From Candidatus Saccharimonadota bacterium (GTDB lineage Bacteria > Patescibacteriota > Saccharimonadia > Saccharimonadales > Saccharimonadaceae): a stretch of 50,846 nucleotides of DNA. Shown in pieces: positions 1 to 50,846 of the stretch (positions are counted from its first letter, which is position 1; each line of letters begins with the position of its first letter). The stretch covers positions 1 to 50,846 of the forward strand of contig WRMD01000006.1 in the NCBI GenBank assembly GCA_009777315.1, written 5' to 3'. Both the position numbers and the translations under genes were made by a program. The notes under the pieces are model-generated. The model saw only the letters and a program-made list of their open reading frames with translations. It made no database searches and was not told the origin of the DNA.

Positions 1-95
1 TTACAGGGGGATTTTTCTTCCCCCTCGGTTTGCCAACCTGCGGGACGTTGCAGAGGAATTGTACCTTGACACGCCTTTTATCTAGCTCGCTAAAG
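1..95. repeat. Degenerate right half of palindromic repeat family A
   Basis: Bases 22-80 resemble the right half of the palindromic element seen whole at 11544-11732 and truncated at 50710-50846. Shared blocks are the TCGGTTTGCCAACCT stretch (same as at the window end), a GACGT block and AATTGTACCTTGACACG. The left arm lies outside the window or is degenerate. A small hairpin AGGGGG/CCCCCT occupies 5-25. Beyond it, 100-138 holds a second hairpin (ATAAAGCAGA pairing with TCTGCTTTAT). No coding capacity is visible in 1-190. Confidence 0.6.
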
Positions 96-190
96 CTCGC
101 AATAAAGCAGACAAAATGTCATTTTGATCTGCTTTATGCCTACGCTAAAGGCTTCGGCGTTCGTTATCACTCACAGATCCTCCCCACCCC

Positions 191-412
191 CTACGGGTAG
201 ACACAGCGGAGGGAACGGCCTGTTTGTTTTATGACGCCCTCGCTCGAGATAAAAGCTGTACTACGTAAGGTTGCACCCGATAAGTTCGTGGTTGAAGACA
301 AAGAGGGTGAGGCCCAACGGACTTCTACAGATTGGTCTCCCGGGCCATTAGCCCCTACCCATCCTGTCGAGACAGTGGCGAAGGAAGTTAATGTGCTATA
401 ATATAGTCTCAA
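191..412 (-). pseudogene. Orphan FISUMP C-terminal cassette (DGR variable-repeat-like remnant)
   Basis: A 73-codon minus-strand reading frame ends in RSLRCVYP and carries SFATVSTG near its start, matching the SxFGTVSAG...SVRCVFP frame of the DGR variable repeats at 6.0 and 30.2 kb. It has no good start codon (TTG only), no RBS and no N-terminal FISUMP region, so it is a C-terminal fragment about as long as one variable repeat. A sister fragment at 11785-11996 shares the sequence around its stop codon and the GAGACAGTGGCGAAGGA border at the other end. Too diverged from the local template repeat to count A changes. It may be a decayed target, a cassette from another retroelement, or a silent donor. 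Confidence 0.65.
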
Positions 413-432
413 CTACTACTTAAAGGAGGAGA
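397..432 (+). promoter_or_regulatory. galU promoter -10 and ribosome binding site
   Basis: TATAAT at 397-402 is followed by a short leader and a strong Shine-Dalgarno AAAGGAGGAG at 422-431, just before the ATG at 434. The -35 region is weak. The promoter lies in the upstream end of the orphan FISUMP cassette. Confidence 0.6.
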
Positions 433-433
433 G

Positions 434-1273
434 ATGGGTTATAAAGCGCCGACGACGGCGGTGATTTCAGACGCTGGGTTCGCAAGCCGTTTTTTGCCAA
501 TCACAAAAACAATCCCGAAAGCGATGATTCCGCTGGGGGCAAAGCCGGTGATGCAGCTCGTGGTGGAGGAGTGCGTGGAAGCGGGGATTAAAAAAATTAT
601 TATTGTGTCGACGAGGGAGGGTAAATCCATATACGAGGATTACTTTCAGAGTGGTGCCGAGCATGTGGCGAAGCTTCTCGAGTCGCAGGGGAAGGCGAAG
701 AGGTTTGCGCCGGTGCGGGAGGTGCTGGCGATGGCGGACGTGACCGTGATCGAGCAAGATCCGAGTTTGCCGTACGGGAACGGGTCGCCGTTTAAGAGCG
801 CGGAGCCGTATTTGCCGGAGGGGGAGGCGTTTTTGGGGCTGTATTCGGATGACGTGGTGCTTGGTGGGAGCGGGGCGGTGAAGGCTCTGATGAAAAAGTT
901 TGAGGAAGCTCCGGACGCGGACGCGATTATCGCGGTGCAAGAGGTCGAGGGGGCGGAAATTGAGAAATATGGTTCGGTGGAGTTTCAGGCTGGGACAGAG
1001 CAGCTCAAGCGGCTGATTGAGAAGCCGAAGCAGGAGGAGGCGCCGTCGCAGCTGGCGAGTTATGGGCGGTATCTGTTGACAGATAAGGTATTTCAGTATC
1101 TGACGCCAAGGCACACTGGTAAGGATGCGGAGCTTTGGACGGCGGACGCAATTGATGCGATTGTGCAGGCGGGCGGAAAAGTTTTGACGGCGCAAGCTGA
1201 GGGAACTTGGCATACGACCGGTGATCCACAGGGGTATTTTGAGGCGATGAAGGTCTATTTGGGAGAGAAATAG
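434..1273 (+). CDS. galU: UTP--glucose-1-phosphate uridylyltransferase
   Basis: Predicted cytoplasmic nucleotidyltransferase making UDP-glucose from UTP and glucose-1-phosphate, a precursor for glycans and for glucan metabolism (a glgB branching enzyme lies at 9.6 kb). The 279-aa length fits the family. The N-terminal nucleotide-binding segment (residues 8-34) keeps RFLPITKTIPKAMIPL, but the usual AAGLGTRF is DAGFASRF, so the GxGTR loop is altered. A YSDDV acidic pair near residue 138 matches the family's metal-binding LGDD position. IEKP occurs near residue 196. The start is set by the AAAGGAGGAG Shine-Dalgarno. A strong terminator follows. Function is well supported at family level; exact sugar specificity is inferred. 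Confidence 0.88.
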   Translation: MGYKAPTTAVISDAGFASRFLPITKTIPKAMIPLGAKPVMQLVVEECVEAGIKKIIIVSTREGKSIYEDYFQSGAEHVAKLLESQGKAKRFAPVREVLAMADVTVIEQDPSLPYGNGSPFKSAEPYLPEGEAFLGLYSDDVVLGGSGAVKALMKKFEEAPDADAIIAVQEVEGAEIEKYGSVEFQAGTEQLKRLIEKPKQEEAPSQLASYGRYLLTDKVFQYLTPRHTGKDAELWTADAIDAIVQAGGKVLTAQAEGTWHTTGDPQGYFEAMKVYLGEK

Positions 1274-1302
1274 GTCGTCGGCGTCGGCTTTTAGCAAGAA
1301 GA

Positions 1303-1329
1303 AAGCCCCGCGGTGAGGCGGGGCTTTTT
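1303..1329 (+). terminator. Rho-independent terminator after galU
   Basis: Perfect stem AAGCCCCGC / GCGGGGCTT with a short loop, followed by a run of T. It lies 30 nt past the galU stop and separates it from the convergent gene at 1393-2103. Confidence 0.9.
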
Positions 1330-1392
1330 GATAAGTTTTACGGTTTTTGGGGTTGTCCGAGGCTGATGGTGGGGGTTTTTAGGGCTTTTGGA

Positions 1393-2103
1393 TTACCAGC
1401 CGACCCAGGGGAGGATGGCGGCGGGCCAGTTGAAGGGCTGGTCGGAAGGGCGGTCGGGGCGAGAGGGAAGGTCGGCGTTGCTGAAAATCTCCCAGGCGAT
1501 GCGGTCCATGATGGTATTGAGTTCCCATGAGGTGAGTTGGCGGTCGGGCATGAGATAGCCTTGGCCGTCGCCGAAGATAATGCCTCTCTGGTAGCCCCAG
1601 AGTAATCCCCAGCCGTGGCGGGCGCCTTCGGCCATGGTGCTGACGTCGATGTCGAGGATGAGGCTGGCGTCGGTGTTGATGACGGGGAAAGCGGCTTCTA
1701 AATCAATGCCTTCGATGACGAGGTAGGTGAGGATGGCGTGCATGAATTCGGCGCGAGTGGTGCCGTTTGGGCTGAGGCCGACGCCGACTTGTTGGCCGAT
1801 GGCGGAGACGTCGCTGCGGTGGAATAGTGGCAGGTGGTTAGGGATGGACATGCCCATGGCGAAGAGTTGTTGTTCTTCGGTGGGGAGTTCGTTAGCGTTC
1901 GGCATCCACCAGGTGTAGGCGTTGTCATCGCCGTCGTGGACGGTGATGAGCTGGAAGTTTTGGTGGATGTCGGAGACTGGTTGGGGTGTGGGTTGGCCGG
2001 GGTCTGAGGCTGGTTGGTCGGACGCGAAAGCGGTGACGCTGGATAACAGGAGTACGGCGACTAACAGGGTTGCGGTGATTTTGGCAAGGGTAACTTTCTT
2101 CAT
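1393..2103 (-). CDS. Secreted protein with SLH-like segment
   Basis: 236-aa protein with a clear signal peptide (residues 1-27: MKK, hydrophobic core, AFA-S cleavage-like site), then a Pro-rich linker. The C-terminal half contains a stretch near residues 177-210 (GIIFGDGQGYLMPDRQLTSWEL) that resembles the G-GDG-x-F-x-P-x-x-x-x-T-R-x-E pattern of S-layer homology repeats. TRAEFMHAILTYL around residue 116 looks like another. SLH domains bind cell-wall polysaccharide, so surface attachment is an inference. Start fixed by AAGGAGG 8-9 nt upstream. Transcribed from a near-consensus promoter at 2233-2261 with an about 120-nt leader. No enzymatic motif was recognised. Confidence 0.7.
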   Translation of the reverse strand: MKKVTLAKITATLLVAVLLLSSVTAFASDQPASDPGQPTPQPVSDIHQNFQLITVHDGDDNAYTWWMPNANELPTEEQQLFAMGMSIPNHLPLFHRSDVSAIGQQVGVGLSPNGTTRAEFMHAILTYLVIEGIDLEAAFPVINTDASLILDIDVSTMAEGARHGWGLLWGYQRGIIFGDGQGYLMPDRQLTSWELNTIMDRIAWEIFSNADLPSRPDRPSDQPFNWPAAILPWVGW

Positions 2104-2232
2104 AAAAAGGCCTCCTTAAGGCATGTATTTAGGACAAGATTTGCCGGGCCGCTTGTCCGCCAAAAGCATTCGCTCGGGGCGGTTCGTAAAACTTATTGTC
2201 AAGGGCCAAGCAAAAATTGCTCTACTCTACAC

Positions 2233-2261
2233 AGTATAGCACACTTGGTCAAGAAAGTCAA
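2233..2261 (-). promoter_or_regulatory. Sigma70-type promoter for the 1393-2103 gene
   Basis: Minus strand: TTGACT (2256-2261), 17-nt spacer, TATACT (2233-2238). The same -35/-10 pair with a GTGC just before the -10 recurs at 6354-6382 and 15325-15353. About 120 nt of untranslated leader follow. Confidence 0.85.
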
Positions 2262-2374
2262 TACTGATTGTGGTTAAAACGTGGTATAACAGAGGTGGAC
2301 AAATGGAGGGAATATGGTGAAATAGGGCACGGGGAGAGGTTGACGGACGGAGGATAGCATGGTAGGATATAAGC

Positions 2375-2977
2375 ATGAATGAGGCGAAGACAAAGGGATT
2401 TGTGATACCGATGGTGATAGAGGAGGGGCCGGAGGGCGGACGGGCGTTTGATATTTTCTCGCGGCTGCTCAATGAGCGGGTGGTTTGGCTGGGTGAAGAG
2501 GTGGATTCTAGGTCGGCGGGGTTGGTAGTGGCGCAGCTTTTGTATCTGGCGTATCAGAATCCGAAAGCCGACATCAAGCTGTATATCAACAGTCCGGGCG
2601 GGTCGGTGTATGATGGGTTGGCGATTTATGATACGATTCAGTATATTCAACCGGATGTGCAGACGATTGGAGTGGGGTTGTCGGCTTCGATGGGAGCGCT
2701 GTTGCTCTCGAGTGGGGCGAAGGGCAAGCGGTTTATGTTGCCGCACGCGCGGGCGATGATTCATCAGCCGTCGAGCGGGACGACGGGCAAGGTAACAGAT
2801 CAGGAGATTATGCTCAGGGAGGCGGTGGAGCTGAAGGGGCGGTTGAATGAGATTTTGGCTGCGAACACTGGGCAGACGGTGAAGAAAATCGCGGCGGATG
2901 TGGAGCGGGATTTTTGGCTGTCGGCTTCGGATGCGAAGAAATACGGGCTGGTCGACAGCATATTAGAGCGGGCGTAG
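2375..2977 (+). CDS. clpP: ATP-dependent Clp protease proteolytic subunit
   Basis: Serine protease subunit that forms the tetradecameric proteolytic chamber fed by Clp AAA+ unfoldases in the cytoplasm. All three catalytic residues are in their family contexts: Ser105 (GLSASMGALLLSSG), His130 (RAMIHQP) and Asp179 (DVERDFWLSA). Its 200 aa match the usual length; family motif INSPGGSVYDGLAIYD is at 71-86. No Shine-Dalgarno is visible. TAGGAT lies at 2363-2368, six nt before the ATG, which suggests a leaderless mRNA. tilS starts 10 nt after the stop, so the two are probably co-transcribed. Confidence 0.95.
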   Translation: MNEAKTKGFVIPMVIEEGPEGGRAFDIFSRLLNERVVWLGEEVDSRSAGLVVAQLLYLAYQNPKADIKLYINSPGGSVYDGLAIYDTIQYIQPDVQTIGVGLSASMGALLLSSGAKGKRFMLPHARAMIHQPSSGTTGKVTDQEIMLREAVELKGRLNEILAANTGQTVKKIAADVERDFWLSASDAKKYGLVDSILERA

Positions 2978-2987
2978 GGGGCGGCGG

Positions 2988-3875
2988 ATGGGGCGGTTGA
3001 TCCTCGCCGTGAGTGGCGGAGTGGACTCGGTGGTGATGCTCGATAAGTTGGTTCGGGAGGGCGCTTTTGGTGGCGGGGCAGGGGTTTTGGTAGCGCATTT
3101 TAACCATGGTATTAGGGGTGAGGAGGCGGACGGTGATGAGCGGTTCGTGCGGGGGTTGGCGGAGAAATATGAGCTGGAATGCGTGGTGGGGCGGGCTGTT
3201 TTGGGTGAGGGGGTGAGTGAGGCGGAGGCGCGTGAGGCGAGGTGGCGGTGGTTGGATGGACTGCGAGGGGAGGGCGAGGTGGTGGCGGTCGCGCATCATT
3301 TGGATGATCTGGTGGGGAGTGTGGTGATTAATCTACTGCGGGGGACGGGCTGGCGGGGGCTGGCGGTGATGAATCGTCCTGGGGTGGTGCGGCCGCTACT
3401 CGAGTGGACGAAGGTGGAGGTTTATGAGTATGCGATGGCGAAGGGGCTGGAATGGGTGGAGGATGGGACGAATAGTGATTTGCATTATTTGCGGAATCGA
3501 TTGCGGGGGCGAGTGGAGGGGTTGCCGATAGAGGTGAAGCGAGAGATTCTAGACTTGCGCAGTAAGCAGGCTGCTCTAGCTCGTCTCCTCAGACTCGATG
3601 TCGACTTTGCCTATCGCCATGGGGAAGTCGCATCTGACTCTCGGACTGCTGTCCTCCGAGACGTCTTCGGAGATCGAGCTAGGAGCCACCTGCTTGATGA
3701 TCAAGTTTTGGATGAGCTACTGAGGGCGTGGTTGGAGGAGAATGGTATTAGAACGACGAGGCCGACGAGGGAGCGGCTACTGGAAGCTATTCGGACATAC
3801 CGGAGCGGGAAGAGATTCAACTTGCCGGGGGGGCGGCTGGTGGTGATGGAGCGGGATGGTTTTAGGCTGGATTAG
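2988..3875 (+). CDS. tilS: tRNA(Ile)-lysidine synthase, with in-frame palindromic repeat
   Basis: Modifies C34 of the CAU-anticodon isoleucine tRNA to lysidine using ATP and lysine, making AUA decoding specific. The PP-loop ATPase motif SGGVDS is at residues 9-14, and HFNHGIRGEEADGDE (about 37-51) is the conserved second motif of the family. At 295 aa it is a short form. Residues about 193-236 are encoded by a copy of palindromic repeat family A (3565-3694), where the otherwise very G-rich coding strand becomes C/T-balanced. The frame stays open through the insertion, and the C-terminal part (GKRFNLPGG, LVVMERDGFRL) resumes afterwards. Follows clpP closely. Confidence 0.9.
   Translation: MGRLILAVSGGVDSVVMLDKLVREGAFGGGAGVLVAHFNHGIRGEEADGDERFVRGLAEKYELECVVGRAVLGEGVSEAEAREARWRWLDGLRGEGEVVAVAHHLDDLVGSVVINLLRGTGWRGLAVMNRPGVVRPLLEWTKVEVYEYAMAKGLEWVEDGTNSDLHYLRNRLRGRVEGLPIEVKREILDLRSKQAALARLLRLDVDFAYRHGEVASDSRTAVLRDVFGDRARSHLLDDQVLDELLRAWLEENGIRTTRPTRERLLEAIRTYRSGKRFNLPGGRLVVMERDGFRLD
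3565..3694. repeat. Palindromic repeat family A inserted in tilS coding sequence
   Basis: The core 3588-3668 is clearly related to 11598-11676 (shared CAGACTCGA, CCTATCGCCAT, CTCTCGGACTG and TCCTCCGAGACGTCTTC). The outer arms differ in sequence from the other copies but still pair: AGCAGG (3565-3570) with CCTGCT (3689-3694), CTAGCTCG (3576-3583) with CGAGCTAG (3675-3682), CTCC with GGAG. Two inner hairpins remain: GACTT/AAGTC, and CTCGG/CCGAG. Fold kept while bases change argues for a structured element. The arrangement resembles the Rickettsia palindromic elements known to insert in frame in genes. Confidence 0.85.
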
Positions 3876-3934
3876 TGAGGCCGGGGCTGTGGAGGACTCG
3901 TTTTTTTTGGTAAGAAGTAAGTAAAAGAAAAGTC

Positions 3935-3963
3935 TTGCATTAGGCTAGTGGTTTAGGTAGACT
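3935..3963 (+). promoter_or_regulatory. Candidate distal promoter upstream of the DGR target gene
   Basis: TTGCAT (3935-3940), 17-nt spacer, TAGACT (3958-3963). It would give a leader of about 555 nt before the target gene and transcribe through the TC microsatellite. A second promoter lies at 4212-4240. The 3876-4525 stretch (650 bp) holds these promoters, the microsatellite, hairpin repeat B and a structured leader. I see no convincing gene in it. Confidence 0.5.
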
Positions 3964-4134
3964 GTATGTAAGTATGATGAGTTATATGGAGGCGCGACAC
4001 GTTGGGATTCTGCCGATTAGGTGGGATTTGGCGCGAGACGCGGCTGTGTATAACTTGCGAAATCTACGAGAAAAAGTGATGCTCGGGACTAGATTAAAAT
4101 TACTGAATGTGCTAGTGGTTAGACTGAGGCGTGA

Positions 4135-4190
<56 letters not shown>

Positions 4191-4211
4191 GAATATGGCG
4201 TGAATTAAGCC

Positions 4212-4240
4212 TTGTCAACCCCTGTTTTGGTGTTTATTAT
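4212..4240 (+). promoter_or_regulatory. Candidate proximal promoter of the DGR target gene
   Basis: TTGTCA (4212-4217), 17-nt spacer, TATTAT (4235-4240), directly downstream of the (TC)25 tract. Transcription would start near 4247 and give a leader of about 280 nt that contains repeat B and the structured element at 4382-4491. Confidence 0.6.
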
Positions 4241-4247
4241 ACTCAGC

Positions 4248-4325
4248 AATTTGCGGCATTAAAATCTCCGCGACTTGTTCAGCGTATCTGTAATACGCTT
4301 CGCTTTATTGCTCAATTTTGCCTAG
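4248..4325. repeat. Hairpin repeat family B, copy 1
   Basis: About 78 bp resembling 15161-15242: AATTTGC, a TTAAAATCTC/TTAAAATTTC block, a central hairpin (AGCGTAT/ATACGCT at 4281-4299) and a shared TTGCTCAATTTTGCCT end. The hairpin stems differ in sequence but both pair. Lies in the leader of the DGR target gene. Confidence 0.6.
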
Positions 4326-4381
4326 CAACTCATCTGAGTGTGCTGAGATACGGGCGTGCTATGCGCCACACTTCATTTTTG

Positions 4382-4491
4382 GTCGTCGCCACGTGCGATA
4401 ACATTTTAAAGCGAGCCCGCAGAAAAACGGGTGGAGAGCACATCTATCATTTGCTGCCTTGTGTCATAGGCAGTAGCTCTTCGGCGACGAC
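4382..4491 (+). promoter_or_regulatory. Structured 5' leader RNA of the DGR target gene
   Basis: A closing stem pairs GTCGTCGCC (4382-4390) perfectly with GGCGACGAC (4483-4491) across 92 nt. Inside are a hairpin CCCG/CGGG (4416-4419 with 4428-4431) and a stem AGAGC/GCTCT (4435-4439 with 4476-4480) that encloses CTGCCT/AGGCAG (4454-4459 with 4468-4473). This multibranch fold ends about 24 nt before the Shine-Dalgarno of the target gene. It could be a cis-regulatory RNA; no known riboswitch class was recognised. Confidence 0.6.
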
Positions 4492-4525
4492 AACTAGGGT
4501 AGGTAATTAAAATGCAGGAGGAAGC

Positions 4526-6211
4526 ATGAGCAAAAGCACAACTATCAACGAAACGGAAAGAGCAGAATTAGTCCAGCATTTGCCTTTGGCTAAAATCCTG
4601 GGTGTGGTCGTGGCCGCAAGTGCTTTCACCGTACTAACAGCAGGGATTATCAGTAGGCTGGCTCCGGCTAACGCCGAGAGTGGCAGTAGTATTGTCGGAG
4701 CAAGTATCGACTATACACTGTCGATGACGCTAGGTGCGGCGGATGCGACTTCTGCCTGTACTGCTGCCACGGGCGGTAACGTCAGCATTCCGGTAGATGT
4801 ACCGAACGGCAACACTTACTTTGCTTGTCTTAACGCTAATGTCGACACTAACTCAAGCTGGGGATACTCCCTAAGCATAGAGACAGATACGGCTGCCTTG
4901 ATTGGCGACCCAGTTGGGCAGATTAACGCAACTTCTGGGACGATTATTTCCCCGAGCCAGCTAGGCACTAACACCTGGGGCTTCTGTATCCCGGATGATC
5001 GGATGACTAACGTAACTAATGGCTTTAACAGCGGCCTAACTACAGCCTGTGGTGGTGCTAACGGCAACACATCGACAGCACTGCCTTACGCGGCTGTACC
5101 GACTACGGCTACACTAGTCCGTGACGTAGATACTCTGCCAAGCACGGCGGCTCTCCAGAACACCCCGATTCGTTTTGGGGTGCGACCGACTGCTACCTTG
5201 GCGGCCGGTACCTATACGGCTAACGTGACTCTTACCGCCAGCGTCAATGAGTCACCAATAACCTACATGCAGAGTTTCACCTCAGCGATGTGCAACATGC
5301 TATCAGTAGGTGATGTAGTTGACCTAGTAGACGCCCGTGATGGTAAGGAGTATCGTGTAAGAAAGATGCCCGATAACAAATGCTGGATGATGGATAATCT
5401 GGCCTACACCGGCGATGGTAATAACACGTTCGGTGACGTAGTACCGAGCAACTCAGCCGGTGTAGGGGGACTACGCGAAGTAACCGTCAATACCGACTGG
5501 AATAACCCTAGCGGTGCTAACAACAGTACCAGACGCTGGGCTAATAACTCTAACCTAGCTGGTACCACTACCACCTGCTCCCCGACCACAGCGTCTGGTA
5601 CTGGTGTAATGACTTCGATCTGTGGCGACCAAATCCTTTACAACTGGTGTGCAGCACTAGGTCTAGATACTGGTACTACTCCTACTTGTGCAGGTGTCTC
5701 TAACACAACAGCAGCAGGAGCAGGTACAGGTATGTCTAGTACAGGTACAGTAGGTGCTACAGGCGGTGTAGGCGGTGAGTCCCTCGGCTCAGGTGGTACA
5801 TCTATCTGCCCAACAGGCTGGAGAATCCCCAGAGGCCGAGATAACTCTTCGGGTACTAACGACGCTAACAATGAATGGGCTATACTCAACGGTAGCTTCA
5901 ACGCTGGCGCTCCAGCAGCAGCTAACGTCACAACCGGTGCAGGATTCATGGGTTACTGGCAACCAGCTGGTACAAGTGTAGGTACGACCGGCATCCAGCT
6001 TGGTGGCGGTGCCTTTGGTACAGTGTCAGCCGGCAACGTCAGTACGACAGGCAATCTCGGCAGTCAGTCCACGAGCGCGAACTGGTGGACATCCTCCCTC
6101 AACTCTGCTACCAACGCATACAGAACGTACGTGAATAGCACGAGCGTCAACCCCGGCACGAACGGCAACAATAAGGCCTTCGGGTTTTCTGTCCGCTGTG
6201 TGTTCCCTTAG
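4526..6211 (+). CDS. DGR target: membrane-anchored surface protein with FISUMP domain
   Basis: 561-aa surface protein and the intact target of the retroelement. Residues 24-45 form a hydrophobic signal/anchor; the rest is Thr/Ser/Asn/Gly-rich and predicted extracellular. The FISUMP domain (Fibrobacter succinogenes major paralogous domain, C-type-lectin-like fold) starts near residue 269 with DVVDLVDARDGKEYRVRKMP, continues with NKCWMMDNL, and ends in FSVRCVFP. Residues 496-561 are encoded by VR1. Eight residues there differ from the template repeat (506, 512, 513, 517, 535, 540, 547, 552); every one is Asn (AAY) in the template. Start supported by AGGAGG 6 nt upstream. Base composition lacks the strong coding-strand G excess of most neighbours. 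A role in ligand or host-cell binding is inferred from known DGR targets. Confidence 0.93.
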   Translation: MSKSTTINETERAELVQHLPLAKILGVVVAASAFTVLTAGIISRLAPANAESGSSIVGASIDYTLSMTLGAADATSACTAATGGNVSIPVDVPNGNTYFACLNANVDTNSSWGYSLSIETDTAALIGDPVGQINATSGTIISPSQLGTNTWGFCIPDDRMTNVTNGFNSGLTTACGGANGNTSTALPYAAVPTTATLVRDVDTLPSTAALQNTPIRFGVRPTATLAAGTYTANVTLTASVNESPITYMQSFTSAMCNMLSVGDVVDLVDARDGKEYRVRKMPDNKCWMMDNLAYTGDGNNTFGDVVPSNSAGVGGLREVTVNTDWNNPSGANNSTRRWANNSNLAGTTTTCSPTTASGTGVMTSICGDQILYNWCAALGLDTGTTPTCAGVSNTTAAGAGTGMSSTGTVGATGGVGGESLGSGGTSICPTGWRIPRGRDNSSGTNDANNEWAILNGSFNAGAPAAANVTTGAGFMGYWQPAGTSVGTTGIQLGGGAFGTVSAGNVSTTGNLGSQSTSANWWTSSLNSATNAYRTYVNSTSVNPGTNGNNKAFGFSVRCVFP

Positions 6212-6233
6212 TTTAGTTAGCTATTCCGTCTAG
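6011..6233 (+). repeat. DGR variable repeat 1 (VR1)
   Basis: 223 bp aligned without gaps to the template repeat at 32447-32669 (reverse strand). I count 12 differences: 11 at template adenines (mostly AAC to GGC, AGC, TAC or TTC) and one template G that is A here (6036). The first base is G of GCC in GGGAFG; the repeat runs past the stop codon (6209-6211) to CCGTCTAG. The invariant 3' part from GGGTTTTCTG onward corresponds to the initiation-homology side of DGRs. Confidence 0.96.
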
Positions 6234-6317
6234 CCCTTGTGAAAATGGAACAAGAGAAAAACGGACTGCCCAGGAGCTGAGGCATAAGGCCGAAGCGACA
6301 GAGCAGTCCGGGCGGGG
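6234..6317. terminator. VR-flanking hairpin element, copy 1
   Basis: 84 bp that match 30472-30555 with 3 differences and directly follow VR1. The stem CGGACTGC (6262-6269) / GCAGTCCG (6303-6310) encloses about 33 nt. Read on the plus strand it is followed by GGCGGGGTTTTCTT and could terminate the target mRNA. Read on the minus strand it is followed by TTTTTCTC and could terminate the short transcript from the promoter at 6354-6382. The TR lacks this element, as expected of a target-only recognition structure. Confidence 0.8.
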
Positions 6318-6347
6318 TTTTCTTGATTTTGGGTATGGTTTTCTCTA
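6254..6347 (-). ncRNA. Candidate short antisense-side RNA downstream of VR1
   Basis: A near-consensus minus-strand promoter, TTGACT (6377-6382), 17 nt, TATACT (6354-6359), has no gene ahead of it. It would start near 6347 and run about 93 nt into the CGGACTGC/GCAGTCCG stem followed by TTTTTCTC, which makes a good terminator. The predicted product is therefore a small RNA that folds as the VR flank. Leak-through would be antisense to VR1. VR2's flank has no comparable promoter. Function unknown. Confidence 0.45.
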
Positions 6348-6353
6348 TTGTAC

Positions 6354-6382
6354 AGTATAGCACAAGCGGGATGAAAAGTCAA
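6354..6382 (-). promoter_or_regulatory. Orphan sigma70-type promoter facing the VR1 flank
   Basis: TTGACT, 17-nt spacer, TATACT on the minus strand, preceded by GTGC as at 2233-2261 and 15325-15353. The only thing downstream is the VR flank element. Alternatively it is the remnant of a promoter whose gene was lost. Confidence 0.75.
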
Positions 6383-6428
6383 TATGGATTATGGTTAAAT
6401 GAAGGAAAAAGCAAGTTTAATAGGGGTA

Positions 6429-7310
6429 TTAGGCGGGGTTGACAGAGACAAAGCAGTGCTTGACTTTGGGGAACTTGGATTGGATAACGAGCTGGACTTG
6501 TTTGGTGATTTTGTGGGCTTCGCGGAGGCTTTTGTCGCCGTTGACGAGGATGGCGACTTCGACGTAGATCCTGTTGCCGAAGAGGCGGGTGCGGAAACGG
6601 TCGATGCCGAGGATGTTGGCTTGTTCGAGGATGAGGTGGCGGATGGCGTCTTCGGTGGCTTCGTCGGCGGCGTGGTCGGTCATTTTGTTGATGGCGCTGC
6701 GGAAGATGTCGAAGGCGGTTTTGATGATGAAGAGACAGATACCGATGGCGGCGATGCTGTCGAGAATGGGGAAGCCAAGGCGAGAGCCGAGAATGGCGAG
6801 GAAGCTGCCGACGGAAGAAAGTGAGTCGGTGAGGTGGTGAACGGAGTCAGCTTGGAGGGCGCCGGAGTCGATGCGACGGGCGACGGCGCGTTTATAGAGG
6901 TACATGATGCCTTTTAGGGCGATGGTGACGGCGGCGGCGACGAGGGCGATGAGGCCGGGGACGACGAGGGTCTCGCCGTGTTCGAAGGCGATGATGTTTC
7001 CTACGCCGTGCCAGCCGATGCCGATGCCGGTGGTGGCGAGGGTAACAGAGAGGAGGATGGCGGCGACGGATTCAAGGCGTTCATGGCCGTAGGGGTGGTT
7101 TTTGTCGGCGCGGCGGGCGCCGAGTTTGACGCCAATGATGACGATAACAGTGGTGAGCATGTCGGCGAGAGTGTGGACGGCGTCGGCAATCATGGCGGAG
7201 GAATGGCCGAAAATGCCGGCGAAAAGCTTGAGGGCGGCGAGGAGGATGTCGCCGGTGATGGTGACGAGGGCGGCGCGGGTGGCGATTTTTTGGCGGGATT
7301 TGGTTTTCAT
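6429..7310 (-). CDS. Cation diffusion facilitator (CDF) family metal exporter
   Basis: 293-aa inner-membrane proton-coupled efflux protein for divalent metals. Six hydrophobic helices are visible. The metal site signatures are HxxxD in both helices 2 and 5: His46-Asp50 (IADAVHTLAD) and His158-Asp162 (ADSVHHLTDS). The HD-HD pairing is common in Zn exporters, so zinc is likely but inferred. A C-terminal cytoplasmic ferredoxin-like domain (about 205-290, ending HCFVSVNP) completes the family layout. The downstream partner of the rhodanese gene on the minus strand, 1 nt away, so probably co-transcribed. Confidence 0.92.
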   Translation of the reverse strand: MKTKSRQKIATRAALVTITGDILLAALKLFAGIFGHSSAMIADAVHTLADMLTTVIVIIGVKLGARRADKNHPYGHERLESVAAILLSVTLATTGIGIGWHGVGNIIAFEHGETLVVPGLIALVAAAVTIALKGIMYLYKRAVARRIDSGALQADSVHHLTDSLSSVGSFLAILGSRLGFPILDSIAAIGICLFIIKTAFDIFRSAINKMTDHAADEATEDAIRHLILEQANILGIDRFRTRLFGNRIYVEVAILVNGDKSLREAHKITKQVQLVIQSKFPKVKHCFVSVNPA

Positions 7311-7311
7311 T

Positions 7312-7770
7312 TTAGTCTTCGCCCCGGAGTTCGCCGACTATTTCAAAGGGCCAGTCGATGATGCCGCCGATGTCAAAAACATTGCGATAACCGCCGCCGA
7401 CGAGGGAGAGGGCGGCTTGTTCGCTGCGGTAGCCGCTCCGGCAATAGACGAAGATGTAAGCGTCTTGGTCGGGGAGGCGGACGGGGGCTTTGACGGCGAG
7501 ATCGTCGAGGGGGAGGAGGGTGGCGCCGGGGAGGTGGGCCTCCTCGAATTCGGCTTCGGTGCGGACGTCGAGGAGGATGAAATCGGTCCCATTTTCGGTG
7601 AGTTCGGTCATTTTGGCTTGGGCGTCGGTGGCTTCGAGGTGTTGGTAGATGGGCGGTCGGGGTGGTTCGGGTTTTTCCTGGTCATTTTGGGTGGCGAGGA
7701 GGGCGGCACCGGCTCCGAGGAGGAGAATGACGGCGAGGATGATCCATTTTCGCATACTTAATTTTAACAT
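7312..7770 (-). CDS. Membrane-anchored rhodanese-domain protein
   Basis: 152-aa protein with one N-terminal transmembrane segment (about 7-27) and a single rhodanese domain. The active-site loop is YCRSGYRS with Cys110, and the domain carries LLDVRTEAEFEEAHLPGA (67-84) and the usual GG end (YRNVFDIGG). Rhodanese domains carry persulfide sulfur on this cysteine; with the anchor, an extracytoplasmic sulfur or redox role is plausible. ATG at 7755 (MRKW) is an alternative start, 15 nt inside. Divergent from trxB with only 13 nt between, so the promoters overlap. Confidence 0.88.
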   Translation of the reverse strand: MLKLSMRKWIILAVILLLGAGAALLATQNDQEKPEPPRPPIYQHLEATDAQAKMTELTENGTDFILLDVRTEAEFEEAHLPGATLLPLDDLAVKAPVRLPDQDAYIFVYCRSGYRSEQAALSLVGGGYRNVFDIGGIIDWPFEIVGELRGED

Positions 7771-7783
7771 GGTAAGATAGGTT

Positions 7784-8716
7784 ATGCACGATGTGATAGT
7801 AGTGGGTGCGGGGCCGGCGGGGCTCGCGGCGGGGTTGTATGGGAGCCGGGCGGGGCTTTCGGTGGTCGTGGTGGAGAAATTATTTGCTGGGGGGCAGGCG
7901 GCGCAGACGAATGAGATTGAAAATTATCCGGGGTTTATGGCGGTCTCGGGGGTGGAGTTGGGGCAGAAAATGCGGGCGCAGGCGGAGAAGTTTGGGGCTC
8001 GTGTGGTTTCGGTGAATGTGGCGCGGATGGATTTGGCTGGGGAGGTGAAGAAGGTTTTTGTGGATGATGATGGGGAGGAAGTGGAGCTAAGGGCGCGGGC
8101 GGTGATTTTGGCGATGGGGGCGACACCGCGGAAGTTGGGGGTAGCGCGGGAGGATGAATTGCGTGGGCGGGGGGTAAGCTATTGTGCGACTTGTGATGGG
8201 GCACTGCAAGCGGGGAAGGCGGTGGCGGTGGTTGGCGGGGGAAATAAGGCGGTAACAGAGGCGCTGCACTTGGCGAAATTGGCGAGGAAGGTGTATTTGG
8301 TGCATCGGCGAGGGGAGCTCAGGGCGGATGAGGTGTTGGTGGCGCGGCTGATGGACGAGGTGAGGGCTTCGCGGGTGGAGTTGGTTTTGGACTCGGTGGT
8401 GGTAGAGTTTGTGGAGGTGGACGGGCGGCTTGGGGGGTTGGTGGTTGAAGGGGTGGAGTCTTCGGTGCGGCGGGAGCTAGCGGTGGACGGGGTGTTTGTG
8501 GCGATCGGGATGGATCCGGTGACGGAGCTGGTGCGGGGGCAGGTGGATTTGGATGAGAGTGGGTATGTGGTGGCGGATGAGGAGATGCGGACGTCGGTGG
8601 CGGGGGTGTATGCGGCGGGTGATGTGCGGCAGAAGGTGCTAAGGCAGATTGTGACGGCGGTGGCAGATGGGGCTATTGCTGCGTATTCAGCGGCGGGAAG
8701 CTTGCGAAATAATTAA
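7784..8716 (+). CDS. trxB: Thioredoxin reductase
   Basis: FAD/NADPH enzyme that reduces thioredoxin in the cytoplasm. FAD motif GAGPAG at 8-13, redox-active disulfide Cys134-Ala-Thr-Cys137, NADPH-side HRRGELRA, and C-terminal AGDVRQK family motif. The second nucleotide motif reads GGGNKA instead of the usual GGGDSA, a small deviation. The 310-aa length is typical. No Shine-Dalgarno is present; TAAGAT at 7773-7778, five nt before ATG, points to a leaderless mRNA. Coding strand is extremely G-rich. Confidence 0.94.
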   Translation: MHDVIVVGAGPAGLAAGLYGSRAGLSVVVVEKLFAGGQAAQTNEIENYPGFMAVSGVELGQKMRAQAEKFGARVVSVNVARMDLAGEVKKVFVDDDGEEVELRARAVILAMGATPRKLGVAREDELRGRGVSYCATCDGALQAGKAVAVVGGGNKAVTEALHLAKLARKVYLVHRRGELRADEVLVARLMDEVRASRVELVLDSVVVEFVEVDGRLGGLVVEGVESSVRRELAVDGVFVAIGMDPVTELVRGQVDLDESGYVVADEEMRTSVAGVYAAGDVRQKVLRQIVTAVADGAIAAYSAAGSLRNN

Positions 8717-8768
8717 ATTATGTTAAAATTGAGACAAGTGGAAGCCCTTTTAAAAGGAGGTGATATGC

Positions 8769-9512
8769 TTGAAGGGTCGTATCCTGACAGGAGTGTTTAT
8801 TGGCGTATTTTTGGCGCTGGCACTCACGTTCTGTTTTCTTTGGCGCTGGAGTGGCGTGGCTATTGCGGTGTTGCTTTATCAGTTGATAGGGGCGGAGTTC
8901 GGGTCGTGGGCTGATAGCGTTCAGACAGATAAGCGTCCGCTCGCTACTAAAGTTATCGCTGTCTGCTTGGCCGTCGCGCTTTTGCTGTCGGGCACTGTAG
9001 CCATCGGTTGGCTGGGTTTTCGGAGCGCGGCGTCATTAGCGCTGGTTGTGGTTGTGACGGTAATTTGCGACACAGCAGCCATGTTTTTCGGGCGGAAGTT
9101 CGGTAAAAAGTTCGGGCGGCGTAACGGTAAGCCGCTACTGGCTTTCGCGCCCACCAAGACGGCAGCTGGCTTTGTCGGCAGCTTGTTCTTTGGAGTTTTA
9201 CTGCTCTATGTTTTAAGGCTTATCGGTGTGTTTATCGAGCTGTTGCTTGGCGCGCCAGCCGTGGTTTTCCTGATTTTTGACTTGGTGTCGCCACGGATTG
9301 TTTTCGCGCTATCGATTGCGGCAAGCGTTGGTGACGTGCTTTGCTCGTTTATCAAGCGTGCGTTTGGCGTCAAAGATAGCGGAGAGCTGTTAGCTAAATC
9401 TCCCGGCTGGACGGGGTGTCTGTGGTCGGCAATGTCGCCACACGGCGGTTTCTTGGATCGCTTTTGCGGTATACTTGCCGCCGCTCTTGTTATGGCGACA
9501 CTTTCTTTTTAA
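8769..9512 (+). CDS. cdsA: Phosphatidate cytidylyltransferase (CDP-diglyceride synthase), divergent
   Basis: Integral membrane enzyme making CDP-diacylglycerol for phospholipid synthesis. The family signature near the C-terminus is recognisable: FIKRAFGVKDSGELL...SPHGGFLDRFCG. It carries extra residues between KD and HGG, and the last Asp of DRxD is replaced (DRFCG). About seven hydrophobic segments. I place the start at TTG 8769, nine nt after AAAAGGAGG; the GTG at 8760 overlaps the Shine-Dalgarno. The coding strand is less G-rich than trxB and glgB around it. Ends in a terminator overlapping the stop codon. Confidence 0.85.
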   Translation: MKGRILTGVFIGVFLALALTFCFLWRWSGVAIAVLLYQLIGAEFGSWADSVQTDKRPLATKVIAVCLAVALLLSGTVAIGWLGFRSAASLALVVVVTVICDTAAMFFGRKFGKKFGRRNGKPLLAFAPTKTAAGFVGSLFFGVLLLYVLRLIGVFIELLLGAPAVVFLIFDLVSPRIVFALSIAASVGDVLCSFIKRAFGVKDSGELLAKSPGWTGCLWSAMSPHGGFLDRFCGILAAALVMATLSF

Positions 9513-9534
9513 GCGTCCTTCGGGGCGCTTTTTC
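9511..9534 (+). terminator. Rho-independent terminator after cdsA
   Basis: Stem AGCGTCC / GGGCGCT closed by a TTCG tetraloop, then TTTTTCTT. It begins at the TAA stop of cdsA. Confidence 0.9.
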
Positions 9535-9583
9535 TTGACTATGGCGGGCCGAGTACGTCCGGGTGTGATGATATAATGGAGTA

Positions 9584-11542
9584 ATGTCTAAGTCTAATCT
9601 AAAGATACTGGAGGTTGATCCGTTGCTACGGCCTTACGCGCGGCATATTGAGCGGCGGATGGCGAAGTATGAGAAGGCGCGGGGGGTTGCGGCGCTGTTG
9701 TCTGATGTGGCGAACGGGCATATGTTTTATGGATTTCATGAGACGGATGATGGGCGGGGGAAGAAGGGCTGGGTGTATCGGGAATGGGCGCCGGGGGCGG
9801 AAGCTATGGCGCTGGTGGGGGATTTTAATGATTGGAATGATCAGACGCATCAGATGAAACGGGGTGAAAACGGTAACTGGGAGCTAGCGGTGGATGGGGA
9901 AATCCCGCATGAGTCGCGGGTAAAAGTGCGGGTAGCGAAGGGTGGGCGGACACTGGAGCGGATTCCGTTATATGCGCGGCGGGCGGTGCAATGTGAGCAG
10001 ACGAAGAACTTTGATGGGGTGATATGGTGTCCGGCGAAGGAATATGTGTGGAAAAATAAGGCGCCAAAGCGGGCGGCGAAGACACCGCTACATATCTATG
10101 AATGTCATGTGGGGATGAGTGGCGAGGAGGCGAGAGTTTCGACGTTCCTAGAGTTTACAGAGAAGGTTTTGCCGCGGATTAAGAGGCTGGGCTATAATGC
10201 GATTCAGGTGATGGCGGTGCAGGAACATCCGTATTATGGGAGTTTTGGCTATCAGGTGTCGAACTTTTTTGCGGTTTCGAGTCGGTTTGGGACGCCGGAT
10301 GAGTTTAAGGCGTTAGTGGATGCAGCGCATGGGATGGGAATCGCGGTGATTATGGATTTGGTGCATTCGCACATGGTGAAAAATACGGCGGAGGGGCCGG
10401 CGGAATTTGACGGGACGGACTATATGTTGACTCATAGTGGTGAAAAGGGGACGCATTCGGCTTGGGGTACGCGGTTGTTTGATTATGGCAAGAGCGAAGT
10501 GCAGCATTTTTTGTTGTCGAATATTAAATACTGGTTGACAGAATATCGGCTGGATGGGTTTAGGTTTGACGGGGTGACGTCGATGTTGTATCACCATCAT
10601 GGGCTGGAGGAGGCGTTTGACCACTATGATAAGTATTTTACAATGGCGACGGATGAGGAGGCGATTACGTATTTGCAGCTGGCGACGAGCTTGGCGCGCG
10701 AGGTGAACCCGGAGGTGATTTTGATTGCTGAAGACATGAGCGGGATGCCGGGGATGTGTCGGCCGGTGGCGGAGGGGGGAATTGGCTTTACATATCGGCT
10801 GAATATGGGGTTGCCGGACTTTTTTATTAATTTGGTGCAAAAACCGGATCATTATTGGTCGGTGAAGGCGCTTTGGCATGAGCTGACAACGCGGCGGGCG
10901 GGGGAGAAGACGATTGGTTATACGGAGAGTCATGACCAAGCGCTGGTGGGGGATAAGACGTTGATGTTTTGGCTGGCGGATGAGGAGATGTACTGGGCGA
11001 TGGATAAGGGGTCGGCGAGTTGGCGGGTGGATCGGGCGATGGCGTTGCATAAGATGCTACGGCTGATTGTTGGGGCGGCGGGGGGTGATGGGTATTTGAA
11101 TTTTATGGGGAATGAGTTTGGGCATCCGGAGTGGATTGATTTTCCGCGGGAGGGGAATGGGTGGAGTTATCAGTATGCGCGGCGGCAGTGGAGTTTGGCG
11201 GATAATTCGTTTTTGCGCTATGAGTATTTGGAGAAGTTTGATGAGGCGATGCTTTCGTTGCTCTCTTCGTCTGGGCTGGCTCGGTTTGAAACTGAGGTGA
11301 TAAAAGTGGCGGAGACGCCGAAGATTATCGCGTTTCGGAAGGGTGGTTACGTGCTCGTGTTTAATTTTCATTGGGCACGGGCGAGTGCGGTGGCGCTGGA
11401 TGGGATTTCTGGGGCGAAATTGGTGTTGCATAGTAATTGGCGGAGGTTTGGCGGGAATGTGGATGAGAAGACGAATATTGGGGTTCTGCGGAAGAATGGG
11501 CTGATGATGGCGCCGCGGAGTGCGGTGGTGTTGAAAGTATAG
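9584..11542 (+). CDS. glgB: 1,4-alpha-glucan branching enzyme (GH13, eukaryote-like type)
   Basis: 652-aa GH13 enzyme that introduces alpha-1,6 branches in glycogen-like glucan. N-terminal CBM48-like domain (about 60-125, EWAPGAEAMALVGDFNDWN), catalytic barrel with nucleophile Asp329 (GFRFDGVTS), acid/base Glu383 (LIAEDMSG) and Asp451 (YTESHDQAL). The strings GVTSMLYHHHG and NFMGNEFGHPEWIDFPREGNG are characteristic of the eukaryotic-like subfamily (GH13_8), not of the E. coli type. TATAAT at 9572-9577 is exactly six nt before the ATG, with no Shine-Dalgarno: likely leaderless. No glgA or glgC is visible here. Confidence 0.94.
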   Translation: MSKSNLKILEVDPLLRPYARHIERRMAKYEKARGVAALLSDVANGHMFYGFHETDDGRGKKGWVYREWAPGAEAMALVGDFNDWNDQTHQMKRGENGNWELAVDGEIPHESRVKVRVAKGGRTLERIPLYARRAVQCEQTKNFDGVIWCPAKEYVWKNKAPKRAAKTPLHIYECHVGMSGEEARVSTFLEFTEKVLPRIKRLGYNAIQVMAVQEHPYYGSFGYQVSNFFAVSSRFGTPDEFKALVDAAHGMGIAVIMDLVHSHMVKNTAEGPAEFDGTDYMLTHSGEKGTHSAWGTRLFDYGKSEVQHFLLSNIKYWLTEYRLDGFRFDGVTSMLYHHHGLEEAFDHYDKYFTMATDEEAITYLQLATSLAREVNPEVILIAEDMSGMPGMCRPVAEGGIGFTYRLNMGLPDFFINLVQKPDHYWSVKALWHELTTRRAGEKTIGYTESHDQALVGDKTLMFWLADEEMYWAMDKGSASWRVDRAMALHKMLRLIVGAAGGDGYLNFMGNEFGHPEWIDFPREGNGWSYQYARRQWSLADNSFLRYEYLEKFDEAMLSLLSSSGLARFETEVIKVAETPKIIAFRKGGYVLVFNFHWARASAVALDGISGAKLVLHSNWRRFGGNVDEKTNIGVLRKNGLMMAPRSAVVLKV

Positions 11543-11543
11543 T

Positions 11544-11732
11544 ATCAAAATAGTTAAACACTCCTAGCGCAAAAGCCTCACCAAGGTACTAATTTCATTC
11601 AGACTCGACGTCGCTTCATCCTATCGCCATAGGTGAAGCGCGTCTGGCTCTCGGACTGCCGTCCTCCGAGACGTCTTCATGAAATTGTACCTTGATACGG
11701 CTTTTGCATATTAAGCCCCTAACTATTTTGAT
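11544..11732. repeat. Palindromic repeat family A, complete copy
   Basis: 189-bp element built of nested inverted arms: ATCAAAATAGTTA (11544-11556) with TAACTATTTTGAT (11720-11732), GCAAAAGCC (11569-11577) with GGCTTTTGC (11699-11707), AAGGTAC (11583-11589) with GTACCTT (11687-11693), AATTTCAT with ATGAAATT. The tip is a branched end of two hairpins, CGCTTCA/TGAAGCG (11612-11640) and CTCGG/CCGAG (11650-11670). Starts immediately after the glgB stop. No transposase. Copies: 3565-3694 (in tilS), 50710 to window end, and a degenerate half at 1-95. Confidence 0.9.
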
Positions 11733-11784
11733 GCAAACTTATCAGCCTCTCCTATCCCAACCTAACCCACACCCTCCCCACCCC

Positions 11785-11996
11785 CTACGGGTAGACACAG
11801 CGGAGGGAGAAGCCTGCCTGTTTGTTTGTAGCACTTGCTTGGGTGCCGGGAACTATTGCTGCAACGGTCAGGTTTACATAAGTTGCATGTAAGCTCGAAT
11901 TGAGAGACGCAGGAAACCAAGCAGCGCGACCAGATGGCTCATTTGACCCCAAGTTACCGTTGAAAATGCCGGCCGAGACAGTGGCGAAGGAGGGCT
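11785..11996 (-). pseudogene. Second orphan FISUMP C-terminal cassette
   Basis: Reading the minus strand in one frame from about 11996 to the TAG at 11785-11787 gives PSFATVSAG at the start, AAWFPASLNSSLHATYVN in the middle and GFSLRCVYP at the end. This is clearly homologous to the FGTVSAG...WWTSSLNSATNAYRTYV...GFSVRCVFP frame of VR1. There is no start codon and no N-terminal domain. The cassette is close to VR length, and its borders resemble those of the 191-412 fragment. The only longer frame here on the plus strand (11692-11892) does not look like a protein. Confidence 0.7.
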
Positions 11997-12023
11997 TCGG
12001 GGTCTCTAGAGAGAGGGTCGAAA

Positions 12024-12124
12024 CTTTATAAAGCTTTGGATTTAGGCTTATTTAACAGGGGTGAGTGCGAGGTGGGAAACTTTATAAAGTTTCTTACCTC
12101 TGTTATAACGCCGGCTTTATAAAG
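12024..12124. promoter_or_regulatory. Three CTTTATAAAG palindromes upstream of murB
   Basis: The 10-bp perfect palindrome CTTTATAAAG occurs at 12024-12033, 12080-12089 (extended to an 18-bp palindrome GAAACTTTATAAAGTTTC) and 12115-12124. They lie in a 690-bp region without a gene (11543-12232) and could be binding sites for a dimeric regulator; alternatively they are a small repeat array. Confidence 0.5.
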
Positions 12125-12152
12125 TTCCAACTTCCCCTCGCCACTGCCCACT

Positions 12153-12172
12153 AAGAAAACCAAGGTTTTCTT
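12153..12172. terminator. Perfect hairpin upstream of murB
   Basis: AAGAAAACC and GGTTTTCTT separated by two bases form a perfect 20-bp inverted repeat followed by CCTTTCCTT. Possible bidirectional terminator or binding site. The murB promoter lies 45 bp downstream. Confidence 0.45.
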
Positions 12173-12232
12173 CCTTTCCTTGCTGGAGCCAGACAAGGGG
12201 GTTGGGGGAGTTATGATATAATTATAAGTGCT

Positions 12233-13249
12233 ATGCAAAAAATGCAAGAGAATGTGCCGATAAAAGACCTGACAACGATGAAAGTGGGTGGGCCGGCGCG
12301 ATATGTGCAAGAGATTACTTCGGCGAAGCAACTGCCGGCGGCGTATCAGTTCGCGCGGGAAAATGAATTGCCGGTGTGGGTACTGGGAAATGGGGCGAAT
12401 ACGTTAGCGAAAGATGAGGGGTTCGGGGGGCTGGTTCTGCTGTCGAGGTTGAAAGGGGTGAGCTTGAAGGTGTCGGGGAATGATTTGCTGGTGGCTGCCG
12501 CTGCGGGGGAAGAAATGGATGACGTGGTAGAACAGACGGCGAAGAAGGGCTATACGGGGCTGGAAGGGTTGACCGGAATCCCGGGGACGGTGGGGGCGGC
12601 GCCGGTGCAAAATATCGGGGCGTATGGGCAGGAGATCAAGGACACGTTGGTGAGTATAGAGGTGTACGACGCGAAGACGGGTAAGACGAAGGTGATTCCG
12701 AAGGCGGCTTGTAAGTTTGGCTATCGGGAGAGTATTTTTAATACGGGGGAAGACGCGGGCAGGTATTTTATTTTGAAGGTGCACTTTAAGCTGAGGAAGG
12801 GTCAGATGAAGCCGCCGTTTTATGTGTCGCTGAGTACGTATCTTGAGCTGCATGGGATAACGGATTATTCGCCGATGAGTATTCGGAAGGCGGTGGCGGC
12901 GGTGCGGGCGGAGAAGTTGCCGGATGTGAAGGTGCAACCGAGTGCGGGGTCGTTTTTTAAGAACGTGTATCTAAGTGATTATGAGGCGGCGAAGGCGCGA
13001 GCGAAAGGGATTCAGGTGTGGCTGGAACGGGGGAAGAATATCGTGCCGAGTGGGTGGTTGATTGAGCAGACGGGGTTGAAGGGGCAGAGTTTTTATGGGT
13101 TTAAGGTGTGGGATAAGGCGGCGCTGATTTTGGTGAATGAGGGGGGCGGGGACTATGTGGATTTGGCGAAGGCGCGGCGGGAGATTGTGAGCAGGGTGGA
13201 GGCGAAGTTCGGCTACACTCTGGAGCAAGAGCCGATGGAGATGGAATAG
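12233..13249 (+). CDS. murB: UDP-N-acetylenolpyruvoylglucosamine reductase
   Basis: FAD enzyme of peptidoglycan precursor synthesis that reduces UDP-GlcNAc-enolpyruvate to UDP-MurNAc with NADPH. FAD-binding loop GNGANTLA at 52-59, GLTGIPGTVGAAPVQNIGAYGQEI (112-135), Tyr164-Arg165 (FGYRES) and catalytic Ser240 (AGSFFKN). The 338-aa length and Tyr-loop fit the E. coli-like type I. TATAAT lies at 12217-12222 and TATAAG at 12223-12228, ten and four nt before ATG, with no Shine-Dalgarno. Stop overlaps the start of folD (TAGTG). Confidence 0.93.
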   Translation: MQKMQENVPIKDLTTMKVGGPARYVQEITSAKQLPAAYQFARENELPVWVLGNGANTLAKDEGFGGLVLLSRLKGVSLKVSGNDLLVAAAAGEEMDDVVEQTAKKGYTGLEGLTGIPGTVGAAPVQNIGAYGQEIKDTLVSIEVYDAKTGKTKVIPKAACKFGYRESIFNTGEDAGRYFILKVHFKLRKGQMKPPFYVSLSTYLELHGITDYSPMSIRKAVAAVRAEKLPDVKVQPSAGSFFKNVYLSDYEAAKARAKGIQVWLERGKNIVPSGWLIEQTGLKGQSFYGFKVWDKAALILVNEGGGDYVDLAKARREIVSRVEAKFGYTLEQEPMEME

Positions 13250-13980
13250 TGGCCGCTGTCGACACTGTTTCCGGTGTGCCGACGCTGTTGATTTTGAAGG
13301 ATCATGATGATCCGGTGATTGACTTGTATGTGCGGAAGAAGGTGGAGTATGCGGAAAGTTTGGGGGCGAGGGCGGTGGTGAAGAAATTGCCGGTGGAGGA
13401 GATGGCGGGGGAGATCGAGCGGGCGAATGGGAACACGGAGATTAGGGGGATGATTGTGCAGTTGCCGCTTTTAGACAGGGGTGCGACGGATGAATTGGTG
13501 GCGAAAATCGCGCCAGAGAAGGACGTGGATGGTTTGGCTGGTGGGAGGCCGACGGCAACGGCGGCAGCGGTGGATAGATGGGTACGAGAGCGATTGACGG
13601 AATCGGAATTGGCCGGCCGGCGGATTGCGGTGGTGGGCAGAGGGCGACTGGTGGGGGCGCCACTGGCGAAACTGTGGAGAGAACAGGGGCTGGATGTGGA
13701 TGTGTTTACGAGCAAGGATGCGGCGAGGTTGCCGGAGGAGCTGCCAAAATATGATTTGATAGTGATGGCGACAGGGGTGCCGGGGGTGCTGAAGGCCGAG
13801 ATGGTTAGCCCAGGAACGCTGGTGGTGGACGCGGGGACGGCGACGGATTCGGGTGAGGTGAAGGGTGATGTGGCGGATGAGGTGCGGGCTCTCCCTGGGG
13901 TGACGGTGACGCCGAAAGTGGGCGGAATTGGGCCGATGACGGTGCGAGTGTTATTTGAGAGGTTGCTTGAAGCCGTATAG
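13249..13980 (+). CDS. folD: Short methylenetetrahydrofolate dehydrogenase/cyclohydrolase
   Basis: Bifunctional enzyme interconverting methylene-, methenyl- and formyl-tetrahydrofolate. Recognised by Tyr27/Lys31 (DLYVRKK, catalytic YxxxK), VQLPLLD (70-76), KDVDG (91-95), a Rossmann loop VVGRGRLVGAP and the signature PKVGGIGPMTV. At 243 aa it is about 40 residues shorter than the usual 280-290, lacking the N-terminal helix. The usual GRSxxVG serine is Gly and the TP after the folate loop is altered. GTG start overlaps the murB TAG stop, so translation is coupled. Divergent but all core motifs are present. Confidence 0.85.
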   Translation: MAAVDTVSGVPTLLILKDHDDPVIDLYVRKKVEYAESLGARAVVKKLPVEEMAGEIERANGNTEIRGMIVQLPLLDRGATDELVAKIAPEKDVDGLAGGRPTATAAAVDRWVRERLTESELAGRRIAVVGRGRLVGAPLAKLWREQGLDVDVFTSKDAARLPEELPKYDLIVMATGVPGVLKAEMVSPGTLVVDAGTATDSGEVKGDVADEVRALPGVTVTPKVGGIGPMTVRVLFERLLEAV

Positions 13981-14722
13981 CGAGCTAAGAACTCGGTTGA
14001 TTTTGGCGGGCGCGGCGGTTTTGGCGTTGGCTTGGGTAGGGCTTTTGGTGGCTCTACTGATGCCACCGGTGCAGAAGGAGGATTCGTCGCTACGGGGAGT
14101 GGGGCAGTCGGCGGGGGATTTGTCGGCTGGTTCGACGGGGGAGGCGGGGTCTATTGGGCTAGAGGCGGGCGCGGTGAGCGCTTCGTTTGTTATTACGCGG
14201 GATTATGCGGATGGGTTGCTGCGGCTGGCGAATCATGATAATTATTTGGAGGAATACGAGCCGGCGGACTTGATAACAGGGGTGCAGGGATTGCGGTATC
14301 GGGCGGTGATGGACGAGGACGTGCGGGCGATGTGGGCGGCTGCGGCAAGAGACGGGATAAATCTGGTGGCGAATTCGGCGTATCGGAGTAAGGAGCATCA
14401 GAGTAGGCTATGGAATAATGGGGTGGCGACTCATGGGCGGGCTTGGGCGGAGCAGTGGCTGGCAAGGCCGGGGCATTCGGAGCATCAGTTGGGGCTGGCG
14501 ATAGATTTCTCGATTTCGGCAAGTTTCGGGCGGACGGCGGCGGGGATTTGGCTCCGAGAGAATTCGTGGCGGTATGGGTTTATTTTGCGGTATACGGAGG
14601 AGAATCGGGCGGTGACGGGGATAAATGCGGAGCCGTGGCATTTTCGGTATGTGGGGCGGCGGAATGCGTGGCTGTACAGTAGCTCGGGTGTGGGGAGTTT
14701 GGAAGAGTTTTTGGGGGTTTAG
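13955..14722 (+). CDS. D-alanyl-D-alanine carboxypeptidase, VanY/M15B family
   Basis: Membrane-anchored zinc peptidase trimming the terminal D-Ala of peptidoglycan stem peptides. One transmembrane helix (about 14-36), a Ser/Gly-rich linker, then the M15 domain with SAYRSKEHQ (141-149), zinc ligands His177 and Asp184 (GHSEHQLGLAIDF), catalytic Glu226 and third ligand His229 (AEPWHFRYVG). Start is uncertain: TTG 13955 or TTG 13967, both overlapping the folD end. Forms an operon with murB and folD. The name vanY fits the family, not a resistance role. Confidence 0.9.
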   Translation: MRGCLKPYSELRTRLILAGAAVLALAWVGLLVALLMPPVQKEDSSLRGVGQSAGDLSAGSTGEAGSIGLEAGAVSASFVITRDYADGLLRLANHDNYLEEYEPADLITGVQGLRYRAVMDEDVRAMWAAAARDGINLVANSAYRSKEHQSRLWNNGVATHGRAWAEQWLARPGHSEHQLGLAIDFSISASFGRTAAGIWLRENSWRYGFILRYTEENRAVTGINAEPWHFRYVGRRNAWLYSSSGVGSLEEFLGV

Positions 14723-14808
14723 CGGGGTTCGGGGTCTTCCTGGGGTGGCGTGGGGTTGCGAAATCAGATGAAAAGAGTTATAATGGCTGGTAAATTAGGT
14801 CAGTTATT

Positions 14809-15147
14809 ATGGATAGTTTAGTTTTGTTTGGAATGAGTCTCGCGAATCGGGTTGAAGAGGGGATTATGCTTGCCATGCCGGCGGAGGATGGCGGGAGTCT
14901 TGATGTGATCGCGTTGATTGAGGGTGGCGTGGCGTGGTTGACGTTTTTGGTTGGGGTGATGAGCGTGATTTTTATTATGATTGGGGGGATACGGTATATC
15001 ACGTCTGGTGGCGACAAAGAGAAGGTGCAGAAGGCGAAAAACGCGATTTTGTATGCTTGTATTGGGCTGGTGATTGTGGCGTTATCTGGGGATATAGCGA
15101 GGTTTGTGATGGGGCTTCTCGCCGGTGGTGAGATAGCGCAGCCGTAG
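14809..15147 (+). CDS. TrbC/VirB2-like small membrane protein
   Basis: 112-aa protein with two hydrophobic helices (about 44-67 and 84-106) separated by a basic loop: GGIRYITSGGDKEKVQKAKN followed by AILYACIGLVIVALSGDI. This two-helix layout with the GGIRYITS loop is typical of the TrbC/VirB2 pilin-like families that CPR genomes carry widely. It may be a secretion-system or pilus-like subunit, but no other T4SS gene is next to it. TATAAT at 14779-14784 serves as promoter; no Shine-Dalgarno is evident in the 24-nt leader. Confidence 0.75.
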   Translation: MDSLVLFGMSLANRVEEGIMLAMPAEDGGSLDVIALIEGGVAWLTFLVGVMSVIFIMIGGIRYITSGGDKEKVQKAKNAILYACIGLVIVALSGDIARFVMGLLAGGEIAQP

Positions 15148-15160
15148 GCGCCCACCTCTC

Positions 15161-15242
15161 CGGCAAATTTCTTCGTTAAAATTTCTGCTACTCGTAAGCC
15201 GTATCTTTAAATACGACTTACTCCGTTGCTCAATTTTGCCTT
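15161..15242. repeat. Hairpin repeat family B, copy 2
   Basis: Related to 4248-4325. GGCAAATTT at the left pairs loosely with AATTTTGCC at the right; the middle forms GTAAG-C-CGTAT / ATACG-A-CTTAC. It starts 13 nt after the stop of the TrbC-like gene and may also work as a terminator. The remaining 15243-15324 shows no clear feature. Confidence 0.6.
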
Positions 15243-15324
15243 GAACTTTACTCGGAGACGTTAGGGCTTTAGGACGTGCGCCCCTCCCCACCCCTGTTAT
15301 CTTGTGGAATAACCGCTGGCACTA

Positions 15325-15441
15325 TTGACTTTCGTTGATAAGTGTGCTATACTGTGTTACACTGGGACGAGTCGACCCCCTGCAGGGGGTTTTCTGTTGT
15401 CACAGAAAACCATAGAACCTTTACAAGGAGGAGGAGAAGTT
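15325..15441 (+). promoter_or_regulatory. Promoter and attenuator-like leader of the 15442 gene
   Basis: TTGACT (15325-15330), 17 nt, TATACT (15348-15353). The leader has two adjacent hairpins: CCCCCTGCAGGGGG followed by TTTTCTGT, then GGTTTTCTGT pairing with ACAGAAAACC. The two stems share the GGTTTT stretch, so they could be alternatives, as in a transcription attenuator. A strong AAGGAGGAGGAG Shine-Dalgarno precedes ATG 15442. Confidence 0.6.
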
Positions 15442-16188
15442 ATGAAAACTCGCAATCGCGACATTGTCATCTTGCGCTCTCGTCACGACGATTATGCAGG
15501 ACTAACCAACTCTGAGCTAGAGTATATCAACCGCTACAATAGTCACGGCGGCGGCTGTCTCGCGCTCGGGCCATCCGCTTTTGAATTCGGCAAACAACCC
15601 GACAAAAAACTCAGTCGCCAGTCCGTCTGCGTTAATTTCGCGCTCGGCACCGTTGATAGCTCGCGCAACTTGCTTGGCTACATCTGCAAACACCATTTCA
15701 AGCGTCAAATTACTGCACGCAACATCGGTCTTTTACGGCACTGGTTTGACCTTGCCGTAACTGACAACGACAAGCGCATACGCCCCGCCCTCGCCGAGCA
15801 CATCACGGTACCAGCCGGCTACCATTTGGTTGCCGCCATTTTGCTCGGCAACAACAAACCTGGCGAACCGTTTCGTTACAGCGATTTTCACTTTTACCGG
15901 CGCATGAGTAACGGCTACTGGTATTACAAAGTCGGCGAACGCGAAGTTGCTAGCCGCCACAACCGCGACGGCGGCCGCATAGTTTCCGTCCGCCCGGCTT
16001 TAGACGGCTCAGTCGAGATTGTCACCGAAGACGCCATTATCACGCCGGCCTACACCCCGACGAGCGACGCTGTTTTACAGTTCATACAGAGCCAACCTTT
16101 CCGGAACGGCGACCGCCTTGACTTCGTAGACAGCAAGCACTTCTTTGAAAGCACTATGTTCGTCGGCTATTATTTGGTCGCAACTTAG
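15442..16188 (+). CDS. Hypothetical protein of unknown function
   Basis: 248-aa soluble protein I do not recognise. It is rich in Arg, His, Asn and Tyr, with no signal peptide or membrane helix. Noticeable segments are NFALGTVDSSRNLLGYICKHH (about 69-89) and FRYSDFHFYRRMSNGYWYYKVGEREV (about 146-171). ATG 15442 is chosen because it follows a canonical Shine-Dalgarno and lies downstream of the promoter; the open frame before it overlaps that promoter. Its coding strand is C/T-rich, quite unlike the G-rich neighbours, which suggests recent acquisition. Followed by a strong terminator, so monocistronic. Confidence 0.7.
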   Translation: MKTRNRDIVILRSRHDDYAGLTNSELEYINRYNSHGGGCLALGPSAFEFGKQPDKKLSRQSVCVNFALGTVDSSRNLLGYICKHHFKRQITARNIGLLRHWFDLAVTDNDKRIRPALAEHITVPAGYHLVAAILLGNNKPGEPFRYSDFHFYRRMSNGYWYYKVGEREVASRHNRDGGRIVSVRPALDGSVEIVTEDAIITPAYTPTSDAVLQFIQSQPFRNGDRLDFVDSKHFFESTMFVGYYLVAT

Positions 16189-16207
16189 CTGTTTCTCCTG
16201 CTGTATG

Positions 16208-16233
16208 AACCCCGCCTTCGTAGCGGGGTTTTA
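16208..16233 (+). terminator. Rho-independent terminator after the 15442 gene
   Basis: Stem CCCCGC/GCGGGG (16210-16228) followed by TTTT, 20 nt past the stop codon. Confidence 0.9.
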
Positions 16234-16280
16234 GCTTTTCGGTATGTAAGCCTGACCTCGGGCTGGGGGCGAGGAGGAAA

Positions 16281-16317
16281 GAAAAACCCGCCGGTAGATT
16301 AAATCATATCGGCGGGC
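16281..16317 (-). terminator. Rho-independent terminator of xylA
   Basis: On the minus strand CCCGCCG pairs with CGGCGGG around an A/T-rich loop and is followed by TTTTTCTTTCC, just past the xylA stop. Confidence 0.9.
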
Positions 16318-16327
16318 AATAGTTTCT

Positions 16328-17452
16328 TTAAATTTCGTCAAGGTCGGCCTGTGTTATGCCGCACATTTGCATGACGCTCTTAAGGTCAGCGGCGGATTGC
16401 GAAATGTTTTCGGCTGGGGGTTCGATGCGGCTGGCCAGGAGGAGTGCGATTTTGAGGGCGTTCACGCTGTTGACTATGAACTGGTAGCGGGATTGGTCAG
16501 AATTTTCCGGGTCACCCTCGGCGCGGAGCATATGACAATCAAATTCTACCACGCCTTGCCAGCCCATTTGCCCAAGTGTTCGGAACATGTGCACTGTTTC
16601 CTTGAGGCCTTCAGGTCCGATAAGCGGCGGGAAGTCGTTGTCGAATTGTCCTTTGATTTGCGAACCGAAGTGGAGGAAGAACAGCTTGCCCAAGGCGCAG
16701 AGGTAGGACACGGTCATTGAAGCGTTCAGTAGGCACATTGATTCGTGTTGCAGTAGTTCGGGGTTTACACCCCAGAAATCGGGTCTCTTCAGGCGGTTAA
16801 TAAAGCCGACCGCATGACCGCTGGTGGGGATAAACATCTGCCCGCGCGGCTCGTTGGGTTTTGGTTCGATGGTCGCGCCTTTGTAGTTCGTAAAGCCCAT
16901 TTCCTCGATGTAATCCGTCACCAGGTTCAAGCCTTCGGTCAGCCACTCATACACCTTGTCCCATTTGACGACGACGGGTACTTCGAAGCCGTCGCGTGCT
17001 ACCCAGTAAGTGTAGTACTTTGCGCCGAAAAAGGCACCGATGCGTAGGGTCCGTTTGACTTTCGCCGCCGCGAGAGCGCGGATGTTGGCGTCTGCGTTAC
17101 AGAGGCCGCCGGCACGAAACATGGGGTGGCCGTGTAGTGAACAGGTCGCAGTATTGACTTTGATGCCGGCTTTGTCCAGTAGCGCCTTGATTTCGCGTAG
17201 CTTTTTGTAGGCTTTGCTTCCTGGGTCGAGGTCGTCTTCCAGTGCGTTCGGGTCCCACGGGACAAGATCGTCATCGTGGAAGCTCGTCATGTTGATGAGG
17301 CCGTCTTGTGCCGTTTTGGCGAGTATACCCGCCACATTAAGAGAACAAATTGCTGGCATTACCGGGCCGCCAAACGGGTCGGGTAATGAGTTGGCGACGC
17401 ACCAAAAGGGCATCGACACATAGCTCGCGATGCGAATCTTCGTACTTTCCAT
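16328..17452 (-). CDS. xylA: Xylose isomerase
   Basis: Cytoplasmic metal-dependent aldose-ketose isomerase (D-xylose to D-xylulose, also glucose to fructose). Catalytic base region His59-Asp62 (SFHDDDLVPWD) and metal-site Glu196 with Lys198 (IEPKPNEPRG), HESMCLLN, LHFGSQIKGQFDNDFPP and VVEFDCHMLRAEGD are present. Length 374 aa is close to the actinobacterial-type class I enzymes. Start supported by AAGGAGGTACTTC-ATG. Promoter and terminator are both canonical, so it is a standalone gene. No xylulokinase is nearby. Coding-strand composition lacks the G excess of neighbours, compatible with transfer, possibly from an actinobacterial host; that is inference. Confidence 0.9.
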   Translation of the reverse strand: MESTKIRIASYVSMPFWCVANSLPDPFGGPVMPAICSLNVAGILAKTAQDGLINMTSFHDDDLVPWDPNALEDDLDPGSKAYKKLREIKALLDKAGIKVNTATCSLHGHPMFRAGGLCNADANIRALAAAKVKRTLRIGAFFGAKYYTYWVARDGFEVPVVVKWDKVYEWLTEGLNLVTDYIEEMGFTNYKGATIEPKPNEPRGQMFIPTSGHAVGFINRLKRPDFWGVNPELLQHESMCLLNASMTVSYLCALGKLFFLHFGSQIKGQFDNDFPPLIGPEGLKETVHMFRTLGQMGWQGVVEFDCHMLRAEGDPENSDQSRYQFIVNSVNALKIALLLASRIEPPAENISQSAADLKSVMQMCGITQADLDEI

Positions 17453-17517
17453 GAAGTACCTCCTTAAGATTTAAAGAAATTGTAAATGTTCGTGGGCCAA
17501 TTAGCGCTCACTGCCCT

Positions 17518-17546
17518 ATCATAGTAGATATGCTAGGAATTGTCAA
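17518..17546 (-). promoter_or_regulatory. xylA promoter
   Basis: Minus strand TTGACA (17541-17546), 17-nt spacer, TATGAT (17518-17523). Leader about 60 nt ending in a strong Shine-Dalgarno. Divergent from the ribosomal promoter at 17583. Confidence 0.85.
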
Positions 17547-17582
17547 GTCCCGGGGGAGGAGGTGGAATGTCGAAAATACCCC

Positions 17583-17735
17583 TTGACAGGGGTCTCTCTC
17601 TTTGCTAGAATAGTCGTAAACTTGACGAGCGGATAGGTCTACGGAAACCGGCTGCAGTCAAGGTTTTGTCGTGTATCTGATGTGGCTCGACCATAACAGA
17701 GGCGACAAGAGGAAAATAATTAAGGAAAGGGATAG
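17583..17735 (+). promoter_or_regulatory. Promoter and leader of the ribosomal operon
   Basis: TTGACA (17583-17588), 17 nt, TAGAAT (17606-17611), then an about 118-nt leader. The leader can form a long-range stem TTGTCG/CGACAA and a small AACC/GGTT stem, and ends in AAGGAAAGGG before ATG 17736. Autogenous control by a ribosomal protein (for example L4 in E. coli) is possible; no known leader motif was recognised. Confidence 0.75.
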
Positions 17736-18341
17736 ATGAAGGTCATTTTAGGCACCAAAATCGGTATGACTCAGATCATCGGCGCGGATGGCGTTGTGAC
17801 TCCGGTTACACTCATTCACGCTACCCCCTGCACCGTCACTCAGGTAAAAACCGTCGATAAGGACGGTTATACGGCGGTTCAGTTGGGATGTGGTCAGGGT
17901 AAGAACCTGAGCAAGCCTGTGGCCGGCCATGTCAAGGCCGCCAAGACTACGCCAAAACATATTCGCGAATTTCGTGGAACGACTGAGGCTAACGTAGGCG
18001 ACGAAGTAACCGTCGCTGTTTTTGCTTTAGGCGACAAGGTCGCGGTGAGCGGGACGAGCAAGGGTAAGGGTTTTGCGGGGACGGTGAAGCGGCATAACTT
18101 CGGTCAGAGCAAGCGAACCCATGGTGGTAAGGGCGATGTGCGGAAGGTTGGATCGATTGGTTCGATGTATCCGCAGAAGGTCATGAAAGGTAAGCGAATG
18201 CCAGGACGGATGGGTGCGGATCGCGTAACTGTGAAGAACCTAGTCGTATCGTATATTGATGAAGCCCAGAACATTCTGGGCCTTAAAGGTGCTGTCCCGG
18301 GGCCGCGAAAAGGCCTGATTGAGATTAGGGGGGAGGAGTAA
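17736..18341 (+). CDS. rplC: 50S ribosomal protein L3
   Basis: 201-aa uL3, first gene of the operon; S10, which usually precedes it, is absent here. Family sequence ILGTKIGMTQI at the N-terminus, then GTSKGKGFAGTVKRHNFGQ...THGGKGDVRKVGSIG and MKGKRMPGRMG. It helps nucleate 23S rRNA folding near the peptidyl-transferase centre. Shine-Dalgarno AAGGAAAGGG lies just upstream. L4 starts one base after the stop. Confidence 0.97.
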   Translation: MKVILGTKIGMTQIIGADGVVTPVTLIHATPCTVTQVKTVDKDGYTAVQLGCGQGKNLSKPVAGHVKAAKTTPKHIREFRGTTEANVGDEVTVAVFALGDKVAVSGTSKGKGFAGTVKRHNFGQSKRTHGGKGDVRKVGSIGSMYPQKVMKGKRMPGRMGADRVTVKNLVVSYIDEAQNILGLKGAVPGPRKGLIEIRGEE

Positions 18342-18342
18342 A

Positions 18343-19011
18343 ATGGCGACTCTAGATAAGGCTATATTTGGCCTAGAAGTAAAGAATCACGATCTGCTTC
18401 GGTTGGCGTATAATGCGTATTTGGCGGAGGCGCGGCTATCGAATGCGAAGACGCTGAAGCGCGGTGAGGTGCGCGGTGGCGGTAAGAAGCCGTGGCGACA
18501 GAAGGGGACGGGGCGAGCGCGATTTGGTTCGACCAGGAACCCGATTTGGAAGGGCGGCGGTGTGGCGTTTGGTCCGACTGGTGAGCAGAATCATAAGCTG
18601 ACGATTTCGACTAAATCGAAGAAGGTTGCGGTGAAGCAGGCACTGAGCCTGGCGAACGCGGCGAAGAAGGTCTATTTGGCGCCGGAGTTTAGTCCAAAAG
18701 ACGGCAAGACGAAGGAAGTGTTGGCGTATCGCGACAAGCTGGTGAAGGAAGTTGGTTACAAGCCGCTGCCACGAGGTAGCAATATCTTGGCGGTGATGCC
18801 GGAGAAGACAGATTTGATCCTGCGAGCGACGAATAATATTCCGGAGCTAAAGGTGGTGCGACCGACCTATTTGAATGTGCATGATATTTTGAATGCTGAT
18901 GCGGTGATTATCACTGAGAAAGCGATGCCGATGGTAGTGGAATGGTTAAGTGAGTCGGCGGCGCCAGTAAAGGCTGCGAAGACTACGAAGGCCGCTAAGG
19001 AGGCGAAATGA
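18343..19011 (+). CDS. rplD: 50S ribosomal protein L4
   Basis: 222-aa uL4. The conserved loop that lines the exit tunnel is seen as GEVRGGGKKPWRQKGTGRARFGSTRNPIWKGGG. ATG 18343 is chosen over the GTG-type start at 18319 because it follows GGGAGGAG and avoids overlapping L3. The C-terminus ends in an Ala/Lys-rich tail. Overlaps L23 by 4 nt (ATGA). Confidence 0.96.
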   Translation: MATLDKAIFGLEVKNHDLLRLAYNAYLAEARLSNAKTLKRGEVRGGGKKPWRQKGTGRARFGSTRNPIWKGGGVAFGPTGEQNHKLTISTKSKKVAVKQALSLANAAKKVYLAPEFSPKDGKTKEVLAYRDKLVKEVGYKPLPRGSNILAVMPEKTDLILRATNNIPELKVVRPTYLNVHDILNADAVIITEKAMPMVVEWLSESAAPVKAAKTTKAAKEAK

Positions 19012-19334
19012 AAATAGAAGCTCATAGGACCGAGAAGTGTTTCGCGCTGAGCCAGCAGTCGGTATATATGTTTAAGGTGCCGTTTGGCGCGAGTAAGCAG
19101 GCGATTGCGAAGGCAGTTGAAGAAGAGTTTAAGGTCAAAGTGGATGATGTGCGAGTGGAAGTTCGCAAGGGTAAAGTACAGCGCAAGATGGTGACGAAGC
19201 GAAAAGCGGCGGCGGTAGCGAAAGCGGATGTGCGGCTGGCGTTTGTGAAGCTACATACCGGACACGCGATTCAGATGTTTGAGACGGAAGAGACTAAGGC
19301 GGATAAAAAAGCCGCTAAGAAAGAGGAGGCATAA
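19008..19334 (+). CDS. rplW: 50S ribosomal protein L23
   Basis: 108-aa uL23 at the tunnel exit, docking site for trigger factor and SRP. Recognised by RTEKCFALSQQSVYMFKVPFGASKQAIAKAVEEEFKVKV. It ends with a short charged tail (TKADKKAAKKEEA). Start overlaps the L4 stop, stop overlaps the L2 start. Confidence 0.93.
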   Translation: MKIEAHRTEKCFALSQQSVYMFKVPFGASKQAIAKAVEEEFKVKVDDVRVEVRKGKVQRKMVTKRKAAAVAKADVRLAFVKLHTGHAIQMFETEETKADKKAAKKEEA

Positions 19335-20173
19335 TGGCGATTAAGCAATATCGGCCGACGACTCCGGCGCGACGAGGCATGACGACAGAGGACTATTCGG
19401 AGATTACGACGAAGAAGCCGCTGAAGAGCTTGCTACGGGCGAAGAAGCAGAAGGCCGGGCGAAATAACAGTGGTAAGATCACGGTGAGACATCGTGGTGG
19501 CGGCGTGAAGCGACATTATCGACTGATAAACCACAACCTGGCGAAGGGTTTGGTGTTGACGGTGCAGGAGATTGAATATGATCCGAACCGTAGCGCGCGG
19601 ATTGCGCGGGTGCAGGATCAGCATGGCCAGTTCCACTATGTGCTGGCGGATACGAACATGCGAAAAGGGGTGAAGTTTGAGGTGGGGGATGAGGTGACGG
19701 TGGACGCGAGTCAGCGGATGTCGCTGAACAATATTCCAGTTGGTAGTCAGATTTACGCGATTGAATTGACGCCGGGTCGAGGTGCGCAGATGGTGCGTTC
19801 GGCTGGTAACAGCGCTCAGTTGATGGCTAAAGAAGATGGCTTTGCGACGGTGAAGTTGCCGAGCGGCGAGGTGCGGAAGTTTAGTCTGGAAGCGATGGCT
19901 TCTATTGGAACGGTTGGTAACGTGCAGCATCAGAACATTAGCTACGGATCAGCTGGACGGCGACGCCGCAAGGGGATTCGACCGACGGTGCGTGGTGTAG
20001 TGATGAACGCGGCTGATCACCCGCATGGTGGTGGTGACGGTGGTCGTCATGGTGCTGGTAAGGCGCCGCGAACGCCGTGGGGTCAGTTGACTCTGGGGTA
20101 TCGAACCAGGCGACGTAAATCAACGAATAAGATGATAATTAAATCGCGCCATCAGGCTAAAAGGGGTAGATAA
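19334..20173 (+). CDS. rplB: 50S ribosomal protein L2
   Basis: 279-aa uL2, close to the peptidyl-transferase centre and needed for subunit association. The hallmark histidine motif [14 protein letters not shown] and the C-terminal [18 protein letters not shown] are present, as is the N-terminal [19 protein letters not shown]. Full length for the family. Confidence 0.98.
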
Positions 20174-20466
20174 TGAGTAGGAGTTTGAAAAAAGGCCCTT
20201 ACGTAGACGCTAAGTTGTTAGCGAAGATTATGAAGCTAGGGTCGGAAGACCGAACAGTGATAAAGACTTGGGCACGCGGTAGCAGCATCGCGCCGGAGAT
20301 GGTCGGTAAGACGATTGCGGTGCATAACGGCAAGACACATGTTCCGGTGTTTATATCGGAGAATATGGTTGGGCACAAGCTTGGTGAGTTTGCGCCAACC
20401 AGGAAGTTCCGTAAGCACGGTGGTAAGAAAGCGGCGATGGCGGCTCCGGCGAAAGGTGGTAAGTAA
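20173..20466 (+). CDS. rpsS: 30S ribosomal protein S19
   Basis: 97-aa uS19 in the small-subunit head. [15 protein letters not shown] at the start, then [47 protein letters not shown]. Start and stop each overlap neighbours by one base. Confidence 0.97.
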
Positions 20467-20879
20467 TGGCTGAGGAATATGTAAAAGCGCACGCTATGAT
20501 AAAAGGCGTGAGCGAACAGCCGCGCAAGGCGTCGCTAGTGGCGAGCCTGGTGCGACAGCGGACGGTGGCGGACGCGGTAGTGATTTTGGATCACACACAA
20601 AAGGGCGCGGCGAAGGCGGTGAAGAAGGCGATTTTGAGTGCCGAGGCGAACTTGATGCAGAAGTATCGAGTGCAGCCGGGTAGCACGATTATCAATCGGC
20701 TTTCGGTATCGGCTGGAACAAGGATGCGGCGAGCAATTCCTGCATCTCGAGGTCGAGCTTTGCCGTATGAGATTATCCGAAGCAATATCTTTGTGGAGGT
20801 GATTGGTTTGGGGAAGGCCGCTAAGTCAGAGGCTAAGGTGGAAAAAGCTGATGAAGGTAAGGAAAAGGAAGGTAAATAA
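20466..20879 (+). CDS. rplV: 50S ribosomal protein L22
   Basis: 137-aa uL22 with its long hairpin reaching into the exit tunnel. Family signature: SEQPRKASLVASLVR, AAKAVKKAILSAEAN and the C-terminal RAIPASRGRALPYEIIRSNIFVEV. A charged tail of about 20 residues extends beyond the usual end. Confidence 0.95.
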   Translation: MAEEYVKAHAMIKGVSEQPRKASLVASLVRQRTVADAVVILDHTQKGAAKAVKKAILSAEANLMQKYRVQPGSTIINRLSVSAGTRMRRAIPASRGRALPYEIIRSNIFVEVIGLGKAAKSEAKVEKADEGKEKEGK

Positions 20880-21508
20880 TGGGACAGAAAGTAGACCCAC
20901 GAAGTTTTCGCCTTCAGTTAACCAAGAACTGGAGCAGTCAGTGGATTGCGAAGGGGCAGACCTATCGGGATTGGTTGATAGAGGATGTGAAGATTCGCGA
21001 ATTGATCGAGAAGCGATTCATGAGTCGGCCGACAGTAGCGAAGATTAAGATTGAGCGATCGCACAATTTGATTACGGTGACGATTGCGACTTCGCGAGCC
21101 GGGGTTATTATCGGTAAAGGTGGCGCGGGTATTAATGAGTTGAAGGCAGAGCTAGAGAAGCTAGCGAGCGTGCCGGTGCGGATTGACATTGAAGAAGTGA
21201 AGCGGCCGGATTTGTCGGCGAAGCTTCTAAGTGAGAATATCGCGCGGCAGCTGGAGCGACGAATCAACTTCCGACGAGCGACTAAGATGGCGGCGCAGAA
21301 TGCTATGCAGGCTGGCGCGAAAGGTGTGCGTATTGAGGTTTCAGGACGACTAAACGGTGCGGAGATGAGCCGAAGCGAACGAATTATTGAAGGTTCGGTG
21401 CCGCTACACACTCTGCGCGCGGATGTGGATTTTCATGTGGCGCGAGCTAGTACCGTGGCCGGAATTATCGGCGTGAAAGTCTGGATTTATAACGGGGAAA
21501 GGGGTTAA
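20879..21508 (+). CDS. rpsC: 30S ribosomal protein S3
   Basis: 209-aa uS3 forming the mRNA entry tunnel. Begins MGQKVDPRSFRLQLTKNWSSQW; the KH domain GxxG loop appears as ARAGVIIGKGGAGINEL-like sequence (SRAGVIIGKGGAGI). C-terminal HTLRADVDFHVARASTVAGIIGVKVWIYNGE is typical. Confidence 0.97.
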   Translation: MGQKVDPRSFRLQLTKNWSSQWIAKGQTYRDWLIEDVKIRELIEKRFMSRPTVAKIKIERSHNLITVTIATSRAGVIIGKGGAGINELKAELEKLASVPVRIDIEEVKRPDLSAKLLSENIARQLERRINFRRATKMAAQNAMQAGAKGVRIEVSGRLNGAEMSRSERIIEGSVPLHTLRADVDFHVARASTVAGIIGVKVWIYNGERG

Positions 21509-21510
21509 AG

Positions 21511-21930
21511 ATGCCACTATTAGCACCTAGAAAATGGAAGTACCGCAAGGTTCGAAAAGGGACTAACAACGGTATGGCGTCGCGATGCACCAAAGTATCG
21601 TTTGGCGATTATGGATTGATGAGTCTGGATAATGAGCGGATTACAGCGCGACAGATTGAGGCTGCCAGGCAGACGATGAGCCGACATGTGAAGCGAGGCG
21701 GCAAGATTTGGATTCGGATTTTCCCGCAAACACCAGTGACGAAGAAGCCGCTTGACGTAAAGATGGGTAGCGGTAAGGGTGACCTTGACCACTACGCAGC
21801 GAAAGTGAAGCTGGGGACCGTGATGTTTGAGATGGCCGATGTGCCGGAAGAAGTGGCTCGCGAGGCGATGCGCCTGGCTGGGCATAAGCTACCGGTGCGA
21901 GTGAAGTTTGTAAAGAGAGAGGAGTTTTAA
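21511..21930 (+). CDS. rplP: 50S ribosomal protein L16
   Basis: 139-aa uL16, contacts the A-site tRNA. Begins MPLLAPRKWKYRKVRKG and keeps GGKIWIRIFPQTPVTKKPLDVKMGSGKG. The stop at 21930 is followed by one base and then the S17 start, so the L29 gene that normally sits here is missing. Confidence 0.97.
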   Translation: MPLLAPRKWKYRKVRKGTNNGMASRCTKVSFGDYGLMSLDNERITARQIEAARQTMSRHVKRGGKIWIRIFPQTPVTKKPLDVKMGSGKGDLDHYAAKVKLGTVMFEMADVPEEVAREAMRLAGHKLPVRVKFVKREEF

Positions 21931-21931
21931 G

Positions 21932-22267
21932 ATGAATGCGACTCTACGAGGAACCGTGACTTCTGATAAACGTGATAAGACGATTACTGTGAGTGTGCTA
22001 GAGCGAAAAACTCACCCGCTCTATCGCAAGCAATACACAGTAACCAGGAAGTATTCCGTACATGATCCGAAGAACGAGGCTCAGATGGGCGATGTGGTGG
22101 AGATTGGCGATTGCCGACCGGTCAGCAAGACAAAGACTTGGGCTTTAAAGCAGGTGATAAGCCGCGGTCCAGGTATGATCGAGCTGAAAGACGAGGTAGT
22201 GGCTTCGACTGAGAAAGTTGATAAGGCTGAGAAGACAGATGAGGCCGAGGCGGAGGACGCGAAATGA
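21932..22267 (+). CDS. rpsQ: 30S ribosomal protein S17
   Basis: 111-aa uS17. The core [40 protein letters not shown] and [18 protein letters not shown] is typical; an acidic tail (about 30 residues, [18 protein letters not shown]) is additional. Overlaps L14 by 4 nt. Confidence 0.95.
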
Positions 22268-22632
22268 TACAAGAGACGTCAAGGCTAAAAGTAGCTGATA
22301 ACAGTGGCGCGAAGGAGCTCGGTGTGATCCGAGTCTTGGGTGGCACGAAGCGACGTTACGCGCGAGTGGGAGACGTAGTGGTGGCGAGCGTGAAAGAGGC
22401 TGCTCCACAGGGCAACACGAAGAAAAAAGCGGTGATAAAGGCGGTGATCGTGCGAACGCGGAATCAGATTCGACGACCGGATGGTTCGACGATTCGGTTT
22501 GACGATAACGCGGCGGTATTGATTAACGACGACAAGACGCCGAAGGGAACCCGTGTGTTTGGTCCGGTACCCCGCGAACTACGTGACCTTGGGTATGGTA
22601 AGATTATTAGCTTAGCGCCGGAGGTTCTATAA
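22264..22632 (+). CDS. rplN: 50S ribosomal protein L14
   Basis: 122-aa uL14, the binding site of silencing factor RsfS. Begins [27 protein letters not shown] and ends [17 protein letters not shown]. Full length; stop overlaps the L24 start. Confidence 0.97.
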
Positions 22633-22949
22633 TGCAACGAATTAAAGTAGGCGATTTGGTGAAAATTATCGCTGGTGACAACAAGAACGTAACCGGTAAA
22701 GTGCTGAAAGTGCAGAATAAGCTGGGTCGAGTGGTGGTTGAAGGCGTGGGAACACGCGAACGGCATTACAAGAAGAGTCAATTTCGGCCTCAGGGAGGCA
22801 AAGCGGACATTCAGGTTGGAGTTCCGATGAGTAGTGTGGCGCTGGTCGTAGAGGAGAAGAGTGGCAAGACGAGCCGAGTTGGGCATAAGATGCTGGGCGA
22901 CAAGAAAGTTCGGGTGGCAAGGCAGCACGGCAATAAGGAGATTAAATAA
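22632..22949 (+). CDS. rplX: 50S ribosomal protein L24
   Basis: 105-aa uL24 with the KOW motif VGDLVKIIAGDNKNVTGKVLKV at the N-terminus, an early assembly initiator at the tunnel exit. Stop overlaps the L5 ATG. Confidence 0.95.
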   Translation: MQRIKVGDLVKIIAGDNKNVTGKVLKVQNKLGRVVVEGVGTRERHYKKSQFRPQGGKADIQVGVPMSSVALVVEEKSGKTSRVGHKMLGDKKVRVARQHGNKEIK

Positions 22950-23527
22950 TGGCTAAGAAAGACGTTAAAGATCTACCTCGCTTGAAAGCGCTATATAATA
23001 GCGAACTACGAGCCAAATTGACTAAGGAATTGGGGCTAAAAAGCGTAATGGCGGCGCCGGTTCTAACTAAGGTCGTGGTTTCGAGCGGTGTAGGCAAGAA
23101 AAAAGAAGACAAGAAATACCTGGAGACGGTGAAGAACACGATTGAAAAGATTACCGGACAGGCAGTGACTGGGCGAACGGCGAAGAAGTCGATCGCTACG
23201 TTTAAGATTCGTAAAGGTTTAGGCGGGGAGTTGGGGTATCTGACGACGCTACGCGGCGACAAGATGTATGAATTCATGGATCGATTGATCAATGTGGCAC
23301 TGCCGCATACGCGAGACTTTCATGGGGTGCCGCGCAGGTTTGATCGACAGGGCAACTACAATCTCGGTATTAGTGAGCAAGGGATATTTACGGAGCTGAG
23401 TTTTGAGGAGACCTCGACTCTGCACGGATTAGAAGTGGCATTTGTAATAAAGAACGGTCAGAATGGGGCGGGTGAAGCGCTTTTGACTGCATTTGGTATG
23501 CCGTTTGAGCGAAAGAAGGAGAAGTAG
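22949..23527 (+). CDS. rplE: 50S ribosomal protein L5
   Basis: 192-aa uL5, binds 5S rRNA. Family sequence LPRLKALYNSELRAKLTKELG, KVVVSSGVGKK, ITGQAVTGRTAKKSIATFKIRKG and DFHGVPRRFDRQGNYNLGISEQGIFTEL. Start immediately follows L24. Confidence 0.97.
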   Translation: MAKKDVKDLPRLKALYNSELRAKLTKELGLKSVMAAPVLTKVVVSSGVGKKKEDKKYLETVKNTIEKITGQAVTGRTAKKSIATFKIRKGLGGELGYLTTLRGDKMYEFMDRLINVALPHTRDFHGVPRRFDRQGNYNLGISEQGIFTELSFEETSTLHGLEVAFVIKNGQNGAGEALLTAFGMPFERKKEK

Positions 23528-23797
23528 ATGGCCAAGAAATCGATGGTCCTGAAAGACCAGAAGCGCGCGAAGATGATTGAGAAATATGCGGCGAAGCGAG
23601 CTGAGTTGAAGGCAGCTGGCGATTGGGAGGGGCTGCAAAAGTTGCCACGCAACTCTAGTCCGACCCGAAAGAAGAATCGAGATGCTTTGACGGGGCGACC
23701 GCGTGGGTATATGCGGAAGTTTGGCTTGGATCGTATTAATTTCCGAGAGAAAGCAAGCAAGGGTGAGATTCCCGGTGTAACAAAGAGTAGTTGGTAG
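23528..23797 (+). CDS. rpsN: 30S ribosomal protein S14, zinc-free long form
   Basis: 89-aa uS14. Begins [28 protein letters not shown] and contains [36 protein letters not shown]. No CxxC pairs are present, so this is the zinc-independent C-minus type. Directly adjoins the L5 stop. Confidence 0.97.
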
Positions 23798-23811
23798 GAA
23801 GGAGAAGAGAT

Positions 23812-24204
23812 ATGTCATTACAAACTTCAGATAAAATCGCGGACCTGATTACTCGGCTGCGCAATGCTATAGCGGTGGGTAAGAGTGAGATTCGTCTGCC
23901 AAACAGCAAGCTAGTGAAGGCAGTTGCCGATGAGCTGGTGCGAGTTGGTTACCTTGAGAAGGTAAATGTCGAGGCCGGTAAGCCGCGCGATACGCTACAT
24001 ATTATTATCGGGGCGCCGGTGCAGATTCATGAGATTAAGCGGATGAGTACGCCGGGACGACGATTGTATGTAGGTGCGAATGAGATTCCACGGGTGCAGT
24101 CGGGTCGCGGGATGGCGATTTTAAGCACAAATCAGGGGATTTTGACTGGACAAGCAGCGAAAGCGAAGAAACTGGGCGGCGAGTTGCTGCTAACGGTGTA
24201 TTAG
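23812..24204 (+). CDS. rpsH: 30S ribosomal protein S8
   Basis: 130-aa uS8, binds helix 21 of 16S rRNA. Start ATG 23812 follows AAGGAGAAGAG; the frame extends upstream but without a better start. Signatures DKIADLITRLRNAIAVGKSEI and the C-terminal STNQGILTGQAAKAKKLGGELLLTVY. Confidence 0.96.
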   Translation: MSLQTSDKIADLITRLRNAIAVGKSEIRLPNSKLVKAVADELVRVGYLEKVNVEAGKPRDTLHIIIGAPVQIHEIKRMSTPGRRLYVGANEIPRVQSGRGMAILSTNQGILTGQAAKAKKLGGELLLTVY

Positions 24205-24233
24205 GATAGGAATAGGAAAAAGGAAGGAAAGGA

Positions 24234-24767
24234 ATGAGTCGAATCGGAAAACTACCCATCAAGCTCCCAAGTGGTGTGACAATCACGGTCGGCGATGTGG
24301 TTACGGTGAACGGTAGCAAGGGCGCTCTAGAAGTGGTGATGCAGCCGGGTATTAATGTAGCTGTCGAGGGCGATCAGGTGGTGGTGACGCGAGCGGATGA
24401 TACAGCGGAATTGCGAGCGAAGCACGGGTTGGTGCGGTCGCTTTTGAATAACGCGATTGTTGGCGTGAGCAAGGGCTTTGAGAAGAAGCTGGAAGTGAAC
24501 GGAGTCGGGTTTCGACTATCGGGCGCTGGTCAGCAGATTGAGATGAGCTTGGGCTACTCGCATCCGGTAAAATATACGGCGCCACAGGGGGTGACGCTCG
24601 CAACGAACAAGATGGAAATCACGGTGAGTGGGATTGATAAACAGCTGGTTGGTCAGGCGGCGGCGGAAATCCGTAGCCTGAGGAAACCAGAGCCATATAA
24701 GGGCAAGGGCATCAGGTATATTGATGAGCAGATCTTGCGCAAGGCTGGAAAGGCAGGTAAGAAATAA
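24234..24767 (+). CDS. rplF: 50S ribosomal protein L6
   Basis: 177-aa uL6 near the factor-binding site. Begins MSRIGKLPIKLPSGVTI, and ends with RKPEPYKGKGIRYIDEQILRKAGKAGKK, the usual signature. A Shine-Dalgarno AAGGAAAGG precedes it after a 29-nt gap, the largest in the operon. Confidence 0.97.
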   Translation: MSRIGKLPIKLPSGVTITVGDVVTVNGSKGALEVVMQPGINVAVEGDQVVVTRADDTAELRAKHGLVRSLLNNAIVGVSKGFEKKLEVNGVGFRLSGAGQQIEMSLGYSHPVKYTAPQGVTLATNKMEITVSGIDKQLVGQAAAEIRSLRKPEPYKGKGIRYIDEQILRKAGKAGKK

Positions 24768-25120
24768 TGAACGAGCTAGATCGAAAACGACATAATGCAG
24801 CACAACGCGCAAAGCGGGTGCGGGCGAAGGTAACGGGAACGGCTGAGCGGCCTCGACTTTCGGTGAAGATTAGTAATTTGCATGTATCAGTACAGCTGAT
24901 TGATGACGTAAAGCGAGTGACTCTGGCGTCGGCTACTACCGTAGGCCAGAAAGCGACCGGGACAAAGACGGAAAAGGCGGCAAAGATTGGTGCAGAGATT
25001 GGCAAGAAGGCGAAGAGCCTGAAGATTAAGCAGATTGTGCTAGATCGTGGTAGTCGAAAGTATGCGGCCAGGGTACACGCATTAGCTGAGGCGGCACGTA
25101 AGGAAGGATTGGAGTTCTAA
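24767..25120 (+). CDS. rplR: 50S ribosomal protein L18
   Basis: 117-aa uL18, 5S rRNA binding. ERPRLSVKISNLHVSVQLIDDVKRVTLASATT and the C-terminal DRGSRKYAARVHALAEAARKEGLEF identify it. Starts on the last base of L6. Confidence 0.95.
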   Translation: MNELDRKRHNAAQRAKRVRAKVTGTAERPRLSVKISNLHVSVQLIDDVKRVTLASATTVGQKATGTKTEKAAKIGAEIGKKAKSLKIKQIVLDRGSRKYAARVHALAEAARKEGLEF

Positions 25121-25121
25121 G

Positions 25122-25802
25122 ATGGCAGAAGTGAATAAACAGCCAACGGTAGTGAACGAGAGCGGGAGTATGCGCGAATTTCGGGGTGGAGGTCGAGGCG
25201 GCGATCGGAGGAATGACCGACGCCGACGCAACGACCGACGAGACGAAGGTCCGAAGGAGTTTGAAGAAGTAACGATTGCGATTGACCGAGTGGCGCGAGT
25301 AGTGAAGGGTGGACGAAGGTTCCGCTTTAAGGCGCTGGTAGTGGTTGGTGACGGAAAGAAGCGAGTTGGCATCGGTATTGCGAAGGGGCAAGACGTGACG
25401 ACTGCGGTGACGAAGGCGACAAACCGAGCGAAGAAGAGCCTGATACATATTAATCTTGAGGGTGAGACGTTGGCGCATGAAGTTGAGGTGAAAGTAGACG
25501 GTGCACGGGTATTGATGAAGCCGGCAGCTCCAGGTACGGGTATTATCGCTGGTGGCGTGGTGCGACAGATTATTGGTTTGACCGGGATTAAGAATATGAT
25601 TTCGAAGTCGCTGGGGTCGACCAATAAGGTGAACATTGCGTATGCGGTGATTAAGGGGTTGGACGAGCAGAAGCCGCGGGCTGAATGGATCACGAACCGT
25701 GACAAGCCGGTGAAGAAGGTTGCTGAGGCTAAGGCTGAGAAGCCAGCGGCGGATAAATCGGCAGCAAAACCAGCAAAGAAGAAGACGGAGGCTAAGAAAT
25801 GA
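25122..25802 (+). CDS. rpsE: 30S ribosomal protein S5 with extended termini
   Basis: 226-aa uS5, involved in decoding fidelity. The core (about 47-190: EEVTIAIDRVARVVKGGRRFRFKALVVVGDGKKRVGIGIAKGQDV) is standard. It carries an Arg/Gly-rich N-terminal extension (about residues 16-45: GGGRGGDRRNDRRRR and so on) and an Ala/Lys-rich tail of about 30 residues. L30, which normally follows S5, is absent: L15 starts 4 nt before the S5 stop. Confidence 0.96.
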   Translation: MAEVNKQPTVVNESGSMREFRGGGRGGDRRNDRRRRNDRRDEGPKEFEEVTIAIDRVARVVKGGRRFRFKALVVVGDGKKRVGIGIAKGQDVTTAVTKATNRAKKSLIHINLEGETLAHEVEVKVDGARVLMKPAAPGTGIIAGGVVRQIIGLTGIKNMISKSLGSTNKVNIAYAVIKGLDEQKPRAEWITNRDKPVKKVAEAKAEKPAADKSAAKPAKKKTEAKK

Positions 25803-26263
25803 AGTTCCATGAACTAGAAGCTAGCGGTCGAAGCGCGCGCAAGCGAGTGGGGCGCGGGATTGCGGCTGGGCAAGGCAAGACCGCTGGGCGCGGTACGAAG
25901 GGCCAGAAGTCGCGAACCGGGCATAAGAAGATGCCGGTAGGATTTGCCGGTGGTCAGAAGGCGTTTATGCAGGCGGTTCCGAAGACCAAAGGGTTTAAGA
26001 GCTTGCACGACAAGGCTGAGGTGGTGTATCTTGATGAATTGAACGCACTAAGTGGTGATGTGGATAACCTGAAGCTAGCAGATGCGGGGCTGATTAGCTC
26101 ACCGTATGTTAAGGTGAAAGTGATTGCACGCGGGGAGTTGACGGCTAAAATCAACCTGAAAGTGCAAGCGGCAAGTAAGTCGGTGCAAGAAGCGATCAAG
26201 GCGAAGGGTGGGAAATATGAAGAAACAGCGGTCCCGAAGCGGCCGGCAACTGCAGAGAAATAA
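25799..26263 (+). CDS. rplO: 50S ribosomal protein L15
   Basis: 154-aa uL15, last ribosomal gene of the operon. RSARKRVGRGIAAGQGKTAGRGTKGQKSRTG and PVGFAGGQKAFMQAVPKTKGF are diagnostic. In most bacteria secY follows; here the next gene encodes an unrelated membrane protein that overlaps the L15 end by about 50 nt. Confidence 0.96.
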   Translation: MKFHELEASGRSARKRVGRGIAAGQGKTAGRGTKGQKSRTGHKKMPVGFAGGQKAFMQAVPKTKGFKSLHDKAEVVYLDELNALSGDVDNLKLADAGLISSPYVKVKVIARGELTAKINLKVQAASKSVQEAIKAKGGKYEETAVPKRPATAEK

Positions 26264-26873
26264 ACCTCTGAAAACAAAGCTCTATGAGTCTATAGTACGC
26301 TTGCGGCGACCGTGGGCGTACTTTTTGTTGTTTTCGTTTCTGGGGTATTGGTTTGAGACGGTGGTGCTTAGGGTGGCGCAGGGAGAGTGGATGGCGCGAG
26401 GGTGGTGGTTTACGCCGGAGCATTTTCCGGTGGAAGGGATAGCGTATATCGGGCTACCGTTGATACCGCTGTATGGTGGCGGGGGGCTGGTGTTTGTTTA
26501 TCTGATCAGCCGCATGAAAGAATGGAGGTGGTGGCAAGTGTTCTTGAGCGGGATGTTGATAATAACGACACTGGAGCTTGTGGCGAGCTATGTGGGTCAA
26601 TGGCTGCACGGAGGACATAGATTTTGGATGTATTTTCCACCGTTTGCATTCTGGGATGGGCGGCTGGATATACTGTCATCGATAACGTGGGGGTTGTCCT
26701 CGGTGGTGTGGGTGTCGATGGCGATGGAGCCGCTAGAACGGCTGTATCGGAAGACGGTTGGGTGTCGATGGGTGTCGGTGGTCTTGTGGATCCTTGTGGT
26801 GGCTGTTTTGTTGGCGTTGTTACATAGGGAGTTTGGGTTATGGGCGCCGGCGGTGCAGACGACGTACTATTAA
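26217..26873 (+). CDS. Membrane protein, CmpB-type putative ABC transporter family (PF06541-like)
   Basis: About 218-aa integral membrane protein with five or six hydrophobic helices after a basic N-terminus. The segment FSFLGYWFETVVLRVAQGEWMARGWWFTPEHF...LIPLYGGGGLVFVY resembles the FLGWxxExxxxxxxxxxxxNRGfLxGPxxPIYGxGGL pattern of the CmpB family. Function of this family is unknown. The ATG at 26217 overlaps rplO by 47 nt; a GTG at 26208 is also possible. It occupies the secY position at the end of the ribosomal operon, so it may be co-transcribed. Confidence 0.7.
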   Translation: MKKQRSRSGRQLQRNKPLKTKLYESIVRLRRPWAYFLLFSFLGYWFETVVLRVAQGEWMARGWWFTPEHFPVEGIAYIGLPLIPLYGGGGLVFVYLISRMKEWRWWQVFLSGMLIITTLELVASYVGQWLHGGHRFWMYFPPFAFWDGRLDILSSITWGLSSVVWVSMAMEPLERLYRKTVGCRWVSVVLWILVVAVLLALLHREFGLWAPAVQTTYY

Positions 26874-26901
26874 TATAGATGGGGCTTATATAGATAGAGC
26901 G

Positions 26902-27528
26902 TTAGAAGGTGCGGATAGAGTCGAGGGGGAAGATGCGGATGGCGGCGGGGCCGACTACGTCAGGAAGGGGGATAGTACCGAGACCATTGCGAGAGTCGTA
27001 GGAGTTAGGGACGCCGCCCATGTCGCCGCGGTTGTCACCGACGACGAAAACTTCACCGTCTGGTATGATGGTGTCGATAGGGTTGGTGATAAAAGTGCGG
27101 TTGAGGTCGAGCTCGTGGAGCTCGTCAGGGTCAAGGGCGGTGCTGGCGTCGCGTGGGTCGGTCCAGACAGTAATATGGCCGTCTTCGATGATGACGCGTT
27201 CGCCGGGGAGGCCGATGACGCGCTTGATGATGAACTCGTCTCGGTCGCCAGTGGCGAAGCGGGGGTTGCGAAAGACGATGATCTGGCCGCGGCGGGGGAT
27301 GTAGTTTTGGCCTAAGAGGTGGGCAGCGGTGACAGGTAGGCGGTTGACTAGGATACGTTCGCCTGGGATGAGTGTATCGTACATGCTGTGACCGAGGACG
27401 TTATAAGAACGGAAGACAAACTGGTTAAGCGCAAAGGTGCCGAGAACGACCGCGACGACGAAAGCCGCTAGGTTTACTCCGTCTCGGAGAAGTGGGTGGC
27501 GCTGCCAAAATGTCGCTCTGCGTTCCAT
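26902..27528 (-). CDS. lepB: Signal peptidase I
   Basis: Membrane serine-lysine protease that removes signal peptides at the outer face of the membrane. One N-terminal transmembrane helix (about 17-38 from this start), nucleophile Ser48 (LGHSMYDTL), general base Lys102 (EFIIKRVIGLPGE) and the late motif VVGDNRGDMGG...SYDSR. I choose ATG 27528 (MERRATF): TATACT at 27537-27542 on the minus strand lies eight nt upstream and covers the alternative start at 27546. Convergent with the preceding gene. Confidence 0.93.
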   Translation of the reverse strand: MERRATFWQRHPLLRDGVNLAAFVVAVVLGTFALNQFVFRSYNVLGHSMYDTLIPGERILVNRLPVTAAHLLGQNYIPRRGQIIVFRNPRFATGDRDEFIIKRVIGLPGERVIIEDGHITVWTDPRDASTALDPDELHELDLNRTFITNPIDTIIPDGEVFVVGDNRGDMGGVPNSYDSRNGLGTIPLPDVVGPAAIRIFPLDSIRTF

Positions 27529-27568
27529 GCTGTAATAGTATAGCATACGCTCATGGTATAATTGGATT

Positions 27569-28330
27569 ATGGCAGATTTTTTGGATAGTCGTCGCGGTCA
27601 CTCGCCGCTAAGTGATTTCTTGCACCTGACTATGAATGTCGGTTTTGCAATTGCGGTGGTGGTGCTAGCGATGGCGACTGGGGCGTTCTGGCCGTCGCTT
27701 TTGCTGGTGATAGTTAGTAAGTGGCGAGTTTTCTTGGTGCGGCCGAGGTTTTGGTGGGTGAGCATAGAGGCGAACCTGGTGGACCTGATGGTTGGCGTAT
27801 CGGTGGCGTACCTGGCGTTCTTCGCGGGTGACAATTTCCTTTTGTCGGCGACCATGCTGGTGTTCTATGCGGTGTGGCTGACGACGATTAAGCCGCGATC
27901 GAGTTCGCTAGCACATGCGACTCAGGCAGGGGTGATGTTGTTGTTGACTTCGACCGCGTTAATGACCTTCGGGTATAGTTATGAGCCGCTGTTTGTAATC
28001 GGTGGAGCGTTTGCGGTAGCGTATGCGGCGGCAAATCACTATCTGAGTAGTACGGATGAACACGCGACGTATTTGTCGTTAGTGTTTGGGCTGCTGAACG
28101 CGGAGCTTTGGTGGATTCTGTATCATTGGAATATATATTATGTGGTGCCTTGGCTTAACCTGATGGTGCCACAGGCGGCCCTGTTGACATTATTGCTGGG
28201 ATTTGTCGGCAAGACGTTGGTTGATTATAAGGCGCATCCGGACAAGTCGAAATTGGTGGCGCCGGCGGTATTTTCGTCGATTCTTCTCTTGACGATATTG
28301 ATTTCTTTCTCGGATGCGATAAGGTACTAG
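27569..28330 (+). CDS. Polytopic membrane protein of unknown function
   Basis: 253-aa protein with about seven predicted membrane helices and no recognised domain. A short cytoplasmic N-terminus (MADFLDSRRGHSPLSDFLH) precedes the helices; one loop has HYLSSTDEHATYLSLVFGLLNAELWWILYHW. TATAAT at 27557-27562 is six nt before the ATG, suggesting a leaderless mRNA. Its divergent promoter faces lepB. A link to the adjacent htrA (27 nt downstream) in envelope quality control is possible but only by position. Confidence 0.75.
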   Translation: MADFLDSRRGHSPLSDFLHLTMNVGFAIAVVVLAMATGAFWPSLLLVIVSKWRVFLVRPRFWWVSIEANLVDLMVGVSVAYLAFFAGDNFLLSATMLVFYAVWLTTIKPRSSSLAHATQAGVMLLLTSTALMTFGYSYEPLFVIGGAFAVAYAAANHYLSSTDEHATYLSLVFGLLNAELWWILYHWNIYYVVPWLNLMVPQAALLTLLLGFVGKTLVDYKAHPDKSKLVAPAVFSSILLLTILISFSDAIRY

Positions 28331-28356
28331 AGTGTATATTAGGAAAAAGGAGTAAA

Positions 28357-29517
28357 GTGGAAAAGTCGGAACAAAACGATGGGCAGATTTTGATGAATGC
28401 TAAGCCGCAAAAGGAAAAGAAAGAGCGAAACATTCTGGTGCTGGGTGTTGCGGTGGGGTTGTTTGCCTTTGCTGGGATGTTGCTGGCGTTGACCGTGACA
28501 GACGTGGTAAGTAACTTTTGGCCTAGTTTTAGGACGACGAGTAGCCTGAACGGTAATAATAGCGTGTTTGATGGTGCGACAATTGGTACGGTGGCGGAGA
28601 GCTTGATGCCCAGCGTGGTGTCGGTGCTGACGAGCGGGTCGATGGCCGGTAGCTATGATGGTGCGGGGACGGGGATTATTGTTTCGAGTAACGGGTATAT
28701 TCTGACGAATAAACATGTGATAGAAGGGTCAAGACGAGTAGCCGTGGTGGTGAACGGCGAAGATATGTATGATGACGTGACGGTAGTGGGGGTAGATCCG
28801 TTGAACGACGTGGCGTTTTTGAAGATTAACGGGGGCGGGAATAATTTTCGTCCGGCGCCGTTTGGTGATAGCCAGTCGCTGATGATCGGGCAGCAGGTGA
28901 TTGCGATTGGGAACTCGCTGGGGTTATTCGCGAATTCGGTGACGGCTGGGGTGATTTCGGGGATGGGGCGATCGATTAATGCGTCGACGAGTGGTGGGAC
29001 GCATGCAGAGCGGCTGACGGATATGATTCAGACGGATGCGGCGATTAACCAGGGGAACTCGGGCGGGCCGCTAGTGAATGCCGGCGGGCAGGTGGTTGGG
29101 ATTAATACCGCGGTGAGTGTCGAAGGGCAGGGGATTGGGTTTGCGATTCCGATTGGTGCGGTGCGAGGGATGCTGAAACATCTCTTGGAGACCGGGCGAG
29201 TGGAACGGGCATTTCTTGGTGTTATGTTCGTGGATTTGGACGCTTCAGTGGCGGCTAGGTATGATTTGGAGCAGAGTAGGGGGGCATTCATCCATAGTGA
29301 TGGCGATAATGCGGTTGTGTCGGGGTCGCCGGCGGATCGAGCTGGGATTCGCACGGGTGACATTATCACGCATGTAAATGATACCGAGCTGGGGAGGGCG
29401 GGATCGCTATCGACAGTGATTGGCGAGTATGCGGTGGGTGAGACGGTGCGTTTGACGGTGATTCGGGGCGGGCAGACGCTGCATTTGAGCGCAACGCTGG
29501 TAGCGCACGGGTCGTAG
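28357..29517 (+). CDS. HtrA/DegP-family serine protease with PDZ domain
   Basis: 386-aa membrane-anchored envelope protease/chaperone. Cytoplasmic N-terminus of about 24 residues, one transmembrane helix (about 25-50), trypsin-like domain with His120 (LTNKHVIEG), Asp151 (DPLNDVAFLKI) and Ser235 (NQGNSGGPLV), then one PDZ domain (about 288-380) containing SPADRAGIRTGDIITHVN. GTG start follows AAAAAGGAG. One PDZ domain matches DegS/HhoA-type members. Catalytic triad complete. Confidence 0.95.
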   Translation: MEKSEQNDGQILMNAKPQKEKKERNILVLGVAVGLFAFAGMLLALTVTDVVSNFWPSFRTTSSLNGNNSVFDGATIGTVAESLMPSVVSVLTSGSMAGSYDGAGTGIIVSSNGYILTNKHVIEGSRRVAVVVNGEDMYDDVTVVGVDPLNDVAFLKINGGGNNFRPAPFGDSQSLMIGQQVIAIGNSLGLFANSVTAGVISGMGRSINASTSGGTHAERLTDMIQTDAAINQGNSGGPLVNAGGQVVGINTAVSVEGQGIGFAIPIGAVRGMLKHLLETGRVERAFLGVMFVDLDASVAARYDLEQSRGAFIHSDGDNAVVSGSPADRAGIRTGDIITHVNDTELGRAGSLSTVIGEYAVGETVRLTVIRGGQTLHLSATLVAHGS

Positions 29518-29519
29518 AC

Positions 29520-29936
29520 CTAGACGGATATTCTGCGAGCTACGCGGACGATGGTAGCAACGGCGACTGCTACGATGCCGGCACCGGCAGCGCCACCGAT
29601 CCAGATAATGCGGCTGGTTTCGTCGTTTAGGCTGCTACGAGTGGTGCTTGTGGCGGTGGTAGGTTGCTCGTCGGAGTTGACAATGGAAGATTCCGGGGCG
29701 TCGAAGTTGTGGCTAGGAGGAACGGTGTCGAGGTCGATTTGCTGATTGCGGAGGTTATTTTGTTGCTGAGCTAATTGAGAATTGCCCTCAAAGTCACCTG
29801 CGTCCAGAATGGGGGCGTTGTCCTCTGGTGGCATGATGTCGTCGGGCTTGGTGGATTCAGCGGACACGGAGAGGGGAAGTGCAGCAATGACTAGGGCGGC
29901 GGTGACGCCTAAGAATAGTTTGGGTAGGTCTCGCAT
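29520..29936 (-). CDS. Small secreted protein with C-terminal membrane anchor
   Basis: 138-aa protein with a signal peptide (1-26, VSA-E cleavage-like site), a polar Asn/Gln/Asp-rich middle and a C-terminal transmembrane segment (about 109-131) followed by RVARRISV. Layout fits a surface-exposed, membrane-tethered protein. No domain recognised. Convergent with htrA, 2 nt apart. Own promoter at 29986-30015. Confidence 0.7.
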   Translation of the reverse strand: MRDLPKLFLGVTAALVIAALPLSVSAESTKPDDIMPPEDNAPILDAGDFEGNSQLAQQQNNLRNQQIDLDTVPPSHNFDAPESSIVNSDEQPTTATSTTRSSLNDETSRIIWIGGAAGAGIVAVAVATIVRVARRISV

Positions 29937-29985
29937 AATGTAACTCCTTTTTCTCTTTCACCCTCACCCAGGGTGTTTGGACTAT

Positions 29986-30015
29986 AGTATAGCGTAAAGT
30001 TGGGTGGAAAAGCAA
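29986..30015 (-). promoter_or_regulatory. Promoter of the 29520-29936 gene
   Basis: Minus strand TTGCTT (30010-30015), 18-nt spacer, TATACT (29986-29991). An AAAGGAGTTA Shine-Dalgarno precedes the ATG. Confidence 0.65.
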
Positions 30016-30106
30016 GTGGTTGGAATTTAGCACTTTCCCCCTTGCTTTAACCCTCATGCTAATGTTAAACTTAGGTATTAATACGTGTAAGTGAGGTAAC
30101 ATAGTA

Positions 30107-30449
30107 GTGAAGTCCAACTCTAATAAGCTTAATTCAGGCCTAAAGTCTAGTATCAACCCTTACTACACTTCTACCAACAAGAACTCTAATACCTCTACTA
30201 ATACTACTGCTAACACTACTACCTCCCCCCACCCAACTGGGTGGCGGTGCCTTTGGTGCAGTGTCAGCCGGCAGCGTCAATACGGCAGGCACTCTCGACA
30301 ATCAGTCCACGTACGCGTTCTGGTGGACATCCTCCCTCAGCTCTGCTACCAACGCATACAGGACGTACGTGACTAGCACGGGCGTCAACCCCGGCACGGG
30401 CAGCTTCAATAGGGCCGGCGGGTTTTCTGTCCGCTGTGTGTTCCCTTAG
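30107..30449 (+). pseudogene. Second DGR target: short, frame-broken FISUMP C-terminus with VR2
   Basis: A GTG-started frame (30107) encodes an Asn/Thr/Ser-rich stretch ending TTTSPHPTG. The VR2-containing FISUMP C-terminus (QLGGGAFGAVSAG to SVRCVFP, stop 30447-30449) is in another frame, open from 30144 but without a start. Removing a single C from the CCCCCC run at 30225-30230 joins both into one protein of about 113 aa reading TTTSPTQLGGGAFG. So the gene is either off by one base in a homopolymer (phase-variable or sequencing error), or a decayed target. It lacks the large N-terminal region and membrane anchor of the 4526 gene. Confidence 0.7.
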
Positions 30450-30471
30450 TTTAGTTAGCTATTCCGTCTAG
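30249..30471 (+). repeat. DGR variable repeat 2 (VR2)
   Basis: 223 bp aligned without gaps to the template repeat. I count 21 differences and every one is at a template adenine (to G, T or C; e.g. AAC to GGC, TTC, TAC, GAC; AAT to ACT). No change at a template C, G or T was found. This is the pattern of adenine-specific mutagenic retrohoming. The 3' end at CCGTCTAG is identical in position to VR1. Confidence 0.96.
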
Positions 30472-30555
30472 CCCTTGTGAAAATAGGGCAAGAGAAAAAC
30501 GGACTGCCCAGGAGCTGAGGCATAAGGCCGAAGCGACAGAGCAGTCCGGGCGGGG
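30472..30555. repeat. VR-flanking hairpin element, copy 2
   Basis: 84 bp identical to 6234-6317 except for three bases near its start. Stem CGGACTGC (30500-30507) / GCAGTCCG (30541-30548). Absent after the TR, so it marks VRs as recipients. No minus-strand promoter accompanies it here; the plus-strand promoter of the accessory gene follows. Confidence 0.85.
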
Positions 30556-30590
30556 TGTGGATAACCTGAGGGAGAGTGGGTAGAGAAGTG

Positions 30591-30624
30591 TATAATAAGA
30601 TAAGTAATAAAGGGAAGGGATCGG
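30591..30624 (+). promoter_or_regulatory. Promoter -10 and RBS of the DGR accessory-RT operon
   Basis: TATAAT at 30591-30596 with TG just before it, then AAAGGGAAGGG as Shine-Dalgarno ahead of the GTG start at 30625. The -35 is not clear. Confidence 0.6.
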
Positions 30625-31374
30625 GTGGACGAAAAGTTTACACAGATTAAGAATAGTAATGACTTGGTGAGGTTTGAGGAGAATAACTTTGACAAGATAG
30701 TGTTGATGAGGAGCGGTAACTTTTGGGCAGGATACGATAACACAGTGTGGTTTCTAGAGAAGCTACATCACGTCACAAATAAAAAACGAAAGATCAGGTA
30801 CGACAGGAAGTTTAAACGAAACATACGGTTGGCGGCGTTCCATATGGATGCGTTTGTGCCGATCAAGGAGAAGCTGCTAAGTAGGAAGCTGGAGCTGATT
30901 CATGATACGGAGGAGATAGTTGCTTTTGCCCTACCCGAGAAGGTGCCGCCGGAGCAACTGAGGAGCTGGAGATGCTCAGAAGAAGATCGAATCAAAAATG
31001 TGGAGTCAATGTTAATGCCAGATAGATTAGTTGATCGCGAGGCGATCCAGCGGTTAGTAGAGTTAGGTAAGCATATCAGTGATACGATTCAGCACGATAT
31101 GCCGAAAGAGTTGCGAGAGACAATGGGGCGTGAGCTTTTGACGTGGGCGGCGAGGATACTAAGCCGATATACGGAACTGGAGATCGGAAGACGAACGAAA
31201 GAAGAGCGAAGGGAGATTGCGACGACATTAGTCAAAGATGTCCAGAGTTTGTCGGTGTTGATGATGATGGCGTTCAACTCGGGTACGGTTGGTAGCATAA
31301 GGGCGATGAAGGTTGGCCAGCAGCTGCATGAGATTGCTGGCATAGTGCATGACAAATACATTCGTATCGCGTGA
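30625..31374 (+). CDS. DGR accessory protein with MutS domain I-like N-terminus
   Basis: 249-aa basic protein in operon with the reverse transcriptase (overlap 26 nt). Residues 25-46 (IVLMRSGNFWAGYDNTVWFLEK) resemble the start of MutS domain I (the lmRxGdFYExfgxDA stretch). The rest is helical and charged, with a C-terminal bundle-like part (about 135-245). DGRs usually carry an accessory factor such as Avd, an HRDC protein or a MutS-like protein; by position and N-terminal resemblance this is probably of the MutS-like kind. Avd binds RT and template RNA, so a role in cDNA priming is inferred. A paralogue without RT lies at 45055-45708. GTG start. Confidence 0.75.
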   Translation: MDEKFTQIKNSNDLVRFEENNFDKIVLMRSGNFWAGYDNTVWFLEKLHHVTNKKRKIRYDRKFKRNIRLAAFHMDAFVPIKEKLLSRKLELIHDTEEIVAFALPEKVPPEQLRSWRCSEEDRIKNVESMLMPDRLVDREAIQRLVELGKHISDTIQHDMPKELRETMGRELLTWAARILSRYTELEIGRRTKEERREIATTLVKDVQSLSVLMMMAFNSGTVGSIRAMKVGQQLHEIAGIVHDKYIRIA

Positions 31375-32467
31375 GTACTTTGATGTACCGCTGTTAGCGA
31401 CCAAGCTGATGGAAGCGTTTGTTGAAGCGCGGAAGAATAAGCGGAATACATACAATGAATGGGCGTTTGAAAAATACGCCCTATTGTATATCTGGGATTT
31501 GGTGCATGAAATCAATAACCGGACTTATAGGCCGGGGAGTAGTAGGGCGTTTATCATACGTGACCCGGTGATTCGGGAGATTTTTGCGGCGGACTTTCGG
31601 GATAGGTTGGTGCATCATTTGCTGTTTAATATGACGGCGGATTGGTGGCAAAGACATTTTATCTACGATTCGTATGCTTGCCAGAAGGGTAAGGGGACGC
31701 TGTTTGGGGTGAGGCGGATGTATAAGGCGATGGCCAAAGCGAGTAAGAACTTCAAGAGTGAGGTGTGGGTGTGCAAGCTGGATTTGCAGGGTTACTTCAT
31801 GAGTTTGCCGCGGACGAAGATCTATGAGCGAGCGCTTTGGGGGTTGGGGCAGCAGTACGAGAAGGACTCGCTGGAGTACAGCTTGTGTAAGTTTTTGTGG
31901 AAGGTGGTGATTTTTGATGACCCGACTAAGAATGTACGGATTAAGGGGAGTCTTGAGGAATGGAATGATTTGCCGGATAGTAAGAGTTTGTTTTATGCGC
32001 CGAAAGGGTGCGGGATTGTAATTGGCAACCTGACGTCGCAGTTATTGTCGAATATCTATATGGATGTGGTCGATCGGTTTATTGTGTTTGATTTGGGTTG
32101 TAAATATTATGGTAGGTATGTGGATGACTTTTGGATGATGGGGGAGAAGGATGAACTGCTGGCGCATGTCGACAAGATAAGGGATTATGTAGCGAGTTTG
32201 GGCCTGAAGTTGCATCCGAAGAAGGTGCACCTGCAGCCGGCGGAGCGGGGAGTGAGTTTCTTGGGTGCGGTGATATATCCGCATCGGATCGTGCCGGGGA
32301 AGCGGATCAAAGCCGGGATAAATCGGGCGACGGCGAAGTTGGTGGCGGACGAAGAAGGAGCGTGGGACACGCTCCAGTCGTATCTGGGGTTATCGATGCA
32401 TTTTCGGTCGGCTAAGGTGTGGGAGCGAGCTTTAAAACACACAAGTCTAGACGGAATAGCTAACTAA
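31349..32467 (+). CDS. DGR reverse transcriptase
   Basis: 372-aa reverse transcriptase that copies the template RNA with adenine-specific errors. Finger/palm motifs: CKLDLQGYF with Asp145 (motif A), IGNLTSQLLSNIYMD at 225-239 (the IGxxxSQ form typical of DGR RTs, not QGxxxSP of group II introns and retrons), catalytic YVDD at 257-260 and LKLHPKK at 275-290. No maturase or endonuclease domain follows, and the length is normal for DGR RTs. The last seven codons lie inside the region shared with the TR 3' end, on the opposite strand. Confidence 0.96.
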   Translation: MTNTFVSREYFDVPLLATKLMEAFVEARKNKRNTYNEWAFEKYALLYIWDLVHEINNRTYRPGSSRAFIIRDPVIREIFAADFRDRLVHHLLFNMTADWWQRHFIYDSYACQKGKGTLFGVRRMYKAMAKASKNFKSEVWVCKLDLQGYFMSLPRTKIYERALWGLGQQYEKDSLEYSLCKFLWKVVIFDDPTKNVRIKGSLEEWNDLPDSKSLFYAPKGCGIVIGNLTSQLLSNIYMDVVDRFIVFDLGCKYYGRYVDDFWMMGEKDELLAHVDKIRDYVASLGLKLHPKKVHLQPAERGVSFLGAVIYPHRIVPGKRIKAGINRATAKLVADEEGAWDTLQSYLGLSMHFRSAKVWERALKHTSLDGIAN

Positions 32468-32895
32468 ACTAAGGGAACACACAGCGGACAGAAAACCCGT
32501 TGGCCTTATTGTTGTTGTTCGTGCCGGGGTTGACGTTCGTGCTATTCACGTTCGTTCTGTATGCGTTGGTAGCAGAGTTGAGGGAGGATGTCCACCAGTT
32601 CGCGTTCGTGGACTGATTGTTGAGATTGCCTGTCGTATTGACGCTGCCGGCTGACACTGTACCAAAGGCTGAAATAGAAACCCGAAAGCTAGCGAGAAGG
32701 CGCACTCATTGGTCTAATTGCCCGTGGGCGGAATAGACGTGTCTTTATGATAATAAAAACCAGGACTGACTCTAGGCTATACGCCTAAGCGCCAGTGTGC
32801 ACCTGCCTTGTGTTAAAGTGCACATCGTCAACTTGCAAAGCGTCGCCGAAGCGGCGCAGAGACAAATCTTTAGATGGCAGGAAGCTCGTGCTCCC
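32440..32895 (-). ncRNA. Predicted DGR template RNA
   Basis: Minus-strand transcript predicted from an extended -10 promoter (TGGTATAAT; -10 at 32902-32907) and running through about 225 nt of leader into the TR. It has no plausible gene, has several inverted stretches (e.g. GCCGCTTCGGC), and ends at an unknown point in or beyond the RT 3' end. DGR template RNAs need sequence beside the TR for cDNA priming, so the flanks are expected to be functional. Exact ends are not determinable here. Confidence 0.6.
32447..32669 (-). repeat. DGR template repeat (TR)
   Basis: Minus strand, 223 bp, from GCCTTTGGT (32669) to CCGTCTAG (32447). Rich in AAC/AAT codons at exactly the positions varied in VR1 and VR2. 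Convergent to the RT gene, overlapping its last 21 bp. The homology with the VRs stops sharply at both ends. It reads through as a frame ending SVRCVFP but has no start signal, so it is a template, not a gene. Confidence 0.96.
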
Positions 32896-32901
32896 GTACC
32901 G

Positions 32902-32910
32902 ATTATACCA
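32902..32910 (-). promoter_or_regulatory. Extended -10 promoter of the template RNA
   Basis: On the minus strand TGGTATAAT, a perfect -10 with TGn extension, lies 19 nt beyond the GH97 stop (32929-32931) and points at the TR. No good -35 is present, which is acceptable for extended -10 promoters. Confidence 0.65.
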
Positions 32911-32928
32911 TAAGCGGTATGAGCTACG

Positions 32929-34920
32929 CTAGACGGTCGGTGGGATGGGTGAGGCTTTCTTGGGGGTGAGGCGGATGGCGAAGCCGCCGCCGGGGGCTAG
33001 ATACATCTCAAAGCGATCGGTGGAGCGGACCTCGCGTGACTCGATGTTGATACCGAGCGGGTGGTCGCGGAAGTGGGCGTCAGGGCTGTCGCGGTAGATC
33101 TCGGCGATCCAGGTGGCGTCGCCGGGGAGGAAATCAAGGCCGAGGTTGAGCTTGCGGGGAGAATCGTTGGTGAGGCCGCCGACATACCAGTCCTGCGAGT
33201 TGCGGTCTTGGCGGGCGGTGACGAGGTACTCGCCGATTTCGCCGAGGAGGTATTTGCTTTGGGCCCAGTCGGTCGGGACGTCGTGGATGAATTTGAAAGC
33301 GGGTTGGTTTTCGTACATATGCGGGCGGTCGGCGACCATTTGCCATGGAGAGTAGATGGTGACGTAATAGGCGAGTTGTCTCGCTAGCGTGGAAGCGACG
33401 CGTTTGGTGTAGTTGGTGATGTCAAAGAGACCGGGAGTGAAGTCGAAGCCACCGGAGAGACCGCGAGTGAAGGGGATAATGACGGTGTGGGATGGGTCAA
33501 TGCCGCCGCCCTCGTATTCTTCGCCACGGGCGCCTTCGCGGGTCATGAGGTTAGGGTAAGTGCGTTCGATGCCGGTGCCTTTGATTGGTTCGTGGATGTC
33601 GAGCATGATTTTATGCTTGGCGGCGAGCTCGACGGTGCGCTGGTAGTGGAGAACGCCGTATTGAGAGTGGTGGAACTGTTCGCGGTTCATGCGGGAGCCG
33701 ACATAGCCGGTCTTGAGGTAGCGGATGCCGTGCTGGGCGAGGAAGGCGTAGGCGGCATCCATTTGGGCTTCGTAGTTTTTGACGTCGCCGGAGGTTTCGT
33801 GGTGGGCGACAAGCTCGACGCCGTTTTGCTTGCCATAGGTGACGACCTCAGAGAGGTTGAAATCAGGGTAGGCTTCGGTGAAGCGGAAGTTTTCGCCGTG
33901 GTTGACCCAGTCGCCGTCCCAGCCGACGTTCCAGCCTTCGATGAGGAGGGCGGGGATGCCGAATTTGCGGCAGGCATCGATGTAGCGTTTGGCATTTTCG
34001 GTAGTGGCGCCGTGGCGGTCGCCCTGGCTCCAAGTTTCTTCGCCGAGGTGGAGACTCCACCAGATACCCATGTATTTGGTAGGATGGATCCAGTCGGTGT
34101 TGGGCAGAAGGTTGGGTTCGTTGAGGTTGAGCATCATACGGGAGGCGAGAAGGTCGGTGACGGTGTGGGCAACGACAACGGTGCGCCAAGGCGAGACCCA
34201 GGGGGTTTCGAGGTGGGCGCGGGTGCCGTCTGAGAGGGGGGTGATGTCGGAGACGAGGCGGCCGTTGCTGAGCTTTAGGGTCATGGAGCCGTAATTATAG
34301 AGGGCGGCTTCGTGGAGTGAGATATAGTGACCGGTGGGGAGGCGCATGGTGAGGGGGGTGTGGACAGATTGGCTGGTCTCGCCTAGCTCGAGGAGCTTGG
34401 ATTTTTCGTAGTTGTATTCGTAGCGATCAGGCTGGAAGGCGGGGATCCACCAGACGGTTGAGTTGAGGTCAACAGAGTATTCGGTGACTTCATTGGTGAT
34501 TTTGAACTTGTGGAGGTTGGGCTGGCTAGGGATTTCGTAGCGCCAAGCGACGCCGTCGTTGAAAGCGCGACAGCGGACGGTAAAGAGGCGTTGGGCGCCG
34601 TTTTTCTCGCTGATATAGAGAGTGAGTTCGTTGTAGTTGCTGGTGATTTCTTTTTCCTCGCCCCACACGGTTTCCCACTTTTCATTGCTGCTTTTAGTGA
34701 GGGTGCGGTTGACTTGTAGATCGCTGGCGATGGGGCGGTCGTTTTGGAGCTCGAAACCGACGCGAGACGGAGCGATAAGAGAACGACCGTCTTTAGTAAC
34801 CGTATAGTAGAGAACGCCGTTCCTTAGCTCCCAAGCGAGAACTAGGCGGCGGTCGGGTGAAACAACCTGATTAGCAGAAGCGTTTTTGGACCTGAAGAGC
34901 CCGAGGATTTTTGCCCACAT
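32929..34920 (-). CDS. Glycoside hydrolase family 97 (alpha-glucosidase/alpha-galactosidase)
   Basis: 663-aa GH97 enzyme (SusB-like). N-terminal beta-sandwich (about 20-270), catalytic barrel with TKYMGIWWSLHLGEETW, LLIEGWNVGWDGDW, YLKTGYVGS and DIHEPIKGTGIERTYPNLMTREGARGEEY; these match the family core, with Glu in HEP and in MTREGARGEEY as probable acidic/metal residues. C-terminal beta domain follows. No signal peptide is visible, so it may act in the cytoplasm on imported oligosaccharide. Start ATG 34920 (MWAKILGLF) is preferred over an upstream frame that overlaps rnc. The gene sits 5 nt after rnc in the same minus-strand run. Confidence 0.92.
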   Translation of the reverse strand: MWAKILGLFRSKNASANQVVSPDRRLVLAWELRNGVLYYTVTKDGRSLIAPSRVGFELQNDRPIASDLQVNRTLTKSSNEKWETVWGEEKEITSNYNELTLYISEKNGAQRLFTVRCRAFNDGVAWRYEIPSQPNLHKFKITNEVTEYSVDLNSTVWWIPAFQPDRYEYNYEKSKLLELGETSQSVHTPLTMRLPTGHYISLHEAALYNYGSMTLKLSNGRLVSDITPLSDGTRAHLETPWVSPWRTVVVAHTVTDLLASRMMLNLNEPNLLPNTDWIHPTKYMGIWWSLHLGEETWSQGDRHGATTENAKRYIDACRKFGIPALLIEGWNVGWDGDWVNHGENFRFTEAYPDFNLSEVVTYGKQNGVELVAHHETSGDVKNYEAQMDAAYAFLAQHGIRYLKTGYVGSRMNREQFHHSQYGVLHYQRTVELAAKHKIMLDIHEPIKGTGIERTYPNLMTREGARGEEYEGGGIDPSHTVIIPFTRGLSGGFDFTPGLFDITNYTKRVASTLARQLAYYVTIYSPWQMVADRPHMYENQPAFKFIHDVPTDWAQSKYLLGEIGEYLVTARQDRNSQDWYVGGLTNDSPRKLNLGLDFLPGDATWIAEIYRDSPDAHFRDHPLGINIESREVRSTDRFEMYLAPGGGFAIRLTPKKASPIPPTV

Positions 34921-34924
34921 ACTA

Positions 34925-35692
34925 TTATTTATACCATTTACGCTTGTTGTCCGCAAGGAAATGATGAACGGCTTCTTCGGCTGCTTTTTGTTCGGCGACT
35001 TGTTTGCTACTGCCTTGGCCACGACCGAGGCGTCGCCCACCGACAGAAACGCTGACGTAGTAGGTCCTGGCGTGGTCGGGGCCTTCGGTTTTGACGAGTT
35101 TGTACTGCGGTAGGCTTTGATCGGTGGCTTGAGCAAGCTCTTGGAGGCGAGACTTGGGTTCGCGCCATGATCCGGTGCGGAGGACTTCTAGCATATCGGT
35201 GATGATGTTTTTCTCGATGAACTTGATGGCGACGCCGAGGCCTTGGTCGAGATAGATGGCGCCGATCATAGCCTCGAACGCGTCGGCAATCATGACGGGC
35301 TTGGGTGTGGTGCGTCGTTCGCCGCGGCTGACACGGAGGAGATGGGCATAGTTGAGTCGTTCGCCGGCGTTATAGATGGATTCGGTCTTGACGAGAGCGG
35401 AGCGGTAGTTAGTGAGAATACCCTCGGGTTCGGTGAAGTTTTGGTAAAGATAGTCGGTGACAACGAGCTCGAGAACAGCGTCACCGAGGAACTCAAGGCG
35501 TTCGTTGTGCTCGGAGCCGCTGCTTTTGTGTTCGTTGACGTAGCTACGATGAGTGAGGGCGGTGATGATGTAGCGTGGCTCTTTGAAGGTGAAGCCGAGC
35601 CTATCCTTGGAGAAGGCTTGGTAGTCGTGGATGGTCTCCGCGGAGAGCTTTTCGCGGGTGATGCCGGGTGGGACGGATTTTGGTTTAGGCAT
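34925..35692 (-). CDS. rnc: Ribonuclease III
   Basis: 255-aa double-stranded-RNA endonuclease for rRNA and mRNA processing. Catalytic signature HNERLEFLGDAVLELVVTDYL, second acidic site in ADAFEAMIGAIYLDQG, and a C-terminal dsRNA-binding domain (about 175-250: PKSRLQELAQATDQSLPQY...GQGSSKQVAEQKAAEEAV). ATG 35692 is chosen; longer frames overlap the NUDIX gene. Overlaps it by 8 nt. Confidence 0.95.
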   Translation of the reverse strand: MPKPKSVPPGITREKLSAETIHDYQAFSKDRLGFTFKEPRYIITALTHRSYVNEHKSSGSEHNERLEFLGDAVLELVVTDYLYQNFTEPEGILTNYRSALVKTESIYNAGERLNYAHLLRVSRGERRTTPKPVMIADAFEAMIGAIYLDQGLGVAIKFIEKNIITDMLEVLRTGSWREPKSRLQELAQATDQSLPQYKLVKTEGPDHARTYYVSVSVGGRRLGRGQGSSKQVAEQKAAEEAVHHFLADNKRKWYK

Positions 35693-36185
35693 TTTGGCTC
35701 CTAATACGGGCTTTGGCGAGATAGAGTAGCTTTTGGATATCAGGGTATTCGATGAGCTCGACAGCTTCGTCAAACGGCATATAGCGGATGCCCTTCATCC
35801 ACTTTTCGGCGCGGACAGTGTTGTTGCCGAGGTCTTCGACGAGGAAAAGTTGGGTAGACATGAGGACGAGACGGTCTTCGCGGCGGTATTTGAAATCGAC
35901 CTTGCCGAGATAGGTGCCAACGTGGATGTTGGTGAGGCCGGTTTCTTCGCCAATTTCGCGAGCCGCGGCCTGACGGGCAGTCTCGCCCTTTTCGATGTGG
36001 CCTTTCGGGACAGTCCAGCGGTTTTTAGCGTCTTGGATGAGTAAAACTTCTAGCCCGTTCTTGCCTGAGCGCAGAACGATACCGCCGGCGGTTGGTTCGC
36101 GGACGATTTTACGGATCGGGTTGCCGCCGCTGCCCTTGAGCAGGGAGGGGACTTTAATCCACTTTTTCGTTGGGGTCTTCGGCAT
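35685..36185 (-). CDS. NUDIX hydrolase
   Basis: 166-aa pyrophosphohydrolase with the complete Nudix box GHIEKGETARQAAAREIGEETGL (GX5EX7REUXEEXGU) at about residues 61-83. Preceded by VLLIQDAKNRWTVPKG. Substrate cannot be told; similar small Nudix proteins hydrolyse nucleotide derivatives such as diadenosine polyphosphates or oxidised dNTPs. ATG 36185 overlaps the nusB end by 32 nt; the N-terminus is Lys-rich. Confidence 0.9.
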   Translation of the reverse strand: MPKTPTKKWIKVPSLLKGSGGNPIRKIVREPTAGGIVLRSGKNGLEVLLIQDAKNRWTVPKGHIEKGETARQAAAREIGEETGLTNIHVGTYLGKVDFKYRREDRLVLMSTQLFLVEDLGNNTVRAEKWMKGIRYMPFDEAVELIEYPDIQKLLYLAKARIRSQNA

Positions 36186-36675
36186 CAGTTGAAGTTTCCT
36201 TTTTAGGGGTTGGGGCCTTTTTGGGGCCTTGAGGGGTCGCGTCTTCGGCAATGCGGGTGCGGTAGAGAGTGCCAAGGACGCCGTTGACAAACCGGCTGGA
36301 GCTTTCGGAGCCAAACATCTTGGCGAGCTCAACAGCTTCGTTAATAGCCACGCTGGGTGGCACATCGTCGCCGCGATAGAGTAACTCGTAGGTGGCCAGA
36401 CGAAGGATGTTGCGGTCGATAGGCGAAATGGACATTAGTGGCCATTCCGGTGCGAGAGGCTGAAGGATTTCGTCGAGTTCTTTGGTGTGTTCGGCGACTC
36501 CTTCAACTAGCTGGCGGAGGAAGGTGACTTCTTTGACAGCCACCTCGTAGGGCTTGATAGACTTGATGATGACCTTATCTAGGTCGAGAGCGGGATCTTT
36601 GGCGATCTCGCGCATTTCGTACTCGTACAGTGCTTGTAGAGCTATAATACGGCTAAGGTGTCGATTGCTGCCCAC
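36154..36675 (-). CDS. nusB: Transcription antitermination protein NusB
   Basis: 173-aa all-helical RNA-binding factor that with S10 loads on boxA to keep rRNA transcription processive. MGSNRHLSRIIALQALYEYEM at the start and IDRNILRLATYELLYRGDDVPPSVAINEAVELAKMFGSESSSRFVNGVLGTL near residue 85-137 are diagnostic. A tail of about 30 Pro/Lys/Asp-rich residues is additional. Sits between rpmF and the NUDIX gene. Confidence 0.94.
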   Translation of the reverse strand: MGSNRHLSRIIALQALYEYEMREIAKDPALDLDKVIIKSIKPYEVAVKEVTFLRQLVEGVAEHTKELDEILQPLAPEWPLMSISPIDRNILRLATYELLYRGDDVPPSVAINEAVELAKMFGSESSSRFVNGVLGTLYRTRIAEDATPQGPKKAPTPKKETSTDAEDPNEKVD

Positions 36676-36687
36676 TAAGTACCCCCG

Positions 36688-36903
36688 CTACGCTTTCTTG
36701 CTTTTTGTGGACTTGGTAGTTGGCTTAGCTGTTTTGCTGGCCTTACCGCCAGGCAACTTGGCCTTGAGGTTGGGCGTTTGCTTCTTGGTCAAAAACGCCT
36801 TGACCGGTGAGGTCTTGTTGACGCGTTTTGCAAGATCGAGCCGTAGATGGCTACGGCGTAGGCCGGTTTTTCGCGGGCTACTCTGTTTCTTTGGTTCTGG
36901 CAT
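36688..36903 (-). CDS. rpmF: 50S ribosomal protein L32
   Basis: 71-aa bL32. The N-terminus MPEPKKQSSPRKTGLRRSHLRL matches the family's PKKKxSKxRxxxRRSH pattern. It has no Cys pairs, so it is zinc-free, and carries a long Lys/Thr/Ala tail. ATG 36903 follows AAGGAGAAC; the longer upstream frame is not needed. Confidence 0.88.
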   Translation of the reverse strand: MPEPKKQSSPRKTGLRRSHLRLDLAKRVNKTSPVKAFLTKKQTPNLKAKLPGGKASKTAKPTTKSTKSKKA

Positions 36904-36976
36904 AATGTTCTCCTTACTGTGTATTATATCACATTTATATGAAATGTAGTACAGAAAATATAAAAAATAGGTATTC

Positions 36977-39535
36977 TTAGAAGGTAATGGGTGGGACCGG
37001 AGGGTGGCCACCACCGCCAGTGGTGGGTGGTGTGACGATTGGTGGCGGCTGGATGATAGGAGGGATGGAACTGTTGGGTGGGCGACTGGAAAGGTCGGCA
37101 TAGCCGTCGCCAGGGATTCCTCCTGGGGTGATGATACAGGTTTCGACATCATCCTCTTCGTAGGTAAAGCCTTCAGGGACATTGAGGAAGACATCAGTGC
37201 CGGTAACTGGATCAACCATGTGCGGTAGATTGAAGGTAACTATGGCGCTGGGTGGGGTGCAGGTGGAAGCGCGGCGACCGGTGTATTGATTGAAGGCGAC
37301 GTCGACGCTGGCAAAGCCGGTATTGCCTTGATTCATCCATGACGGGAAGATGTCAGTGTTGCCGCCGATGGACATGGAGTGGATGCCGCGGGGGCGCTCT
37401 GGGCCTTGGTTGGTGGTGTAGCGACCCTCAGGAATGTAAACATCACGGTGGACGGCGAGCATGTAGTCGTGGGCGAGACGGCGAACGGCGTCGCCGCAAC
37501 CGTTCATGCCGGAGCCGTCGTGGTTGCCGCACCAAGCGGCGGTTGACACGACAGGCGAATAGCTGACGAACCAGTTGTCTTTGCGTTGGCCGGTGCCGGT
37601 TGTCGTGGTGCCGGTTTTGCTGGCGGTCCAGACTCCGGGGACAGTCCAGCCGAATTGGGTGGTCATACCGCCGATGAGTGGACGGCGAGCATTTGGATCG
37701 CTAAGGATGTCGCCGATGAGATAGGCTACTTGAGGGTCGACGACTTGGTTGCTAGGACTTGGCTCCCAGCGTTGGACTTCGCGGCCGGTGGGATCGATAA
37801 CTTGGAGGACGTAGGTGAGTGGCTGGTAGGCGCCGCCGCGGGCTAGGGAAGCGTGGGCGTTGGCGTGCTCGACTATACGAACTCCACAACCGCTACCGAT
37901 AGCAAGGGACCAGAAAGTTTCGCCGTTGGCGCAGTAGGACCAGTTGCCGAGCTCTCGGTTGATGCGGACGCCTTCGGCGGCGCCATTGATCATCAGAGCT
38001 TTGACAGCCGGACGGTTGAGCGAGGTAGCGAGAGAGGTGCGGATGGCGAGATTGCCGGTGATATTGGCGACGTTAGAGATTGAGCAACGACCAGTGAAGT
38101 CACCGGCACAGTATTGGGCGTTGATGTCTTCGTCGCGGAGGATGGAGCCGGGGGCCCAGTTGACGCCAGGGCGTTCCATGAAGAGAGGCGCGTAGTCAAC
38201 AAGCTGCTTGATGGATGAGCCGGGTTCGAGGAGGCGAGTGGTGGCGTCAAGCTGTCCGAAGACCGGAGCGTCAAAGCCGGTGCTGCCGATGATGGCGATG
38301 ACCTGTCCGGTCTCGACGTCGACGGAAGCCATGGCGATGTTGTTGGCAGTAGTGCGAGCTAGCAAGACATTGGCGGCGCTGAGAGCGGCTTCAGCGGCTT
38401 CTTGGGCGCGAATATCGAGGGTGGTCTTGATGCGCCAGCCACCGGCACGGATAGCGGCGACACCGAATTCGTTTTCTAGTTGTTGGCGGACGGTAGTGAC
38501 GAAGTGCGGAGCGCGAGCGTCGGTAAACTGACCTTCACGTGGGCGGATTCTGATGACGCCGTCTTCAAGCTGGGCGGGATTAGTGCAGCCCTCAGCTTGT
38601 TCGCAGAAGCTAATGGTGCGGATTTTGTTGGCTTCGGCGTCTTCTCGGCTGATGAAGCCAAGCTCAGCCATGACGTCGAGGGTGTGATTCTGGCGCCAGA
38701 TGAGGCCGGAGTTAAAGGCAGTATTGAAGGGGTCGAAACGGGAGGGGTTTTGCGGGATGGAGGCAAGCATGGCGGCTTCGGCCAGGGTGAGGTCGATGGC
38801 GTCGCGCCCGAAATAGGCGCGGGCACCAGACTGGATGCCGTTGCGGCGGCCACCGAATGGTGACTCGTTGAGATACATAGTGATGATGTCTTCTTTGTCG
38901 TAGATGCGCTCGACCTCAATAGCGAGGATGACCTCGCGGATCTTTCTGGGGATGCCGGTGATGCCGCGGTCGTGAGCTTCCTCAGCGAGGAAGACCTGTT
39001 TGACGAGCTGCTGGGTGAGCGTGGAGCCACCTTGGACAGATCGTCCGGTGACGGTCATCCAGACGGCGCGAATGGTGCCGCGAATGCTGATACCACGATG
39101 GGCGTAGAAATCACGATCTTCGATGGCGACAATGGCCCACCGGACGTATTGGCTGATTTGGTCGCCTTCTGCGAGCATGCGATAGTTGCCTTCGCCGCGG
39201 TCTTCCCAGAGGAGGACGTCGTTACGATCGTAGTAGCGGTTGGTGCTGTTGGCGATGCGGGCGCGCATGGCTTCGGGGCTGATGTGAGCGATGTCGCGGC
39301 GGAAATAGAGGAAGAGGCCGAGGACAGTAAAGAAGAGGACGGCCAGGGTGATGGCGGCAGTTTTTAGTATAAAAAAGAGGCCGCGTTTGCTAAACCAAAA
39401 GGCTTTGATGTTGCTCCAGCGCAGGAAGTTGGGCCAGTGTTTATCAAGCCATTTAAGCCATGCCCAATCAGGCAGTTTGAAGCGGCTCTCACGAGAGGTG
39501 CCGTCTGCTCTTACTTTACTACGTCGTTTTCCCAT
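36977..39535 (-). CDS. Class A penicillin-binding protein (transglycosylase/transpeptidase)
   Basis: 852-aa bifunctional peptidoglycan synthase. Cytoplasmic basic N-terminus, one transmembrane helix (about 51-77), GT51 domain with catalytic Glu139 (AIEDRDFYAHRGI) and QGGSTLTQQLVKQ (168-180), then transpeptidase domain with Ser440-x-x-Lys443 (PGSSIKQL), Ser505-Leu-Asn507 and Lys640-Thr-Gly642 (SKTGTTTTG). The C-terminal about 40 residues are Pro/Gly-rich (GGGGHPPVPPITF). ATG 39535 is chosen; TATAAT on the minus strand (39546-39551) lies ten nt upstream, while the longer frame runs into tyrS. Confidence 0.95.
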   Translation of the reverse strand: MGKRRSKVRADGTSRESRFKLPDWAWLKWLDKHWPNFLRWSNIKAFWFSKRGLFFILKTAAITLAVLFFTVLGLFLYFRRDIAHISPEAMRARIANSTNRYYDRNDVLLWEDRGEGNYRMLAEGDQISQYVRWAIVAIEDRDFYAHRGISIRGTIRAVWMTVTGRSVQGGSTLTQQLVKQVFLAEEAHDRGITGIPRKIREVILAIEVERIYDKEDIITMYLNESPFGGRRNGIQSGARAYFGRDAIDLTLAEAAMLASIPQNPSRFDPFNTAFNSGLIWRQNHTLDVMAELGFISREDAEANKIRTISFCEQAEGCTNPAQLEDGVIRIRPREGQFTDARAPHFVTTVRQQLENEFGVAAIRAGGWRIKTTLDIRAQEAAEAALSAANVLLARTTANNIAMASVDVETGQVIAIIGSTGFDAPVFGQLDATTRLLEPGSSIKQLVDYAPLFMERPGVNWAPGSILRDEDINAQYCAGDFTGRCSISNVANITGNLAIRTSLATSLNRPAVKALMINGAAEGVRINRELGNWSYCANGETFWSLAIGSGCGVRIVEHANAHASLARGGAYQPLTYVLQVIDPTGREVQRWEPSPSNQVVDPQVAYLIGDILSDPNARRPLIGGMTTQFGWTVPGVWTASKTGTTTTGTGQRKDNWFVSYSPVVSTAAWCGNHDGSGMNGCGDAVRRLAHDYMLAVHRDVYIPEGRYTTNQGPERPRGIHSMSIGGNTDIFPSWMNQGNTGFASVDVAFNQYTGRRASTCTPPSAIVTFNLPHMVDPVTGTDVFLNVPEGFTYEEDDVETCIITPGGIPGDGYADLSSRPPNSSIPPIIQPPPIVTPPTTGGGGHPPVPPITF

Positions 39536-39545
39536 AATGTTATCT

Positions 39546-39568
39546 ATTATATCATGTTGTGGTATAAT
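39546..39568. promoter_or_regulatory. Divergent -10 boxes between the PBP gene and tyrS
   Basis: Only 39 bp separate the two start codons. Minus strand TATAAT 39546-39551 serves the PBP gene; plus strand TGGTATAAT (-10 at 39563-39568, extended) serves tyrS, six nt before its ATG. The -35 regions must overlap the opposite gene's start, so the two promoters probably compete. Confidence 0.75.
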
Positions 39569-39574
39569 TTTGAC

Positions 39575-40780
39575 ATGAAATTGAGTGAGGAATTGGTTTG
39601 GCGGGGGATGAAGGCGGAGCATACATTTAAGGATCCGTCGGAGCTGGATGAGCGGTCGAGGAAGTTTTATTGGGGGGTGGATCCGTCGGCTGATAGTATG
39701 ACGATCGGGAACTTGGCGGCGCTGATGCAGGCGAAGGTGTTTATCAAGCACGGGTATGAGCCGTTTTTGCTTGCGGGTGGCGCGACAGGACAAATTGGTG
39801 ATCCGAAGGATACGGGCGAGCGGGATTTGAAGACATTGGATGAAGTGGCGGCGAACGTGGCGGGGATTGAGGGGCAGTTTAAGCGGATTGTCGGGGGTAA
39901 GTTCACGCTGGTGAATAACGCAGACTGGTTTCGTAACATCAATTATATTGAGTTTTTGCGGGAGGTGGGGAAACACTTCTCGATGACACAGTTGCTGGAT
40001 CGGCAATTTGTGCAGGCACGGATTGGCGAGGGGAGTAGCGGGATTAGTTACGCGGAGTTTTCGTATACGCTAATACAGGGGTATGATTTCTTGCATTTGT
40101 ATCGAGAGTATGGGGTTGAGCTGCAGCTGTGCGGGGCGGATCAGTTCGGGAATTGCGTGAGTGGGATGCACTTGATAAAGCGTCTGGAGAACGCAGAGGT
40201 GGACGTTTGGAGTATGCCATTAGTGATTGATAAAGTGAGTGGGCGGAAGTTTGGCAAGAGCGAGGGCAATGCGATTTGGCTGGCGGAAGAGCGAACGAGC
40301 GTGTTTGATTTTTATCAGTTTTGGCTGAATCAGGCGGATGGACAGGTGGAGGAGTTTTTGCGGCAGTATACGGAGCTAGGGCGAGATGAAGTCGAGGCGG
40401 TGATGTTAGCGCATGCAGAGCGTCCGAGCGAACGAGTGGCGCAGAAGAGGTTGGCTCATGAGGTGACTAAGGTCGTGCACGGAGGGGAGTTGGCTGACCA
40501 AGTGATGGCTCTGAGTGAGGTGCTGTTTGGCGGTGAGGGTAGTGGGGCGGTGGACGTGGAGGCGGCGGCTCGTCATCTACCGAGGGCGAAAGCGGGGGAA
40601 GTGTTGGATGTGCTTACGGATTACGGTATGAGTAGAGGCGAAGCGAAGCGGATGATTGAGCAAGGTGGGGTGCGGCTCAGGGCCGATGATGGGGATTATG
40701 TAAAGACGAGTTTTGGGCAGGAGGTGCCGGTGGGGATGGTTTTGAAGCTGGGCAAGAATAAGTTTTTGATGACTAAGTAA
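39575..40780 (+). CDS. tyrS: Tyrosyl-tRNA synthetase
   Basis: 401-aa class I synthetase. The HIGH-equivalent is TIGN at 43-46 (DPSADSMTIGNL), the KMSKS-equivalent is KFGKS at 225-229 (SGRKFGKSEGNAIWL), with GGATGQIGDPKDTGER (68-83) and QLCGADQFGN (184-193) for tyrosine binding. The C-terminal part (about 340-400: AKRMIEQGGVRL) is an S4-type RNA-binding domain. The frame is open further upstream but ATG 39575 matches the -10 box and family start. recG follows 4 nt after the stop. Confidence 0.95.
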   Translation: MKLSEELVWRGMKAEHTFKDPSELDERSRKFYWGVDPSADSMTIGNLAALMQAKVFIKHGYEPFLLAGGATGQIGDPKDTGERDLKTLDEVAANVAGIEGQFKRIVGGKFTLVNNADWFRNINYIEFLREVGKHFSMTQLLDRQFVQARIGEGSSGISYAEFSYTLIQGYDFLHLYREYGVELQLCGADQFGNCVSGMHLIKRLENAEVDVWSMPLVIDKVSGRKFGKSEGNAIWLAEERTSVFDFYQFWLNQADGQVEEFLRQYTELGRDEVEAVMLAHAERPSERVAQKRLAHEVTKVVHGGELADQVMALSEVLFGGEGSGAVDVEAAARHLPRAKAGEVLDVLTDYGMSRGEAKRMIEQGGVRLRADDGDYVKTSFGQEVPVGMVLKLGKNKFLMTK

Positions 40781-40784
40781 ACGT

Positions 40785-42767
40785 ATGGCGCTAAAAGACT
40801 ATAAAGGGGTGGGGCCGAAGACCCTGACTTATCTTGAGAAGATAGGGATTCTTGATGAGCGGGATTTTTGGTTGCATTTGCCGTTTCGCTATGAGAACTA
40901 CACGAAGGTGACACGGGTGGCGGATCTTGAGCCGGGGCCGGTGGTGGTGCGAGCCCGGGTGCGGAAGTTGAAGGTGAACGAGATGCGGCGAGGGCTGTCG
41001 GTGACGCTGGCAGACCTTTATGATGAGAGCGGCGCGGTGCGGGCGATTTGGTTTAATCAACCATATCTCAGGCAGATGTTGAAGGGAGTGCAGGAGTGGC
41101 TATTTGCCGGTACGTTTGGGTTTCATCGAGGGCAGATGACGTTGCAAAATCCGCGGATTAAGAGCGCGACAGCGAAGCTAAAGGAGGTGGTGCCGGTATA
41201 CAGCGCAACGAAGGGGTTGCCGAGCTCGAAGATCGCGAAAATTGCTGATGAGAACCGGGCTGAGGTAGTGAAGATTCAAGAGTCGTTGCCGGAGGAGCTG
41301 CGCGAGGGGAGGATAGGTCGGAGCGAGGCGTTGTTTATGGCGCACTTTCCGGAGACGCAGGAAGACTATGTGATGGCACGGGAGCGGCTGGAATATGATG
41401 AGTTGCTGGAGATGTTCTTGGCTGTGGAGCTGAATAAAGCAGAGCAAAATAAGCTAAGGGCGCCGTATGTGGCGCCGAATGTGGAGCTGATGAGGCAGGC
41501 GTTATCGAAATTGCCGTATCAGTTGACGGCCGGACAGAAGCAGATTCTGTGGGCGGCTATGCAGGACATGACGAAAGAGGTGCCGATGAACCGGTTACTG
41601 CAGGGCGATGTGGGGAGCGGTAAGACAGCGGTGGCGGCGCTGCTTATGTTGTGCGCGGCGAGAGCCGGGTGCCAGGCAGTATTGCTTGCGCCAACGGAAA
41701 TCTTGGCGAGACAACATTTTGCAGGGTGGCAGAAGTTTTGGGGCTTGTTCGGCGTGTCTAGCGCATTGCTGGTGGGGGCGGCAGAAGATAAATATAAAGT
41801 CCAGCGGATGATTCGTGATAACAAGGTGCAACTTGTGGTGGGGACGACAGCAGTGCTTAGTGAGCGGGTAAGGTTCCCTAATCTAGGACTGGCGATTGTT
41901 GATGAGCAGCATCGTTTTGGCGTGAAGCAGAGGTTGGCGCTACTTGAAGGCGGAAAGAGAGCGCCGCACTTGCTGGCGATGACAGCGACGCCCATACCGC
42001 GGTCACTTCAGTTAGTGATGTTTGGGGATTTAGCAGTGTCAAATCTGAGGGAGAAACCGGCGGGGCGGGCGCCTATCAAAACAAAGGTGGTACCGCCGGC
42101 GGGGCTTGCGGAAGTGGCAAAGGCAATTACCGAGACGGTAGCGAGAGGTGAGCAGGTGTATTATGTATGCCCGTTGATTTCGGAGGGAGAAGGAGTGACG
42201 GCTGAAGGGGAATATAAGAAGCTGGCGGCGAAGTTTAAGAAAATGCGAGTAGGGTTGTTGCACGGCAAGATGGAGACGGAGGACAAGGTGAAGGTTGCGG
42301 GGGCGTTTATGCGGCGAGAGATTGATATTTTGGTGAGTACGACGGTGATTGAGGTTGGGGTATCGAGCGATAATGCGACGTTGATAGTGATTCGGGAAGC
42401 AGATAGTTTTGGGTTGGCGACGCTGCACCAGCTCAGAGGGCGAGTTGGTCGAAGCGATAAGCCGAGTAGCTGTTATTTGATGACGAGTGCAAACGATGCG
42501 CCGACAGCTAGATTGCAAGAGGTGGAGCGGAGTGAGGACGGGTTTTATTTGGCGGAGAGGGATCTTGAGCTAAGAGGGCCGGGAGCGATTTATGGGACGT
42601 TGCAGCATGGGGCGCTAGAGGAGACTTTTCGGAGAGCGCGCGAGGAGGATTGGCGGGAAGTGCAAGAAAAGGCGCGAGACTATATATCGAAAAATCCGAC
42701 CCTGGAAGGGTATCCTGAGCTGTTGTCGGGCGTGATGAGGTATGCGCGAACGACGAGGTTGAACTAG
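40785..42767 (+). CDS. recG: ATP-dependent DNA helicase RecG
   Basis: 660-aa branch-migration helicase that reverses stalled forks and processes Holliday junctions. N-terminal OB-fold wedge (about 60-130), Walker A LLQGDVGSGKTAVA (about 270-283), DEQH box IVDEQHRFGVKQR (about 370), TATPIPRS, helicase C with STTVIEVGVSSDNA and HQLRGRVGRSDKPSSC. Slightly shorter than the E. coli protein (693 aa). Co-transcribed with tyrS. Confidence 0.95.
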   Translation: MALKDYKGVGPKTLTYLEKIGILDERDFWLHLPFRYENYTKVTRVADLEPGPVVVRARVRKLKVNEMRRGLSVTLADLYDESGAVRAIWFNQPYLRQMLKGVQEWLFAGTFGFHRGQMTLQNPRIKSATAKLKEVVPVYSATKGLPSSKIAKIADENRAEVVKIQESLPEELREGRIGRSEALFMAHFPETQEDYVMARERLEYDELLEMFLAVELNKAEQNKLRAPYVAPNVELMRQALSKLPYQLTAGQKQILWAAMQDMTKEVPMNRLLQGDVGSGKTAVAALLMLCAARAGCQAVLLAPTEILARQHFAGWQKFWGLFGVSSALLVGAAEDKYKVQRMIRDNKVQLVVGTTAVLSERVRFPNLGLAIVDEQHRFGVKQRLALLEGGKRAPHLLAMTATPIPRSLQLVMFGDLAVSNLREKPAGRAPIKTKVVPPAGLAEVAKAITETVARGEQVYYVCPLISEGEGVTAEGEYKKLAAKFKKMRVGLLHGKMETEDKVKVAGAFMRREIDILVSTTVIEVGVSSDNATLIVIREADSFGLATLHQLRGRVGRSDKPSSCYLMTSANDAPTARLQEVERSEDGFYLAERDLELRGPGAIYGTLQHGALEETFRRAREEDWREVQEKARDYISKNPTLEGYPELLSGVMRYARTTRLN

Positions 42768-42789
42768 CCGGTCGCGGCTAGTGGTAATC

Positions 42790-42818
42790 TTGACATAAGC
42801 GCCTCGGTCTGCTAAGAT
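42790..42818 (+). promoter_or_regulatory. Promoter of the CHAP-protein gene, leaderless layout
   Basis: TTGACA (42790-42795), 17-nt spacer, TAAGAT (42813-42818), then only AAGCAC before the ATG at 42825. Transcription would begin at or next to the A of ATG. This is the clearest example of the leaderless layout in the window because both boxes are present. Confidence 0.85.
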
Positions 42819-42824
42819 AAGCAC

Positions 42825-44087
42825 ATGCGATATATCAAAAACATAAAAACAACATTAATAGTACTAACAGCGTGCGTAATGGTGTGGTCGATGTTGGTGA
42901 TCGTGCCGGCCGGAGTGAGCGCGCGGACGTCGGCGGAAATCCAACAGGAGCTAAATGCGGTTAACCAACAGATTGTAGACCTTCAGCATCAGTTGCATGC
43001 TTTGAGCGGGCAACGGCAGACGCTGGAGCGCGATGTGGCGATACTTTATAATGAGATCTTGATGTTGGAGGCGCAAATCGCGTTGTCGGAGGCGGAGCTG
43101 GAGCGGCTGGAGAATGAGATTGCTGATGCGGAGGAACGAATTGACCGAAATCTGACATTTATGGCGGATGGGCTGGTGAGTATTTTTCTCTCGGAGTCGA
43201 TGTCTCCGCTAGAGCGGCTGTTTGGTAGCGCGAATATCGGTGATTTCGTTGATAGTGAAACGCAGATGCGGATGATGTCGTCACATTTGGCGACTTCGGT
43301 GTCTGAGGTGCGGGCAGATCGCGAGCAGATGGTGAAGGACCAGTATGAGATGGAGCGGATTAAGGCAGAGCAGGTGTTGCAGCGGAACGGCGTGCAGATG
43401 CGGAGAAATCAGCAGGCACAGCTTCTGGCTGAGACGCGTGGGCAGGAAGCGGAGTTCCAGAGGATGAATCAGCAGGCGAACGCTAACCGGGCGCGACTAC
43501 AAGAAGAGTTTTACGCGGCGATTATGCGGGAAGCTGGGAACGGACAGAATAACTCGACACGACCGCCAGGGACGAGGACGTTTAGGAATTTCTCGGGGCT
43601 TCAGGGTTGCATAAACTTCCCAGCGTCGGCGACGGGGACGGTACAGTGGCCGGGTACGGCAGCGCGAGCTTACTCTTATGGCTGCAATCATGCTTCGTTT
43701 GCGACTCATTCTTGGGCGACGGTGGACATGTGGCAGCTGTATAACCGAGAATGTGTAAGCTTTGCGGCGCATCGAATTTATCATGGGTTTAACCGTGACG
43801 TGCGAGGCTTTGCTGGAGCGGGTAACGCGAAAATGTGGCCAGACACGGCGCCGCGGATCATGGGTGCAGTGGCGAATAATGTTCCGGCAGTCGGCGCGGC
43901 GGCGATATGGGGTTATAACGATCCGACTTCGCAGTTTGGGCATGTGATGGTGGTGGAGGCGATTCGATCGGATGGTTGGGTGTTGGTGTCGCAGTTTAAT
44001 TTCATCGTGAATGGGCGACGCGGCGAATACTCGACGATGGAGATTCCGGCGGACAGTGCGGTATTTGTGCACTTCCGAAGTCGATAG
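42825..44087 (+). CDS. Secreted coiled-coil protein with C-terminal CHAP amidase domain
   Basis: 420-aa predicted peptidoglycan hydrolase. Signal peptide (1-34, GVSA-R), long coiled coil (about 35-235, SAEIQQELNAVNQQIVDLQHQLHAL and similar heptads) as in PcsB-type cell-division hydrolases, then CHAP domain (about 295-420) with catalytic Cys near 310 (NRECVSFAAHR) and His near 373 (FGHVMVVEA). Such proteins are activated at the septum by FtsEX in other bacteria; whether so here is unknown. Promoter at 42790-42818; leaderless. Confidence 0.92.
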   Translation: MRYIKNIKTTLIVLTACVMVWSMLVIVPAGVSARTSAEIQQELNAVNQQIVDLQHQLHALSGQRQTLERDVAILYNEILMLEAQIALSEAELERLENEIADAEERIDRNLTFMADGLVSIFLSESMSPLERLFGSANIGDFVDSETQMRMMSSHLATSVSEVRADREQMVKDQYEMERIKAEQVLQRNGVQMRRNQQAQLLAETRGQEAEFQRMNQQANANRARLQEEFYAAIMREAGNGQNNSTRPPGTRTFRNFSGLQGCINFPASATGTVQWPGTAARAYSYGCNHASFATHSWATVDMWQLYNRECVSFAAHRIYHGFNRDVRGFAGAGNAKMWPDTAPRIMGAVANNVPAVGAAAIWGYNDPTSQFGHVMVVEAIRSDGWVLVSQFNFIVNGRRGEYSTMEIPADSAVFVHFRSR

Positions 44088-44096
44088 AGGAGCTAG

Positions 44097-44924
44097 TTAG
44101 TCGGCGATTTTGATGCAGACTTGTGACAGGTATTGGCTGGTGTCATCCATGCAAGTTTCGTCAAGCAGGTAGATGACGTAGAGAGGCCCGGTAGTCTTGA
44201 GTTTATGCTCCTCAGTGTATCGTTGGAGCTGTTGAGGTAGATCGCCGAAAACGCCGTAGAAGCCACGGCTGTAACCGACTAGATATTTACCGGCGGGACG
44301 GGTATGCTTACTGATGGGGTTGATGGTGAAGAAGTTGTCGGGGGCGCTAGGACAATTAATATAGGTCTCTAGACTGTCGTGACGACCGCCGATAGGGAAA
44401 TTAGTGTTGAGGTTGCGCTCTTTCGCCCATTCGCAAAATGTGATGAAAGGCCCGTGGAAGCTGCCCCCAGGGGCGAACTCAGTGGGTGGGCCGAGGAAGT
44501 AGGACATTTCATCTTGGTAGCGGACGGTGATTCGGGGATCTTTTTGAGCGGAGAGGCCTTGATGGATTAATTCGCCGCGGGTATGGAGAAGGAGTGAGCT
44601 CTCGTGAAGGTGTTGGATCTTGCGGTTGATGATTCTGCCCTGTTGTTTGATGAGCAGGGAGATCTGTTCCGGGGTGCGGGCGTCGGTAAGATGGCGGATG
44701 GTTCGGAGGGGTATGTCGAGGTTGATGAGGGCGGAGACGAACTTGACGGAGATAAATTGCAAAGGTGAATAGTAGCGATAATTATTGTCTTGGTCGCGGT
44801 AGGACGGCTTGAAGATGCCGTATTCGTCCCAGTGACGCAGGGTGTACGTGGGGATACCGGAAAGTTCCGAGAACTCTTTGATGGTCATTTGCTTTTTAGT
44901 CGCTTTATCTCTCATACTATACAT
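44097..44924 (-). CDS. MerR-family transcriptional regulator with effector-binding domain
   Basis: 275-aa regulator. MerR winged helix at about 13-80 (TIKEFSELSGIPTYTLRHWDEYGIFKPSYRDQDNNYRYYSPLQF), then a coiled dimerisation helix, then a GyrI/BmrR-like ligand-binding half (about 125-275; KYLVGYSRGFYGVFGDLPQQLQRYTEEHKL). Members of this layout sense hydrophobic drugs and activate efflux genes. Target here is unknown. The start is uncertain (ATG 44924 or 44915): TATAGT overlaps the first codons. The 130-bp gap to the next gene may hold its operator. Confidence 0.88.
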   Translation of the reverse strand: MYSMRDKATKKQMTIKEFSELSGIPTYTLRHWDEYGIFKPSYRDQDNNYRYYSPLQFISVKFVSALINLDIPLRTIRHLTDARTPEQISLLIKQQGRIINRKIQHLHESSLLLHTRGELIHQGLSAQKDPRITVRYQDEMSYFLGPPTEFAPGGSFHGPFITFCEWAKERNLNTNFPIGGRHDSLETYINCPSAPDNFFTINPISKHTRPAGKYLVGYSRGFYGVFGDLPQQLQRYTEEHKLKTTGPLYVIYLLDETCMDDTSQYLSQVCIKIAD

Positions 44925-45054
44925 TTAGCACACTGGGGTGGCATTCTCCAAGCACCTTAATGTTGGTTAAGGTTTGGAGGGGTTTTAGGCGGGTTTAACT
45001 TCGGTGAGTGGGTGTGTTGACCTTCAGGTTGTGTGATGAAGTATACTGCAAATA

Positions 45055-45708
45055 ATGTTACATAGAGATATTAAGAGTAGCCAAGACCTGATGCGATACG
45101 AGCTAAGTAATCACAGCGAGGTCGTGCTGGCGAGGAGCGGGATGTTTTGGGTGGGGTATGGTAATACGGTGTGGTTTTTGGATAAGTGTTACGGGATTAG
45201 TAATAAGGAGTGGAGGACGCATTATGATAAGACGTTGAAGCGGCGGCTGCGGCGGGCATTGTTTCATGTGACGGGGTTACCGAAGATACGGCAGAAACTG
45301 TTGGACGCGGGGCTAGAAGTAGTTTACGATGAGGCGACTTTGTTGGTCTTTCGGTTGCCGGAGCGGGCGCCGGATGAGCAGCTAAGGTCGTGGGATATGA
45401 TTTTGTTAGGGGAGACGATCGTGAGGATGATACAGGAATGCGTGATGGAGGAGCTTAGGGAGCCGTTGGGGGCCGATTTGTTGGGGCGGATGATGAGATT
45501 GTTGTGTCAATATGCTAAGTTGGGAGATGATAAGACGCGAGCTGAGGAGCGAGTGGAAGCGGTTGAGCGGTTGGGGGAGGAGGTCAGAGGATTGTTGTTG
45601 GTGCTGGAGGTGTGGCTGGGGGCGGGAATGCTGCATAATGATTATGTTGTGGGTGTGGAGCAACAGCTAAAGGAGGTCGTAGATACGGTAAAGAGAAGGT
45701 ATTTGTAG
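45055..45708 (+). CDS. Solo paralogue of the DGR accessory protein
   Basis: 217-aa protein clearly homologous to 30625-31374 in its N-terminal half: VVLARSGMFWVGYGNTVWFLDKCYGISNK against IVLMRSGNFWAGYDNTVWFLEKLHHVTNK, and FRLPERAPDEQLRSW against FALPEKVPPEQLRSW. The C-terminal helical part is diverged. No RT, TR or VR lies beside it. TTGACC (45017-45022) and TATACT (45042-45047) lie upstream with the -10 seven nt before ATG, so it is expressed on its own and probably leaderless. It may assist the DGR in trans or be the leftover of a lost second DGR. Confidence 0.75.
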   Translation: MLHRDIKSSQDLMRYELSNHSEVVLARSGMFWVGYGNTVWFLDKCYGISNKEWRTHYDKTLKRRLRRALFHVTGLPKIRQKLLDAGLEVVYDEATLLVFRLPERAPDEQLRSWDMILLGETIVRMIQECVMEELREPLGADLLGRMMRLLCQYAKLGDDKTRAEERVEAVERLGEEVRGLLLVLEVWLGAGMLHNDYVVGVEQQLKEVVDTVKRRYL

Positions 45709-45724
45709 CTGTCTACGAGTGGGG

Positions 45725-45991
45725 TTATTTGCGTAGGCCTAGGGCCTCTATGGTCTTTTTGTAGGTGGCGAAATCGGTTCGCTCGAGGTATTTTAAGAGT
45801 TTCTTGCGCTGGCCGACCATTTGCATCAGGCCACGTCGCGCCATATAATCGTGTTTGTTGTTTTGCATGTGAAGGGTGACTTCTTTAATCCGTTCGGTGA
45901 GAATGGACACCTGGACTTCAGGTGAGCCGACGTCGTTTTTGTCACGTGCTAACTTAGTTATAGCTTTGGCTTTAGCCTCTTTTGTAATCAT
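45725..45991 (-). CDS. rpsO: 30S ribosomal protein S15
   Basis: 88-aa uS15 binding 16S rRNA helix 22. NDVGSPEVQVSILTERIKEVTLHMQNNKHDYMARRGLMQMVGQRKKLLKYL is diagnostic. Full length. Isolated minus-strand gene; -10 candidate in the A/T-rich 45992-46015. Confidence 0.97.
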   Translation of the reverse strand: MITKEAKAKAITKLARDKNDVGSPEVQVSILTERIKEVTLHMQNNKHDYMARRGLMQMVGQRKKLLKYLERTDFATYKKTIEALGLRK

Positions 45992-46042
45992 ATCCCATAT
46001 TTTAGCAGACTATGATGTGTATTGCAAGAGGTAAGGTGGGAA

Positions 46043-46657
46043 TTAGGGTTGAGAGGCTTTAGAAGAGCGGACCATGATGATGGCGACAAAAACGATGGTG
46101 GTGATGACGATGCCAATGGCGAGACCGCCGACACCGTAAGCCCAGGGACTCTCGAGGAAGTCGCGGAGGGGGTCGGAAGGCTCTTCTTCGGTGAGCTCTA
46201 CGAGTTCTGGCTCCGGCTCGGTGATGACTTGGTCCGGTTCTGGCTCTGGTTCTGGCTCTGGCTCGGGTGTTGGGTCTGGCTGTGGAGGGGGCGTGGGAGC
46301 GCGGAAAGTGATATTCGCGGCAGCGTCGCCGGCAGTCCAGGTGCCGCGCTCGACGTTGGCTAGAGTAACGCCTTCAAGACGGATAGGGACGCTACGACCA
46401 TCAGCCCAGGTGCCGGTGCGGCGAACAGTGACGGTAGCGATGCGGCCGGCGGTGGCTTCGGCGGGGTTGAGCATGACAATACTGGTCGAGGTACCGAGGT
46501 TGCTCCAGCCGCCCGCCCCAGTAACGCTGACGATTTCGAGGCCGGGGGCGACGACAATACGAGCGCTAGCACTACCGAAGGTGCCGGCGCCGGTAGTTGA
46601 AATGTTAACTGTTGCTGTTTGTGCGCTGCCGGTCCAGCCGCTGATTGCTAATCCCAT
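46043..46657 (-). CDS. Cohesin-like protein with C-terminal membrane anchor
   Basis: 204-aa protein. Residues about 8-118 form a beta-rich module (TATVNISTTGAGTFGSASARIVVAPGLEIVSVTGAGG...) that resembles cohesin domains. A Pro/Glu spacer (about 120-155, repeated EPEP) and a transmembrane helix (about 172-194) with a short basic tail follow. No signal peptide is present, which is odd for an anchored surface module. Its ATG overlaps the stop of the dockerin gene (TAATG), so it may be translated by restart or, after a -1 shift, as a fusion. Cohesin identity is a judgement from pattern and from the dockerin next door. Confidence 0.65.
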   Translation of the reverse strand: MGLAISGWTGSAQTATVNISTTGAGTFGSASARIVVAPGLEIVSVTGAGGWSNLGTSTSIVMLNPAEATAGRIATVTVRRTGTWADGRSVPIRLEGVTLANVERGTWTAGDAAANITFRAPTPPPQPDPTPEPEPEPEPEPDQVITEPEPELVELTEEEPSDPLRDFLESPWAYGVGGLAIGIVITTIVFVAIIMVRSSKASQP

Positions 46658-48108
46658 TATCTTATCTCCTCAATTCCTGATAAATGACGCCCAAGGCGTA
46701 GAAGGCTAGTGAGTTGTAGTGAGGGTTCGCCGGCGACGTTGGCGGCGTTGTAGTAGACACCTTCGAGGGGTTGGATGCCGGCGAGATGGCGGCCGACGAG
46801 GAGGAGGTCGGCGAGGTCGACTCGGCCGTCACCGTTGACATCGCCGGTGACAGTTGCGACGAGGTGGCCGCGGAGGACGCCGTTAGTGTCGCGGAGCTCT
46901 ACTGTGCCGCCGGTGCCAACGGAGCCGTTGGGGAGAATGTTGGTGAAGTGGCCATCGTGAAGCCGGACGAGCCCGCTTAGAGGCCAGACCATGGTGTAGC
47001 GTTCGGTGCCGTCGACGACGATGGCGCCTCGTTCGAAGGGTTGAACTTGGCCGACCCAACCCTCACCCTCGACAGGGTGCCAGATAGGGTGACCCAAGGT
47101 TTCTAAGCCGCCGGAGGATAGGAAGACTTGGTGGTGTTCGTTGATAATTTCCCAGGCGCCGAGCCAGCGTTTCCAGAGGATGACGCCATTTTGATAAGAT
47201 TGTGAGCATTCGCTAGAGCCGGCTGTGCAAGTGATGCTGCCAGAGCGAGCGCCGAGGGCGGAGAGACCGACGGCATTTTCGCGAGCTTGGATAGCGATGG
47301 TGCCTTCGTTGCTAAGCGGGCTACCGAACCAGTTGTTGAAGATGACCCAGAAGAGGACCTGACCGTTGCCGTCGGCACAAGGGTCGACCGCATGAGAAAC
47401 GCCGGCGATGGCGTTGGCGTTAGGGACGTAGGGGGTATAGATGTAGAGACCGAGGGTGGCTTGGTTGGCGATGGTGATGGTTTGGGAGCCGCAGCCGGCG
47501 CGAGGGCTATGACTCCAAGTGCTAGGGACGCCGATTTGATTTCGGCGCCACTGCCAGCCGGGGGAAAGGCGGTAGAGTTGGAATTGACGGGAGCCAAAGT
47601 AGATTTGGCTGGCGAAGTTGGCGAATTCGCCGTTGCAGGGGAGGAAATCGGGGCAGCCATAGCCCATAGCCATGCGGAGGTCGGTGGCAGTGGGGTTACG
47701 GTGGGCGACGAGGGAGCGCTCTTTTTGCATGACGACGAGGAGGACTTGGACGTTGACGTTGCAGGCTTCAGATGTGCGGTAGAGGATTTCGGCGGCGGAG
47801 AGGTTGCCGCCGACAAAGGGTCGAGGGCAGAACTCATCAGCCGGGCGATCCGGGACATCGAGGCGGAGGGTGCGGAGGCAGAAATCACCGGTGCAGTTGG
47901 CGCCCTGGCGGTTGAGAAAGTCTTGGATTTCGGCGACCGTCATCGTGCCGGAGGTGAAGAACATATCATCAGAGATGATGAAGTTAGGGTTGAAGGTGTC
48001 GCGGTGGGCGTCGGCAGGGCGGTTGATTAGGAAAACAGCGACGCCGCTGGCCACCGCCGTTACGGCTAACAGTATTCCTAAACCTTTAATCCATCGCTTA
48101 AACTTCAC
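46657..48108 (-). CDS. Secreted protein with LGFP-like repeat and type I dockerin
   Basis: 483-aa secreted protein. Signal/anchor at about 9-30. Residues about 40-270 form a Cys-containing domain (FIISDDMFFTSGTMTVAEIQDFLN..., VLLVVMQKERSLV) of a kind often seen in actinobacterial secreted and hemagglutinin-like proteins. A segment near 345-375 (LGHPIWHPVEGEGWVGQVQPFERG) resembles an LGFP repeat. The last 62 residues are a dockerin: the first half GDVNGDGRVDLADLLLVGRHLAG has the full DxNxDGxVxxxD calcium loop; the second half is degenerate. GTG start after AGAAGG. Overlaps the cohesin-like gene by one base. Confidence 0.82.
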   Translation of the reverse strand: MKFKRWIKGLGILLAVTAVASGVAVFLINRPADAHRDTFNPNFIISDDMFFTSGTMTVAEIQDFLNRQGANCTGDFCLRTLRLDVPDRPADEFCPRPFVGGNLSAAEILYRTSEACNVNVQVLLVVMQKERSLVAHRNPTATDLRMAMGYGCPDFLPCNGEFANFASQIYFGSRQFQLYRLSPGWQWRRNQIGVPSTWSHSPRAGCGSQTITIANQATLGLYIYTPYVPNANAIAGVSHAVDPCADGNGQVLFWVIFNNWFGSPLSNEGTIAIQARENAVGLSALGARSGSITCTAGSSECSQSYQNGVILWKRWLGAWEIINEHHQVFLSSGGLETLGHPIWHPVEGEGWVGQVQPFERGAIVVDGTERYTMVWPLSGLVRLHDGHFTNILPNGSVGTGGTVELRDTNGVLRGHLVATVTGDVNGDGRVDLADLLLVGRHLAGIQPLEGVYYNAANVAGEPSLQLTSLLRLGRHLSGIEEIR

Positions 48109-48198
48109 TTTTTATGTTTACCTTCTCTCTAGGTTAATAATTTTTTAGGAAATAATAACGGTTCTGGCCTTAGACTATCACACTAATGCCTAAAACGC

Positions 48199-48220
48199 AA
48201 CACCTCACTAACACCTCACT
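48199..48220. repeat. Tandem 11-bp direct repeat upstream of the dockerin gene
   Basis: AACACCTCACT occurs twice without gap (48199-48209 and 48210-48220), one DNA turn apart, about 90 bp before the GTG of the dockerin gene. Could be an activator or repressor site. The rest of the 148-bp intergenic region is A/T-rich. Confidence 0.55.
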
Positions 48221-48256
48221 TATACTTGAGTCTAGGGTGTTGCTGGGGCGCTTAGC

Positions 48257-49174
48257 TTATTGCATGGAGACGGCGAGATTGTGAATCTGGCGGGCGGTGA
48301 GCTGCTGGGATCCGGAGACAGTGAAGAGAACGCCATTGTGAACCCATTTGGCATCGTGGCCATTGATGTAGATAGTGAGGCCGCGTTCGTTGCTGGTAGT
48401 GGCGTCGGGCCAGCGTTCGCTAATGATGGTGTCGCCGAGAGATTCAGTAGACAGGGAGGAGCGTTCCTTAGTGATAGTATAGCGGTCATTGTTGCTGGTG
48501 AAATTAAAGACAACACGACCGTCTTGAACCGAAGGGAGGCCTTCGAGGCGATAGCCGTTCGGGATGTAGCTGGGTAGGGTGGTGTCGATACCGACGGCGA
48601 TAGCTGATACGCGGGCGGAGATGTCAGGGAGGTTGAGGTAGACGAGGTAACCGAGAACAGAGGCAGAGAGGATGGTGAGACTGAGCAGGCCGACTAGCTT
48701 GTGGCGGAGTTTTTTGTCGAGGCGTGACTTGCCGTTGCGCTTGACGGACGCTTTTTTAGAGGATTTCTTGACGCGTTCGGTGAGCGGGGATTTGGCAGCT
48801 GGTGGGGCGAGGGAAAGTTCTTCGTTGAGGGCGGCTAGAAGGTCAGGGTTAGTGCGGGAGAAATTGGGGGAGCTTGGTCGGGGTCGTGACGCAGGCCGCA
48901 TGCCGGGGCGGAGTGGGCGTGACGTGGGCCGAAGGCCTTGCGGTCGGACGGAGGTTGTGGTCGACCGGGCACTTTGTGGGCGAGATGTCGGCGCTTGAAC
49001 AGGTCGGGCTACCGGACGGGATGATTGCGAGGGGCGAGGGCGGACAGCGGGTCGGATGACGCCCGAAGTGCTGACGACGTTGCGAGAGGCGGGTCGTGAT
49101 GCGGGGTGAGGTCGGGTTGGACCACCCATCAATGCAGCCAAATCTTCCCTTGTTAGTCGCCCAGCTTGCGCCAT
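48257..49174 (-). CDS. Membrane protein with disordered N-terminus and DUF4367-like domain
   Basis: 305-aa protein. Residues 20-105 are low complexity, made mainly of Arg, Pro and Ser with repeated RPASRP-like units. A basic stretch (134-158) precedes one transmembrane helix (about 160-181). The outer C-terminal domain (about 190-305: YIPNGYRLEGLPSVQDGRVVFNFTSNNDRYTITKE) resembles DUF4367, often found on anti-sigma-factor-like proteins. No sigma factor gene is adjacent. Role unknown; a transmembrane signalling part is possible. Confidence 0.7.
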   Translation of the reverse strand: MAQAGRLTREDLAALMGGPTRPHPASRPASRNVVSTSGVIRPAVRPRPSQSSRPVARPVQAPTSRPQSARSTTTSVRPQGLRPTSRPLRPGMRPASRPRPSSPNFSRTNPDLLAALNEELSLAPPAAKSPLTERVKKSSKKASVKRNGKSRLDKKLRHKLVGLLSLTILSASVLGYLVYLNLPDISARVSAIAVGIDTTLPSYIPNGYRLEGLPSVQDGRVVFNFTSNNDRYTITKERSSLSTESLGDTIISERWPDATTSNERGLTIYINGHDAKWVHNGVLFTVSGSQQLTARQIHNLAVSMQ

Positions 49175-49265
49175 TCTATCAACTCCCTCTCTTGCTTATG
49201 TTTACATAAAGTATAAACGGTTTAACTCTGGTTGCATAGACTTGATTATAAAGATTTTCCATGGT

Positions 49266-50639
49266 CTACGATTTCATGTAATCTGATAGGACGTGGCGAA
49301 GGTTGGTGGCGGGGGTGACTTTGGGGTGTTTGACGGTGCGAGGGGCGATAATGCGGGAAAAGCCGAGCTTTTCAGCTTCGGCGATGCGGCCAGGGGCGGC
49401 GCGGGCGGAACGGATTTCGCCACCGAGGCCGACTTCACCGAAGACGACGGTTTCGTCATCGAGGCGTTTGCCGGCGGCAGCGGAGGCGATAGCCATGCAG
49501 ACAGCGAGATCGGCGGCGGCGTCGGCGAGGCGGAGGCCACCGACGACGTTGACGAAGATGTCTTTGTCGGAGAGGCGGAGTTTGGTGCGTTTTTCGAGGA
49601 CGGCGATGAGGAGATTGAGGCGGTTGAGGTCAAAGCCGGAGGCGGTGCGCTTAGGGTAGCCGAAGATGGTTTGGCTGACGAGGGCTTGGATCTCGATGAG
49701 GAGGGGGCGGGTGCCTTCGATGCCGCAAAAGATGACGGAGCCGTCGACGTTTTGGCGCTCGGCGAGGAGGGCGGCGGAGGGGTTTTCGACTTCTTGGAGG
49801 CCGAGCTCGCCCATTTCAAAGATAGCGACTTCGTTGGTGCCGCCGAAGCGGTTTTTGACGGCGCGGATGGTTTTGAAGCCGCCGTAGCGGTCGCCTTCGA
49901 AGTTTAAGACGACGTCGACCATGTGCTCGAGCATTTTGGGACCGGCGAGCATGCCTTCTTTGGTGACGTGGCCGACAATCATGACGGCGGCGCCGGTGGC
50001 TTTGGCGGCGCGGATGAGGACGTTGCCGGAGTTGGTGACTTGGCTGGGGGTGCCGGGGGCGGAGGAGATTTCGTCGAGGGAGAGGGTTTGGATGGAGTCG
50101 ACGATGACGAATTGGTATTTGCCGTCGAGGATGGTTTGGGAGATGTCGTTAGCAGAGGTGGAGGCGGCGAAATCGAGGTGGGTGACGAGGGAGCGTTTGA
50201 TGTCGACTTTGGGTTGGAAGAGGCGCATGGCGCGAAGTTTGACTTGGGCGGCGGATTCTTCGCCGGAGACGTAGAGGACGGAGCAGGATTGGGCGATGGA
50301 TTCGGCGACTTGGAGGAGGAGGGTGGATTTGCCGATGCCGGGTTGGCCAGCGAGGAGGGAGACGGAGCCGCCGAGGATGCCGCCGCCGAGGACAAGGTCG
50401 AACTCGGGGAAGCCGGTTCTCAGGCGGGTTTCTTTTTCGTCGGTTTCGACGTCGGAGAGGGCGGTGGCTTCGATGACGCGGCCGGAGCTAGAGGCTTTTT
50501 TGAGGAGGGTTTTGGACTCGACCTCGGGTTCTTGCTCGAGCATGGTGTTCCATTCGCCGCAGTGGGAGCACTGCCCGGACCATTTGGCCGAGCTGAAGCC
50601 GCATTCTTGGCAGACGAATCGCGCGTAGGATTTTGCCAT
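49266..50639 (-). CDS. radA: DNA repair protein RadA
   Basis: 457-aa RecA-like branch-migration ATPase for recombinational repair. N-terminal C4 zinc finger (Cys10, Cys13, Cys24, Cys27), Walker A GQPGIGKST (98-106), the RadA-specific KNRFG motif (AVKNRFGGTNEVAIFEM) and a C-terminal Lon-protease-like domain (about 340-450, VGGLRLADAAADLA and FGEVGLGGEIR). Shine-Dalgarno TGGAGG lies just upstream of ATG. Confidence 0.96.
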   Translation of the reverse strand: MAKSYARFVCQECGFSSAKWSGQCSHCGEWNTMLEQEPEVESKTLLKKASSSGRVIEATALSDVETDEKETRLRTGFPEFDLVLGGGILGGSVSLLAGQPGIGKSTLLLQVAESIAQSCSVLYVSGEESAAQVKLRAMRLFQPKVDIKRSLVTHLDFAASTSANDISQTILDGKYQFVIVDSIQTLSLDEISSAPGTPSQVTNSGNVLIRAAKATGAAVMIVGHVTKEGMLAGPKMLEHMVDVVLNFEGDRYGGFKTIRAVKNRFGGTNEVAIFEMGELGLQEVENPSAALLAERQNVDGSVIFCGIEGTRPLLIEIQALVSQTIFGYPKRTASGFDLNRLNLLIAVLEKRTKLRLSDKDIFVNVVGGLRLADAAADLAVCMAIASAAAGKRLDDETVVFGEVGLGGEIRSARAAPGRIAEAEKLGFSRIIAPRTVKHPKVTPATNLRHVLSDYMKS

Positions 50640-50709
50640 TTTATACCTCCAGGATGTCTATATCTTACGCGGTGTGTATTTGAGAGTCAAGATGAGATGT
50701 GAGCATAGT

Positions 50710-50846
50710 ATCAAAATAGTTAGGTACTTCTGGCGCAAAACCCTCACCAAGGTACTAATTTCATTCAGACTCGACGTCGCTTCATCCTATCGCCATAGGT
50801 GAAGCGCGTCTGACTCTCGGTTTGCCAACCTCCGAGACGTCTTCAT
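50710..50846. repeat. Palindromic repeat family A, copy cut by the window end
   Basis: Begins with ATCAAAATAGTTA (50710-50722), as does the copy at 11544, and is nearly identical to it through AAGGTACTAATTTCATTCAG and both inner hairpins. It ends with the window at CTTCAT, so the right arms are not visible. Its TCGGTTTGCCAACCT stretch matches window positions 25-39 rather than the 11.6-kb copy. Confidence 0.9.

Follow-up and report, generated by a model that had tools for sequence, protein, structure and literature searches.

A dispersed palindromic DNA element read in frame in tilS of a Candidatus Saccharimonadota bacterium, with arms that appear to be copied from neighbouring DNA

The element in tilS and its copies on the contig

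The window, meaning the whole analysed stretch of 50,846 nucleotides, carries the tRNA(Ile)-lysidine synthase gene tilS on the forward strand at 2988-3875 (PF01171, E-value 2.9e-37; PDB 1wy5 TilS, 2.3e-26), a gene that is present in 58 of 61 relatives. This gene hosts a palindromic element at 3563-3694, read in frame and composed of outer arms and a core, which is matched by the covariance model of the family at 3577-3678 with 104.8 bits. The left arm (3565-3588, AGCAGG..CTAGCTCGTCTCC) lies over codons K-Q that are conserved in relatives and pairs with the right arm (3667-3694, TTCGGAGATCGAGCTAG..CCTGCT). Between them, the core at 3589-3668 is common to all copies and 78-85 % identical to five other ones. 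Alignments define two hairpins in it, namely hairpin A (3597-3634) with a variable, covarying stem and the hexaloop TCGCCA, and hairpin B (3639-3661) with the pattern TCTC-xxxx-TGCC(T)-xxxx-TCC-GAGA. All of these features are on the forward strand.

The initial annotation had described paired arms, a sharp switch in base composition and an in-frame position within tilS, and all three observations were reproduced. AGCAGG at 3565-3570 pairs with CCTGCT at 3689-3694 and CTAGCTCG pairs with CGAGCTAG, and the reading frame is open throughout the element. The GC skew changes from +0.55 on the left to -0.08 inside and +0.49 on the right, whereas the GC content is nearly unchanged across the boundaries. 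Folded as DNA, the 132-nt element shows a long stem whose core is a three-way junction and reaches -36.6 kcal/mol, compared to -19.9 +/- 2.95 kcal/mol for dinucleotide shuffles (z = -5.67), a value equalled by none of the 200 shuffles.

The proposal that about 44 residues of TilS derive from the element was found to be too simple. Between the anchors K(KQ) and L(LDD), the protein of the window has 43 residues, compared to 26-38 (median 30) in 28 relatives. Since the relatives already hold about 30 residues between the same anchors, the net gain is about 13 residues. Part of the span replaced or overlaps a variable loop that was already there, with the left arm overlying conserved codons. As TilS of relatives does have sequence at this site, the observation named in the initial annotation as refuting an insertion was in part made, and the insertion is not a clean one of 44 residues. 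That the element is an insertion follows from its dispersed copies, the empty and filled trmD loci described below and the occurrence of both orientations at the tilS site.

The core was confirmed to be shared with copies at 11.6 kb (85 % identity) and 50.8 kb (81 %), and a search with its 80 nt found three more matches in the genome, on contigs C5, C8 and C21. The intergenic copy at 11575-11705 (forward strand; covariance model 11587-11688, 114.6 bits), situated between the ORF at 9584-11542 and the ORF at 12233, has different arms (CAAGGTAC..AATTTCA / TGAAATT..GTACCTTG). The copy at 50700-50846 (forward strand; 50753-50846, 99.8 bits) is truncated by the contig end. At 1-75, also on the forward strand, a repeat search revealed the right half of a diverged copy of the same type as L133 and L148, truncated by the contig start. 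Since both contig ends (1 and 50846) lie inside copies, the assembly was probably interrupted by these repeats, which would imply more copies than were counted. In the whole genome, the covariance model detects 38 copies with a size of about 100-135 nt. They are mostly intergenic, the clear genic ones being those in tilS and in a der-like gene on C21. The arms differ from copy to copy, yet they pair within each copy.

Several other features of the window were recorded. A long (TC)n run at 4138-4190 lies inside a 178-aa ORF between tilS and a FISUMP-like gene. A diversity-generating retroelement consists of a reverse transcriptase (31349-32467, forward strand), a template repeat on the minus strand (32447-32669) and two variable repeats (6011-6233 and 30249-30471), the first of which is located at the 3' end of the FISUMP-like gene; 32 of the 33 mismatches between its repeats fall on template adenines. 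Stretches at 170-400 and 11760-11960, as well as in L003 and L006, have CCTCCCCACCCCCTACGGGTAGACACAGCGGAGGG and GAGACAGTGGCGAAGGA in common with variable sequence between them, and adjoin intergenic copies of the element. For a single stretch, 11740-11960, the minus strand was translated and reads as a FISUMP-like C-terminus (..SLRCVYP*). These stretches may be relics of variable genes.

Distribution of the family and pattern of change

A covariance model with 33 pairs was built from six copies. Of the 394 genomes sampled from the same taxonomic family, 181 contain a match to it, and these belong to 9 of 61 genera that comprise Saccharibacteria, Nanosyncoccus and relatives; as weak single matches are included, the genus counts are approximate. 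The number of copies per genome reaches 18 in G130, 14 in G115, 11 in G025, 9 in G214 and 5 in G009. Among 295 genomes sampled across the order, matches were confined to the same taxonomic family. A search of 84,980 species with a 23-base core pattern found almost exclusively Candidatus Saccharibacteria among the matches listed, including Nanosyncoccus alces. The pattern matches in Reyranella and Streptomyces were rejected as chance, with about 17 bits in the covariance model. A contig labelled as 'Nomurabacteria' (L277) holds a true copy with 90 bits, and its label may be wrong. Nearly all of the compared genomes are metagenome assemblies. In the open-licence literature, we found no earlier description of such elements for Saccharibacteria.

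Copies occupy intergenic positions as well as positions in essential genes, where they are read in frame. A search of other ORFs located them in tilS, uvrB, trmD, truB, ligA, leuS-like, der-like and other conserved genes, where the hosts were named by sequence motifs and BLAST clusters, with a Pfam check for tilS and clpP. At the same protein position of tilS, the element is in forward orientation in the window and in reverse orientation in G130 and G115. Both orientations at one protein position were also found in truB, trmD, leuS-like and other genes. The core is not specially stop-free in its six frames, with a mean of 4.3 open frames for genic copies vs. 3.9 for shuffles.

The core folds into two small conserved hairpins closed by a short stem, which together with the arm show strong covariation. 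Among 84 aligned copies, 94.3 % of the cells are paired, compared to 69.2 % after shuffling and at most 46.5 % after sliding, and 714 cells have changes on both sides. As this alignment was fitted to the covariance model, these values lean towards the model structure. A MAFFT alignment of six sequences, made without the model, agrees on the pairing, the structure having been chosen from the same six sequences. The changes pass over wobble pairs almost completely: hairpin A has 1166 Watson-Crick, 6 G-T and 4 A-C cells, and the arms have 447, 6 and 20, respectively. Within host ORFs, the sense strand has 48 G-T cells and 49 A-C cells, and both orientations occur with similar frequency (44 vs. 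39). The ORF set may include some spurious members, longer than 180 aa, from GC-rich sequence.

RNA pairs that are compensated point by point should pass via G-U, according to a view summarised in PMC8794818. Since the pairs change almost without wobble and without strand preference, and since the core is inverted at one site between two close relatives, the pairing is inferred to be maintained by fold-back or template switching at the DNA level and not by selection on the transcript. The arms had been called compensatory in the initial annotation. They do differ between copies and still pair, but an arm copied from the other arm or from the host flank fits better than compensatory point mutation. 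One observation is left over, since in the arm alignment the element strand has more A-C (109) than G-T (49) cells, an excess for which a strand-neutral model gives no account.

Insertions in one loop of TrmD

The gene trmD of the genus g2 was used as a test case. TrmD was matched in 158 of 174 genomes, and in a large minority of them the match is split at one loop. Seventy loci, picked non-randomly by their split matches, were read, of which 31 have a short loop and 39 an insertion. All 39 insertions are in frame and free of stop codons, and the 36 that were measured are 20-85 aa long. The core of the tilS element is present in 21 of them, and the others hold unrelated hairpin families. One of these (L215, L226, L229, L243 and L244; core GACTTGAATTTTCAAGCACGTCAT...) also occurs elsewhere in g2 and is dispersed: a DNA search detected it in 11 of 24 genomes, with a maximum of 13 matches per genome. 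Additional hairpin inserts with other cores were seen in the same loop in L216/L220, L218/L223/L241 and L228/L237. Insertions can be nested (L221 and L229) or shrunken to remnants (L194 and L236).

In these inserts, the distal arm is an inverted repeat of the upstream host codons. In the filled loci, the far end of the insert pairs on average with 6.25 nt of the upstream host codons, and 0.19 nt of the downstream host codons are paired. The upstream bias was measured in this one gene and may reflect a constraint of the TrmD protein. Two closely related loci, L231 and L219, are identical in 489 of 534 flanking bases, whereas their inserts align in inverted orientation (score 54.5 inverted, 9 forward). 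The right arm of L219 carries an inverted copy of host CTAGAGAT that extends further out than in L231. Template switching between inverted repeats has two hallmarks, the inversion of the spacer and the homogenisation of the arms (PMC8604942). Both are seen here, as an inverted spacer at the orthologous sites of L231 and L219 and as arms homogenised without wobble intermediates. The opposite orientation of L231 and L219 could also stem from replacement by another copy instead of inversion.

Proposed fold-back copying, alternative explanations and related elements

Taken together, the feature in tilS is probably (about 0.68) a copy of a dispersed hairpin DNA element whose core enters a loop, whose second arm is made by fold-back and whose arms are maintained by template switching. 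In this mechanism, the core would enter a tolerant surface loop of a gene. As the core ends pair, the 3' end of the strand could fold back and be extended on the adjacent host strand, so that the second arm would be created as an inverted copy of the host flank. Subsequent template switching from arm to arm would keep the two matched and sometimes flip the core. Within genes, only in-frame and stop-free outcomes would survive, and the element would then be translated as an extra loop, while old copies would shrink to short remnants by internal deletion. The creation of hairpins by template switching has a precedent (PMC8794818), as do fold-back inverted insertions of 5-34 bp in yeast (PMC11724301). 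A point against fold-back is that the nearest pair of an empty and a filled TrmD locus has a flank identity of 84.5 %, so that the pre-insertion sequence is not readable base by base. A more far-reaching and tentative possibility is a class of mobile DNA that brings no more than a hairpin core, builds its long stem at each new site by fold-back copying of the target, requires no transposase and uses essential genes of its host as permissive sites.

Two candidates for mobilisation were considered and rejected. The presence of a reverse transcriptase does not follow that of the element, as it is absent from the element-bearing genomes G001, G011, G025, G110 and G214. For carriage by phages, one viral contig matched the core pattern and failed the covariance model.

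Among the alternatives, a classical MITE or REP-like element that is moved by a transposase into pre-existing palindromes such as terminators would account for the dispersal of similar cores and for the terminator-like arms of several intergenic copies (L053 and L055). It is unlikely, as the outer arms differ between copies and as pre-existing palindromes of 15-25 bp would be unlikely in coding targets; in the short-loop TrmD loci, only 0-7 nt of host sequence pair. Furthermore, Y1, the transposase family searched, is absent from about 11-12 element-bearing genomes (G000, G001, G009, G025, G110, G115, G130, G214, G198, G256 and G085), among them element-rich ones, and present only in G020. Maintenance of the stem by selection on a regulatory or processing RNA through compensatory mutations would explain the very strong covariation and the conserved loops TCGCCA and TGCC. 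This is quite improbable, however, because G-U intermediates are almost absent, the mRNA strand has no excess of G-U over A-C, the orientation in genes is unbiased, and one and the same TrmD loop accommodates cores that are unrelated but share the arm architecture. Moreover, the element has no match in Rfam at the gathering score or at E<1.

The stability of such hairpins inside essential genes could suggest an intron-like or bypass element, excised from the transcript or jumped over by the ribosome. The consistently frame-keeping and stop-free TrmD inserts would be needless if the element were removed, and both orientations occur, which makes this highly improbable. Finally, fold-back chimaeras are a known artefact, and the use of metagenome assemblies and the copies at contig ends would fit an origin from assembly or amplification. 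Such an origin is extremely improbable, since among the matches listed the same core is found in many species from independent projects, the TrmD inserts are without exception in frame and stop-free, and orthologous sites are common to several species.

To our knowledge, palindromic elements within coding sequences have been described mainly in Rickettsia and Wolbachia. The elements of these bacteria are 100-150 bp long palindromes, comprise several families per lineage and are inserted into pre-existing ORFs without a shift of frame, at sites exposed to solvent, and different families have been reported at one site (PMC3767692, PMC10969869). The suggested likeness to Rickettsia palindromic elements holds for a dispersed multi-copy palindrome of matching size that is inserted in frame in pre-existing, essential genes of CPR bacteria; it does not extend to a clean insertion of 44 residues. 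In function, the element works like the Rickettsia elements, without being filed as one of them. The phylum differs, and features seen here that may set the element apart are site-specific outer arms, both core orientations per site and a far arm that repeats the host flank. REP/RAYT elements and MITEs are likewise short palindromic repeats with many copies. Here, the arms are not conserved as terminal inverted repeats, only an inner GGACA/TGTCC-type stem being common, and a Y1 transposase is absent from the own genome (G000). As for a target-site duplication, many copies have TC on both sides of the core (TC ... TC), but as part of an internal loop, and no near-identical empty site was found for comparison.

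Quasipalindrome template-switch mutation exhibits the same arm homogenisation and spacer inversion (PMC8604942) and both makes and keeps hairpins (PMC8794818), but it acts on local sequence, whereas a dispersed conserved core is involved in Saccharibacteria. The fold-back insertions at double-strand breaks in yeast share the inverted flank copies of 5-34 bp and the priming by short inverted homology, but come from a repair assay without a dispersed core (PMC11724301). Coding palindromes in the mitochondria of Nematomorpha are likewise long inverted repeats inside translated genes; there, both arms encode conserved protein regions, whereas the second arm is additional sequence in Saccharibacteria (PMC6649704).

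The elements of Saccharibacteria are an independent case and occur in very high numbers in a phylum of streamlined parasites, in which hundreds of species offer orthologous sites with and without an insert. This allows spread by selfish transposition to be tested against template switching by polymerases. Covariation that resembles selection on RNA but is better explained by DNA copying calls for caution in covariation-based RNA discovery. As neighbouring host DNA appears to be the template of their long matching arms, the elements appear to act as generators of new protein segments and show concretely where new loops of essential enzymes can come from.
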